Source: Zychaea mexicana (lineage: Eukaryota > Mucoromycota > Mucoromycetes > Mucorales > Lichtheimiaceae). Taken from it: a stretch of 64,000 nucleotides of DNA. The stretch is taken from contig NW_026516704.1 in NCBI RefSeq assembly GCF_025766255.1, positions 186,001 through 250,000 of the forward strand, read 5' to 3'. A program made the position numbers and the translations under genes. The notes below the pieces were generated by a model. The model ran no database searches. It was not told the DNA's origin and worked only from the letters and a program-made list of their open reading frames with translations. Positions 1 through 64,000 of this stretch are shown in pieces; position 1 is the first letter of the stretch, and the number at the start of each line of letters is the position of its first letter.

Positions 1-1340
1 TTCATACGAAATTTTCATTTTTGTAATTGAATACCCCTAGTGTATAAGAAAACATGTAGCTGTAGCGGAGAGAATAATAAAACATCTTGGTATGAGCTGT
101 CTTTTTTTCTTTTATACTTCAGCATCTTTTATACAAAGAAAAATAAAACATTGTAACAAAGTAATAGTGGTATTTGTAAATATTAACATTTGGCGACGAT
201 ATATGAAGAGGTGGCAGCTATTTATTAGTAATTATCAGAAAAATACACTGTACTGATAGGCCATTGCAGATCATATCATGTAAAGGTTGCATTGAATGCT
301 AACCTTACAATATATATATATATCGAGGCATAATACAAACATTGCTGGGTCCTTTTAATAACTGCCAGCTAGCAAAACAAGTCTCTACAATAATTTGTAC
401 AACAGAGCGATTAATAGGAAGAACATCATCTGCACATATTTGCACTGGTGCAATTTATAGGAAGAACATCATCTGCACATATTTGAACTATCTTGTAGCT
501 ATACATTTAAATCTCATAATTGAGCACTTTTTCTTAAATATTAATTTAAATCCTTCACAATGGAACTACTGCAGTACAAAAACATATATATTTTGCTTGA
601 TTTGCAGTATCTCATTACTACGAAGTTGTGATGTCTCAGTAAAGAATGTATAGTAGATGTACTTTATTAGTAGTATATTAAAGAATAGTAGAAAAGAAAT
701 GATAGTGTATTGCACTGCTGCTTCCTCACATCATTCTAGCTGACATCTTCTATTTCTATATACTTTGAATTGTTATAGGTGTATACCACTTTATAATTTG
801 CCGATTAACACCTACTTTTATGATGGAATCGCCTTTTAGTGTGAATGTACACAGCGTAGATAAGCTCTTGTGTGATGTCCAATCTACTACAGCTATTTAT
901 TTATCAGTAAGTAGTATCTGTCATATGAATATAAATTATATGATAAAAAGAGCTTCTTTCTTTTTCGGTCAATGTCACGGCCAAACAGGTCCATCTTTCC
1001 TATTAGCTTTACTACTTTCTACTTTGAAGGCAAAGATATTACACAGCAATACCATATCCATTTCAGTACTTATTTGTGCATATGGTAAAGTATCTTCATA
1101 TTAATCATCGCAATCGGTTTTTGGAGATGCTAAAAACAAAATTCAATGTATTCGACAAGATATTTACTTGACTGTATCATGACTCATATAATATTCGCTC
1201 ACATTAATTTTATATCAGTAGATGCCGTTAGAATAAATATCACAGACCCTTTAGATGCAATCGTATTATAGAAACTTCTATACTTGCCATTTTTGCATAA
1301 ACAAGATCGAGTATTGTTTTTTTATTATTTTTATCTGCAA
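1..1340. other. gene-poor AT-rich stretch
   Basis: No open frame in this stretch shows a recognisable domain. The longest plus-strand frames (342-653 and 820-1104) have irregular composition and no motif I recognise, so I do not call them genes. A 27-bp near-repeat containing AGGAAGAACATCATCTGCAC occurs twice at about 417-480. Nothing else is supported. Confidence 0.5.
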
Positions 1341-2892
1341 CTAATAGCTGTTGTAGTCAGCATTGCTGCTGTCGCTCTCGCTCTTCAGCTCTGAGTTGTT
1401 CGTGCCACTTTTTTCCTCGTCTTCCTTTTCATCATCATCTGTTAGTGCTTCAGAGCACAACGACACAGCATCTTCACTGTGGGAAATGGGTCGGTTACCA
1501 GGTGTTAAAAAAGAGGTGAAGTTTTTCACCGCCCAAAATGGGTAGTTTTGAAATTTATGCTGCTATTACACCCTTTGAATCCACCTCTACTAACCATTTT
1601 ACAACCACTCTTCAACCACTTTCAAACTTCTTTTTCCCCGATATTTCCTTCAATTTACCTAACCTTTCTCTCCTTTTAACCATATTTTTCAGTTTTACCA
1701 GATGAGATTTAACTGTAATCTACTTTGACTAACTTCTTTTACCCTCCTTTTTGGATACCATAATTATGCATAGTCCTTCCTGCAAGGCTACTACTCAATC
1801 TTTACTATCTTTTAATCCCTTCGTGAAAATATCCAATGCAATAATGTATGATGGTAACGGCGAGTGATATAGCAACTCGCGACATAGTGATGGAAGTAGA
1901 AACGGCAGGTGATAACTTGTAATGACTACTAGATAGAGCAAATTTCATTAGCATATGAGTTATACTCAACCTGACACTTCCATTCCTCTGATATACTTGC
2001 CTTATTGACGTGATCGTTTCTTGGATTTATTTTTCTTGCTGCGCTTCTATAAGCATAAAGTGCATGTGAGCATACAACTTACTGAGAGCACGGTTCAAAT
2101 TTGTAAATAGCATACCTTGCGCTTTCCTTCATTACTCTTTTCTTGATTGTCCTTGTCAGATTGGCTATTGTAATTGTAATAGCGGATGAGTATATGAGAC
2201 TCATATAAGAGGTAGCCAATACAGTAAAGCACACCACATTTACTTATTTGCTGGTGTATTGGGATCGTCCTGAGCAGCCTCCTATAATGCACTATTGTAA
2301 TATTTTGCTTTGTTACGCCAGCATTGAGAAACCAGATGATGTATGAACCAATCTTCAGTGCAGCACCGCACAGGCAAACCCAACTTGACTGCCTCCTCGC
2401 TCACAGCTTCGCAAATAAGCTTCTTGTTTTTTTACGACAACTTTCTCTAAGATGACAGCTTTTCGCTACCTTGATCGAACATTTCTTTTGCCACGTCTGT
2501 GCATGACCATCGCATATACTTCCCAACATCATTGAGTTTCTGCTTGGCTGCTGCTTCATCCTCAAGTTGGCAGTGTTCTAGGATAGATTGTTTCAGGTAC
2601 TTTTTCTAGATCTTGATTTTCTAGCCACCTGAATAATGAGGTGGTGGAATAATATCTTTTGTCGTATTGCTTGACTGCTGCGTGCTCGTGACACTGCCTG
2701 TAGTAATAAGAGACTGAATACTTTGTTACACTGCACTTAGCCTCAACTCCAATAGGTTGAGTGACAACTGGCTGCTGGCGAGCTTGTCCACAATCTGATT
2801 CAGTCTTTCTTGAAAGGTGGCAGCGAAACAATCCAGTTTCCCTAAGATCGAATTAGTTGATGCTGCTACTGTCTGTGCTGCAGTTGGCATTT
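1341..2892 (-). pseudogene. broken unknown gene with coiled-coil-like start
   Basis: Function not recognised. Read on the minus strand from an ATG near 2890, the frame opens with a Gln/Ser/Leu-rich, coiled-coil-like stretch (LDCFAATFQERLNQIVDKLA) that is soon interrupted by stops. Further down come short conserved-looking blocks, such as DWFIHHLVSQCWRNKAKYYN near 2300-2360. The 3' end (1341-1545) is an acidic Ser/Asp/Glu-rich tail closing with a stop. Several in-frame stops and frame changes make it a pseudogene. It lies head to head with the tnp2-type gene that begins at 3050, so it could be a second gene of the same transposon. That is inference from position only. Confidence 0.3.
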
Positions 2893-3723
2893 TTTTGAAA
2901 AATTGATCGTTTGCAAGTTAATCTTTTTGTTGCATGGATAAAAAAGAGAAGGAAAAAAAGGACGCGCGTTTTTTCTGTCAAATTTAGAGGGCGCGTCGCA
3001 TGCAGAAAACGTGTGAGTCGGGTTCTTTTTTCTGCTGTTCGTTGATCCTTTGACACATGTATGCATTATGCCCCTGTGCACAGACTGCAACCAGATAATC
3101 AGTAAAACTCGTTGGCGTACCCATCGACGCAATTGTTTTCTAAAGAAATTGAAACGTTGTAGATTATTGATGGAGCAACAACTACAGCAACAACGTCGAC
3201 AAACAGCGAATATTATACAGAACTGGTTTGACAGCTTAAGTTGTGATGACAATGGTATGCTTCCTCTTATACTCTGCTCTTTTTTTACCCTCAATTGTTG
3301 AACACATTAGGTCTTAACATTGAAAGTTATCTCACTGAAGGAGATGGTACCCAAGGAAATTTGAAGGTGACGAAAGCTATGATTATGGTCAAGAAGACGA
3401 TGCTTCTACGGCGAGCAATAATAGTACTTTCACTTCCCCAGAATCAAACGATACAACCACCACAACCAGCAGGAATAATAGCAGCAGCAGCAGTAGCAGT
3501 GACGGCGATAACAGCGACGGCGACGACGACAACAGCAGCGCATCGAACTTTGGGCCGATTAAAGTCGTCGTTCCAACACCTGAACAAGTAGATATTACAA
3601 CGTAAAATAGCATCGAATTCTATGCAGTTGTGAAAGAACTTGGAATTGGAAGGAATGCCATCGACTCTCTCATTGAATGGATAAATAACTATACACTGGA
3701 TCAATGCTTTGGTAAGTAATTCA

Positions 3724-5104
3724 ATGTATATTAGGGATCTGCACAGTTCGGTTCGGTTCGGTTCTTGAAGGGAACCGAAACAAACCGTCTAAAGTAAGAA
3801 CCAAACTGACTAGAACCGACGAGAACTGTAGAACCGAAGAATCGAACCGAAGAACCAAACCTATCATATATATAAAAAAGGCAAGATTCGGTATCTTTAA
3901 TGAAAGCTGATGTGCGTGTTCAAATGTCGCAGTATACTTGAATACTGCAGTAAAAAAGAATAGTTTATTATTGTACATTGAACAGCGATCTCAAAATGAA
4001 TAAGAGAAACAGAATGTAAACGTTCTTATACGATGTGGGTCATTGCATGGTTAAAAGATTGAAGCACAGTTTTTACAAAAAAAAGTGGAGCTTATAGTAC
4101 TTACTTAGAGCGACTTAGTATTACTAGTACAATATGTTATCGTAACATTGGAGGAATTGAACCACAACCGGCAGTACATACAGCTGCTGTGTCTCTACGT
4201 GTGTATAGTGTATAATGTCTCATAGAGGCTCAATCCATAACAATTAATTTTATTGTAAACAGTAAATTAATTTTTATTATTCCTTTCACAGTCAAGCTAA
4301 GCTGCGTCCAGGTGTTCCTTGCTTAGAGGAGGGATTTGCTCACTACCGTTGCGCCACTTAGAGTGATTTAGACTTAATGATTGAGAATAATCATCTTGGC
4401 TAAGAATTATTTAGGGTTTGAGAAATTATTTTTTTAACAAAAAATTAATTTCATAATTTATTATAATTATTTAAAAATTATATTACTTATAATTTTTTAG
4501 CTAATAATCATTTTGCTAAAATCATAATGCTAAGACTTACCCCCCATAGAAGGCAAAGGGTGAATGGGTAAGATAATTCTGTTATGAGCCCCAGAATGTG
4601 CAATCTCAAACGGAATGCACAAACTTGATAAAACTGATCGAGAAGCCATGATAAATCTAGTAAAGTAGTATGTCATGGAGAAAAATGCATTGTGGGTAGC
4701 AAAGTAGAGGAATAAGTAATGATGTGCGTCATGGGCGGAGAAAGCAAGCTACTATCAGAAGAAGTGTTTTTTTATTTTTTTCTCTTCTCTTCTTAACTAT
4801 TTTTCACTCCCTTCTGCTTTTGCAGGTTTTGTTAAGTTTTTAAATAAAGTATAGCTTGCAAATATACTACTTTGTGGTCTTTTCGGAGTAACATTGTTCT
4901 TAACTTCCATTATAGCCTACTTTATACTAATTACCAAAATCGCTGATTGCAATCTTCTGCCTCTCAGTTCTTCGGTTATAAGTATACAGAACTGGTTCGG
5001 TTCCAGTTCAGTTCTTGATAGGAACCGAACCATATTTTCTCGGTTTCGGTTCGGTTCGGTTCGGTTCTGGTTCTACAGTTCTGATATGGATCCCTAATGT
5101 ATAT
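3724..5104 (+). mobile_element. complete non-autonomous hAT element with 8-bp TSD
   Basis: The element spans 3732-5096 and is flanked by identical 8-bp direct repeats ATGTATAT (3724-3731 and 5097-5104), the hAT hallmark. Its ends are inverted: TAGGGATCTGCAC on the left and TAGGGATCCATATC read inward from the right. Just inside each end lies an array of GGTTC/GGTTCGGTTC repeats (3745-3870 and 4985-5075), typical hAT subterminal motifs. No transposase is encoded. Its left half is shared, in order, with 10080-10846 (reversed) and 63277-64000. A 321-bp MITE sits inside it at 4225-4545. The whole element lies within an intron of the tnp2-type relic. Confidence 0.88.
4222..4548 (+). mobile_element. 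321-bp MITE, 3-bp TSD (copy A)
   Basis: The element occupies 4225-4545 (starts GAGGCTCAATCC, ends ACCCCC) and is flanked by ATA direct repeats (4222-4224 and 4546-4548). Two related hAT copies in this window (near 10300 reversed and near 63765) keep the unoccupied site TCTCATAAAAGGCAAAG, which fixes the boundaries and the 3-bp duplication. It carries a core of about 75 bp at 4292-4365 that recurs at 24569-24645 (reversed) and 57998-58070. The flanks of the core are AT-rich with short palindromes. No open frame. Confidence 0.85.
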
Positions 5105-6939
5105 GGTGCCATCTGAGAGTACAAAGGGGAAGTGAGAGTAGGAAGGAAGTATAATTAGTTATCTAGTTTTCGAGTCTTCTCTTATGAACAGTAAAAAAGC
5201 CTCTACTGTCACAAAGTTGCTCGAAAAATTTGTTACGGGAGAGAAGTTTAGTTAAAGCTGACAAGTATCATGTTTGTATCAATGGATGTTATCTTTTCAC
5301 CGATGACGAGACAACTGTTTGTCCAAGTTACCAGGCATCTCGGTTTACAGAGGGCAGCTTGATCCCAGCGGCAACAATGCAACAGCTTCGTCTTTCAGAA
5401 CAACTTGGATCATACTTTCAGTCCGCTTCTCTCAGAGAATTGCTACAGTACCGCTGGTCAAGAGCTGATGGCAGAGAAGTCCTGAAATATATTTTCGATG
5501 GGTCAATTTACAAAACACTGCGAGCTCAACTCTTCATGCATTGTGATGACATTGCAATAGCACTGTTTACAGATGGTTTCAATGTGTTCAAAAGACGCTC
5601 ATATACAATTACTTTACTCATGGTGATGCTCCCTCCAGAAGAACGGTATGTGAAATACTAATTTGCACCTACTGAGTTCTTTTTATAGTTGAAAACGGTA
5701 ACATATATTGTTTCTAAATGTAGGTTTAAAAAAGATAACCCACTACTCCTTGCAGCAATTCCGAGTCCTACAAAGCCAAAACATATATACAGCTTTCTTC
5801 AGCCGTTATTGCAAGAGTTATCCATACTTGAAGATCATGGGATAGTGGTTCTTACAGATCATGGAGGGTTTAGGGCTCGAGTGCATCTGATGTTTAGTGG
5901 TAGAGATATTCCAGCACTTGGAGACTTGATTGGCAGCCATCATGCGAGCTACTATGGGTGTAGGATGTGTAAGGTGAAGGGTGTCCTAGGTGCTAATGGC
6001 GGTATTTTTTTCCTAAGTAATAAGGCATTAGCTCGACCAAGGAAACGATCGTTGTTCAAGAGAGGAAGCCTGGTAAGAAACCTAAACAACATATTTCGAG
6101 AACAGTATGTCATTGGCTGCTAACTCTAATACAGAGACATGGACTGAAGAAGGCTACGCCATACGCAAAGCTCAAATCGTTCTATGCTCCTCATTTTTTC
6201 AGTATTGATAAACTTCACCTATTTGGACACAATCTTGGACATCAAGTCTGGAAAATGCTGTATGGAAAGTTGGGTAAAGGCTCACCCCTGACATTGAAGC
6301 GGAAGTACTACACAGCAGTCAGCGAAGCATTAGCAAAGGCAAGAAAGCATGTGCCAGAAACGTTTGAAGGCACGTTTATATGTAAGTGTGAATTCTACAT
6401 TATTTTGCTTTTTTTATCAATGGATAGTGTCAACTACTCAGCGGTATCTTGCGGCAATAGACTTACAGTCTCAATCTGGATATGCGAGATCAGTTGATTG
6501 GATTACCTTTATGCGATATATTGTCCCTACTTTAGTCATTGAACAAATTGACCAGCAGCAACAGCATGCAAGAGCAGATAAGAAGGCCGATTCTTAAGTG
6601 GTAATGCAAGCTAAGGAGGCTCTTGTGTCCCTTGCAAAGGTGTATGGGCTTTGTTTGCAATACGAGATAACAATCCAAGAAATAGATGAAATTGAAATGT
6701 ACGAGTATCAATATATATCTATTTATTGCATTTTCTGTTTTCACTCACACTTTGTTCTTTCTCACAGATGCATCAACAATTGGTGTGGATTCCTAGAAGC
6801 ATACATGCCTACTGAAGCATTTACGATCAACCACCATTATCTCACTCATTTACCTGATGCTATTCGCCAGCTTGGCCCTCCTCACTTTTTGAGAAAGAGG
6901 TGCGGAAAGGAGATACAGGAACGAAGAGACGGAAACGTT

Positions 6940-9244
6940 TTAATCGTGAAAGTCGAAGGAGCACCATGAATCCAAAAGCATTCGCATTTCGATGGTGTGC
7001 GGTTGGAGGCGGTTTCGTGTGTATAGCAGGAGAAGTCGAGTTTGGGAAAAGCAACGTTCTGATGGTGTGGAAGTGACTGGGACCGCCAAATATTTTGCAG
7101 CCATTGCAGCCATGTTTGGCCACTGGGGCTGGGATTTCCAGTATGAAAGGACCAGTGGTTCTTGTCCTTTCTGGTTTGGTACCGGTCTTCTTAATCGCTC
7201 GTCCAAGTAATCCTCTGATTCGTCACCAGCCATGGACGTCATATATAGGCTGTACAAGCTTTGCATCTCGTCATTCACTTCGGGCCTCATAGCAGCGCCT
7301 TTCGGGAATGCTGCCCAGGCCTCGTGCACCATCTGCTGGCTTGAAACTTGGTATTCGTCTTCCCACCCTGCTTGGCGCCACTAAGAAAACTTCATCTGCA
7401 GATCCAATGCCGTCGCAACTGCGTATACATCCGTATCGTCTACCTTGCAATAGTACCTTTGCAACTTGTCGAGGCCACGTCTGGCCACACGTTTTAATTC
7501 TGGTGGATAACCATCGCTGACAACGTCCTCTAAAGTATCCATCAACTTGTTATAATGGACAATCGCGGTGTTGATAGTAGGGTGGCTCGTACTAGTGGAC
7601 AAGGCGTTGGTCGACTTATAGAAGGGCGTCAAGATTTCCTTCAGCTGGTCGATACGCTTCCATTCTTCCGTTGTGAGCTTGAACGGCAATAACTCATCGT
7701 TGGTGCTATTCGAGCAAAGTACGTTATATAGTACACGTAGTAAGGCTGCACGGTCAAGCATGTCATATGTCGAATTCCAGCGGGTGGCCACGTCGAGATG
7801 GAGGGTGAGCTGAGTGGAGCAATCCGAGTTTTGTTGGCGCATGAACTACTCTATGCGCTGAGGCAAAAAACTATGTGTAATCAAACGTATAATAAGTAAA
7901 TGGTGCCAATGATACCATCGAATAGGGAAATAATTGCTTGTTGATAGTAATCACTCATGAAATATTTTTGATTCCTTTTCGTAGCTTGACTAGCACATTC
8001 ATTGCTTCGATCTCTTACTCCTCCAAAGCGCGTTCTGCGTTTACCTCGAAGGTTGCATTGACATCGACTTCGTCACTTTCGTCCTCGGCATCACTATCAC
8101 CAGTATTGTTGCCCAACATTGGACCTAGGCCCCAACGTAGGATGTCTTGGACCGCCAAGTTCAGCACATGGCCAAGGCATGGGATATGGTGCTGGCCTGC
8201 ACGGAATGACCTAATACAGATGGTATTGTATACGCTCATGAACCGATATTGCCAAATATTTCAAATTCGCATTTATACTCTCGATACTTACCATCCATTG
8301 TCAACAGCGTGCTGCTCAACGATCCGAGCCATCTTCTTCATATTTGAAGCATTATCCGTCGTGATAGTAAATAGTTTGGGCCCTAGGCCGAACTCATTCA
8401 AGACACAGATAAAAGCATTGGCAAGATTTTCTGCTGAATGGGGCCCCTCCAGTGGTACAAATCCGAGGATGATTTCATGCATGGTCCAAGTCGATGGGGA
8501 AATCCAGTGGCCAGTAACAGAAAGGAAAGCATCGTTGTAGGGGCTGGTCCAACCATCAAGTGTGCATGAAATTGCAGGAATCTTATCCAACATGGCGCGC
8601 AACTTAGTTTTGTACAGACCGTACTCCTCTTTGGTCTAAAGGTAATAAATGCAGCATTAAAATTATAATTTTTTGTCTGTATTGTGCATGGAAAAAATGT
8701 ATCTAATATTTACCTTATTCGCAATTGTATCAGTACTTGGGAGCTGCACCATTCTCGTGGCAGATGCAGATTGTGCAATCTCCAAAAGTTCCTGCAAATC
8801 GTTGTTCTCAGCCAAGGTAAATGGCAGTTTGCTTTTTATGATGAACCTGACGAAGGCCTTCAGAAATTACGCGGGTGGGAATACACGGGCATGCTTCGTC
8901 TGGACAAATGAATCAAGGGGACCACCAGAACGCTTGCTTCTGGTGTGGGGGCTGCACTCCCTAGTGATACTATGGACCTTGTTCAAGTGCTTGATTAATC
9001 CAGACGTATTGCTTTGCTCGGCAGCGAAAGTTTTGGTGCAATTTCCCACCAGGCAACAGATGCGTGGCTTACCGTCCTTGTCATCATAGCGCTTACCGAA
9101 GCTATACTTGAATACCCAACTGGATCCCTTGCCTTGCGATTGCTTAACAGATACGGAAATAGACTCGGAATCAGTGTTGGCACCGCCGGCATCAATGTCT
9201 TCATCAGTAAGTGATATAGTATTGACTGATATAGCGGAAGGCAC
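6940..9244 (-). pseudogene. hAT transposase gene, recently broken
   Basis: hAT-family transposase read right to left. It starts at 9244 and opens with a BED-type zinc finger (CCLVGNCTKTF, then HLNKVH). It continues through AFVRFIIKSKLPFTLAEN, ISCTLDGWTSPYNDAFLSVT, FTITTDNASNM and HIPCLGHVLNLAVQDIL (catalytic-core blocks), then LDVATRWNSTYDML and LDKLQRYY. The C-terminal hAT dimerisation domain (KYLAVPVTSTPSERCFS) lies near 7060-7130, with the stop at 6940. Introns at 8713-8636 and about 8292-8213 are GT-AG. The gene is nearly whole, but in-frame stops sit at 8867-8869 (TAA, PPA*FLKAF), just before 7842 (TAG) and at 7381-7383 (TAG); each is explainable by one C-to-T or G-to-A change. The 3' terminal repeat is missing: the sequence passes directly into the tnp2-type relic. 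The end at 10846 is the likely 5' terminus. Confidence 0.88.
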
Positions 9245-9599
9245 ACGAGAAAAGGTTGGGGTTTGGATAGGAGTTTCTTGTGCCTTAATGGAAAAATATT
9301 ATGGAGATCAATACACGTTAGAAATTTGCAATAGAGTTCACCACAACACGACATAACACGACACAACACAAACCAATCGCATAGTGATATTTACCCCATC
9401 ATGAAGAGCAGCACAGACATCGCGGGAAGAAGAACCAATTTGATAAACCATGATTGAAATGTAGGAAGGCAACAGAGTTTTGAGGTAGAGTAGTATGTTA
9501 AGTGTACGGTAGATACAAGGATCGATGCTTCAAAAATAAACGCCTTTATATATTTTTCAAATGATGCCGCTGATGTCATTTATTGGACTTCTGATGGAC

Positions 9600-10854
9600 G
9601 GATCCTTACAGATGATATCATCAACTTGCAGTTTACTCAACTCAATTCTTCCGACAAAGCAAAACGATGATGATATCATATAAGCTCATCCTGAAAAAGG
9701 TTTACATTATTGCTGGCTGTCAATGCTTCTATGAATGACGCATTTTGGGGTTCCTGGACGTGTAGTAATGAGGATCGGCAATAAAAAAGGAAAATGATAT
9801 CATCGTTTTCTTATATTTAAGCTCACATCTTCCGATGACCTCATTTGTAACCACTTATTCCGACATCAGATGCGCTAATAATAGAAGCAGTTCTGCTTCG
9901 GCTAGTGGAATATGTGATGACAACCATTATCATTCATTTTATCCATAAGGCAACTGTTTATCATGTGTGCGAACATGTAAATGAATGATCGGGATGTACT
10001 TCGTTTGTAAATTCCTTACTATTGATTCAATCACTTAATTTGACGTAATTGGAAAAGAAATGATCGGAAAAGAGAAAATACACTCATTTCCTTTGTTACT
10101 TCTACTGACGGCAGCTTGCTTTCTCCGCTAATGACACGAGTCATTACTTGTTCATCTACTTTACTACCCACAATGCATTTTTCTCTATGACGTACTACTT
10201 TACTAGATTTAGCATGGCTTCTCGATCAGTTGTATCAACTTTGTACATTCTGTCTGAGATTGTGCATCCTGGGGCCTGTTACAGAATTATCTTACCGTTC
10301 ACCCTTTGCCTTTTATGAGACACTATATACACGTAGAGTCTCAGTAGCTGTGTGTACTGCCGGTTGCAGTTTAATTCCTCCATATTACGATAACATATTG
10401 TATGATACTAGTAATACTACGTCGCTCTAACTACTATAAGCACCCACTTTTTTTTGTAAAAACTGTGCTTTAATCTTCTAACGATGCAATAACCCACATC
10501 GTGTAAAAAATGTTTATATTCTGTTTCTCTTATTCATTTTGAAATCGCTGTTCAATGTATAATAATAAACTATTCTTTTTTACTGCAGTATTCAAGTATA
10601 CCATGATATTTGAAGACACACATGAGCTTTCATTTAAAAGATACCGAATTTTGCCTTTTTTATATACATAATGGGTTCGGTTCTTCGGTTCGATTCTCGG
10701 TTCTACGGTTCTTGTCAGTTCTACGGTTCTTGTCGGTTCTAGTCAGTTCGGTTCTTGCTTTGGATGGTTCGGTTCGGTTCTTGCTTTGGATGGTTCGGTT
10801 CGGTTCCCTTCAAGAACCGAATCGAACCGAACCGTACGGAACCCTAAGTAGTGC
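9600..10854 (-). mobile_element. hAT 5' region, terminal repeat at 10846
   Basis: From 10846 leftwards, the sequence matches the left part of the hAT element at 3732 and the one at 63277 in the opposite orientation. The terminus reads TAGGGTTCCGTACGG inward from 10846 and is followed by a GGTTCGGTTC array (10675-10835). The 8 bases outside are AGTAGTGC (10847-10854), but no matching left copy was found. The match holds to about 10080; farther left the sequence diverges and leads towards the start of the hAT gene at 9244. I read this as the 5' flank of that hAT gene, an inference from orientation and spacing. The left limit is arbitrary. Confidence 0.6.
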
Positions 10855-11264
10855 TGCTGATAAGAGCTGTATTCTTGAGAAGTGGAGGGGTCAACTAGAG
10901 GCTTATAGTTGATAGTAGTGGGGTAATATCTCAGTAAGCTGATACCCTAATACTCCTTCATTACTATCTATAAGGCACAAGGTATACTCAATCCATATAT
11001 GCAGATATACCAAAATACAAATCAGGATGAAAAAGCAACTAATGTTAATTCTTAGGAGCAGTAATGTCTGTATATTATCAAGACACAAATAAATATTACA
11101 GTGCATGCTTCTATAAAGGCTGGATAGTGTAAGATAATGGTTCACTACTAGATAATACAAAGTTAAAAAGAGAGGGGTGATATATATATTCTATAATTCT
11201 ATGATTTGTTATGGTATGAAATAGGGCAGTGATGTTACTGTTATGATGACTTATTTGGCTGGGT

Positions 11265-14200
11265 CCTATATTGGCTCGGTGGCCATATCCGTAGTGAGGA
11301 ATTTTCGTCTACCGGTCACAACAAATATTGTAAAGAAAGGAAAAAATAGGTAGAAGCAAGTGCAAAGTGTATATTTATGATATGTTTGTTTACGCGAGAA
11401 AAGTATTGAAAACTATTACAAATATATGGGGAAAAATAAAGTTGTGGTTGAGTAACTAGTTCAATTTCTTTCTTTTTCGTGTATTATCATTATTTGCACT
11501 ACATGATGGGTGAGATCTGTTTTGACTGCCAGGGCAATTTTGTGGATCAGTGCAGCCTTCATTTTGACAAGTCCGGGAATATTTTTGCTGTTTCTTTGGT
11601 GGTAGGCTTTTGAGGAAATCAGCACGGCTTATGCTTGATGGTGATGATGATGGAGCTCTAGGTTGCATTTGCCGTATATAATGCTGTTGGTGTTGCGGCT
11701 GGATTGCTTGTTGCTGAGGTGTAGGACTATAGTGCATATGCTGCTGCACTTGGAATGATGGATATAATTGCGGCGGAGGCAGTTGCGGTTGTAGTGTAAA
11801 TGTAGTAGGCGGTGGCGGTAATGCTGACATGGGTGGACGTGCAAAGGAATACAAATCAGATTGGCTGTAAACTTGTTGTTGCTGTTGCATTGGCCGTGGA
11901 GCAAGCGGTTGGTAGACAGAAGATCTAGATTGCAGTCGTCTGGATGTACTACGTTGTATTGAGGATGGCAGTGTCGGTGCTGGCGGATTCGATCGAGGCT
12001 CCAAGACTTCAGCAGTACGGTCAGAGTTATCACGTATTTGGGATCGTGGGCGAGCTGTACCTTCCAAGCTATTCCTTATCACCGCGTTCTGACTCCATTT
12101 GTTGAAATGTGTGCGCAGATACTGTGGGTACTTATAAAAAATATTGCGCCCGTCAGTATGTGTCGAGTTCCATGACTTGGCAAAAACGGTCCACCTCGTT
12201 GAGTTCGGTTGCTGACTGTTGTAGAATTGAGATATCTGTCGGTTGAACAAAGCTACCTCTTCTTTTGTATGTACAGGTAGTATTGGATACCGGGTGCCTT
12301 GACGAGATGCTAAATATGCTGCTCTCACAGCTGCATTATCTCGTTTGTTGGCCTGTTCAATTGATGGTCTGTAACGCTGCATGCCATATGTATCCAAGCT
12401 TTCGTCGCTCGTCTTGCAAATGTCAAACTTTTCTTCAGTCGAGGCCAACAGATCCGTGTTCTGCCAATCAAGCCAATGTTTTGGTAGCTGCAATTCGCGT
12501 CGCAAGTATGCAAGCTGGATTTTGTTATTCATCCATATATCGTAATGTCCCTTGTATTGTTTGCCTGTGCGATTCAGCGTACCAACCTGCCACATAAGAA
12601 AATGTTCGAGTTGTTCAGTAAATTGGTCACTTTTTTCAGGCTATGAGATACACTTACATGTAAATTATGTTGTGTTCGATATTCGACAAGCAAATTAACC
12701 GCAAATCTCGGACTCGCATTGAAAGCTCCAAAATGCCTCTTTAAATTCTGGTGCACACCGCCCTCAAGAGAGTTTGTTCCCCTTAGACATTGATATACTG
12801 CCAAACCATTTTCATCCCGTCGTCGAAACAAGTACAATGATGTCCCAGGTGGATCGCTCAAATATCCTTTGCCAATAAGCTGTAGCAAATTTCGTGCGTC
12901 TTTCCAGGCCTGTTTGTCAAATAAGGGTCGACCACTTGAGGCGCATTTCAGAGGTCCAAACGTCATGAATAAATCGTACACATCTTGTACAATTTTTGAT
13001 GGTGGTGGGACAACGCGGCGTATTCGCTCGTTAATCCAAGATTTGCGACGCCAACGAACTAAAATAACATGGTTTTGATATTTCAAATTAAGCTTGTTGT
13101 CGCCCACAATGAAAGAGAATCATATAGATATATACCCAATTCAAATCTCTCTCCTTTTTCATGCAGAACCCGGGTGACAGCTGCAACATCTCCAGAATCC
13201 ATCCACAAAATTGCGTCGGTTAATTTACGTTGGAATTCTATGCGTAACCCATGTTTCTTTGGTATTGAGATTCTCTTGAGCGCATGCCAAGCATCTTGGA
13301 CGATTCTGGTGTGGATGGCGTTATCTTGTTCCAAGCGTTGTGGTCGATACTTTTGTAAAATAGGATCGAGGAGGTGACTGCCATAAATCTTGGAGCTCTC
13401 GTCGATAGCTAAAGTGTTTGGCGTTGGTACCGGCATATCATCGTCACTGTCGTCTTCCGAGTCGGTTTCATTAATATCCCATGCTTGCACGTCATTGTCG
13501 CTGCTATGATCAGTTTGACCAGCTTGCGATTCCGGATGATCCACGCTCTGCGATATGTTTAGTGTTTCCTCGTTGTGCACGGTGGCGACAGGCTTAATAA
13601 GTTGATAACAAGGACGGAGTGACAACAAACGCACTAATATACAAAACGGAGCAGCACCAAATGACGAAAGTGGCTGCCTATCACATAATTGCAACTTTGC
13701 CGCAGGGACCAAGACAGTAGTAACTTCAACCAGTGCACGATTTTCCGTTATCGTCCGCTTATTAAAGATTCTGGAAAAAAGTCAGGGTTAGCTTAATATT
13801 AGTAATATGATTTGACTTATTGTGTTATTCCTACTATGAATTGGTGCAAGCAAGGAGTAAGTAAGGGAGAGAATATGTACATACCCACTTTGTCTAGCAT
13901 CGCTGATTTTCCCGCGCGCCACCTCCACAGTACCATCGTCGCTTAGTACTGTTACATGTACACCAGCTCGTCGATTTATGATGTCGTTTCTAGGCGATGT
14001 CACTTGGAGATAAATTTGCCGACTACTCCAGGCATCCAAAGCTGCATAGTGTACTTGCTCGTCAGTAAGTCGACCTTCCCAATTGCCTTGTTGTAAATCC
14101 TTGGATAGACGATGTTGTAGAATTGTTGCGCACATATCTGCCAGACTTGTTCCAGTAATTGGTTTGCATTTGTACTCGTTGCATATTGTCAACAGGTCCA

Positions 14201-16319
14201 CGACATTGGATGCTTGAAGGTTATTGAATTGTTGAGGAAAAGATTGTGAAAGCCGAGTGATATCATTTGCGATGTTACGCCCAACCTTGATGATATCTTT
14301 GCGATTAAGCAGCGTCCAGATAGCATGTGGCAATGATGATAACTTCTCCAGCTTTAATATTGATACTCGGTCGTCATATGCAACTTGTATTATTGATACT
14401 GGATGCCACGTTGGATCATTTTCATGAAATGTCCACTCTGCGTCAAGACCAACGACGATCGGTTGCTGTTCAGTGCCATTTTGTTCGAGTAGTGGTGTCA
14501 AAGCAGCTTCGATTTGCAAAGGTGAGCTGTGAATTGTTACTGAAATTGTTGGTGGTAGCTGTAGCTGCGGCAGATGATAATATGGATCAGCGACTATACG
14601 TGGATGAACTTCAGTACGAAGAGATTCGATTTGTGTTTCAAAAAACTGTTTATCGGCCTCGACTTTGTCAGTAAAAAGGATTTCTGGGTGACGATGACCA
14701 TGGGCAGTAAGACTTTGTAGCATGGCTAATCGCAAAAATTAGTTTCGGTTACTGTAATGCAATCAGAGGAAATTGTAAGAAAGAAAGTATAGTATACCTT
14801 GTATTCCTTGTTCTATGTGATCCATGGATGTAGTAGGCACAAAAGCTTGATACCGAATCTCTCCGTATTCGTTTGTCATTGATACCAACCCTTCAAAAAT
14901 TTTGCACGAATCCATTTTGCAAAGATGCTTTGTCACCTATTATCAAAAACAAACAAAGCACTTGTCAGAATATATACACAAAAGCAAATAAATTAAACTC
15001 ACCTTATGGCTGTGGTCAATGTTGATTATGGTGGCTGGTAGAGAACTCATGTGGTTGTAGTGGTCGTTTATATGCATTTCAACAAATTCATTGTACATTT
15101 TTGTGAGATACTTAGGACCAGGTGTCGAACCACCATATCCATCTCGATCATCGAATGATGGGAAATTCTTGAACTGCCTTGATGCCGAGTGCACTGGTTT
15201 ATAAAACGAATTGATTGCCGACTGTCTAGTGGGTGATGGATTTTGCTGTTCGTTAGAATGTTCTTGCTGCTGTGGTCTTCCTTCCGCATACTGCCATTCA
15301 ATTTTGTCGTGTCGCAGGTGGTGTCTAGTGCTCAATGCTTTTGCAAATGGACCGGGCCCCATTCCGTTACCAAAGCACAGCCGCATATTTGTCATCAACT
15401 CCTTGGATACACCACTTTTATGTGAAAGTGTGGCCGGGTATTCGAGCGCAAGTTGTATGGGTAGCGATTTTTCTATCAAGTTCTCGTCTGTGCCCATAAT
15501 TGTGTTGACGTCGCATCCGTCGTTTTTGCATTGATATCGATAGGATAGGATGTAAAAAAAGTCGTCGTCGTCTGCGATGCGTCTGGCAAGTGGGTTTGAT
15601 GGAAATCCAAGCTCTGTGAGTTTTTGCTTGCACTTGGGACACTTGAGCTCTTCTACCAAAAGGTGGACAAGCCAAACGAACACACGTGGCAAATATAAGT
15701 CGGTTGGTTCAAAGTATTTCTTCTTGTACATAGCGAAAAAGGGCGCTGGTGGCAAAACCCAAAAGGTCTTGTTTTCGTAGCAAGCTGGCATTCCTTTGCT
15801 TCTTCTTTCTCTGTCAATTTTGTTGCGGACACTTGTCAGGTACGGCTCAAATACTTTAGGCGTTGCCAAGGTTTCCTCATCGCGTCCCACCATCGGTGTC
15901 ATTAAATCGTTAAACTGATGAAAAATAAATGAGCAAAATTGAGAGAATGTCCCTCAATAAGTGAGAGTCGAGCAGTGGAAACATACTTCACTGTGTGTAG
16001 ATATGTCAAACGTAAAAAAGTACTTTTTGACAGTGTCGTGTCAAAGTGGTTGTAGCAGCAGTAACCCGAGTATTCACCCTGCACTAGGGTTCCCAGCAGC
16101 TATATATATACTGCGGAACGCACTCAAGCTTTTGTGTAACGCTGGCTGTTATTCTTTATTCCTGATTGGACAGACTTTATTCCACCTTTGTTATTGGCGT
16201 AAATAACAATGCCGCACTTTATTTTTTACAAGCAATTGGTCAGTTTTTCTATACCGCACTTTATTCTGTAAATTTAACTGGCTAGGTCACTACGGGTACC
16301 GCCCGACTGCCCCTATATT
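11265..16319 (-). mobile_element. intact 5-kb DNA transposon with exonuclease-bearing transposase
   Basis: The element spans 11273-16311. Identical 8-bp sequences CCTATATT flank it at 11265-11272 and 16312-16319 (identity extends to 10 bp, CCTATATTGG). The two ends, read inward, are inverted repeats of equal length: 17 of 25 bases match, starting GGC and closing with the perfect 9-mer CCGTAGTGA (11289-11297, and its complement TCACTACGG at 16287-16295). A single intact gene fills most of it. An 8-bp duplication with imperfect terminal repeats recalls MULE-, Zisupton- or hAT-like groups. I do not recognise the superfamily from the ends alone. Confidence 0.7.
11456..15902 (-). CDS. intact transposase-like protein: DUF6729-like zinc domain, DDE-like core, internal DEDDy exonuclease
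   Basis: Six exons: 15902-15003, 14936-14798, 14725-13885, 13770-13136, 13058-12658 and 12586-11456. All five introns (66, 72, 114, 77 and 71 nt) are GT-AG, and the joined frame is exactly 1349 codons with stop, without internal stops. Residues 60-140 hold a zinc module (C88PKC91 ... C125-x4-C130) resembling DUF6729. A DDE-like fold follows: D296 in IINIDHSHKV and D366 in EILFTDKVEADKQFF. Residues about 430-590 are a WRN/EXD2-like 3'-5' exonuclease with all DEDDy residues: D441 and E443 (VGLDAEW), D501 (RNIANDITRL), Y573 and D577 (VHYAALDAW). E937 in CLRGTNSLEGGVHQNL is the candidate third acidic residue. The C-terminus is Pro/Gln-rich and ends with a Cys cluster (CQNEGCTDPQNC) and a basic tail. 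The domain assignments are by eye; the DDE role is inferred. Confidence 0.85.
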
Positions 16320-16936
16320 GGGTTGGTCTGGCTTTCAAGTCACACTAAACTCATCGCAGTAGTGAACACTCTGCACAATTTCTGACTCAGTGCAATATGA
16401 ATACAAGTGAATGTGCCTTGTTTTAGTGCAATTGTGCCTCGAGTTTAGCGCATCGATGTCTGTGCGCATACATTACTACTCACCGCCAACTAGTTATTGA
16501 ACGGTTTGTATTCTGACACAAGAGCGTTTATTTTTGCACCGGAAAACTGACAATTGTAAAAAACATTTATGCTTTTAAATGTGCTTCACTTATGTAATGA
16601 CTAAAAATGTTAAAATTTGAATTATTTTTGCCCCCGTTAATTTCACTTTCAAACCGCAAACAATTACACTGCTCAAAATTCTGTTAGAGTGTTATCTCTA
16701 GTTATTTTTAACTACAAATCAGAATTATTTCTAATGTTTTTTTAAAATAATGTAAAAGTAACAAAAAAACAATTATTTTTGCAACTGTTACAGTTTAGAA
16801 CGCAATTTTAATCACAAAGATAAACTTTATAAGTTTAAAATTTACGTTTAGCAACCCAAGTAAAGCCGCCTACATTTCGTATGACCGACGTCTGCGCGCC
16901 CATTTAAAAAATTTCCTGCGCGCGCGTTTACTTGTT
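16320..16936. other. non-coding stretch
   Basis: No gene or clear repeat seen. Short GC-rich palindromic bits (GCGCGC near 16895 and 16919) precede the 54-bp tandem repeat. Confidence 0.5.
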
Positions 16937-17207
16937 AAGCGACGTCCTACCGCTCACTCTTAAACTTTCCATGCATTGACGGCTACTTAAAAGCGACGTC
17001 CCACCGCTCACTCTTAAACTTTCCATGCATTGACGGCTACCTAAAAGCGACGTCCCACCGCTCACTCTTAAGCTTTCCATGCATTGACGGCTACCTAAAA
17101 GCGACGTCCCACCGCTCACTCTTAAGCTTTCCATGCATTGACGGCTACTTAAAAGCGACGTCCATCAGCCTAGGCTATAACTTTCCATGCAATGACGCCT
17201 ACTTAAA
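16937..17207 (-). repeat. 54-bp tandem repeat, five copies
   Basis: Four near-identical 54-bp units and a fifth divergent one, each containing GCGACGTCCCACCGCTCACT and TTTCCATGCATTGACGGCTA. Because 54 is a multiple of three, the minus strand reads as an 18-residue repeat (MESLRVSGGTSLLGSRQC) over 16928-17134. I see no start context or neighbouring domain that would make this a protein, so I call it a minisatellite. Each unit also contains the palindromes GACGTC and ATGCAT. Confidence 0.9.
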
Positions 17208-19189
17208 ATCTCAACCAATCTCCCTGAGCTACTATAGTAATGAGAATCGAAATAGGCTGGAGTTGACTGCTAAGTTTGCCAATATGTAAAACCTGAATAT
17301 GTACTATTTACAATTATTTAAAACCATACATATCAAGAGGGGAAATCTATACATAAACATTTTGTTCAAATGATTAAATTTAAAAAAACCTTCCTACTTT
17401 CCTCTTAATTTATTTGCATTTTCTATAAGTTATAGTCATCATATATATGTGCTTTAAACCTTTATCAGTAAGAATATCACCAAAAAAATAAAAAAATAAA
17501 AAAATAAAAAAATAAAATAATAATAAAGAATGGTGCCAGATACAAAGAGACTAATATGAATTGTAATCTAAATAATAACTACTATATATAATTCTATGAT
17601 CTATCAGTATTTTGTAGAGCCTATCCTAGGTCCTATAGATCCTCAGTTCATATATATATGAGATGTTCCCAGCCTTATTAACTAGAGCAAATATAACCTA
17701 AACAAGAAGGGGAAGAAAGAGAACTATCTTTATTATTTTTGGATGAACATATAATATTTATCATATGGTAAGAGGAGTTTTCTTAAGTAAAATCAGTGGC
17801 TATAAATCAATTATCACTGTGAGGTTTTCCTTTTAAGGAGGATTTATCACCTTAGGTTCTCCTTTTTTGGAATAAGCAAGATTTGCTGCAACTTTAATTC
17901 AATCTAATATCCAAATTGATGTTGGCATTCATACTTTGGTTTGACAATGCAGCAACAGTACCAGAGACAGCTTCACCAATGCACTTACCATTTATGTTGG
18001 TGGCATCAATTCTAATTACTGTTCCATTTATTATGCTCGATACTAGACTTTGCTGTGTCATAGTTTGAGTTCGAGTTTGAATTTGACCTGTGCTGTATCA
18101 GCCATCGCAAAGGCATAGGCATCCGAAATGTTGCCCTACATTTCTTCTTCGTCTGTTTATGAATTACTGAAATTGAGTTGCCGTGCACTTATAAAATCAG
18201 GTTGTTTATTTATTGCGAAAGTAGACTGACTATAAGATTCTTGGGTGTTCATAGTAAACACGCGTATGATAAAACAATCATCCCACTTACTCCATGCATG
18301 TGGCATTTATCATGCTGGGGGCACTCATGACATACGTCACTTGTGCGGTGTGATAAATGCTACTGTATATCACAGCGGAGCTGTGCTATAACTATCATTT
18401 ATAGGACATCTAATCCATGAAGGAGTACATGTAAACTATCCCCTTTTCTAGTACAACTATGTCATACTTTTCAACACTACAACAATTGGCATTGGTGGGT
18501 TGCGACAGTCCCTATATGAGCCACCACCTAGTAGTGATAGAGGGCAAAAGGATACTAAGGAAGACAAAAACAGAAGAGAGAGAGAGTAGGGGTTTAAAGT
18601 GTGGGATAGGGGTAACGAACGAGAACTAATCGGATATCTTATGATAATAAGATTTCTAATGAAATTAAGAAATCTATTAATCATTAAGATATTAAAATAT
18701 AAAAAAATAAATCTTTTTTTTTATTCTATTCGATTTGTTGAAATCGAATCGATAGTCTGATTCCTAATGCTGGGGGGGTCTGATAAAAAATCTTTGATTT
18801 TTTTGAAGAGGTCTTGACTTTGATGAAATCAATCCTAAACAACCGGTAGGTTGTTATTTAGACTTAAATGAGAATCTGGAAGATTCTATTAAGTCTCCAA
18901 CACAACTGATAAGAAACGATTAAAGATGAATAGCTATAAGGATATATTGAAGTAAGAGAGAATGAGAAGCATAGAAGTGGCCTTAGATCCTAGGTGCAAT
19001 GTGCCTAGGCCCCCTAGCTAAAGCTTCATACGGCTAGTATAGTATATACCTAGTAACACTAAGGCCACATCTTATAGTTGGTAAGTATTCTTTCTGAGCT
19101 GCTATTAATTTGTAAAAGGCCTAATCTATTGTGGTACCAACTCTGATATCCTAGGTGAGATAGTGAAGCTGTGGACCAAAATATGGTTA
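17208..19189. other. AT-rich stretch, possible LTR remains
   Basis: No gene recognised. It contains an (AAAAAAT)n microsatellite at about 17484-17520 and a GA run near 18575. The minus strand beginning TGTTGGAGACTTAATAG at 18903 and running to about 18480 has the feel of an LTR (TG start, AT-rich promoter-like part). It lies beyond the 3' side of the integrase relic, so it could be that element's 3' LTR. No second copy is in the window to prove it. Confidence 0.3.
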
Positions 19190-19960
19190 CTGATATGAAA
19201 TATTCTTGGCTTACTGCCCTTTTAATTGTACTTTTCTTTCATCATTTTCTTATAAGCCATCATCTGTAGCCCTGCTCTTAGGATCGCTTCTTCATATAAC
19301 TTGCTAATATCATTCAACCTCTTCGACAACCACATCTATTTGTTGTCGTCCGTATTCTCATCATTGAGACTATACTTATCAATTTCAGGCCCTTCACTGT
19401 GAGAGGGATATTGTGATGCTAAGAAGAACAGTGTATATTTGTGGTCTCATCTGGCTGATATGCAAATGACAAAAAGCATTACCTTCAACTACATCTCCTA
19501 CATTCCCAAATTAATGTGCCCGAGCCGTCATAATATCATTGCACCGTTTGTACTATCCTTTCTACTTATCCTTGTCAGTATAGATGATAGGCTGACCCCG
19601 CCTTTATGATGATGCTATACTGTGTGCATATATACAGTAGTTTTGTAACTCGGTTTTAGTAAAATGTGAGGTGTTATTGCTCCATACTTTGATAAGCATC
19701 AGAAGCAATAGGTCCACTCATATATAAACAAGGTGGTTGTATCTGTGCTCTTAGTTGCAGTTGGCATTGCCTCTACCTAACCACTGAATGAGTCCACCCC
19801 TAGTAGGACCGCATTATGTCCTTGTATAGATGTCAGCATTGAGAAGAAGTTAACAAAGAGTCGGCTAAACAGCCTATTCTCAGTAGGCAGTATTAGATGT
19901 AGGGGCTAATGAGCAATATAGGTCAAGTAAGTGTCCCAATGATTAGGACACTTGGATACT
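19190..19960 (-). pseudogene. Ty3-type integrase relic
   Basis: Minus-strand remains of an LTR-retrotransposon integrase core, the enzyme that inserts the cDNA. Reading leftwards from about 19960, I see a Cys/His remnant, then LLGVDSFSG*VEAMPTATKS around 19740-19800. This is the standard core block, with its conserved Trp replaced by TAG (19777-19779). Next come an IYEW block and SAYHLYTDKDK*KG (consensus SAYHPQTDGQxER) near 19580-19600. Further on is a basic helix, YEEAILRAGLQMMAYKKMMK, near 19230-19290, as found after the core in Ty3 integrases. Stops and frame shifts are many. The family is clear; the exact clade is not. Confidence 0.7.
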
Positions 19961-19979
19961 TTCTTATTTTCCTATTGAT

Positions 19980-20115
19980 AAACTCGCCCCTCCGCTTCGC
20001 TTCTGCATGATGTGAGCCCCTTCGCTTCGCTGCGTGTCACATCTGTCCTTCAGGAGCGAGTTTACTGGGGCTCTGCCCCAGACCCCGGTAGGGGGCAATG
20101 CCCCCTACTGCCCCC
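19980..20115 (-). repeat. GC-rich hairpin module (reversed copy)
   Basis: A GC-rich island in AT-rich surroundings. It holds several nested hairpins (GGGGCTCTGCCCC near 20068; GTAGGGGGCAATGCCCCCTAC near 20090) and the words GCTTCGCT/AGCGAAGC and GAGCCCC. The same kind of module follows the Helitron helicase ends near 22880-23065 and 52720-53025, there on the plus strand. It is probably a Helitron-related terminus or a foldback element in reverse orientation. Confidence 0.5.
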
Positions 20116-20309
20116 CAAGTGTTCTTCAAACAATGCTGAAAATATGTTGTAAAAGTATTCTGCTTAAAAGTGATGTCGAAAACAGTTGTAGAAATTTATT
20201 GTTTGGTTAAAAAAACAATGGCGTCACTGCTTTAAACTATGCCCAAAGTTAATACTTCATACACAGTAAGAATATTGGTATCATTTTACCGTGTCAACGC
20301 TAATTACCT

Positions 20310-20524
20310 GAGTTGATGCATTCCGTACTCTCTGATGATTCATGCCCAACACATCGGCAATCCTCGCAAATAATGAGGTGTTCGTGCAATTCGATGTATA
20401 CCTCGCAACAGGTTAGAATCTTCAAAGGTGGAATTCTCTTGCTCATGAAATGGGTCTTGGACATTTTGTTGAGATAGAAAACTTTGGACTTCATAGAAGA
20501 TGCGATGGTTACACGTTCAACCAA
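20310..20524 (-). pseudogene. probable Helitron N-terminal zinc-knuckle fragment
   Basis: A 74-residue minus-strand frame ending in CEDCRCVGHESSESTEC followed by Asn. The CX2CX3-4H...C spacing resembles the knuckles at the starts of both Helitrons in this window (for example CASCYQFGHSSRRHRDC). A GT follows the block, so an intron may start there, but no downstream coding part remains before the GC-rich module at 20115. It is a short fragment and could be chance. Confidence 0.35.
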
Positions 20525-20689
20525 GCTCGCTCTACTTACTTAAGCAAAGACCGGAACCCTATTCATTGTTATAGTCTAGAGATGCTTTTGCTAATATGAC
20601 ATTGATGATCATATTTGCATCCCCCCAATACCCCCTCTAAACCTGAACCCCAACCTTATTATATTGTATTTTAGAATCAAAAAACAGGG

Positions 20690-22150
20690 CGACAGATGGG
20701 AACTAATCATTAAATATAGATTTATATTACTAGTATTAATTTTGAAATTATTTATTAATTAAATATAATTGATAAAACATTTAATTTAATATTTAAAATC
20801 TGATATTAATTTTTATAAAATATTTTATAATCAAATCTTTTTCATTAAAGTCTTTTTCATTAACCCAGGGATTTTGAGATTCATCATAATCCTTTCACTT
20901 TACTAAAAATATGTAATCATTATCATTTAATTTATGTTCTAATATGTTTTCTATTTGATAAAAGTTGTTATTTTTATTTATATCTCTAATTAAATTTATA
21001 TTTATTTTTCTAGCACGTTTTCCTTTTTTCTCTTTTTCTTATTTATATTTTTATATTCGGGAAAATCACTTTCTTCTATTTCATTATTATAATTATTACT
21101 ATTAATTATATTTTCAGAATTTTCATTATCTATTATCATTTCATTATTATTTATATCTAAATCATCAAATTTTTTTTGTATTTCTGACATATATTTTATT
21201 TTATCTAAATGTTTTATTTCATTATTTAATACTATATCAATTAATTTATTATCTGTAGGAAACTCAAAATTGTTTTCTATCTATAACTTATGATAATCTT
21301 GTGTTATAATATTAAATGTTTCCGTAAATATTTTTATATTTTTTAAAAGAAATGCTACTTTCATTTGTAAATTAACATATTTATAATCATCTGTTTTTAA
21401 AGTAGAATTATTATTTGAAAATCTTTTAAATGTATTTCCTAATTCATATAGAAAAAGTTAATAAGAATTATTTTTAGTATGAAAATAGTAGTAGTAATAT
21501 ATGCTCATATATACATAAAAGAGGAAAAAGAGAAGGAGATATATGTCACAAAAAAATAACAGAAAATAGTGATAAAAAGAAATTTGTATGCACAAAACAT
21601 AATCCTAATCATATCCCAAGAAGAAGAGAAAAAAAACAAAAATACAATAAAAATAATAGAAAGGAATAAAAATGATATCAAAAGAATTAAAATAAGAAAA
21701 ATAAAAAAACTTTTGATTTGTAATGCAGGTGAAATAGATCTTTGGAAAATAGTTACTAAACTTACAAATTAAATAAATCAGTTATCCAAAATAATAAACG
21801 GGGCTATTATCTATATAATTAATATTTCAATTATAATATGCCCTGAGTATGTCATTTTTTCTTCTTGACCAGACGGAAAAAGAAAAAAAAGAATTTTTTT
21901 TTCTAAATTAAATAAAATTAATAATAAAATGACAAAATAGAAATAATTACTTTTATATCATTTTACTAAATAAATATAAAAACTATTTTTTATTTCTTTT
22001 TCCATTATGATCTTTTAATAGAATTAATATAAATATTTAAATCTAGGAGTTTTTGCAAACTTCCTCATTGATATTTACTATTATTTTATAATAATGGTTA
22101 CTTTTTTAAATTATAGTTTTTTCATTATTTTTAGATGATAAAATTATTAT
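20690..22150 (-). pseudogene. AT-rich DDE-chromodomain transposon, 3' fragment (copy T1)
   Basis: A very AT-rich fragment coding on the minus strand. It matches the C-terminal third of the copy at 60.7-62.7 kb. From about 21440 leftwards, FKRFSNNNSTLKTDDYKYVN (nearly identical in the other copy) is followed by an acidic/Asn-rich linker (21002-21190) and a Lys-rich patch. A chromodomain at 20793-20968 reads YQIENILEHKL ... IFLVK*KDYDESQNPWVNEK. The stop at 20895-20897 (TGA) is where chromodomains have Trp. The catalytic half is missing. The right part (21480-22150) is AT-rich and non-coding and includes a stretch (CTTGACCAGACGG near 21868) shared with the MITE at 56.1 kb. Confidence 0.72.
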
Positions 22151-22254
22151 AATTATATTAACTCAACTGAGTACTATCTTTAACAACTAGTTGCCTCATA
22201 CAACTGACGTTATCCTCCTCAATATTTTCGCTCTTTCAGTATTGGTGGGATCCT

Positions 22255-22740
22255 GCCTCATGCTCTTAAAGTATTAAAGTGGGAATGTCATTATTGCTTA
22301 AGAAAATTTTCAATATTGATGAAAAGTCTTTTCAATGGGAGCAAAGCTTTCATCACAGCTCTTTCGTATCATTGCATTATTGTCAAAAGGATCGATTGAG
22401 GCTATGACAATGAGGAACACTATCTTCCTCGAAGCAATATGTGTATCACAGAGGGTGAATATCGATTCATCCTTTGCCAACGACGATTGCCTATTCACTC
22501 TGCAATAGCTATGACCATCCATGAAGCATAAGGACAGACATTAATCTATGTTGGCACCCGTTTGTAAGAACATGTGTTTACTCATGGTCCATTATATGCT
22601 GCTCATTCACGAGCAACTGACCCAATTAATTTGCGTATTTTTGGCGATATGTCAAAATTATCTACTACAAATGTCCCTACTACAACAACCATCGTTTACC
22701 ATGAAGTGCTCTTGCACTACTGCAGCAATTACGATCTCAA
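22255..22740 (+). pseudogene. Helitron helicase C-terminal relic
   Basis: C-terminal part of a PIF1-like Helitron helicase, which unwinds DNA during rolling-circle transposition. Visible blocks are RRLPIHSAIAMTIHEA*GQTLIYVG (helicase motif, consensus HKAQGQT, with Gln as TAA near 22530) and VFTHGPLYAAHSRATDPINLRI (22570-22640). A block VYHEVLL matches VYTEVL at the end of Helitron 1. Upstream frames are scrambled. A GC-rich terminal module follows at 22880-23065. Confidence 0.75.
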
Positions 22741-22879
22741 ATCCAAGCACACACAGACAACGATGTTACTGCTACTACTATATCTTAGACCTCACCTTTT
22801 CTCCCCACTCTTTCTTTTTTCTTTTGCACAGTGCCATTAGTAAAACATAGTCAGCTATCTTTAACTTCTGCGTTTAGTG

Positions 22880-23065
22880 TAGTAGCAGTGAGCGAAGCGA
22901 ACGAGTTTTGGGTTCAAGTAGGCATAGCATTAAGTAGGCTCGCGAAGCGAGCTTTAGTCAGGGTTTAGAAGGGGGTATGGGGGGAAACCCCAGGAAAAAT
23001 CCAATCCATTGAATGACCCGTAGTGCAGCGAAGGGGCTCATTCAGCCGAGCGAAGTGAGGCAGGT
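22880..23065 (+). repeat. Helitron-type 3' GC-rich terminal module
   Basis: Follows the helicase relic. It contains GCTCGCGAAGCGAGC, GGGGGTATGGGGGGAAACCCC and GAAGGGGCTCATTCAGCCGAGCGAAG. The last block is nearly the same as GGAGGGGCTCATTCATCCGAGTGAAG at 52984-53009, next to the end of Helitron 1. I could not identify a CTRR terminus here. Confidence 0.6.
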
Positions 23066-23240
23066 GGATGTTGATTACTGATTGAAGAGAAGCTGCCATT
23101 ATGGTATCATTATTCTTAATGCGTCATGAAAAGTATAAAAGCAACACATATATTTTTGAGCAAAATAACTCAATTATTTACTCACATACAGCTTGAACCA
23201 TTCTACTCTATATCAATACCTTTTTATATCACATCCAACG

Positions 23241-26003
23241 CAATGACCTACCCAAACTACTCAGTTGGCTCGAGCTCTGACGACGCCTGTGGTGCTCTTT
23301 CTGATTGCGTAAGATTAACCTAGGATACTCTATTGTACGCGATATCACCTGCAACCAGCTGATGATAGTACCATTTTATAGAGAGAGTCCAGCTATAATT
23401 CGTCCTTATCTAATGCAAGTCGTTCGTTATCAAGTTTTGTTCCTCCTTCCCTAGCTCGTGATCAATCCAACGTCTCTATAGCGTCCTTCGGTCTGCATGT
23501 AAAGGACACTGATGAAGAGTGCTTCCATGATTCTGCTTCTATGATCAACCACCAAGAAATCACACAGCTTGCCAGCAACGACGCGAACATTGACACCAGT
23601 GGTAAAGAAAAGCTGACAGTAAGCAGCTGGTTTCTCACTCATAAATACGACAAGCATGTCTCTATTAACAGTCAACTGAAAATCAAGTGCCAGCGGCCTG
23701 GTTGCAACAAGGTGTACGACGCAAAGCAAGGTAGTATGTCTGGGCTTATGAAGTACCTGAAGAATGTCCATGGAATCACGCAAACAACTGGTCACACGTT
23801 CAGGGGAACAAGCGCCAAGCCGGCCCAATGGACCAGTATGTCGAATTTAAGCGAAAGCGTACGTTTGAAAAGGGCGCCTTCCAACGACAATTCGTCAAAT
23901 TCTTGGTTAAGAATAAGCTCCCATTTACTTTGGTCGAAAGCGAAGAATTGTAGGAGCTACTCTACATGGCGTAATCAGTACCTACGCAAGAATTCGTCAA
24001 GCTTTTGAATGCTGACAGTATGTTGAGAAAGGTAAACTTCGTTTCGTGTTTTGCTAAATAAGGATTCAGACATAATACATGTACTTAACTTTCACTGAAA
24101 TAGCTGGACGAAGAATACGTCAAAGCCAAAGAAGAAACTGCTGCCTTGCTCAAGAGCATTCCAAAAAGTTCTTGCGCCGTCGACAACTGGACCAGCCCAT
24201 TCTGGCAAAAATTTCCTGGGTGTGACCATACACTGGATGTACAGATCCACGTGGACTCTGTAAGAAGTTCGCCTAGGGTTCTAGCCTTTGGAAGGTTCAC
24301 ATACTGGAGAGAACCTTACTGACGCCTTCCTATAAGTCTTGGATAAGTTCGATCTTTGTTCCAGACTTTCCACAATGGGAATTAAACTATAACAATTAAA
24401 TATAAGAGATAATTATTAATTATGCTTATATTATTATTTATAGTTAATTCCTTATAGTATAAGAATATAAAAATATTATAATAGTTTAAAAAAATCAAGA
24501 ATTTTAATTCTTAGATTTTTTTAATTCTTAAGAATTTATAAAGTTTTGTAAAAACTTTTTTGATTCGTGAGCGGTGCAACGGTAGTGTACATTTCCCTCC
24601 TCTAGCTGAGGAACACCTGGACGAAGGCTAGCTTGACTGTAAAATCCTTAACTAAAATCAATTTACTGTTTACAGTAAAATTAATTGTTATGGATTGAGC
24701 CTCAATCACAAGTGACAACACATCGAATATAAATAAGATGATGACCATCATCGAACGACGCGCGAAAGAGAAAGATTGGTATGTTACTGAGGTTATGCTG
24801 CTTTGCTAAGATACTTATTAAAAACTATGTGCTCACCAACAACTTATAAAACCAAGGCCATTCCGCAAAGACATCCATCATATCCCTTGCGTTGGATATG
24901 TCCTTAACTTAGCAGTTCAGGATATTCTGCAAGTAGGTCTTTCAGCACAGGCACCAGAAGAAGAAATTGTTGATGACGACGAAGAACAAGTGCCAACTAA
25001 CTCCAATGTGTTGGTCAAACTATGAAGCGGCGTTACTAAGATAAGGTAGTGATCAGTTAAATATGCATTGAACTATTTTTCAAGTGATTGATTAGTTTTG
25101 AACTATTACCTGAGATCGTCACCGCAACGCTTACAAAAGTTCGCGCATACCTTAAATAATGAAGGCTGTCCCAAACTCAGGCTCATTCCTAATATCCATA
25201 CTCATTGGAGTTCGACGTTTGAAATGATCATGCGAGCTATCGCGGTTGAGGCTGGCTACAACGCAATGTGCACTGAGGCGCTGGTACATTATAGGTTGAC
25301 TGCACAAGAATGGGAGCGCCTAAAGCAAATCCGTGCACTTAAACCGTTCGAATAAGTGACCAAGAGGTTGTCTGCCAGTAAGTCTCATGCCACCATCAAC
25401 CTCACGATCCTTTGCTACAACCATCTGATGGACAGGCTTGAGGACTATAAGACCAGCCCGTCCACACCTATCGACCTGTGCGAAGCAGCGGAAGTCGTCT
25501 CATTAAGCTACGAAAGTACTACGGCAAGACTGACATGTCTAACGTTTATGCGTGCGTGACTGCGATAGATCCTAGCCTAAAGTTTGTTTGGTGGGCTAAA
25601 AGCAGCTGGGAAAGAGAATAGCAGGAGTATAGCAAGCAAATTGTCTGGGATACCTGGTCGACGTTCAAGGATCGCGCAGATGTCGATATCGAGGTGAGCG
25701 AGCAGCTGTAGGAGATATATGCGCTGTACCGGATTGACTGAATTAGAGGAATGCATTAGCGAACAACCGATGATGCCAATGGTGGAAGCGGGAAAGCACA
25801 CAGAGCTTATCTTCTGGGAGTCCCAGTCACAGAAATGGCCAAGCTTAAGCAACATGGCTGTGCAGTACTTGGCGGTGCCAGCAACATCGACTCCTTCTGA
25901 GTGTTCTTTCTTGGTAGCTCGACATTTGCTACCGTACACCTGCAATCGTTTCTCAGAGGAAACCATAAAAAAGTTGATGCTTTTGAACTCTTGGTACCCT
26001 TAA
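23241..26003 (+). pseudogene. second hAT transposase gene, heavily decayed
   Basis: Same family and order as the gene at 6940-9244, on the plus strand. It has a BED finger (CQRPGCNKVYDAKQ, then HGI) at 23640-23790, FVKFLVKNKLPFTLVESEEL (about 23892-23950), AVDNWTSPFWQKFLGVT (24178-24230) and SDNTSNINKMM (24709-24745). HIPCVGYVLNLAVQDILQ (24870-24930), HTHWSSTFEMIM (25200-25235) and the C-terminal KYLAVP-type dimerisation block (25860-25900) follow. Stops and frameshifts occur throughout. A 327-bp MITE splits it at 24377-24703. Removing it plus one 3-bp duplication restores RLSTITSDNTSN, the same length as FTITTDNASN in the other copy. Confidence 0.85.
24374..24706 (-). mobile_element. 327-bp MITE, 3-bp TSD (copy B)
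   Basis: The element spans 24377-24703, flanked by AAT (24374-24376 and 24704-24706). Boundaries come from the hAT reading frame: excision with one AAT restores the codon register. Read on the minus strand it starts GAGGCTCAATCCATAACAAT like copy A at 4225, and contains the same 75-bp core (24569-24645). An inner repeat ATAACAATTAA occurs inverted near both ends. Confidence 0.85.
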
Positions 26004-26234
26004 AATTTCTTAGCTTTCTCTCTTTTCTACTTTGTTCTTGCCAACTCCGTCCCTTTTCTTTTGTCTTTACACTTCCATTTCCACCCATTTCGAACCTTTC
26101 TTTTTTTTATATACATGTGAGTTATAAAATATATCGATTACTTTAGAAGAAATAAATAAATCTACAGTCAAAAAAACAACTTTACTCGTTTCTCTATTCA
26201 CGATTATTCTTGCACAGGCATTCAATTGCAATGA

Positions 26235-26378
26235 CACTACGAATCTATACTCGGTTCCTTGGTTCCAAGCAAAGAGAACCGAGTTGGTTCCGGTTCGGTT
26301 CTTCCATGGAACCGGCCCAGCCAGAACCGACCCGACCTGACTTTTGGATCGGTTCTCTGGTTCCCATGAGGATCCTTA
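26235..26378 (+). repeat. hAT 3' terminus with GGTTC subterminal array
   Basis: Downstream of the decayed hAT gene, a cluster of GGTTC/GAACC motifs ends with GAGGATCCTTA at 26378. Read inward, TAAGGATCCTCATGG resembles the TAGGGATCCATATC end of the element at 3732-5096. No second copy of the outer 8 bases (CATGGGGC) was found on the left side. Confidence 0.6.
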
Positions 26379-26488
26379 CATGGGGCCATTCGAATCTTCC
26401 ATTACAACTAAAGTATAAATAGATGGGCCGTTTTCTAGCATAGTAGCCATTATAGCATTATTATACCTTCACTACTTCTTCTACTACC

Positions 26489-27470
26489 ATGTTTCCAGTA
26501 GGTCAATTCCACCAACAAAGCTTTTCTCCCATCAATAATAATGAAATCTAGTCACTACACCAGCAAGTAAGACAGCTGGAACAGAAAGTTGCGGCATATG
26601 TCCAGAGCCATAATACAAGCAGTGCTAGAAGTGATACCAGAAACAATAGCAGTAGTAGTATGATGGTACGTATTTATAGAAGCTTTACAAATCGACAGTT
26701 ATCTCATATGGCTATTATAAACATTTCATCACTTATGATACATAGGGCCTTCTGCAAGAAGCCTATTCCTCTGTATCCAAGCACCAAGGTCTCGCCTAGG
26801 GCTATAGCCTACACATAAACGATGAGCCAAACCCTACAATCATGAGTCAAGTTCTTAGGACAGTGACGGAGAGTCGTGATTACTAGCTTTTCAACTGGAG
26901 CACCCAGGCTATGAAGAGGGCACTCAAGGTTTCTTTTTACAACAAGAAAAATTGGGAAACACAGCTGGACCACATAAAAGAAGCTCGCCGACAAAAAAGC
27001 AAGAAACGAGCTGAGCATGCAAGTGTAAGTTTATTTTCAATTTCTCTTTACAGCGTGGATTCGCAGTAACCTATGATATGTATTCGGCTGACAGTTGGCG
27101 AACAAGCATAAGAAAGCGCACAACGCAAATAAGACCCATCTGCTACTGTCATTGTATCAAGACCCCGGAGCCATCTTTGTTGCAGCATGTATGTCCAATA
27201 TTCAGGATAGTGAAGTGATCTCTCGACCAGCGACCAGCTTGGAGATCTGATAGCGTAAGGACTAGCATGAGATCACTTGTACTCTATTCATCTTGATATA
27301 TGCAGCATAGTCTAACACCAGCTTTATAGGCAACACGCTTTCTACATGAGATAGACAGAATCCGCGAACCTGGCCACACATCCTCCCATGAACGACCTAC
27401 AATAGAACTTAACGATCGAACATTAGATGAAAAGGCTCGTCATAGCCTTGCGCTCTAGACATATAAGAAT
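26489..27470 (+). pseudogene. broken unknown gene with basic coiled-coil segment
   Basis: Function unknown. The frame starts MFPVGQFHQQSFSPINN at about 26489, and a stop follows shortly. It continues with a Gln/Ser/Asn-rich helix, then MKRALKVSFYNKKNWETQLD and a Lys/Arg-rich stretch (26910-27025). After a likely intron comes HLLLSLYQDPGAIFVAACMS (about 27150-27190), ending at SRPATSLEI-stop near 27250. A short tail block lies at 27310-27465. The layout (short exons, GT-AG borders, several stops) fits a dead transposon-associated gene upstream of the tnp2-like relic at 28964. Confidence 0.35.
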
Positions 27471-27479
27471 TGAATAAAG

Positions 27480-28963
27480 CAGTTTTTTTATATGAAAGAT
27501 GTATTTCTTTGAAAGCTTCTTCTGTGTGTATCTTTTTTTTATGACTCTTCTGGGTGTATCTTCTTGCCCCTCTTTTAATTATTTAGTATTCCGCTCTACT
27601 CAATTCAATTTCGTCACCTTTTTCTCTTCTACACACTTTTTTTTTTAAGTTTGCTGTGCATTCTAACTTGTACTTTGAGCTTTTTTACTTGAACGGCCTC
27701 ATCAGATTGTCACATCTTCGTGCTGAATGTGTCTTCCGTGAAATCCTTCATACTAACACCGTTGCCTGAGCACTGCCCCTTGAGCAACTTCACTTTATTT
27801 CACTTCTGCCATTGAGATTGAGTTCACTTCACCAGCTATTCCTTCAACCTCTTTCATGTTACTAACCAGCTCGCTATAACCTCATCTATCTCATCCCTCC
27901 TTAGGTACAGTGGTCCATGAAAACGATACAAGATGATGTACTATAGGGTAAGTTTAAGGATGGGGGCTATAACAGCATAGAGCAATATAGTATAGCACTG
28001 CGCAGGAGTGGGTAAACAACACAGTAGATAAGTGGTTATTTTCGAAAATATCTGGTTGTGGGAAAGCATACAGCCTGCACCCTTAGGATTTTGAGTGGAA
28101 AGCAGTTGGAAATGGCACTGTATCATTTGAGTAGAAGGAAAAGGGGGTGGAGTGCTCTGTAAGCTACTGCAAGGATATGCTGGAAAAATTTGGTAGGAGC
28201 AGCACTAAACTAGTGGTAATGAGAAAGAAAATGGAAAAGAGGCTGACTTCCTGTAAGTGTCTGTAAGAGCATGCTGCAATTGTTCATCATACATATTTTA
28301 TTTGTGTCAGTGAAGCTCCATGGTATCAATATTAAAAAACGGGGCTCTGGTATAATTATCAGAGACAGAATGTAGCAGAAGAGGGAAAATAAAAAGACAA
28401 TTGCGAGCTTGATGCCATTGTGCGATGAATTTGGTTGTAGATGTTAGAATCAGATGGCGCTCGGTATGTAATAAAGATACAGGAGCAATTTTATAATAAG
28501 GAGAAGGGACTAGTGGTACTTGGGGGGGGGTTTATATTTCAATGTGAGCATACATGTGATTTAAGAGTAAAAAATGGTACCTGCTACTGAAAGAGGAATT
28601 ATTTTTGTAGGCATGTACGTAGCACTTGCATAAAAAAAGCGGTCATCAAATGGTTTAGGTGCACGTGTTGTACTTTCAGATAAGCAAAGAGTGGTGGCAC
28701 ACGTTTTATGCAAGTACGGCACTTTGTATTTAAATATACATGGCCAAGATAATATGATGCAACTACAGCACTTCATATCAAAAAGTACATGGCCAATATT
28801 AATATGAAGATGTGTGCTCGATGTGTTGTTTGTTGGTTTTGCGAGTAAGAGAAGTATATAAGAAGGATGGTGGTGAGAAAGAAAAAAAGGGCATTTATAC
28901 TTTCCGCCTTACATCTTATTAAGCTTTTCAATTGATCTCACCATCACGACCATCACAACAACA
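27480..28963. other. non-coding stretch
   Basis: No recognisable gene. It includes T-rich tracts (27520-27650) and a G run at 28522-28531. Small open frames here (for example 28561-28776 minus) show no motif. Confidence 0.5.
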
Positions 28964-30482
28964 ATGGAAGAACCTGCCGTGCTTTGTTTTTGCCAGCTAT
29001 GTTCCGGTTGTAATCCAGATCAAGGTTTCGGACACGTTACTATGCGAATGTATAATGAGCACCGTCAGGCCACTATCCGTATCGCCGCTATTGCTACTGC
29101 ACACAGAGCTGATGGTATGGTTCAATAAAATGTAGTACCTTCATGGTGTGATGAATTGTGTGGGCATTTGGCGTGAAGAGACTAATATGCATTAATCTTG
29201 CTAACCGGATCCTGCTGTTAATGGAGTAAGTAACGACGTCGAGATGGATATCGATTTGTACGATCCTATGGTAGAAGAAAATATATTGCAATCTCCAATA
29301 TTCCCAGGTAAATTTGCTATAATACTGTTCATTGTTATTTCATGATACTCATCGCTGTTTTGCTTGTCCAGACGATCTACTAAGCGAGCATTTTGACAAT
29401 GACGATTCTGACATCGCAACTGACATAATAAGCTCTGACAGAATAAACGAAGCTGTCGACATAGAATTTGGCGGTGTGGCTGACAACGACGAAGGTTTGC
29501 GCTAAAACAGCTGTTTCTAAAGTATCAGTCATAATGAGAGTTGTTGCTAATATTAATGGCCTTGTGATAGATCAACCAACAAATGTACCCCGTCCAAATG
29601 CCTTAGGCTAACTTCCTCCAACCTTACTGTTTGCTTTCGTATTCCTGGTGTACTTCCAGCTATTCCATATTTTTGAGCGCATAGGCATCGTCCTCATCAG
29701 TTCTGTTACCACGTTGATCACCACCATGTCTTCTTCCGACGTGTTGCCCTTTCATTTCCCAGAGACCATGCATGACCTTCGACGATGGATCGACTGTGAC
29801 AGCCTTATCAAGGGCCTCTGTATGTATAGTGCCTGTTCCTCGTGCCATGCCATACATCTGCATCTAAGGGGACCACAGACGTGTCAGAAACCAAGTCAGC
29901 GAATAGACAGTACACTTTGTGGCAACCAACTATTGAAGCCAGGTTTACATGAACGCAACCGGCCTCCCATCAAGGAATACGCCTACAGCCCACTGCAACA
30001 AAGCTTACAACGACTTTTTAAGCGCCCTGATCTTGAGGCTAAGATTGCGCAATGAAGAAGTTGTATACGTCGACCTGGTTTGCCTGGCAAAGTTTACGAT
30101 GGCATGTGCTGGCGCTCTCTCTGTAATCCCAACAACAACCCAATACGTCGAGATCGGACGTTCCCTTTATGGATCGCATATTCAAGCTCTGTTTCTGCAG
30201 CTTAACGGTGTTGTTGCTTGGACGGGCTAAGTGCAGTGCTATTTCATCCATCGTCTAGGCGTCAACAACATCCCCTAATACGTACGTTGGTATCAGACAG
30301 CACCGTCGATTCAACGATTCGAGGTTGAAGGTCTCGAGGAGTGGCAAAACAGTTTCGTAGCTGACGATCGACTCTATATACTGTCGGTCCACCGAATCTT
30401 GTCACAGGTCGCCATTGTTGCATATTGGTCCCAACAAAACGCAGAAACGTCAAAGATTGTTGTGATTCCATTGGCACGTAGA
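28964..30482 (+). pseudogene. second tnp2-like transposase relic
   Basis: Starts at an ATG (28964) with a Cys/His-rich opening (CFCQLCSGCNPDQGFGHVT) like the finger of tnp2-type proteins; the frame ends after 54 codons. An acidic linker follows in pieces (29225-29500). Then come a hydrophobic segment, LPFHFPETMHDLRRWI (29740-29800), a Cys-rich block and PPIKEYAYSPLQQSLQRLF (29965-30025). VYDGMCWRSLCNPN (about 30093-30135) precedes scattered C-terminal pieces up to ARRVAV near 30485. The order matches the first half of tnp2-type transposases. The frames are broken many times. Confidence 0.6.
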
Positions 30483-32578
30483 GTAGCTGTGTAAGAAAAA
30501 ATAAGAAATGTACGAAAATAAGAAAAGAAGATGGGGAGCTAAAGTCTGCAGAATGGTGATAAAAAGGAGAAGGAAAAGGTGAAATTTATTTGGCCCAGTT
30601 GGGCAACGTATTCATCGTTTTGCTGCTGACGACAACCAATTCGTCGACAGCTCGTCGGCATGGCACCAAATCACTCTAGCTTTTCTCTTCTTCGACAACG
30701 CAATAAGCCTATCCAGCTCACCTAAGTGCTCGACGACCTTTGGGTGGATTGGAGGGTAAGAAGCATAAAAAGTAGGACTGAGTCGACGTTATATATTATA
30801 TATATCCCAGTGTGCATGTTTGATTAGATTGTAATAAGCACGGATGGCAGGTATATAAAGTAGACTCTATGGTTGTTCCTCTTTTTCCCTCTTTCTTTCT
30901 GTTTCTCTTCTGCAGTCAAGAATTATATGGTCTCTTCTAAAGTAAGTATTTCTTTTTCTTTTTCCCCTCCTAACTGCTGCTTTTTGATCACTTTTCCATC
31001 TTCATCACGTAACTGTTTCTTTCTTTCCTTTATGCTTTGGTCAAGAGTAGTGGTATGTTACAAGTCCTGAAGGTGAAAAAGTAGGCTTCTACTTTCTAAT
31101 TCAATTTGTTTTCTCTTTTTCTTTATTTCCTCTTCAACCTACTCATGTCCACTTGTTCCTTTTCTCTGCTAGCCTTTATACCGCATATTATAGTGTGCTG
31201 CAATATAGGTTAGCAGTACTACTAGAGAGTGTTGGACTGTGTAAATACTTTATAGGATTATTGTCATACTTACTTTTCATTGCTCTTGCAGGCCCCTTTA
31301 CCACCGTGCTTAGCTTGCAGGTATACTTCGTACCCTTTTACCATTCCACATCTGCTTCAAATCTACATCTTTCATTCTGGCCCAGGCCATTTACATCCAC
31401 CAGCTTCCTCCTCTTATTGGATCCGTCCCTGCTGCTACTAGTCCCCTCCATACCATAGCATTAGCCTTAGATTTATTATTAGCTACTATTATTGCTATTG
31501 TCATTATCAAAGATACATATAACATAAATAAAATCCTTTATTGCCATAGTGAAATTTATTTTTGCTATTCATTGCTGCTATTCTAAAACCAAAAACCAAA
31601 TCGCTTTCTATTTGTTGCTTTCACCATCATCCTTTTTTTTCGTTACTATAAATCGATGCACATTGTCACTGGTCAAATAGATATAGGGAGTACCTAGACC
31701 GTTCTACAATGTAATGTATAGTACTATCGTCCATATATAAAGAATTGGGGCATGGGGGGTGTTACGTTGCTTCTACTTGCATTACACGAATAAACTAGTG
31801 TATTCCCCGGAATCACACTTTTAGATGTCGAATAACCCACTGGGTTATTTACTGCATTATTTTTGAAAATAGTATAGCTAATAACCCACTTTTCAGCTGT
31901 GTTATTTGCCTACTCCTACACAGTATAGGACGTATTCTAAATGATCATACTTTTTCTCTTTTTTTCTATTAAAAATCTCTATGTACATCACTGTAGCAAG
32001 AATCCCTTAGTACTGCTGCTTTTTGAATACCATCAGCATGTGTAGTTTATTGAATAGTTTCTATATGGCTTTTCTTTTGTATTTTTTTCCCCTACTATTT
32101 TTTGTATACTATTTTTCCATCCTTTTTTTTACTACCTATGCTGATGCGTCACCATCAGTGCCGTGTGGTCTAATAAAGCACTATCATTGGCTATATGCAC
32201 GTATGAGCAATATATATATATATGCATGAGCAATTGTGAGCAAATGAAAAGGCGTGTATGAGTGGTATTTGAGCGAATGGAATCGGATAAAGGGAATGGA
32301 AGTTTGTTTCACCCAACAAATCATTAGTAAGCCTTAATACACAGGAAGCTACGAACTTGCCAATAACACTGTACTGCTTAAACATCTCCCCAGCTAGTAA
32401 GAAGCTACAAATGACATACAGGAGACGTGCATAACCTGTAAACAAAACGGTCATTCAGTGTACTCTGAAAGTACTCTGAAAGGAATCATGAAAGCACTCT
32501 GAAATCGCTTACTAACTCCAGTGGATAAAGCAGAAACCCGTGTGGATCTTACCGCGCGCAACGCTCGACAGATATCTC
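30483..32578. other. non-coding stretch
   Basis: No gene seen. T-rich and pyrimidine-rich tracts are common (30870-31150). Two copies of a TAACCCAC word occur near 31840-31890. It could be host intergenic DNA upstream of the tRNA gene. Confidence 0.4.
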
Positions 32579-32651
32579 GCTTGAGTAGCTCAGTTGGGAG
32601 AGCGTTAGACTGAAGATCTAAAGGTCATGTGTTCAATCCACATCTCGAGCA
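32579..32651 (+). tRNA. tRNA-Phe (GAA)
   Basis: Seventy-three bases fold as a complete tRNA. The acceptor GCTTGAG pairs with CTCGAGC (one G-U). The D arm is TAGCTCAGTTGGGAGAGC, the anticodon stem TTAGA/TCTAA has loop CTGAAGA (anticodon GAA at 32612-32614), and the T arm is ATGTG-TTCAATC-CACAT. No intron. Box A and box B promoter elements are intact, so it should be transcribed by RNA polymerase III. It is the only host gene in the window that I can name. Confidence 0.95.
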
Positions 32652-32829
32652 GTTTCATAATGTATTTTAAATACAGTGTTGAATCCTTTTGGTGTGTCGT
32701 CGTTTTGTAAAATGATATCAGAGAATACACACCTAGGCAAGAACTTTTCAGAATTGGACTTTTTGTTGACTTGCCTATTTACGTGCTTGAGACTGATGGC
32801 GTCATCAAGTGTTTTTAGATGGTATTTGG

Positions 32830-33174
32830 CTACTTCCTTTGTGACATCGACATTGGCATAATTCGAGAAAAAAAATGCAGCCTTAAGAATTCCGCCATGT
32901 CCGGTTGTACTCTATTTAGCACTGTTTTCAAACACGCACCAAACTTCGCCATAGGCATAGTGCCTTGATGCAAAGTTAACAGTTTATCCATTGCTGCTTC
33001 GCCTGTACCCATGCCTCTGCCATGATAGTGTATGAATGCCTGCTTGATCATTGCGAAACTGGTTTTCTTTATCTCAACTAATGCCTCCCACCAAAACGCT
33101 GCGTCATCCACCATTGACAAGCGTCCCGATATTACTCTGACATGCTTGCCTATCATCAACGACCCTCGTACCAT
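32830..33174 (-). pseudogene. retrotransposon gag-like fragment
   Basis: A 114-residue open frame resembling the capsid helical core of retrotransposon Gag: AAFWWEALVE, then IKQAFIHYHGRG, LLTLHQGTMPMAKF, and LRLHFFSRIMP. The FW...F...L...F spacing is typical of retrotransposon gag domains. It lies directly next to the LINE endonuclease remnant but on the opposite strand, so it probably belongs to a different insertion. No zinc knuckle or protease is attached. Confidence 0.5.
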
Positions 33175-33179
33175 TTTTG

Positions 33180-35255
33180 TCCGTGTCGAACATTGCTGAC
33201 ACGACTTTCCACCATTTTATTTTTTGACACTCTATGCTCCAGCTCAAGCTGCAACAACTCGCCACAGTACAACAATCAGCTATTTTCGACCCCGATCAAC
33301 CATATCTCGACCGACTCATCATCACCAGTGATTTCAACTACAGCTACCAACGCATCTACTGAATGGAACTATATGCTGCAACAAAAATTTGTCAATTGCA
33401 TCAACCCAGACCCTGTGGCTACACCTCTTCTAACCTTTCATCGGGGTACTCACACTATGTCTACCATCAATTACATCTTTGCTTCACTACTTTTCCAGAA
33501 TGCAGTGAAGGCTAGTGAAGTGTCTTATTCAGCTCCAACCTGGACCGATCATGCACAACTATCCACTATATTGGATCTTGGTCCTCTAGCCAACACTGGC
33601 AAAGGATACTAGCGTGGCAATCCACTGATTCTCAACTACAAGGATTTCCGTTGCCAACTTGCTCAAAGCCTAATAAGTTTCTTTGCATCCCTCGACCCTG
33701 CCCGCAGCAACCAAGAACACTGGAAACAGCTTAAGGTGGTGATCGAAAAGCAAATGCAACACTTCAGTCGTCAACGTGTGAACAGTACCACGAAACACCT
33801 GGCCTCACTGCAAGTGAAATGCAACACATTCTTATGAAGCAACCCACCAGCCAGCATCTGGGCCTGGCGTTTACCCATCATCGAACAACATATAGCCACG
33901 GTGCAATAAGAGCTTTGTGACACTCTGGCATTGTGAGCCAACACCTACTGGCGTGAACTTGGTGAAACATCCACTGGTTACTTGAAAAAAAACGGTGGAT
34001 CAGTGAGCCTAACAGCTCAACATCCCACCTCTGATCCATCCACAAACTGGCGCAGTATGTGAAACGATCACTGACATGTAAGCTGCCACATACTCCTTCT
34101 ACAACGACCTAATATACCAGATGATGTCGACGAAACAGCCATTCAATGTCTACTCGATCACATTCTGACAGAGGCACACATTTCTGACACTCACACAGAA
34201 ACGATGACTATGCCATTCACCCTGGAAGCCCTCCAGCTAGGCGTGCTCCACGGCGGAGTAGCCCTAGTCTAGACGGGTTGCCACATGGAATTTGGTCACT
34301 AGTGTTCAAACATCTAGCAGCTGAGCCACTCATTCTCAGTATATATGATGATGCACTGACACGAGGCATCTATCCAACGTCCTGGACTGACACTTGCATC
34401 CACTTGCTCCTGAAGAAAGGTGCTCTTAGCTCCCTCAAAAATTGGCGCCCACTCTTTATGAGTAACTGCGACTCGACGATATTTACCCACTTGTTGAATA
34501 AACGACTTGTCACTGCCGCCGACTCGGTTATCAACTGCCAACAAACTGGTTTTCTCCTAAATTGTTTCATTGCCGAAAACGGTTTGGTTGCTCAACTCAT
34601 CATGGAACACGCTGCCCACACGTCATCATCAGCAGCTCTTGGTCTCCTCCTAGATCAGGAAAAAGCTTATGATCGGGTTCACCCACAGTATCTCATCAAA
34701 GCACTCGAACGATTTGAATTCCCTACTACTGTCATCCACTGCATTTAAGCTCTTTTCTTCAACACACACATCCAGATCAATGTCAACAGTCATCTGACAC
34801 AACCTTTCTAGCAATGACGCGGTCTATGGCAGGGCGATTCGCTCTCCCTGATACTCTTCAATTTGGCGCTCGAACCACTTCTTCGGGCGATCTAAGAGGA
34901 CAACTATATTCAGGGATACAGGTTTGATCCTATTGCACCAGGACAAGTATCAATCCCTACTTCTCCATCTATTAAAGTTCTTGCATATGCGGATAACATT
35001 CTCGTTTTCGCCCACGATACAAATGATTTCGAGTGTACACTCCATCATCTGGCACTATACCAAGAAGCATCCAATGCAAAGCTCAACAGACACAAGACGC
35101 AATCCATATCATTAGAAGGTTCACCTCAACTGGATTAGAATGCGGTTCTCGAAACCACGGGCTCATGCCAACATGAAATTGGCAATCATGTCCTCAAGTG
35201 GCAATCTCCTAACTGCCTTTACGCAAATTGACGAGTTTTATCGATTAAAGGTTTA
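33180..35255 (+). pseudogene. LINE (non-LTR retrotransposon) relic: endonuclease and reverse transcriptase
   Basis: Endonuclease C-terminal part at about 33290-33610, with SDFNY-type remains, TFHRGTHTMSTINYIFAS and a WTDHAQLS block. A linker follows, then the reverse transcriptase. RT blocks include LLLKKGALSSLKNWRPLFMS (34408-34465), QQTGFL, LGLLLDQEKAYDRVHPQYLI (34645-34700; the first acidic motif), and LAYADNILVFAHD near 34980-35020 (the YADD box, with N for the last D). Frames change several times, and the 5' end is missing. The 3' boundary is around 35255, where MULE-type sequence begins. Confidence 0.75.
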
Positions 35256-35398
35256 TCTCTTATAGTAATTATATTGATCTGTTAGTGACGAGGCTCTTAC
35301 ATGCTTTCTTCCTTATATTAGAACTTGAATTGGAAGCGCCAGGTCGACAAGGAAAGTTTTGGCGGAAACTCGTACATCCCACCATAGCAAAAGCAGCG

Positions 35399-36822
35399 TT
35401 TGGCAGCTATAGAACGTAAAATTTCCGAGTTTGCTTTCTACGCTATCCGCAACGAGCTAACAGTCAATAATCTGTTAAAGACTGATGACTGCCGATGTGC
35501 AATCAAGTATCATTATGATATTCCATGCTGCCATGTGCTTCCATCACAGGGTGAAATCCCCTTAAGTTTAATTCCTAGACGCTGGCACCTTTATCCTGAG
35601 AAAACGGCATCTCAAGGTAGCCATGGCTGTTATGTAAGAACTGTTATATTTGTAACGTACAGTATCTGATTTTTGCTGTTATTAGGAGAATTAAACACAA
35701 CAAGCAATAGCAATAGCAACATTTTGAGGTTGACTGGTTCATTTAAAGCCCCAAGCCTGGAATCGCAAATCGAAGGAGAATTCACACACCTCAACAATCT
35801 TGTACACCGCTTTCCAGATAATCAACAACGTGCAACTCTCCTCGCGCACCTACAATCTATCAATGATGATATGTTCATCGACGTTGAGCAGCTTCAGCAG
35901 CCAAAATCAATCCCCAAAAGCACCCAAAAACCACAAAACAGCAGCAACAAGCGTGAGCTGATCACTTTAGAGCATCAAGACTCTCAAAGCCGAAAGAAAG
36001 CAAACACCGGCATTGGTCGTGATGCTGCAGCAATATGGTAAAGTTCTATGCATTAAGATGTATAGCCAATTCTTTATTTAAATCTTTACTATCTGTAGGA
36101 ACGGAAAGATGGAGCCGACAATAGCAAATGAAGCAAACAACATGGCACTCACCATCCCTCCTCCTCCAAAAATTCGCTTTGTACCCAACCTCAACCTTGT
36201 TTGCAAATGGATTCCTCCACCAGCTGTAGAATTGGTGCATAATCCCATGCCAGACGGTAACTGTGGCTTTCGGGCCTTAGCTGTTGAGCTGTATAACACA
36301 GAGGAGCGGTACGTCGATGTCAAGACCAAGATGATCGATCAGTACCTCTCCAACGCCAATACGCTTTACCAATACTATAAAAAGGGTCGTTTGCTCAAAG
36401 TACTCAATCCATATTCAAGTGAATGGTTCGTCTCGCCTGAATGCAGTCAAATTGCTGCTGATACGTTCGAAACGCCAATTGTTATAGATGGCGCACAACC
36501 GCACATTTTCTTCCCTTTAACAACCAACCCAGTATACGCCAAGCGCACCCACCCAATCGTCATACGGCTTACTGGAAACCACTTCATACTCATTATGACC
36601 AAAAACAACGCAGCTATCCAGTGGCCTGAAATATTCCCTGAGGGTCGTGGACCACACAAAAGCATTTGCGATGATCTTTGGTATCCCCTTTTTGAAGATT
36701 CTTTTGAACGGTCTATACGACCGTTTCCCGATTTCACGATTCCCAATGACGAAGAAATGCATCCCATTCACGCATCTGATTCTGAGGGCGAAGACTTAAC
36801 CACCTGTAGCCGAAATAATTAA
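35399..36822 (+). CDS. MULE-type transposase C-terminus with SWIM finger and OTU protease domain (partial)
   Basis: Three exons, 35399-35616, 35686-36037 and 36099-36822, joined by GT-AG introns of 69 and 61 nt, stay in frame to the stop. The first exon carries a SWIM zinc finger (CRCAIKYHYDIPCCH) followed by IPLSLIPRRWHLY, the usual end of FAR1/MULE transposases. The last exon is an OTU-like cysteine protease: PDGNCGFRAL supplies the Asp-Gly-Asn-Cys nucleophile box, and a His lies in TGNHFILIM near the end. OTU enzymes cleave ubiquitin; their role in MULEs is not settled. The transposase catalytic part is missing upstream, where the LINE relic abuts. The coding part that remains is uninterrupted. 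Confidence 0.72.
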
Positions 36823-37137
36823 TCAGCTAATTGACACTTGATCCTCTTACTTTTTCGCTACCTTTCTTACTTTCCCTGCCACCTTCTCTTTTTTAATTCT
36901 TTTTGCCAACACCTTACACTTAGACTAATAGATGAATCCTGTATCAGTTTTCTTTATGCATTCTCCCAATTCTTTTCAGTCAAAAGGGTGTGAGGGGGTG
37001 TGCATGAAAGAAATGTCAGAGGGGTGTGTGTAACGGAAATTCTACCTGGGTGTGACTGGGGGTGTGTATGAGGGGGTGTGCAAATAAATCTGCCCGCATT
37101 TGAGCGGAAGAGAATTTTACCTAAGTGCCTTATCTAT
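36823..37137. other. non-coding tail with G/T-rich repeats
   Basis: Follows the OTU exon. At 36986-37083 the plus strand carries repeated GGGTGTG/GGGGGTGTG words (strong G/T skew, G-quadruplex-like) with no coding frame. It may be the subterminal region of the MULE-type element. Confidence 0.45.
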
Positions 37138-37142
37138 ACTAT

Positions 37143-37971
37143 TGTTACCCCGAGAACTACCCATAACAAATAAACCAAACATACAAAAGAACCACACACC
37201 AAGCGGCAATCAGAATACAATACGTAACTACCGCAGCAACCACAGCAACTCTACAACTCTCTTGCACCCCCAAATTATCAAAAGGAACAACTATAAATAG
37301 AACGAACCCTTTACCTTGTAAAGATTCGATGAACAGCTTGTTGAATAAGAGCATTACCGCAGCATCCGCAGCAGCAACAACTACCGCAGCATCCGCAGTA
37401 ACAGCAAGTTACCGTAGCATGGCGTTGCGCAGCAACCGCAGCAACCGCAGTATGAATTATCTTAGACATTATTAAATAACCAGAAAGATATAAATACCCC
37501 ATCATTTTTATTTGAATAAAGACATTGAATTTCTACCTCCCACTTTTGACTTAACTTTTCAAGTGTTGTTTTCAATCACTCAAGACCTAAACACGGCTTA
37601 TTTTATCTTATATATTGTTTATTGCTCATAACTGAAGCTAAATAAACTCTTATATTAAGACCAGACGTAACATTCCTGCTCTTATTTCTCATTTACTTGG
37701 ACAGACGTAACATTCCTGATCCTTATTCCTCATTCATTTTGGACAGACGTAGTATCCCTAATCCTCATTTCTACTCACTGAGCTTAATCAAGACAACAGC
37801 TCCCTACTATTTACAACCTTGGACATAACCCATACACATTTTTACCTTACTTTACACTCATATCACTTCAAAACCCGTCTGTAATAAATGATATTATTAC
37901 TGGTGCTCACTACAAAACATACACATAAACCGTTACGCAACTACCTGGAATACCCCAAATTCACTGTAACA
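37143..37971 (+). repeat. 5' LTR (829 bp)
   Basis: Begins TGTTACCCCGAGAAC and ends CACTGTAACA. It has one extra 27-bp unit (ACCGCAGCATCCGCAGCAGC plus 7 bases) near 37356-37383 compared with the 3' LTR. It contains CCGCAG-rich repeats and TATAAATA-like words near 37290 and 37490 that could serve as promoters. Confidence 0.93.
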
Positions 37972-37975
37972 CATC

Positions 37976-37990
37976 TGGTGCTCACTAGAG
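37976..37990 (+). promoter_or_regulatory. probable primer binding site
   Basis: TGGTGCTCACTAGAG starts four bases after the LTR. The leading TGG fits the CCA end of a tRNA. The first 12 bases also occur inside the LTR at 37901. I cannot assign the primer tRNA. Confidence 0.5.
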
Positions 37991-38133
37991 GGATAACAAG
38001 CACAAAACAAGACAATTACCAAGGATAACGATCTCAAGAACATCCTACATCAAGGCATTCCCACGAAACAATCACAAGGACAAGAACTACCTGCCCGATC
38101 GGATATCTATCAAGGACAAGAAGACAAGTCAAG

Positions 38134-39404
38134 ATGCAAAAATACATGCCAGGAGCTTTCCAAACAAACAACGTGCGAGACGAACTTACTTTGTTGGACG
38201 ACAGCACACGCTCTTCCATGCCCCCTCATTGGCTGACTTACAGTAGATTCGAGCATGAGAGTTTCCGCACATTTCGTCGTGCGTTTACTTCTTACATACT
38301 CGTCACAGGCGCTCAATCGGAGACAAGACGACTAGAAATTTTGCAAGGAGTATTGCAAGGACCGGCTTTAACCTATTATCAAACTCAAGTCTTGCCTGAA
38401 TTACAGGAAGAAAGAGATGAGAACAACTCCCCCGTCACAGTTATAGCAGCATTAGATTTGCTCGAAGACAACTACGTAACTGAATATGACATCCAACGAT
38501 TCCGTGAACACTTCTACACCATAATGCAGAAGATCGATGAAAGCCCCAGATCTTTCTCGGAAGACTACGTGAAGCAGCTCATGAAGCAGGCATCACGGAA
38601 GCAAGCCAAGTACAATCTCGATTCAAAGCTGGATTACTACCCGAAATCAGAAAACATTGCATTAGAAGCCGCGCATTGACGCACGAATTGGTACTTCAAT
38701 ACGCTGAAGGATATTGGAATGCTGAAAGAGACAACGGAAGCATTCGCAGAGTAAACCAAAGACGAAGAGACGGCCAGACGCTCGCCGTAATGGGTGAACC
38801 CCACAACCAACTAGACACGGAAGAAGATCAAATCTTAGATGAAAAGATCGAACAACTAGTTGAGGCAGGATACTCCCCTGCAACAGCAGCGCGAATTGCC
38901 TTCAGATCACAACAAAGAAGCAACGTGGTTCAGCAAAACAATGCCAACTACAATGCACGAAGACCAAGCTATCCACCTCGAAGTCAAGAAAGACGATACC
39001 CTTACCAACCAGGTCGACGACAAAACTACAATGACCAGCAAAATGGGAATGAAAGACAACGCCCATATCAAGACCGCCGACCTTACTACAACAACAACCA
39101 GCGACAATATCAACAGCAACAAAGCCATAACAACGGACGTCTACAACAACAAAAGGACCACGATCAAAGGCAGTCGAACGGAAGACCCAACCAGAACGAG
39201 GAACCTGCCATGAGAACACCAAAAGAAGATCGACTGAACAGTAATAGCCGACCCAATGTATACAGCAATTTCGCACATTTGGAAGATCGATACCAAGAGG
39301 ACTACTACGACGATGTTGACGATTATTGGCATTCAGAAGAAGAATACTACGACGACCAGTATTACGAAGAATCTCAAGGATACAACAAGCCAAAAAACTA
39401 CTAG
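38134..39404 (+). CDS. gag: Gag (one internal frameshift)
   Basis: Structural protein that packages the element RNA. It starts at ATG 38134. The N-terminal half contains the capsid-like helical region (FRTFRRAFTSYI, ILQGVLQGPALTYYQTQVLP, FREHFYTIMQ). A shift of frame near 38620 is needed to continue into FKAGLLPEIRKHC, a block typical of Ty3 Gag; read without the shift, the first frame stops at 38679. The second half is a long Gln/Asn/Arg/Tyr-rich RNA-binding tail, with an acidic Tyr-rich end, and stops at 39404. I see no CCHC knuckle; the basic tail may replace it. The final codons form a -1 slippery site. Confidence 0.85.
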
Positions 39405-39436
39405 GGCCAGTTGCTCATGAGAGACGCGGTCAACTG
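39392..39436 (+). promoter_or_regulatory. programmed -1 frameshift signal, gag-pol junction
   Basis: A AAA AAC lies at 39392-39398, exactly in phase with the gag frame (codons CCA AAA AAC TAC TAG). Nine bases later a 6-bp perfect stem begins, CAGTTG (39408-39413) with CAACTG (39431-39436), across a 17-base loop. A -1 slip bypasses the gag stop and enters the pol frame (LLGPVAHERRG). This is a textbook arrangement, though function is inferred. Confidence 0.75.
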
Positions 39437-41523
39437 AACGCCCCCACCAACTATAACAAACCCGCAAGGAACCGAAAAACAACCAAAAGCAAAAGCAAAT
39501 CCGACCTGCAACATCGAGAATATAACAACGCTCAAGACTTATACACTGTACAAAAGCGACCCTTGAGCTTAGAAAACACTGAAAAACGACGAAGTATGAG
39601 CCTGAGATTAGGATCAAAAGTCAATAAAATTGTACACGCAGACAAACCCGATCCAGCAAAAAAACGACAACGACGAGTACAATTCCAGGAACAAGAAATC
39701 AACAAACGACCATCATCTTCAAGAACCAATGAGCCGACGAACCAACCACAGGCTATACCAAGAGAGATGGCTACACCAATGGATACTACTAGGAATGACC
39801 AAACGATGACGGATCGACCAGTTGAACGACCGATGGAAATAGACAGATCCCCGAACAAAGGAAAGGAACCTATACGGAAGAACAACATCGACGAAGCAAG
39901 AAAACCAAAGCCACAACGCGCGCCTAGAACGAAACCAATTATCGACTACGATATTGTAGAAGATGTATCCAACATAACAGCCCAAATAAAGATCGGAGAA
40001 CTTATCAAGGCTTGTCCTAAATTTAGACGAGACCTACATAGCTTCACTGCTGTACGCAGAAGAAAAGATAAATCTCTAACATATTGGAACTGAAGCCAAA
40101 TCTAGACTCAACTGCAGCATACGCAAATTTTCATCTGAAAGGACATCCAGTTGAAACACTTATTGATACAGGAGCAGCCAAAACCTGCATATCAAGAATG
40201 CTTGCGGACACATTAAGTCTAAAGATTGATGGACCGTCAAACACAGTGTTTACTTTGGGAAACGCGAAGTTTCAAGCCTCCCAAGGAGTAATTCGAGACT
40301 TCAAAATCCAAGTTGGCAATTTCCTTGAAGTGCCTATTACAGTCGAAGTATTAGGTAATTGCCCAGTGTCACTCATTATTGGAACAAACTTCTTGGATCT
40401 TGTAAAAGCAAAGATAAATTTTGAGGATGCAACCATCACCGTCAACTATAAGGGACAACAATCCTGTGCACCACTTACATACGTTCGAGAAATGCCCAGC
40501 AAGAAGACACAACGTTACCAAGAACCACGTATAACATTATACGAAGAATCCGACGAATCCGACATAGAAGAAGAATCTGAAACCGAAAGCGACGACAGCA
40601 ATTACGAATACTCCAGTAGTGAAAACGACGAATCAACCTCATCAGAAGAAAGTGATGATGAAGAATCCTCGGGAGAAGAGGAGATCGAACAAACAAAACA
40701 TGCAGAATTCTTTCTAAACGATGACCGCCAACGTTACAAACCAAATGTCAAGGAATGGACAGCTGCCGATGGATCACCCTGTTTTGAAGTCGAAACAGCC
40801 GAGGGATTCACAATACCACCAAAGGGAAAAGCATATTTCTATGGGAAATTACCTCGCACAATCTCTGCAGATGTAAACTTCTATCCGCAAATATCAGCGA
40901 CTGCACCCATTGAAGCAACCAATTATCCTAGCATACGAGCCGGAGCCACAGACTGCACGATCACCCTGGAAAACTTTTCATTCTGCGAAGTAGATATCCC
41001 AAGTGGATTCCTACTAGGAGACTACATGGAGCAACATTATATATGAGACGATGACTCCGATACCGTTTACTCTGAAGACTTGAACAATGAAGAGATATAT
41101 GGTTACGATATCAACCTGCAATATCCATATCCAACACTGCAACGACAAGGAGCCCGATACGAGGAAGAGTTATTCTTCTTGGATCACGGTGCACAATCAC
41201 CTACACTACTGGAGACTAGGAACATCGAGCCGAATAACACCATAGAAGTTTGGTCGAGAGAGAACATTACTATACCCGCCGGTTTTACCACTCAAGTGCA
41301 CGGTAGATTTCTCAGACCCACAACGAAACCACTATATTTTGTACCAGAACAAGGAGTCCACCCTGCAGAAACAAGACATGAATACTTCTGCCCAGACGTA
41401 GAACAAGGAGCCACAACCTTCACCATCACGATCAAAAATAATCTGCCTTCACAATTGATTATTTCACCACGAGCTTTATTGGCACCTTTCATGAAATACA
41501 AGACAATGCAGACCCCGGAATAG
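39399..41523 (+). CDS. pol: Pol N-terminal part: linker, retropepsin, tandem dUTPase-like beta domains
   Basis: After a basic linker (39405-39930) comes IDYDIVEDVSNITAQIKIGE, the block usually found before Ty3 protease. The protease follows in the -1 frame from about 40072, with catalytic LIDTGAAKTC (40164-40193) and the later LIIGTNFLDL. An acidic Ser/Glu stretch (40540-40700) is followed by two similar beta-rich blocks: TIPPKGKAYFYGKLP ... ENFSFCEVDIPSGFLLG (40810-41020) and TIPAGFTTQVHGRFL ... NNLPSQLIISPRALLAPF (41270-41490). Each has an Asn-containing strand and a late Gly/Ala turn, reminiscent of dUTPase-like folds. A TGA at 41044-41046 separates them in the same frame. The protease assignment is firm; the dUTPase-like reading is tentative. 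Confidence 0.75.
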
Positions 41524-41581
41524 AAACACCAATGGTGAACCGAACCGAAACCAACAAAGATATTCCAACACCGACCCCGTT

Positions 41582-43204
41582 AACCGAAGAACAATTAAAG
41601 TTACCAACATACCTGACATCCCTGATGACCACGATGGCAAGCTACGAAAAGCCTTTCTCGAACTCGTACGACAATATCAAGACTGCTTTGCCTGGACAGA
41701 CGACGATCTTGGATGTACCGACCTATTGGAACATAAAATCACTCTAAAGAAGGACGCGATACCAGTAGCCTCCAAACCCTACAGATTAGCACCTGTAGAA
41801 GCTGCTGCACTGAAAAAGGAACTTGATCGGTACTGCTGCCTCGGAATAATACGACCATCCAACTCACCTTGGGCCGCACCAGTCATGCTCATCAAGAAAA
41901 AGGACAACAAGTCATACAGATTCATTGCCGACATGCGAGGGTTGAATAAATCATCGATACGACCGGCGACATACGTAGACAGCTTTTGGCAGGAAATACA
42001 AGCTGTAGGACAATCCCGGATTTTTTCAAGCCTTGACTTAAAGGATGGATACTTCCAAGTAAAACTCGCCGAACAAAGCAAACCGCTAACGGCTTTCTCT
42101 ACAAAATTTGGAGCATATGAGTTCAACCGACTACCACAAGGATACCACGCTGCACCATCTGTTTTCGTAACCCTAGTACGACTAGCATTCCAAAAAGAAG
42201 AAGACATACTTTGTCGATACCTGGATGACTTGAACGTGCATTCAAAAACAACTGAGGACCATCTTGAACACCTTCGCCGAGTATTTGAATGTTTACGAAA
42301 TGCTGGACTAAAACTTGGAGTTAAAAAATGTTGGTTTTTCAAAACTGATATTTCATTCCTTGGACATATCATCACTGGAGAAGGAATTTGCGTAGATGAA
42401 GCACGCACCAAGAAAATTCGAGAATTACCAATACCGAAAACTGTGACACAGCTGAAGTCCTTTTTAGGCTGTATGTCATGGTACCGAAACTGGATACCGC
42501 GGTTCAGTGCGATAGCACGAGTACTATATAACCAGACCAAGCAAGATGCCAAGCCATAGGGAGAAGAGGAAACAAAAGCTTTTAATAAACTGAAAGAAAC
42601 TCTTATTTCTCCACCCATCCTAGCACGACCAGATTTCCATAGACCTTTCATACTGAGAGTAGATGCATCAAAGGAAGCATTTGGCGCAGCATTAATGCAA
42701 AAGGACGACCAAGGAAAAGAGAGAGTAATATCTTACCACTCACGCGTCACCACAAAAGGAGAAAAGAACTATAGCAGTTCCCGATTAGAGATGGCATGTC
42801 TTGTCTGGAGTGCAAGACTCTTGAAACCATTCTTGTTGAATAAATTCGACGTGTATTGTGACCACAGCGCACTACGTGGAATATTAAACCAGAAAGAACC
42901 AACAGGCATAATGGCCAGGTGGATTGAGACACTGAGTGAATACGAATTCGACGTACACTACAAGAGCGCCCACCAAAACCGAAACGTTGACTTCCTCAGC
43001 AGACTACCAGGATTTGGAGAAACCACGAACAGCAAATTCGACCGTTGCCTACGATTCAAATGTGGAAATTTCGAAGACGTTGAACTGGAGAAAAAACAAG
43101 AAGAAAAGACGACGACTGACGAACCAATACAGCAAGACGAGAATACACCAAAAATAACCGAAGTCACCAACACAGGACATTCCAAACGCCGCGAACAAAT
43201 CTAA
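41582..43204 (+). CDS. pol: Pol: reverse transcriptase and RNase H
   Basis: Copies the element RNA to DNA and removes the RNA strand. The frame begins near 41582 (IPDDHDGKLRKAF) and holds RT blocks YRFIADMRGLNK, FSSLDLKDGYFQV (first catalytic Asp), RLPQGYHAAPSVF, CRYLDDLNVHS (YLDD box), FLGHIITGEGI and LKSFLGCMSWYRNWIP. An in-frame TAG at 42557-42559 (KP*GEEE, expected Trp) interrupts the RT-RNase H connection. RNase H follows: LRVDASKEAFGAAL, SSRLEMACLVWS, and DHSALRGIL, then VDFLSRLPG. The frame stops at 43204, about 250 nt before the integrase frame starts. Confidence 0.9.
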
Positions 43205-43450
43205 AGATTCCAGACCACAACAACTGCATAACACTTGAAACACTGAACACAATCAATCAACGTACCACAAAGCCAACCGGACGCCGATCACAAACTGATT
43301 ATCAACACATCACGAACAACACTGATAGCAACATACCAACGTCGATCACAACACTATTACAACATCACCCCGCACAAAGCTTATTTTGAAACATTCTCAA
43401 ATTACTCGACGACATACAACTACATCTACTGTGTCACAACCAAAATCACA

Positions 43451-44963
43451 ATGGATAACAACATATACAACGGACTCAAGTATTATCTTGAAACACTCGA
43501 ATACCCACCAACTAGTAGCAAGGAACTACGGAAAACAATTCGCACTCAAAACGAACACTATATCGTTATAAATGGAAAAACTCTACCGCAAAGGATCCAC
43601 GCCAAAAATGATCCTACAGAGGAGCGAGATCAAAGATGCAATCTGGATGGTACACAAACATCCTCTTGGGGGACATTTTGCATTCCAAAATACACTATTC
43701 AAGCTAAAAACAAAATACTACTGGCGAGGAATGGCGCAAGACGTAAAACAATTCATCGCACAATGCGACCGGTGTCACCAACACAAGAAACCCAACAACC
43801 AAGAAACACTATACCCGATTCCGGTTTCGAACATTCCGTTTGAGAACGTGCATATCGATATCAAACATCTACCAACAGCCCAGAGCCTACATCGCTATAT
43901 CATTGTAGCTATTTGTTCTTTCAGCAAATATGTCGAAGCACGTGCCTTACAAGTGGCAAATGCAGCAGAAGTTTCTCTGTTTGTTTACGAATGTGTCATT
44001 ACTATACATGGCTGCCCACGTGTTTTGTGCTCAGACAACGGCTTACCTATCCAAAACAACCTTGTAAATGCCGTCTGCAAGCAATACGGCATCGAACATC
44101 GACTCACATCACCATATCATCCACAAGCGAACGGACTAGTCGAACGATTTAATCGAACGGTCGGAGTCATGTTGAAAAGACTCAATAAAGAAGAAAAGAA
44201 GAACTGGCCAATGTACCTACCTGCACTACTATTCGCATACCGCAGCATTCGACAAGAAACGACGAAGCGATCTCCATTTTACTTGATCTACGGACGAGAA
44301 CCACATACACCTTTCGACCGACACGTGCAACCACAAACAAACATTGCAGATCTCCTGGAAGAGGATGATGAGCGCGACGAAGATACGATCATACTCAACT
44401 TATTTGAGGAACATATCACAAGACTCAATACAATAAGAGAAGAAGCGATCGATACAGTCAAAAGTGCACAAGCGGCACAGAAACAGAGAATCGAAAAGAA
44501 ATTACTGCAGCAAGGCAAGGAACTGAAACGCATTTTCCAAATTGGAGATACTGTTCAAGTATATCAAAATTACTTGGAAGGAAATTGGGCAGGACGCCTA
44601 GAAGATCTATGGGAAGGACCATTCTTGATTCACAAGGTCAACAAACGCGGCACCTATCGATTAAAAACGATGCAAGGAAGATTCTTACCGAACCCCTACC
44701 ATGGAAACCGATTGCGCTCTTATACCCTACCTGATACCGAGTACCGAGCCCCAATACCTCAGGCATCGCTGCACCTCATTACCGACGAGGTCGATGCAGT
44801 ACCACCACAAGAAGATGTATCAGAATCAGACCAAGACGAAACAACACAGACGATGCCGCAGCAAGGAAAATCGAGAAGGACTAAAAATGCAGGAAATCGG
44901 AGAAAAACAAAGAAAAAGAAGAAAAGAGATAGTAGCTATCGACCTACTAGAGGACGTTCATAG
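43451..44963 (+). CDS. pol: Pol: integrase with GPY/F module
   Basis: Inserts element cDNA into the genome. The N-terminal lead-in (MDNNIYNGLKYYLETLEYPP) is in one frame and shifts by +1 near 43576 into EKLYRKGSTPKMIL. The zinc domain is H2C2 (HKHPLGGHF ... CDRCHQHK). Core residues are the Asp in HIDIKHLP, the Asp in LCSDNGLPIQ and the Glu in HPQANGLVERFNRT. The C-terminal GPY/F module reads LEDLWEGPFLIHKV, followed by a Lys/Arg-rich tail. No chromodomain is present, so this element is not a chromovirus. Integrase from 43572 to the stop is uninterrupted. Confidence 0.92.
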
Positions 44964-45115
44964 AACCATAACTCTGAAATATAAACGTGCATATGCATAA
45001 AAAAGAATTTATACATTTCAAAAAGAACATATTATAAAATAGAGAAAAAAAAACGTATATAAAGAAGAAAAATATCCTAAACAATCAACTCTATCATACC
45101 ACTTGAACTACTACA

Positions 45116-45595
45116 ATGAACAACAACAACAACAGCAATATCCAAAACACCGACAGCTTCACCATTGCCGCTCCATGGGCACAAGAGGTGATGTCAGGCA
45201 ACAACATGAATGGATGGGGATCGCCACCCGCGCACATCCCTAGCCGACAAGAAGGCGGATGGCGAGAAGAACCGATGGACGTCGACGACGAATCAGCTAG
45301 CAGCCAGCAACCGACAACACCACCACCACCAAAGGACGCCACGGAAAACGCGTTTGAAAAAATAGCAAGCCTTGTTCACGAGGACCTCCGTACACATATC
45401 GAACTTACCAATTACTTCGCGGAAGCCTCCACTCTCTTGGCTATGAGAGAACATGTGAATGAACAACTATTACAATTAGCAGGTCACGCAAATAGGATCG
45501 TAGCAAGATGCCGCGTCCACCCTCAGCCCTACTTCTCTGAGGATCAAGTGAGATCCATTGTCATCAACACAATCCTACAAAACACGTTCACGTGA
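45116..45595 (+). CDS. extra ORF between integrase and 3' LTR, function unknown
   Basis: A 159-codon uninterrupted frame starting at ATG 45116. The N-terminus is Asn-rich (MNNNNNSNIQNTDSF), then come an acidic patch (EEPMDVDDESASS), a proline run, and a helical C-terminal half (FEKIASLVHEDLRTHIELTN, MREHVNEQLLQLAGHANRIV). No signal peptide, membrane segment or zinc motif is visible, so it is not envelope-like. Its position in a degenerating element without stops suggests recent function. I do not recognise it. Confidence 0.6.
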   Translation: MNNNNNSNIQNTDSFTIAAPWAQEVMSGNNMNGWGSPPAHIPSRQEGGWREEPMDVDDESASSQQPTTPPPPKDATENAFEKIASLVHEDLRTHIELTNYFAEASTLLAMREHVNEQLLQLAGHANRIVARCRVHPQPYFSEDQVRSIVINTILQNTFT

Positions 45596-45943
45596 ATACC
45601 GACAAATTTTTATTGCCGAGATTGTTGCCACCTCATGTTTGGCAATCGCCAAGAAGGGTTTGAATAGACGACTCCGGAGTAGTAACCTTGCTGTAACCCA
45701 AAAAAATGTAGTAAAAAAAAAAAAAGAAAAAAAAACATATAACACAAAAACAACACCCACAAAACATTCTTATTACCTATCATATATCTATCTATCAACT
45801 GTACCACATTCATACACACATATACATCTTATACACAAATAAATATTCAAATTGGGTACAGCATTAAAAGGGAAAACTAGTCATACACATATACAAACAC
45901 ACAACAACTATTCCAATAACACCAAGAGACAATTCAAGTAAAA

Positions 45944-46256
45944 GGATGGAGCGCCGAAACACACAGAGTGACTCTACGATCCGTAACCAAATCCACAACA
46001 ATACAAGGGAGCGCCAACACATACGCAAAGCGACTCTACGATCCATACACAAATTATTAATGCAATCGAACGGATAGAGTACCGAAACACACAGAGCGAC
46101 TTTACGATCCACACAATCAAACACAACAAACCAAAAGGATGGAGCACCAACACATACACAGCGTGACTTTACGATCCAAGGAACATCACAAAGAATTACA
46201 ACAAAAATACGAACGGATGGAGCGCCGACGCACATACAGAGCGACCTTACGATCCA
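45944..46256 (+). repeat. imperfect tandem repeats before the 3' LTR
   Basis: Five copies of a core like GGAGCGCC-A-CACATACA-AGCGACT-TACGATCC, ending at 45982, 46044, 46110, 46177 and 46255 (spacing 62, 66, 67 and 78). They lie in the untranslated region between the extra ORF and the polypurine tract. Confidence 0.85.
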
Positions 46257-46302
46257 TTATACAACAATTTAAACGATGTGGGACCATCTTTTTCCGGGCC
46301 CG

Positions 46303-46310
46303 AGGAGGTG
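46303..46310 (+). promoter_or_regulatory. probable polypurine tract
   Basis: GAGGAGGTG directly abuts the 3' LTR start, where plus-strand DNA synthesis would be primed. It is short and contains one pyrimidine. Confidence 0.45.
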
Positions 46311-47112
46311 TGTTACCCTGAGAACCACCCATAACAAATAAACCAAACATACAAAAGAACCACACACCAAGCAGCAATCAGAATACAATACGTAACTACC
46401 GCAGCAACCGCAGCAACTCTACAACTCTCTTGCACCCCCAAATTATCAAAAGGAACAACTATAAATAGAACGAACCCTTTACCTTGTAAAGATTCGATGA
46501 ACAGCTTGTTGAATAAGAGCATTACCGCAGCATCCGCAGTAACAGCAAGTTACCGCAGCATGGCGTTGCGCAGCAACCGCAGCAACCGCAGTATGAATTA
46601 TCTTAGACATTATTAAATAACCAGAAAGATATAAATACCCCATCATTTTTATTTGAATAAAGACATTGAATTTCTACCTCCCACTTTTGACTTAACTTTT
46701 CAAGTGTTGTTTTCAATCACTCAAGACCTAAACACGGCTTGTTTTATCTTACATATTGTTTATTGCTCATAACTGAAGCTAAATAAACTCTTATATTAAG
46801 ACCAGACGTAACATTCCTGCTCTTATTTTTTATTTACTTGGACAGACGTAACATTCCTGATCCTTATTCCTCATTCATTTTGGACAGACGTAGTATCCCT
46901 GATCCTCATTTCTACTCGCTGAGCTTAATCAAGACAACAGCTCCCTACTATTTACAACCTTGGACATAACCTATACACATTTTTACCTTACTTTACACTC
47001 ATATCACTTCAAAACCTGTCTGTAATAAACGATATTATTACTGGTGCTCACTACAAAACATACACATAAACCGTTACGCAACTACCTGGAATACCCCAAA
47101 TTCACCGTAACA
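46311..47112 (+). repeat. 3' LTR (802 bp)
   Basis: Begins TGTTACCCTGAGAAC and ends CACCGTAACA. Aligned by eye with the 5' LTR, it shows 15 substitutions, every one a transition, and lacks one 27-bp unit. Confidence 0.93.
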
Positions 47113-47427
47113 CTATTAAAATCTTTAAAAGTTAGCTGAAAAATCCAAAAAAGGAAGGTGGCTCTACAGCGGTGCTTTAGTTTCTATAAATCCACATGTC
47201 ATTTACTCCACCCCTATCTGATGAAAAGATCTATGCAAAATTGAGCAAGTACACGGTCATCCGGGATCCGAAATCCGGGATAAATAAGAAAGAGCCTCAT
47301 TAAGCATCAAATATCTGTATATACTCCAAGAGAGGCAATGTATTTTATGGATGAAGCAATGACCGAATTATATCTTTGCTGTAGATCATATTTTTTTACT
47401 ACCATTCACTGTCATACCATAAAGGAT

Positions 47428-47458
<31 letters not shown>
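47428..47458 (+). repeat. (TAG)n microsatellite
   Basis: About ten uninterrupted TAG units in the region between the Ty3 3' LTR and the first Helitron reading frame. Confidence 0.9.
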
Positions 47459-47460
<2 letters not shown>

Positions 47461-47636
47461 CTGATTGGGTTCAGGGTGTTGATGCTGACAAACTTGCAAC
47501 ACCTATAACACACAAAAAAGGAAGTTGTCATCGTGCTGTTCACGCGTCCTGAATCTGTCTTTACGCGCTTTTGAGTAGTCCCTGTACTTCTTTTTTGTTT
47601 ACCTACAACCATTCGTTTTCAGCTTATATACTTTAA

Positions 47637-48030
47637 ATGAGCATTCGAATCTGTGCTTCATGCTATCAGTTTGGGCACTCGAGTAGAAGACACCGAGATT
47701 GCTTACTGAATCCGGCTCGCTTAGCTGCGCGGGAGCAGAATGAAATTCAATTCATCTTTGAGCACCATCAAAGAGTTGATCCAATTGTTGAAGAAATTCA
47801 AATGGCTAGCCCGAGCGTTGAAGATCCTGTCTCCGAGATCAATCAAGATCAAAGTGTTAATCCGAGCGATGAGATTGTAAGCAATAATTTTCGAATAGAC
47901 AATGATGTGACTAAAAATTGACACATGTTTGTAACAGTCAGAGACGGTTCCTCGGTGCGCAAGCTGTGGCCAACTTGGACATTCACGTAGAGTTTCCGTA
48001 GTTGCCCACTTAATCCAAGGAATCTGCAAG
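47637..48030 (+). CDS. Helitron 1 N-terminal exons with two zinc knuckles
   Basis: The first frame starts at ATG 47637 and carries CASCYQFGHSSRRHRDC followed by LLNP (CX2CX4HX6C). A second knuckle lies at about 47958-48010 in a different frame: CASCGQLGHSRRVS, then the remnant of the closing Cys-Pro-Leu-Asn-Pro. Between them lies an acidic linker. Such paired knuckles precede the Rep domain in fungal Helitrons and may bind the element's DNA. The second is damaged by a frame change and is separated by a likely intron. Confidence 0.6.
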
Positions 48031-48119
48031 CTGATATCTCAACTGAGCCTCAAGTAATTAACAATCCCTCCTGTATAGGCTATACAGTCTATAATTCTAA
48101 TATCGCGTTTCTTTTTCTT

Positions 48120-50990
48120 TCGCAGTTTCATCCCGCCATCGGATGTATCCGTGCAAACCATATTCCTGATCGCCATTCACTTGGATTAATGGATCGTGAG
48201 TGTTCGTATTGTCACGCGCGTATGTGGGTGCAAGAGCGTGTATCAGCATCTTCGGAGACATCACCTGAATTCCAGCTATGCTGTGCCAAAGGGTCCATTA
48301 CTCTTCCTCCGCTGAGTGAAACTCCACCAGAGATAGCAGAGCTATTATGTGGTGATGACCGTGCCTCGCAGGATTTCTGTAAAAACATTCGTGCATACAA
48401 CAATGCTTTGAGTTTTACGTCCCTTGGTGCCAGCGTTGATCAAGCTGTAGCAAACGTGCGAGGTGGTGCATACAACTTTCGGATCCATGGCACCATGCAC
48501 CATATGATTGGGTCTTTGCTCCCTAACACGGATGAGGATACCCCAGCTTTTGCACAAATCTACGTCTATGATCCTTCCATGGAATTGCAAATACGTCAGA
48601 ATGCCACGAATGCCCCTGTGAACACAGATACTTTGCGCACTTTGCAGGAGCTGATGCATCGTGTTTGCCCCTTTGCCCAAGCTTTCTAAAACATGGCCGA
48701 TCGCTATCGTGACGACAATGTCGAAAACGTTACATTAGTGATTCGCGCAGAGGGTACCCCGGATCAAGGGCGGTATAATAGACCAACAGGTGATGAAGTT
48801 GGAATCCTGATTGTGGATAACACGCATGACGGCCAGGTTGGGAACCGCGACATTGTTGTGCGAGCTCAGTCAAATCAATTGCAGCGTATCTCAGAGAAGC
48901 ATCGTTTCTATGACGCCATGCATTATGTATTGATATTTCCTCAAGGTGATATTAAGCTCTAATCGTCTGCTGTAGTGCGTAATTCTAACTTACACAATTT
49001 CAGGTGATGAGGGTTGGACCATCGAAGCGCGCAATGACAATGGTGCTCACATAACAGTGATGGAATGGTATAAATATCGCCTGATGGTGCGCGAGAACGG
49101 TGACGACGACAATGGACACGATCTGCATCGCTTCGGTAAGCTGTTTCAACAGTTTATTACTGACATGTATGCCAAGATGGAATCCGGATGCCTTGGCTAC
49201 ATCACGTAGAACCAGGACAAGCTACGTTCAGACTTGTACAATAGTGTTGTAGATGCCATGAATCTGGGAGACAATGATATGGCCAACGTCGGTAGACGTG
49301 TGATTTTACCATCGTCTTTCACCGGTGGCCCGCGGCATATGCAACAGCTCTATCATGATGCCATGAGTATCATGCGGTGCTTTAGAAAGCCTGATCTTTT
49401 CGTTACATTTACGTGCCACCCGCGATGGCACGAGATACAAGATTCTCTTCTTCCAGGACAGACAGCACCCGACAGACCGGATATATGTGTTCGGGTATTC
49501 AAACTGAAATTGAAACAGTTGATGGATGATCTTACCAAAAACATGGTTCTGGGCACAGTGATTGCACATGTCCATACTGTCGAATTTCAAAAACACGGGC
49601 TACCACATGCTCATATCCTCTTGATCCTTGCCAGAGATGATAAACCAACGACACCTGAAGATGTGGATGATATTGTATCGGCCGAGCTTCCCAACTCGGA
49701 GCAATACCCAGCCGCACGCGCAATAGTGGAAAGACACATGATGCATAGACCCTGTAGTGACCGTCATCCTCGATCGCCATGCATGCAAGACGGTGCCTGT
49801 TCAAAGCGCTTTTCAAAGCAGTTTATGGATGAGACCAATATGTGTGACAATGGATATCCTGTTTACAAACGACGCCGTAATGATGCCGATTTTGTTGAAA
49901 AAAATGGTGTTCGTATGCATAATCAATGGGTGGTCCCTCACAACATCTTTTTATGCACCAAGTACGACGCACATGTCAATGTAGAAATCTGCACCTCGAT
50001 CGCTTCCATTAAATATGTCTACAAATACGTATACAAAGGTCACGACCGTGCGTCAGTAGCTGTAACTCATCAACAACGTGCGCAAACCGAAACCAACCAA
50101 CACGGTGAACCACCTATAAACGAAATTCACACCTATCTCGATACACGATACGTGTCTGCATGCGAAGGCTCCTGGCGTCTCTTTTCATTCTCTTTACACA
50201 AGGAATTCCCAAGTCACCAGCGTTTATCCGTACACCTTCCAGATGAGCAACTGGTGCATTTCAACGAGGATGATGATCCTGGAGCTGTTGTTGGTCGTGC
50301 ACATGAAACTACATTGACAGCTTGGTTTAACTACAATGCTGAAAATGAGGATGGGCGAGCGGTACTATACCCTGATTTTCCTGAGAATTACGTCTTTGTC
50401 AAATCAGAACGTCGCTGGAAAATCCGTGAACGCAGTCATGGTGGCACCATCGGACGCATGTACACTGTCTCCCCAAGTCAAGTCGAAAAGTATCATTTAA
50501 GAATATTGTTGTACCATGTTCCTGGTGCAACAAGTTTTAATGACCTCAAGACCGTTGAAAACGAGTGCTTGCCGACATTTCAAGCTGCTGCAAGGAGGCG
50601 CGGTCTGCTAACTGGGCAACAAGAATGGCTGGATTGCTTAGAGCAGGCATCCACGTACCAACTTCCCAGAGCTTTACGACAGCTTTTTTCTGTTCTCCTA
50701 ACATACTGTCAGCTTGAAGATCCATACGCTCTATGGATAGCTTACCGCACACATCTTTGTGAAGACTTTTTGCAAGCTGCAAGAGTTGAAGCAAATGACC
50801 AATCTCTGCCACCAGACGACCGTATTTACGGACAAGGATTACTTGCTATTAAATCCATCATGGCAAGTGCATCATGGTCCCTTACGGAATTCGATGGCTT
50901 TATTCTTCCTGAGGAAACTGAAAACAACCAACAACCGCTGGAACCACTGATCATCCGTCAACAACGAGACATTGCTACAAGCTTACAAGC
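48120..50990 (+). pseudogene. Helitron 1 Rep (HUH endonuclease) region
   Basis: Rolling-circle replication initiator half of the Helitron protein. The frame from 48189 includes SYCHARMW (another Cys pair), the Helitron_like_N region (FRIHGTMHHMIGSLLP) and, after a stop at about 48689, EVGILIVDNTHDGQVG. A 58-nt intron (48946-49003) leads to GWTIEARNDNGA. A TAG at 49207-49209 splits the frame before QDKLRSDLYN. The HUH motif is HTVEFQKHGLPHAHILL (about 49567-49620). The two-tyrosine site is YVYKYVYKGHDR (about 50020-50055), each Tyr able to cut one DNA strand. The 693-codon frame from 49234 is open, so decay is slight. Confidence 0.88.
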
Positions 50991-52525
50991 TCAGCCCGCC
51001 CTGGAACTCGCATTCAATGACGATCAGCAGCAGTATTTGATGGAGTATGCAGAGCTTTGGAACGTCCACGCACCGAATCAAAGGTTTACTTTGTCGATGG
51101 ACCCGGTGGCACAGGCAAAACATATGTGTTCAATGCTCTTCTTGAGCATGTCAGGCGTCGTGGTGATATTGCTCTTTCAGTTGCTACTAGTGGCACCGCA
51201 GCACTGCTCATGTAAGGCGGTAGAACAGCACATTCATTATTTACGATTCCACTTGAGATTGATCAAACCACATACTGCTCATTTACACTACGATCTGCCA
51301 CAGCACAACTTCTAAGACTTGCAACTTTGATCATATGGGACGAAGCATCAATGATCAGCAAAGATCTCATTGAATGCGTCAATCGAAGTTTGCAAGATCT
51401 GATGAAGTCAGAAGAACCAGCATTAGAGCATGTTCCTTTTGGTGGAAAATTAGTTGTTTTTGGCGGTGATTTTCGCCAGGTAATCATACATTTCTATTAA
51501 TCTGCAGAGTATTGAGGTAAACAACTTGACTTTGATTGTATATTGTTGTACAGGTTCTTCCAGTCATTCCTAGAGCTTCTCGAGCACAGATTGTGGCACA
51601 ATGCTTAAAGCGATCCAATGTATGGCGCCACACCCAAGTCTTCCATCTTCAGACCAATATGCGTGTACAGCAAGCCACCGACGCCCACAACTCTGAACAA
51701 TTATGAGAGTTTGCCGAATATCTATTGTGAATAAGTGAAAACAGAGAGCCAATTGCTCCTGCTACTGAAGATAGGGTTAAAGTCCGTGACTCTATGCTAA
51801 TGCCTGGATACAGCCTACTCACTTTAATTGACACTCTATATGGCAATATGCTTACAACCTCTCCCTCCCGCGAGTTCCTCATGTCACGAGCTATTCTGAC
51901 ACCAAAAAATGTCGATGTTGCAACAATCAACGAGACAATATTGGAATCAAAATTCCCTGGAACGTCTGAGGAGTTTCTCAGTGCAGACAGTATGGTCGAT
52001 CCTGAAGAGTCCTTGGCATATCCAACGGAGCTTTTAAACTCACTTTCTCCTTCCGGCCTTCCACCACACAAACTCACTCTCAAGCCAGGTTGTCCTGTAA
52101 TGCTCTTACGAAACCTAAATACCGCACAAGGCCTTTGCAACGGAACACGTTTGATCATCACGTCTTTTCGCTGCAATGTCATTGAAGCTGAAATCGCCAC
52201 AGGTACACATGTTGGCGAAACAGTCCCATTGCCTCGCATCACACTTACTTCCAAAAAGAGCGAAGGTCCCATCGAACTCCAAAGGACACAGTTCCCTATA
52301 CAGCTTGCGTTTTCGATGACGATCAACAAGGCTCAAGGACAAACATTTGACACAATTGGCCTTTATCTACCGAAACCTGTTTTTACTCATGGTCTACTAT
52401 ATGTAGCATTGTCGTGGGTCAGAACGCCACGCTCTGTACTGATCACCTTGGATCGTGATGATTCTAAGGTTGACGGTCAAGAAGGCATGTACACCAGAAA
52501 TGTTGTATATACTGAGGTACTTTAA
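50990..52525 (+). pseudogene. Helitron 1 PIF1-like helicase region
   Basis: Helicase half of the same protein. A one-base shift near 51035-51085 precedes Walker A (VDGPGGTGKTYVFNALLEH). TAA at 51214-51216 falls in LLM*GGRTAHS. Walker B is IIWDEASM (about 51330). FGGDFRQ is followed by a 74-nt GT-AG intron (51480-51553) and VLPVIP. Two TGA codons near 51705 and 51730 interrupt SEQL*EFAEYLL*ISEN. The C-terminal half is open from 51794: ILTPKNVDVATIN, PGCPVMLLRNLN, GLCNGTRLIIT, MTINKAQGQTFD and THGLLYVALSWVRTP, ending at 52525. The product is not complete in this copy. Confidence 0.88.
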
Positions 52526-52719
52526 TTAACTATAGATAGCTTTTACGCTTCGGCCTTTGCACTTTTCGTCAATTCACCTATAGTTCCCCTTTTATTTCCT
52601 GTTCTTCTTCACCTATCATTATCTTTTACTGCACAACATCAATATACTCTCAAATATAGACCTCCTCTTTGATAGATTAGATATTAGTATAGCAGTTCGG
52701 GTGGTCAGGGCTTAGTATT

Positions 52720-53025
52720 CAGTAATCCATGAAGCGAAGCTGTTTAGGGTTTTAAATTGGCGATAGTTAAGTATCTAACTTTGACAATTTCCTATGATAG
52801 ACTACTTCTCACTGTACAATGATCTTGCTTTTGTTTTTGAAAACAGACAATAAGCATCTCATACCAAGACATTGATCTAACCTCGCTCCACAGAGGGGTT
52901 TGGGGGGCTTGCCCCCCAATCTGGGGGTCAAAGGGGGAACCCCCCTTGTGACGCGTTTCCATTGAATAACACAGAGTGAAGCGGAGGGGCTCATTCATCC
53001 GAGTGAAGCAAGGAAGGACCACTAG
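52720..53025 (+). repeat. Helitron 1 3' end: GC-rich hairpin module and CTAG terminus
   Basis: After the helicase stop, a GC-rich module contains GGGGGGCTTGCCCCCC (about 52904-52919) and GGGGGAACCCCCC (52935-52947), then GGAGGGGCTCATTCATCCGAGTGAAG. CTAG at 53022-53025 followed by T fits the Helitron rule of a CTRR end before T. I could not fix the 5' TC end. Confidence 0.6.
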
Positions 53026-53239
53026 TCTTCTATTAAATAGGGAAGGGTGCTTACGATTTCAATCCCAGCTAAAATCCAGATTTGGAAATAGCAACATGTT
53101 TTTTGTTTATGTTCTTTCACTGTCAGGAATGTGTGCATATTCCATTGTTGTCTTTCAAAACAATTATTACTATGCTTTCAAGTATAGTACAATGAGGTCG
53201 CAAGAGGTGTGTTACTTGACTTAATCAACCACCAATAAA

Positions 53240-54740
53240 TTCGTTGCAAAAAGCTGAAATTACTATGATAACCATTTTTTTTGTTGGGGTGTTGAAGCAC
53301 TCTACTACCCATCAAAACTGTAACTGTGGTTCAAATGTCGACAATGGAACATGCCCAGCTCATTCTTGCAATATTCGTTGTAGAATAGGCAATGTATGTT
53401 TTGCGAGTCTATATATATTTATATTTGTATTACTGCAGTCTGTTTACTTTGAGAAATCGGTATGTAGATTGTTCTTGAAGACCCCACCGCTCCTGCTACT
53501 TCGAGAACTTGCGTCTGTGGCTCGACCACCTACCAAAGACGTTCCTCTAGGCTTTGCCCTCTTAACCCTCGCAACCAAGGTATTTTACCTGAATTGATCA
53601 GTTTGGTATAATAATATTTTTGCTGATAGAACTACAGTTGCTGTACTTCCTACTTATCCTTCTCTACCAGCTGCCACCGTTGTTGCCGTCAATGCTCAAC
53701 CATCCGCTCCTCCTCTACCAGCACCACCTACCACTGTCAATGCTCAGCCGCCTCCTGTCGTCGCTAGCAACTCTCCGTCTCCTCCACCTACACCTGCCGC
53801 CAATCCTCCTCCAGCCACGCCTGCTGCTGTTACTGCTCCATAACTGATCCATTGCTCTAGTTGCTGGGCACCAACGCACATGCGCCGCACCCACCGCCTC
53901 TGCCCTTTTAACCTAAGCAATGACCAGCATGAGCATGGGGCACAATACCAAATTGCGTGCAGAGCCACTTTTGATGCAGAAAATGGATTTGGGTCAAACA
54001 TATGTTATACTGTAAGAGATTCCTTCTATCGTCATGTGTTGCCACGTATAGATACTGTTTGTTTGTATTGTGGTGTACTAATGTGGTTAGATGAAAAACT
54101 TAACAACTCCTCCATCAGCAACCCTCACTTTGGTCTCTGCTATCTTTCTGGAAAAATCCGATTGCCAACTCCTCGCGCTCCTCCTGTTCCTCTTCGTGAC
54201 CTCCTAACGAATCGTGACCTACATGATCCCGTTAGTATCAACTTTCACACCAATATCAGGGCATATAACAGTATGTTTGCATTTGCATCCATTCTTGGTG
54301 GTAATGTCGATCTAGTCTTAGCCAGTGGTGCAAACAGCGTGTGTACTTACCATATCAATGGGACTATCTATCATGCTGTTAGTGCACTAAGACCCAACAA
54401 CCAAGCGCAAGCCAACTATTCGCAGATATACTTCGCAGATACATAGGAGCAACTAGCCAGACGCACAAGTTTGTTCACCGGTCTCCTCCCTGATACAATT
54501 GCAACCCTGCAAAATGTCATGGAGACCCACAATCCTTTGGTGCATACATTTATCTCTGCAGTTGAAACTTTGGGCGAGGAACCAATTGGAACGCTTCAGG
54601 CTGTCATTCGATAAAGCGATCTAGGCTGTCGTTGTGACCAGCAGGGCTACCCTGAAGTGGCGGCAATGGTTGTTGAATGCACCGTAGATGGCACGCACGC
54701 GAACATGACATTGTCATTAGGAACTAATCGGTTTATGACT
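53240..54740 (+). pseudogene. Helitron 2 N-terminal part (twin zinc knuckles, Helitron_like_N)
   Basis: The first knuckle is CVCGSTTYQRRSSRLCPLNP (about 53510-53570), ending at a GT-AG intron (53579-53631). A Pro/Ala-rich linker follows (53632-53845), then a second knuckle, CSSCWAPTHMRRTHRLCPFN. The frame from 53880 continues with GSNICYTVRD, CLYCGVLMWLDEK, NFHTNIRAYNSMFAF and HINGTIYHAVSALRP. These correspond one by one to Helitron 1 (RAYNNALSF, RIHGTMHHMIGSLLP). A stop at 54444-54446 is followed by further homologous sequence ending at HDIVIRN near 54735. There an AT-rich transposon begins. Confidence 0.8.
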
Positions 54741-55442
54741 ATATAATTTTGTGCCAGAAAATTTTTAATAATCAGCTGAATTCTAAAAATCGAAAAAGCA
54801 AAATTGAATTTTTTTGATTATATAAAAATACAATTATAATAATATCAACTGATAAAAAATAGTTATCCTCAATACTAAAATTCTTATATGCAAACAGTCT
54901 ATGATAAAATCTATTAAAAAAATTATGAGTCAGGTGATGGAGAAGTATTTTGATGATGAAATTCTATGCCAAACAAAAGAAAAAAAACAAAAGATGATGG
55001 AAAGTATAATAAAAGAAAAAATAGATGAAACAAAAACTAACTATTTTTAGTATATGAATACTAGTCCAAATGTATGTACCTATATACATAGAAGAGGAAA
55101 AAAAGAGGGTCGCATATATCATAAAAAGATTAAGACAAACATTGGTAATAATAAACCTGACTTTCTATGCTATCAACATAGTAAGCTACATATACGAAAA
55201 AAAAGAGAAAAAAAAATAAAACACTAATAAAAAAGCAGAAAAAAAAGAAATAATACTAAAAAAATTAAAACAATGAAAAAAATTTAAAAAAATATATATA
55301 TGCAATGGAGGGATTCTTAGTTTTACTGATATTATTAATAGAATAATGCAATAACTCATACAGATGTAATTCATTATACTTACAAAAACAAAAGAGGATA
55401 TATCCTCTTTAAATATATAGGGTAGACTATGCTATTTTTTTA

Positions 55443-57930
55443 TTTAAAATTTTTTTTCTTTCATATAATCATTAATAATATCTTTTGTATTAAAATCATT
55501 TTGTTTTACCTAGGTATTTTCATCATCACTATAACTAAGCCATTTTACATAAAATATTAATTTATTATTATTATCAACCATATGATCTATTATTTTTTCT
55601 ACCATAAGTACTGCATTACCTTATTGATTACAAAAACATAATTATTTTTATTAGAAATAATTATTTTTCAATGTTTAAATAAAAAGAAAAATAACTGTTA
55701 GTAAACATAAATGTTTACAAAATTATTTATCTATTACTTTTAGAAATAATTAATGCTAAGATATTTGTGTAGCCACAAATATTTTCTTGGCACATTATTT
55801 CAAAATAATTAAAAAAAAGAAAAAATTATATTTTTATTTTTTATAGGTTATTCAAAATATATAATTAAATATAATTCTGAAAATTAAAAAATTCAATAAT
55901 TAATTATTGGTTTTGTATATTTTCTAAAAATCTAAAAGAAAGAAATGGGTTAATCCCATTTCTACTAGTAGAAGTAAATTTTATTTATTTCTTAATTTAT
56001 ATTTTAATATTTGACAAATAAAAAAATGAAATTAAAAATTTTATTAGTAAAATAAAATGATCATATGATCATTTATTTTATTTTTATTTAATTTAGAAAA
56101 AAACAATTCTTTTTTTTTCTTCCGTCTGGTTATATATCACGAATCTTCGATTCTTAGATATATATTAATAAGTAAAATGTACCATTTTAATTAGGCAAAG
56201 GTTTACCTTTGCTCTAGAATTAAAAAAATAAAATTTATTTTTATTTAGCGAAGTAATGCTTCACCTTTATTTTTTAAATCAAAAATTAAAAATATTTGAG
56301 GCGTAGCTTTGCTACTTAATATTTTTTTTAAATCAAAAATTAAAAATTTTCGAGGCATAGCTTTGCTACTTAATATTTATTAGGCTTCGCCTAAATTAAA
56401 ATAAATTTTAATTTATTTTACAAGAATCAAAGATACTTGACCAGATAGAAAAATAAAAAAAAGAATTGTTTTCTTTTAATATTATTTTAAAGTTATAACT
56501 TATAATAAAAATTAAAATCAAATAATAATCATTTTAAATTTTGTTACCAATAGCTTTTAAATAGAAACAGTTGGTAATGCATATGCGCCACCTGAAATAT
56601 ATTATCATTATTCTTTTGTTGGTTACATTTTCTTTTCTTAGGTACATCATTTATTAAAAATTCATTATTATCTATATTTTTTTCTGTATCTTTTTCAATA
56701 TCTTCAATATTTAAATTTAAAATTTTAGATTGTAGTTCTCTCAATTCATTATATTGCTTATTTACTTTTTGTTTATTACTAAAAACTAAATTAATTTTAT
56801 TTATTTTTGTAGGAAATTCAAATCTATCACTATACCATGCCATATGATGAGATTGAACTTCTATATTATAATCTTCACAAAAGTTATAAATATTCTTTAA
56901 TAAATATGCAACACAGAGTTGAAGATTATAATATTTCTTATCGGACATTTGTAATGCTGCTTTATTATTATTAAATCTATTAAATTTTGATGCTAATATA
57001 GAAAATTGACTTTCAATTTCAGATCTAAATGAGCCAAAATTTACTATTATAATTTAACTCATTAACAGTTAAATTTTTATTAACCTCTTTTCTTATTGGA
57101 TAAACAAAATTATTGTAACTAAAATGATAACCATATTCATTTGCATTTTCTATAAATTTTTCAACAAATAGATTATATCCACCATCCATTCCAATACAAT
57201 CTAAATTATTTATATTTTTATATAGTTTCATATTAAGGAACATAGTTCCATCATTACCCTTTGCATATTTTTCACTATTTGAAATATATATAATACTTTT
57301 ATTAATATCTACTATTATTTGAGTTCTTAAACCAGGTCCCTTTAATTTATATAAATACAATCTACTTTTACTTTCATTTGGATTATAGTATTTTATTTTA
57401 CTATCATGACCATCAATATATAAAGTTATATTTTCAAATCCATTTGGATTATATGTATTTGCTGCTAAAATTCTAATTTTTATATTTGAAAATAAATTTT
57501 CTAAATCATTTTTTACTTGTTTATTAATATTTTTATAATTATTTATCCAAAAATCCTTATATAAATCATAAAAAGATGTATATGGAATTATATTTACCAT
57601 TTCAGGTCCTGTTCTACCAGATACTATATGATATAATAAAATTAATCCTTTTTCTACTTCACGATAAGGTCCTGGATATTCTCAGTTAGTATATAATTTA
57701 GTTAAAAAATAATAAACAGGAATATATCCTAATTTTTCTAATGGTTCATTTTTTATTTCTTTCATAATTTCATTACTTTTTATATCTTTTATTTTTGTAT
57801 GATGATTAAATCTATTTTTTATTTCAGGCCAAGGATCCTGTAAAAAATTTCAATTATTAACTATTAATTTATTAACTTCATCATTTAATTTATTTTTAAA
57901 TTCGATATTTATATTATCAATGTCCATTGT
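55443..57930 (-). pseudogene. DDE (PIF/Harbinger-like) transposase with C-terminal chromodomain, copy T2
   Basis: The N-terminus at about 57930 (MDIDNINIEF) leads through a helical region with one or two stops (TGA near 57680). The open part 57600-57025 holds YTSFYDLYKDFWINNY, ITLYIDGHDSKIKYY (first Asp), LYKLKGPGLRTQIIVDI, LDCIGMDGGYNLFV (second Asp) and NFVYPIRKEVN, as in DDE_Tnp_4-type proteins. After a frame change, SEIESQFS supplies a Glu. The frame 56948-56544 is a helical and acidic linker with KKRKC. Past the inserted MITE, a chromodomain reads LMVEKIIDHMV ... IFYVKWLSYSDDENT*VKQN (55443-55612), with TAG at the Trp (55510-55512). Chromodomains bind methylated histone tails and could guide insertion. 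Confidence 0.75.
56098..56475. mobile_element. about 378-bp MITE with long terminal inverted repeats
   Basis: The left end AAAACAATTCTTTTTTTTTC (from 56100), then TCTGGTTATATATCACGAAT, is mirrored at the right end, whose complement reads AAAACAATTCTTTTTTTTAT, then TCTGGTCAAGTATCTTTGAT. The inverted repeats extend about 50-60 bp with mismatches. Inside are GCTTTGCTACTTAATATT direct repeats (about 56300 and 56360). A related end occurs in copy T1 near 21860-21895. It separates the transposase linker from the chromodomain in T2. Confidence 0.7.
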
Positions 57931-57997
57931 TTAATATGGCGAATGAACAATATCTATAATTTTTGTTATAAATAACAAAATTATAATATTCTTCTAT

Positions 57998-58070
57998 TCT
58001 AGTCAAGTTAGGCTGCGTCCAAGTATTCCTTGCCTAAAGAAGGGATATGCTCCCTACCGGTACGCTGCTA
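57998..58070 (+). repeat. 75-bp core shared with the MITEs
   Basis: AGTCAAGTTAGGCTGCGTCC ... AGAAGGGATATGCTCCCTAC matches the cores at 4292-4365 and 24569-24645 (reversed) with scattered differences. It lies upstream of the transposase start. The minus strand has a tRNA-like D-arm word (GGCGCAACGGTAG in copy A), but no box B is recognisable. Confidence 0.75.
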
Positions 58071-58335
58071 TAATAATAAAAAATAATTATATTGTTTATA
58101 AAAATCTTTACTAGTAGAAAAATTATTTATTGATAACAAAATTAAAAAATTAAAATTAATAGTTATAAAAATAAAACATATAATAATTAAATTTCTTTTA
58201 TTATATTAAAAAAAATTAATTAATAACATATAAAAAAACAATTATTTTTTTATTAATATATTGCTATTAGTAGTCTCCCTATACTATTTTTTCAATTTCT
58301 ATTGTATTTATTTTGTTAATAGATAATAGTAAAAT

Positions 58336-60706
58336 TGCATCAATTCCGACTTGTCCCCATTCATGACCGTGTTAAGGGTCTTCGTCGAGTCAGCTCACTC
58401 TACGCGTCATATATACCGCTCTATTACGTTCTTATGTTTCTGTTTGGTGACAATGGGTGGTTCCAAGGAATGACTTACTAATCGGAGTCTCACGGCACAG
58501 TGCAAGTGACCTTGCGTGAGCATTGCGCTTTCAACCCCATGATCCGTAATGGCGACCACAAGACTTTTCAACACCATTTTGGGCGACTCTTTCAGCAGAT
58601 GGTCGTCGACAACTATGCCCGTATCGAATTCTCTCGCTTACATTATATCCTTACCCACCAAAGAACAATACGTGCAGAGTTGTATAGTGGTGTCGGTGAC
58701 AACGTTGATCCCAGGCAAATTGGCCGTACTGTCATTTTGCCGTCATCATTTACAGGTAGTCCACGCTACATGAAGCAGATGCTTCAAGATGGGTTAGCAA
58801 TTGTTCGCTAGCGAGGAAACCCAATGCTTTTCTTTACCTTTACTTGCAACCCAAGGTGGCCTGAAATCGTTGCAGAGCTTCTTCCAGGTCAGCAAGCATA
58901 CGATCGTCCTGATATCGCAACTCGGGTGTTTCATCTCAAGCTCAAACAGTTGCTCAATGATATCAAGGAAACGAAATGCTTTGGTCAAGCCGCAGGCTAC
59001 TTGGCAACCATTGAGTTCCAGAAGCGTGGATTGCCTCATGTACATATTTTGGTCATTTTGGAACAAGGAGACTGCCCCCGCAATCCCACCGACTACGACC
59101 AGTTTGTGTCTGCTGAGTTGCCCAACTCAGTCACCCAACCACAGTTGTATCACACAGTGACATCGTGTATGATACACGGCCCATGTGGTCCAGGCACAAC
59201 CACTGTATGTATAAAGGATAATAGTTGCTCACAAGGTTATCCAAAACCTTTCAATAACGAGACCTGTGTCACTCGAGATGGATACCCACAGTATTGATGG
59301 CGCGAATTTCCTGACGGCCGCAATAATCATCGCCACATCTTCACCGCCTCTCAATTCCTCGCTGACAACTGACATGTTGTGCCGTACAACCCCTATCTTA
59401 GCCACAAGTACGATGCACATATTAACGTTGAGATTTGCACCTCTGCCCGTGCAATCAAATATCTATGTAAATACATCACGAAGGGCACGGATAGAGCACA
59501 GATCGAAACCACCACTATCACTACCACCATCGATAGTCCTGTTGCTGAGCCGGTCAATGAAGTAGAGCAATTCCAAAACGCTCGATACATTGGTCCGTGC
59601 GAGGCTATCCATCGTACCTTCGAGTTTGATGTGCATATGCACTATCCGACAGTCGTACGTTTGGACCTTCACTTACCTGGCGAACAGATTGGCAATCTAC
59701 GTGACGATATGACACCACAAGAAGTTCGAGCAGCGCGTGATGCAGCAGAATCCGGCACCAAGCTTCTTGCCTTCTTCCACCTTTACAGTGAAAATCGTGA
59801 AACAGAACAGTACCTTTACTCTGAAATTCTGTGCCACTACACTTGGAACAATAGAAATCACTGCTGGACCCCTCGCACCAACCCTCCTTTTAAACCTGTC
59901 GTCACTCGTCTTTATCATGCTCTGCTTTCTAACATGAAACAATATTGCCTTCGTCTGCTTTTGCTGTTTGTTCGCGACCCTACTGGCTTTCTTTCCCTGC
60001 ATCAATATGATGGTACGATATATGCGACGTTCCAAGAAGTAGCTGTTGCATATGGTCTTTTGGAGTCTGATCATGAATAGGATTGCTGTTTGGCTGAGGT
60101 TTGTCAGGTTGCCCCTTCTGCTGCAGCAATTAGACAGCTATTTATCTATATTTTGACGAATTGCTCTCCCGCTGATCCGGCATCACTGTGGAACGATTAT
60201 CGCGAGCATATGGCAGACGACTATTTCTTAAAGATGCGCCGGACGCTCTCTCTTCCAAATGAAGCCAAGTTGTCTGACCAATAGCGCAATCGAATCTTCC
60301 AGCGTACACTTGGTGATATTGAAACCCGCCTGCAGGTTACAGGGCACCACCTTTACGAGTTTCTGTCATTGCCGCAAACCTGTGTGACCGAACTGGATCT
60401 CCTTCTATGGCTTGAGGGGGTAGCAATGCTTGAGCACCGTGAATATGATGTCAATGAACAGACTCGTGCCCTTGAGGAGTTACTGCCAACCCTCAATGAA
60501 GAACAGCGAGCTGTATACGATGACATCATCAATTCAATGGTTGTCTTTGCCCCCCACTACTACTCCCTCATCTTTTTCGTAAATGTTACTGGAGGCACTG
60601 GTAAGTCGCAGCTGTTCAAGGTGCTGTTAAGCCGTATTCTTTCGCGTGGAGAGATTGCACTACCTGTTGCTACATCTGGCATTGCTGCAATCCTCCTTGC
60701 AGAACA
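58336..60706 (+). pseudogene. Helitron 2 Rep region and start of helicase
   Basis: Continuation of Helitron 2 after T2. The frame 58500-59297 holds VILPSSFTGSPRYM, FTFTCNPRWPEI, and the HUH motif GLPHVHILVIL (about 59028-59060), with TAG at 58809-58811. Next come stops at YPQY*WR (59295-59297) and DN*HVVPYNP (TGA, where Trp or Arg is usual). IKYLCKYITKGTDRA is the tyrosine site (about 59454-59498). A TAG at 60078-60080 replaces the Trp of the WxxCL block. LSPLNEEQRAVYDD-type sequence (TLNEEQRAVYDDIINS) and Walker A (VTGGTGKSQLFK, about 60584-60620) follow, then ATSGIAAILLA at 60706, where the next AT-rich transposon interrupts. Confidence 0.87.
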
Positions 60707-62709
60707 ATCTATATTTATAAAATAATCTAAAAATATAGAATAATAATTATACTATAGTTTAATTTTTATACATTTAATAATTGATGTTTAAATTTGATAT
60801 ATAATATTTTTTTCTTTAAAATAATCTTTAATAATTTGTTTTTCTTAAAAATCATTTTCTTTAACCCAAGAATTATCATTATTATCATAACCTTTCTATT
60901 TAACAAAAAAGGAATATTTATTATTTTCTATTTAATGTTGAATTATATTTTCTATTTTATATATATTATCATCTTTATTTAGGTTTCTCATATTTTCTAT
61001 TTTTTTATTTGATTTATATAATCTTTTCCTTCTTTTTTTAGTAACTTTTTTTAATTTGGGATAGTCTAAATCACTTTCTTCAGTTATATTATTTTTATTT
61101 TCATTGTCATTATTATTATTATTAGTAGAACTTATATATTCATCAATAATCATATTTTCATTTATACTTAATTTTAAAAAATCATTTTGTATTTCTGTTA
61201 ATATTTTAAATTTATTAATCTGTTTCATTTCATTATTATAAACAATATCAATTAATCTATTTTCTTATGGAAAATCAAAGTTATCAGTTTTCCATAATTT
61301 ATGATGTTCTTGTATAATAATATTAAATGTATTTGAAAATTTTTCTATATTTTTTAATAAAAATGCTACTTTGATTTGTAAATTTATATATTTAATATCA
61401 TCTGTCTTTAATGTTGAGTTATTATTACTAAATCTTTTAAACTTATTAAATAATTCTTGAAATTGATTTTCTATCTTACTTCTAAAACTTCCAAAGACTT
61501 TATTATAATATATTTCTTGTTCATTTAATTTTTCATTTACTTCTTTTCTAATTAGATAGAGAAAGTTATTATCATCTAAATTATATCCTTTATTATTGCA
61601 TAAATCTTCAAATTAGTTTATAAATAAGGTATAACCTCTATTAATAGCTATACAATCTTGTTTTAAAATTTTATTATATAACTTCATATTTAGAAACATC
61701 ATACTATCATTAACTTTCCACATAAATCACTATAAGATACATATATTACCATATCATTTATATCTAAAACAACTTATGTTCTAATACCAGAACTTTTTAA
61801 TTTATATAACCACCGTTTTTGTATTGATATATTTGGTTTATCGTAAGAAATAGAGCTATCATGTCCATCTAATAATAGTGTAATATTTTTAAAATTTTTA
61901 AGGTTTTTAATTAATGCTGATAAAATTCTTATTTTCATATTTGAGAACATATTTAATAAATAATAATTAACTTTTTTATTTAACGAATCATAATTTGTAA
62001 TCCAAAATTTCTTATAAAATGCATAAAAGCTAGTATATGGAATATATTTTTTTATATCTTTACTAGTATATCCAGATGTTAAATGAAATATTAACATTAA
62101 ACCTTTTTCGATTTCTATATATGGTAATGGGTATTCAATATTTGAATATAAATTATTTAAGAAAAAAAATACACTTATATAACCTAATTTTTGTAGTAAA
62201 TCTTCTTTTACTTCATCTATAAATTTTATATTTTTTATTTCAGTTCTATGCTTATATTTATAATTTATAATTTTCCAGTTTTCATTTAAAAAAGACCATT
62301 GTTTTAAAACTAATTTATTAATCTCATCTTTTAATTCATTTTTTAAGTTTATTATATTTCCATCATTTCTATTAGTATATTCATTTATAATTTCAATGTC
62401 CGATTCCATAATTAAGTCCTATATTGGGTAGTAATTTTAAACTATATGTAAAATTCAATTTTGGAATTAAAAATATGTAACTTAGCAACAAATAGAAATT
62501 TATTACCATATATTATATTTGTTTAAAAGTCCCAGAAATAGAAAAAAAAAGTTACCATAGTAACATAATATATTTTAAGTAATATTTCTTCTATAATAAA
62601 ATGAAAAATAAAATGTTTATAATTATATTTATTCAATAATATTATACTATAAAAAAATAAATATATTGTATTTTTTATTAACTATAGTAATTGTTTGTTC
62701 TTCCTTCTA
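60707..62709 (-). mobile_element. AT-rich DDE-chromodomain transposon (copy T3) inside Helitron 2 helicase
   Basis: The block interrupts the helicase at AILLA / GGRTAHS. Deleting about 2.0 kb joins CTTGCAG to GTGGCCGT and restores the motif in frame. A three-base duplication CAG (left) / TAG (right) is possible, given one transition; inverted AGAACAA words lie near both ends. Transposase is coded on the minus strand. Confidence 0.75.
60790..62409 (-). pseudogene. DDE transposase with C-terminal chromodomain, copy T3
   Basis: Starts at ATG 62409 and is open for 211 codons: IEYPLPYIEIEKGLMLIFHL, YTSFYAFYKKFWITNY, ITLLLDGHDSSISYDKP (first Asp) and LYKLKSSGIRT, then TAA near 61774. The remaining parts are broken. 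The region around 61480-61440 (FGSFRSKIENQFQ) holds the Glu block, and FKRFSNNNSTLKTDD follows. An Asn/Asp-rich linker and a Lys/Arg patch (KKVTKKRRKRLYK) lead to a chromodomain, KIENIIQH ... YSFFVK*KGYDNNDNSWVKEN (60790-60965). The stop is again at the conserved Trp. Codon use is strongly A/T-biased compared with the flanking Helitron. Confidence 0.75.
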
Positions 62710-63276
62710 GGTGGCCGTACTGCGCACAGTCGTTTCAAAATTCTTTTGAATGCTGATGCTGATACTACATGCAATCTTCGTCTTGGTGGACTGCATGTAC
62801 ATCTTATACAGCAAGCCTCCCTTATCATTTAGGATGAGGCTGTTATATGCAGCAAACATAACTTTGAGGCTGTTGACAGGTCACTCCATAACATAATGGG
62901 TACCATTGATCCACTATATATAAGAATCCCTTTTGGTGGCAAGGTTATGGTTTTCGGTGGCGACTTTCGTTAAGTGCTTCCTGTTGTGAAGCAAGGTACA
63001 CAGTCCGAGATAGTACAATAAACTATCCGTGCAACTAATTTTTAGTTACAGCAGCATGTTCAAGTCTTGTACCTCACCACCAATATGCGTATGCGTCAGG
63101 CTGGCCCGGATGCTGCTGTATTTGCTGATACACTTCTTGCAATAGGTGATGGGTAAGCACCTTACACTAATGCTGTTCAAATTCCTGAAGAATGGCGTAT
63201 GGATGCAAATGACGTTACTGCACTCATTGATTTCATCTACCCATCCATTCGATCCTTTGACCCTCTTCCCGAGCAC
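62710..63276 (+). pseudogene. Helitron 2 helicase, second part
   Basis: Resumes with GGRTAHSRFKILLNADADTT. Walker B is LII*DEA (TAG 62830-62832 for Trp), and FGGKVMVFGGDFR*VLPVV has TAA at 62971-62973 for Gln. Further stops precede LTTNMRMRQAGPDAAVFAD. The frame ends where a hAT terminus begins at 63277, so the C-terminal helicase motifs are missing from the window. Confidence 0.87.
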
Positions 63277-64000
63277 TAGGGTTCCGCACGGTTCAGTTTG
63301 GTTCGGTCCTTGAAGGGAACCGAACTGAACCGTCTAAAGCAAGAACCGAACCGACTAGAACCGACGAGAACCATAGAACCGAGAATCGAACCGAAGAACC
63401 GAACCCATCATGTATATAAAAAAGGCGAAATTCGGTATCTTTAAATGAAAGCTGATGTGTGTGTTCAAATATCGCGGTATACTTGAATACTGCAGTAAAA
63501 AAGAATAGTTTATTATGGTACATTGAACAGCGATCTCAAAATGAATAAGAGAAACAGAATGTAAACATTTTTTATACGATGTGGGTTATTGCATCGTTAG
63601 AAGATTAAAGCACAGTTTTTACAAAAAAAAGTGGGTGCTTATAGTAGTTAGAGCGACGTAGTATTACTAGTATCATACAATATGCTATCGTAATATGGAG
63701 GAATTAAACCGCAACCGGTAGTACACGCAGCTACTGCGACTCTACGTGTGTATAGTGTCTCATAAAAGGCAAAGAATGAACAGATAAGATAATTCTGTTA
63801 TGGGCCCCAGGATGTGCAATCTCAGATGGAATGCACAAACTTGATAAAACTGACCGAGAAGCCATGCTACATCTAGTAAAGTAGTACGTCATGAAGACTA
63901 ATGCATTGTGGATAGCAAAGTAGAGGAACAAGTAATAATGCGCGTCATGGGCGGAGAAAGCAAGCTGCCATTAGAAGAAGTGTTTTTTCTCTTCTCTTCT
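63277..64000 (+). mobile_element. hAT element, left end, running off the window
   Basis: Begins TAGGGTTCCGCACGGTTC, followed by a GGTTC/GAACC array (63295-63400). It then follows the same sequence as 3735-4790, without the MITE (empty site at about 63765). The 8 bases outside are CCGAGCAC (63269-63276). It is inserted in the Helitron 2 helicase. The right end is outside the window. Confidence 0.82.

What the first reader, a model, noticed from the sequence alone, without database searches (positions are those of the whole stretch)
11265..16319. Apparently intact DNA transposon encoding a six-exon, 1348-residue protein
Seen: 8-bp direct repeats CCTATATT flank 25-bp inverted repeats (17/25 match, with a perfect CCGTAGTGA). 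Inside is one gene whose six exons join in frame without any stop, in a window where almost every other element is broken. Inference: a recently active element of a family I cannot place in a named superfamily from its ends.
Basis: partly seen in the sequence, partly recalled or inferred. Interest (0 to 1): 0.9.

Follow-up and report, generated by a model that had tools for sequence, protein, structure and literature searches.

The report
Recently active Dada-like fungal DNA transposon
This is a complete, very recently mobile jumping gene in a fungal genome whose cut-and-paste enzyme appears to carry a DNA-chewing enzyme inside it, as in the known Dada elements, but it lands at varied sites rather than in small RNA genes.

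Summary
Window 11273-16311 is a 5,039-bp DNA transposon with a perfect 8-bp target duplication, 17/25 inverted ends and one six-exon gene (1348 aa, no stop). The genome holds five near-identical copies: three identical over 5,039 bp (the window's included), and two identical to each other with nine differences from the window. All five frames are open. Each of the four copies with both flanks has its own perfect 8-bp duplication. An unbroken relative of the window's target lies on contig C259 (95%). The protein has a putative DDE triad (D296, D366, E937) and a DxxH motif (786-789). A WRN-like DEDDy exonuclease (433-586) sits between the second D and DxxH, as published for Dada transposons of Laccaria and Ectocarpus (PMC3706591). 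A second family in the genome (32% protein identity) shares the layout, GGC...GCC ends, an inverted repeat starting at position 17, and 8-bp duplications (3 of 6 copies). Described Dada elements make 6-7-bp duplications and target RNA genes; the Dada-U6 and Dada-U1 ends lack TIRs. I therefore call this Dada-like, a new variant, not a proven Dada member. The DDE assignment rests on motifs only. Pfam's DUF6729 falls in the N-terminal part of related proteins here.

The parts
11265..11272 (.). left 8-bp target-site duplication CCTATATT
   Evidence: identical to 16312-16319; three other complete copies have different perfect 8-bp duplications
11273..16311 (-). the transposon proper, 5,039 bp, orientation of its gene
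   Evidence: identical copies at C190 and C231, near-identical at C223 and C226; homology between copies stops at these ends
11273..11297 (+). left terminal inverted repeat, CCGTAGTGA at its positions 17-25
   Evidence: 17/25 match to the other end; 8 places in the genome within 3 mismatches
16287..16311 (-). right terminal inverted repeat, CCGTAGTGA at its positions 17-25
   Evidence: 6 places in the genome within 3 mismatches
16312..16319 (.). right 8-bp target-site duplication CCTATATT
15003..15902 (-). exon 1, aa 1-300: zinc-finger candidate C88/C91/C125/C130 and putative first catalytic Asp D296
14798..14936 (-). exon 2, aa 301-347 (last codon split)
13885..14725 (-). exon 3: putative second catalytic Asp D366 and PF01612 DEDDy exonuclease aa 433-586 (D441, E443, D501, Y573, D577)
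13136..13770 (-). exon 4: acidic linker and DxxH motif (D786-H789)
12658..13058 (-). exon 5: putative catalytic Glu E937 in RGTNSLEGGVHQN
11456..12586 (-). exon 6: Gln/Pro-rich tail and C-terminal Cys/His cluster aa 1312-1334

Best explanation
An autonomous, recently mobile cut-and-paste DNA transposon of Dada-like design. Its protein is most likely a DDE transposase with a WRN-type DEDDy 3'-5' exonuclease inserted between the second catalytic Asp and the DxxH motif. Shown: several identical copies with different 8-bp duplications, an unbroken relative of the window's target site, open frames in five of five young copies, a signature of purifying selection, and a complete set of exonuclease catalytic residues. 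Inferred: the transposase binds the repeat that starts at position 17 of each end, cuts at the GGC termini and joins them to a target with an 8-bp stagger, using D296, D366 and E937; the exonuclease processes 3' ends during the reaction (the suggestion made for Dada in PMC3706591). Because the four complete young copies have exact element ends, I think trimming acts on donor-site flanks or intermediates rather than on the element's own 3' ends.
For: Five near-identical copies, three of them identical over 5,039 bp. Perfect 8-bp duplications CCTATATT, CATACTGG, AAAATTTT, AGAAGCCT in 4 of 4 young copies with both flanks. Joined window flanks match C259 at 95% over 198 bases without a break. dN/dS 0.32-0.54 against 8 of the 9 older loci fetched. 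PF01612 at aa 433-586, WRN-like by profile, E 6.9e-24. D296 and D366 invariant in 4 of 4 aligned rows; D786, H789 and E937 invariant in 3 of 3. D1-D2 spacing 70, against 68 (D567, D635) in Dada-U6_DR. The order D, D, exonuclease, DxxH is the one described for Dada of Laccaria and Ectocarpus. A second family in the same genome repeats the architecture, the GGC ends and the 8-bp duplications.
Against: The DDE fold is not shown: no Pfam or PDB profile covers those parts and no structure was computed. No comparison with an actual Dada protein could be made. Two older copies with both ends (C101, C277) have no duplication, nor have 3 of 6 copies of the second family. Expression, splicing and activity are untested.
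Confidence: 0.84

Rival explanations
1. It is a member of the Dada superfamily proper, and the 8-bp duplications, TIRs and lack of an RNA-gene target are variation within the exonuclease-bearing branch. This is a finer reading of the best explanation, not its opposite.
For: Same order of DDE, exonuclease and DxxH as Dada of Laccaria (also a fungus) and Ectocarpus; N-terminal four-Cys and C-terminal Cys/His clusters; inverted repeat set back from the tip in both families, as Dada-U6 has 9-bp sub-terminal repeats. Exonuclease-bearing Dada families have no target in their names (Table 1).
Against: Duplications are 8 bp, TIRs reach the tips, and no RNA gene was found at 6 of 6 joined sites by ARAGORN; Rfam searches of the flanks were also empty. 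Cys/His spacings differ from those given for Dada-U6_DR.
Confidence: 0.5
2. It belongs to another superfamily with 8-bp duplications, such as Zisupton/KDZ or hAT.
For: KDZ-type Zisupton makes 8-bp duplications (PMC12730594, passages), and this genome holds 75 KDZ matches.
Against: None of the 75 KDZ matches lies in the element or in its four near-identical copies. Pfam found no transposase family in the protein at E up to 10, though HMMER's filters drop weak matches.
Confidence: 0.06
3. The nested exonuclease is no longer an enzyme, or plays only a structural part like an inserted domain.
For: Its dN/dS (0.49) is not lower than the protein's general level, and Dada elements outside the exonuclease-bearing branch are described without it.
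Against: D441, E443, D501 and D577 are kept in the window protein and in the paralogues L031, L048 and L047.
Confidence: 0.2
4. A host gene with chance flanking repeats.
For: A long intron-containing frame.
Against: Homology between copies stops at the ends in unrelated flanks, with four different duplications and an unbroken related target site.
Confidence: 0.01

Closest known systems
Exonuclease-bearing Dada transposons (Laccaria bicolor Dada-1_LB/Dada-2_LB, Ectocarpus Dada-1_ES; Kojima and Jurka 2013, PMC3706591, section 5 and passages seen)
   Same: DDE-type transposase with a DEDDy exonuclease between the second D and DxxH, all DEDD residues kept, N-terminal Cys cluster, intron-containing gene; 5.0 kb lies within the 4.7-11.0 kb Dada range.
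   Different: 8-bp duplications, TIRs to the tips, no RNA target found. The paper names no target for the exonuclease-bearing families; whether their ends resemble these is unknown to me.
Target-specific Dada (Dada-U6, -U1, -tRNA, -5S; PMC3706591, PMC8869645, passages)
   Same: Putative DDE plus DxxH; inverted repeat set back from the tip.
   Different: They make 6-7-bp duplications at fixed sites in RNA genes; Dada-U6 and Dada-U1 have no terminal inverted repeats; the exonuclease is reported for Laccaria and Ectocarpus elements only.
Kyakuja-Dileera-Zisupton (KDZ; PMC12730594, passages)
   Same: Zisupton makes 8-bp duplications; present in this genome.
   Different: KDZ profile absent from this element.
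WRN / EXD2 3'-5' exonuclease domains (PDB)
   Same: The DEDDy exonuclease domain, E 6.9e-24 (WRN) and 4e-21 (EXD2) by profile.
   Different: Here it lies between the parts of a putative transposase domain.

Membership tests
Dada | DDE triad with a DxxH motif after the second D | tested here: met
   By motif only: D296, D366, D786xxH789, E937, kept in the paralogues; fold not tested
Dada (exonuclease-bearing branch) | DEDDy exonuclease between the second D and DxxH with its four acidic residues | tested here: met
   PF01612 at 433-586 between D366 and D786; D441, E443, D501, D577
[quoted passage not shown]
   C88, C91, C125, C130; spacing CX2C-X33-CX4C against CX4C-X34-CX2C derived from the positions given for Dada-U6_DR
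Dada | C-terminal CCHC motif | tested here: inconclusive
   Cys/His cluster C1312, C1317, C1323, H1331, C1334, spacing unlike Dada-U6_DR
Dada | 6-7-bp target duplications | tested here: not met
   8 bp in 4 of 4 young copies with both flanks, and in 3 of 6 copies of the second family. The 2013 paper does not rule out 8 bp for Dada-U1
Dada | Insertion in snRNA, tRNA or 5S rRNA genes | tested here: not met
   No tRNA at 6 of 6 joined sites; no Rfam match in the flanks. Joined sites could not be given to Rfam. The paper names such targets only for families with clearly definable termini
Dada | No terminal inverted repeats but sub-terminal ones (stated for Dada-U6 and Dada-U1) | tested here: not met
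   17/25 matches from the tips, but the only long exact run is the sub-terminal CCGTAGTGA at 17-25
Dada | Sequence similarity to Dada transposases | not testable with these tools
   Protein database switched off; the paper's alignment is a supplement with no look-ups allowed
KDZ | KDZ transposase domain PF18758 | tested here: not met
   Absent from the protein at E up to 10; 75 matches elsewhere in the genome, none in the five copies

The most novel reading that the evidence does not exclude
The DUF6729-plus-exonuclease elements form their own superfamily, sister to Dada: TIRs beginning GGC with a binding repeat fixed at position 17, 8-bp duplications, no fixed target, and a nested DEDDy exonuclease that is an obligatory step of transposition. 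Fungal genes annotated DUF6729 would then largely be transposases of this group.
Probability: 0.3. Interest if true: 0.65.

Novelty: new variant of a known kind. Interest (0 to 1): 0.52.

Why it matters
The exonuclease-bearing Dada families were named without a target and, as I read the 2013 paper, without clearly defined ends. This element gives exact ends, duplication length and insertion sites for that architecture, in several identical young copies and in a second family. Two questions become testable: what a 3'-5' exonuclease does inside a transposase, and whether RNA-gene targeting was gained or lost within this group. It also suggests a meaning for DUF6729, a domain name that no paper in the searched library contains.

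Tried and rejected
Searches for relatives in viral contigs and in prokaryote genomes found none. Pfam gave only the exonuclease and a below-threshold InvH match; KDZ was then excluded with its own profile. PDB profiles of the D1-D2 and DxxH-E regions gave the exonuclease and weak, chance-like matches. An automatic search for 8-bp duplications with GG...CC ends around two single-copy paralogues and four older copies gave only chance-like pairs. A first pattern with at most three bases between duplication and repeat found nothing, because 16 bases lie between them. One sub-threshold Rfam match (snoZ242, E 0.34, bits 22.9 against 90 required) lies inside the second family's element in L031 and was set aside.

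Full report
What was checked. The transposon proper is 11273-16311 (5,039 bp), with the 8-bp CCTATATT on each side. The ends match at 17 of 25 positions, with CCGTAGTGA exact at positions 17-25 (simple binomial chance about 1.3e-5). The gene is on the minus strand, 15902-11456, and gives 1348 residues.

It moves. A search of the own genome (50.3 Mb, 305 contigs) with the first 1089 residues listed 84 matching stretches, which include five near-identical copies: the window (C242), C190, C231, C223 and C226. Laid on the window's coordinates, C190 and C231 are identical to it over 5,039 bp. C223 and C226 share the same nine differences from the window (eight substitutions and one inserted base); C226 was compared from 11284 on, because its contig starts inside the element. 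All five frames have no stop, and the four copies compared with the window have no coding gap. Homology ends at the element's ends. The four copies with both flanks carry CCTATATT, CATACTGG, AAAATTTT and AGAAGCCT, each perfect. Older or partial copies lie at C101, C24, C61, C4, C21 (two), C227, C201 and C277; C101 and C277 keep both ends but show no duplication.

Empty site. Window flanks joined with one duplication match C259 at 95% over all 198 bases. Four further places span the junction at 78-79% and three more at 82-83% over a shorter stretch (C259 read). So the window copy sits in a repeat whose relatives lack it. End counts are low, 8 left and 6 right within three mismatches, which argues against many short derivatives with these ends.

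Selection. Against 8 of the 9 older loci fetched (C227 not used) dN/dS is 0.32-0.54, although those copies carry 2-7 stop codons each. Pooled over five of them, the uncorrected ratio is lowest (0.25) in the DxxH-E part, 0.49 in the exonuclease and highest (0.62) in aa 1-112. The exon joins are supported by paralogue L031, whose part aligning with aa 116-973 is one stop-free frame; this covers 4 of 5 junctions. At the fifth, paralogue L047 also has an interruption.

Architecture. C88, C91, C125 and C130 form a zinc-finger candidate. D296 and D366, 70 apart, are invariant in 4 of 4 aligned rows. A PF01612 exonuclease spans 433-586, with D441, E443, D501, Y573 and D577; its nearest solved relatives are WRN and EXD2. 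D786-x-x-H789 and E937, in RGTNSLEGGVHQN, follow and are invariant in 3 of 3 rows. The DDE assignment rests on these motifs. No Pfam or PDB profile match covers those parts and no fold was computed.

Second family. Elements at C223:795k, C76 and C33 are 97.8-98.8% alike in DNA and 32% identical in protein to the window element (C223:795k copy). Their ends read GGCGGGAGTAAAGTAGCCGGACC and GGCATGGGTAACATGTCCGGACC, also 17 of 25 matched, with an exact repeat starting at position 17 as in the first family. Of six copies with both ends, three have perfect 8-bp duplications (C33 CCATTTGG, C223 GTTTTTTT, C76 AAGAAGTG) and three do not (C291, C106, C240). The L031 protein matches both DUF6729 and the exonuclease over their cut-offs. 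DUF6729 has 43 matches in the genome but is not detected in the window protein. Its match in L031 ends before the first catalytic Asp.

Comparison. A DDE transposase with a DEDDy exonuclease between the second D and DxxH is described for Dada transposons of Laccaria bicolor and Ectocarpus siliculosus, with the suggestion that it processes 3' ends (PMC3706591; section 5 read, other passages). Described Dada elements make 6-7-bp duplications, and many sit in snRNA, tRNA or 5S genes (PMC8869645, passages only). Here the duplications are 8 bp, the seven perfect ones in the two families share no motif that I can see, and ARAGORN found no tRNA at the 6 joined sites tested. Rfam gave no match in the flanks; the one sub-threshold match is inside a second-family element, and the one tRNA in the window lies about 16 kb away. 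KDZ is excluded by its own profile. The host is a fungus by its many chitin-synthase genes; that model also rings in four of 14 bacterial or archaeal control genomes, so the inference rests on the number and strength of matches. Species unknown.

Conclusion. Mobility is firm. The Dada-like design is well supported. Formal Dada membership stays open, because described features (duplication length, RNA target, absence of TIRs) are not met and no direct sequence comparison was possible: the protein search could not be made. The listings of my paper searches (for the broad ones only the best rows are shown) held no report of an exonuclease-bearing Dada element with defined ends. Subscription papers and Repbase reports were not searchable.

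Noticed in passing
L061 (G000:C137:13200-17600), minus strand: A long open frame (437 aa, running off the fetched end) carries a DUF6729 domain and a Gln/Pro-rich tail; comparison of the window protein with this 4.4 kb showed no exonuclease or DDE part. Possibly a host gene made from the N-terminal module, or a truncated element.
   Followed up: partly
window 39000-45000 and 49234-52525: Pfam finds retroelement parts (aspartyl protease, reverse transcriptase, integrase) and Helitron parts (Helitron_like_N, Pif1 2B) in 5 of 10 long frames examined; the other 5 had no match.
   Followed up: no
window 10098-10846: A repeat just left of the element also lies inside the interrupted older copy at C4 (83-87% identity, loci L039 and L040), so it probably belongs to another element.
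   Followed up: no
L041 and L042 (C21:30500-38500 and C21:21000-29000): Two older copies on one contig share the same left flank and lie about 9.6 kb apart, suggesting a segmental duplication.
   Followed up: no
L042, L043, L044, right of the older copies: Short direct repeats (GGCCACGCAACGGTTAACCTGCC...) replace the right end of the element in several older copies.
   Followed up: no
host genome: 75 KDZ transposase matches and 43 DUF6729 matches, both lower bounds: the genome is rich in large DNA transposons.
   Followed up: partly
window 32579-32651: An intact tRNA gene, the only Rfam match above threshold in the window.
   Followed up: no
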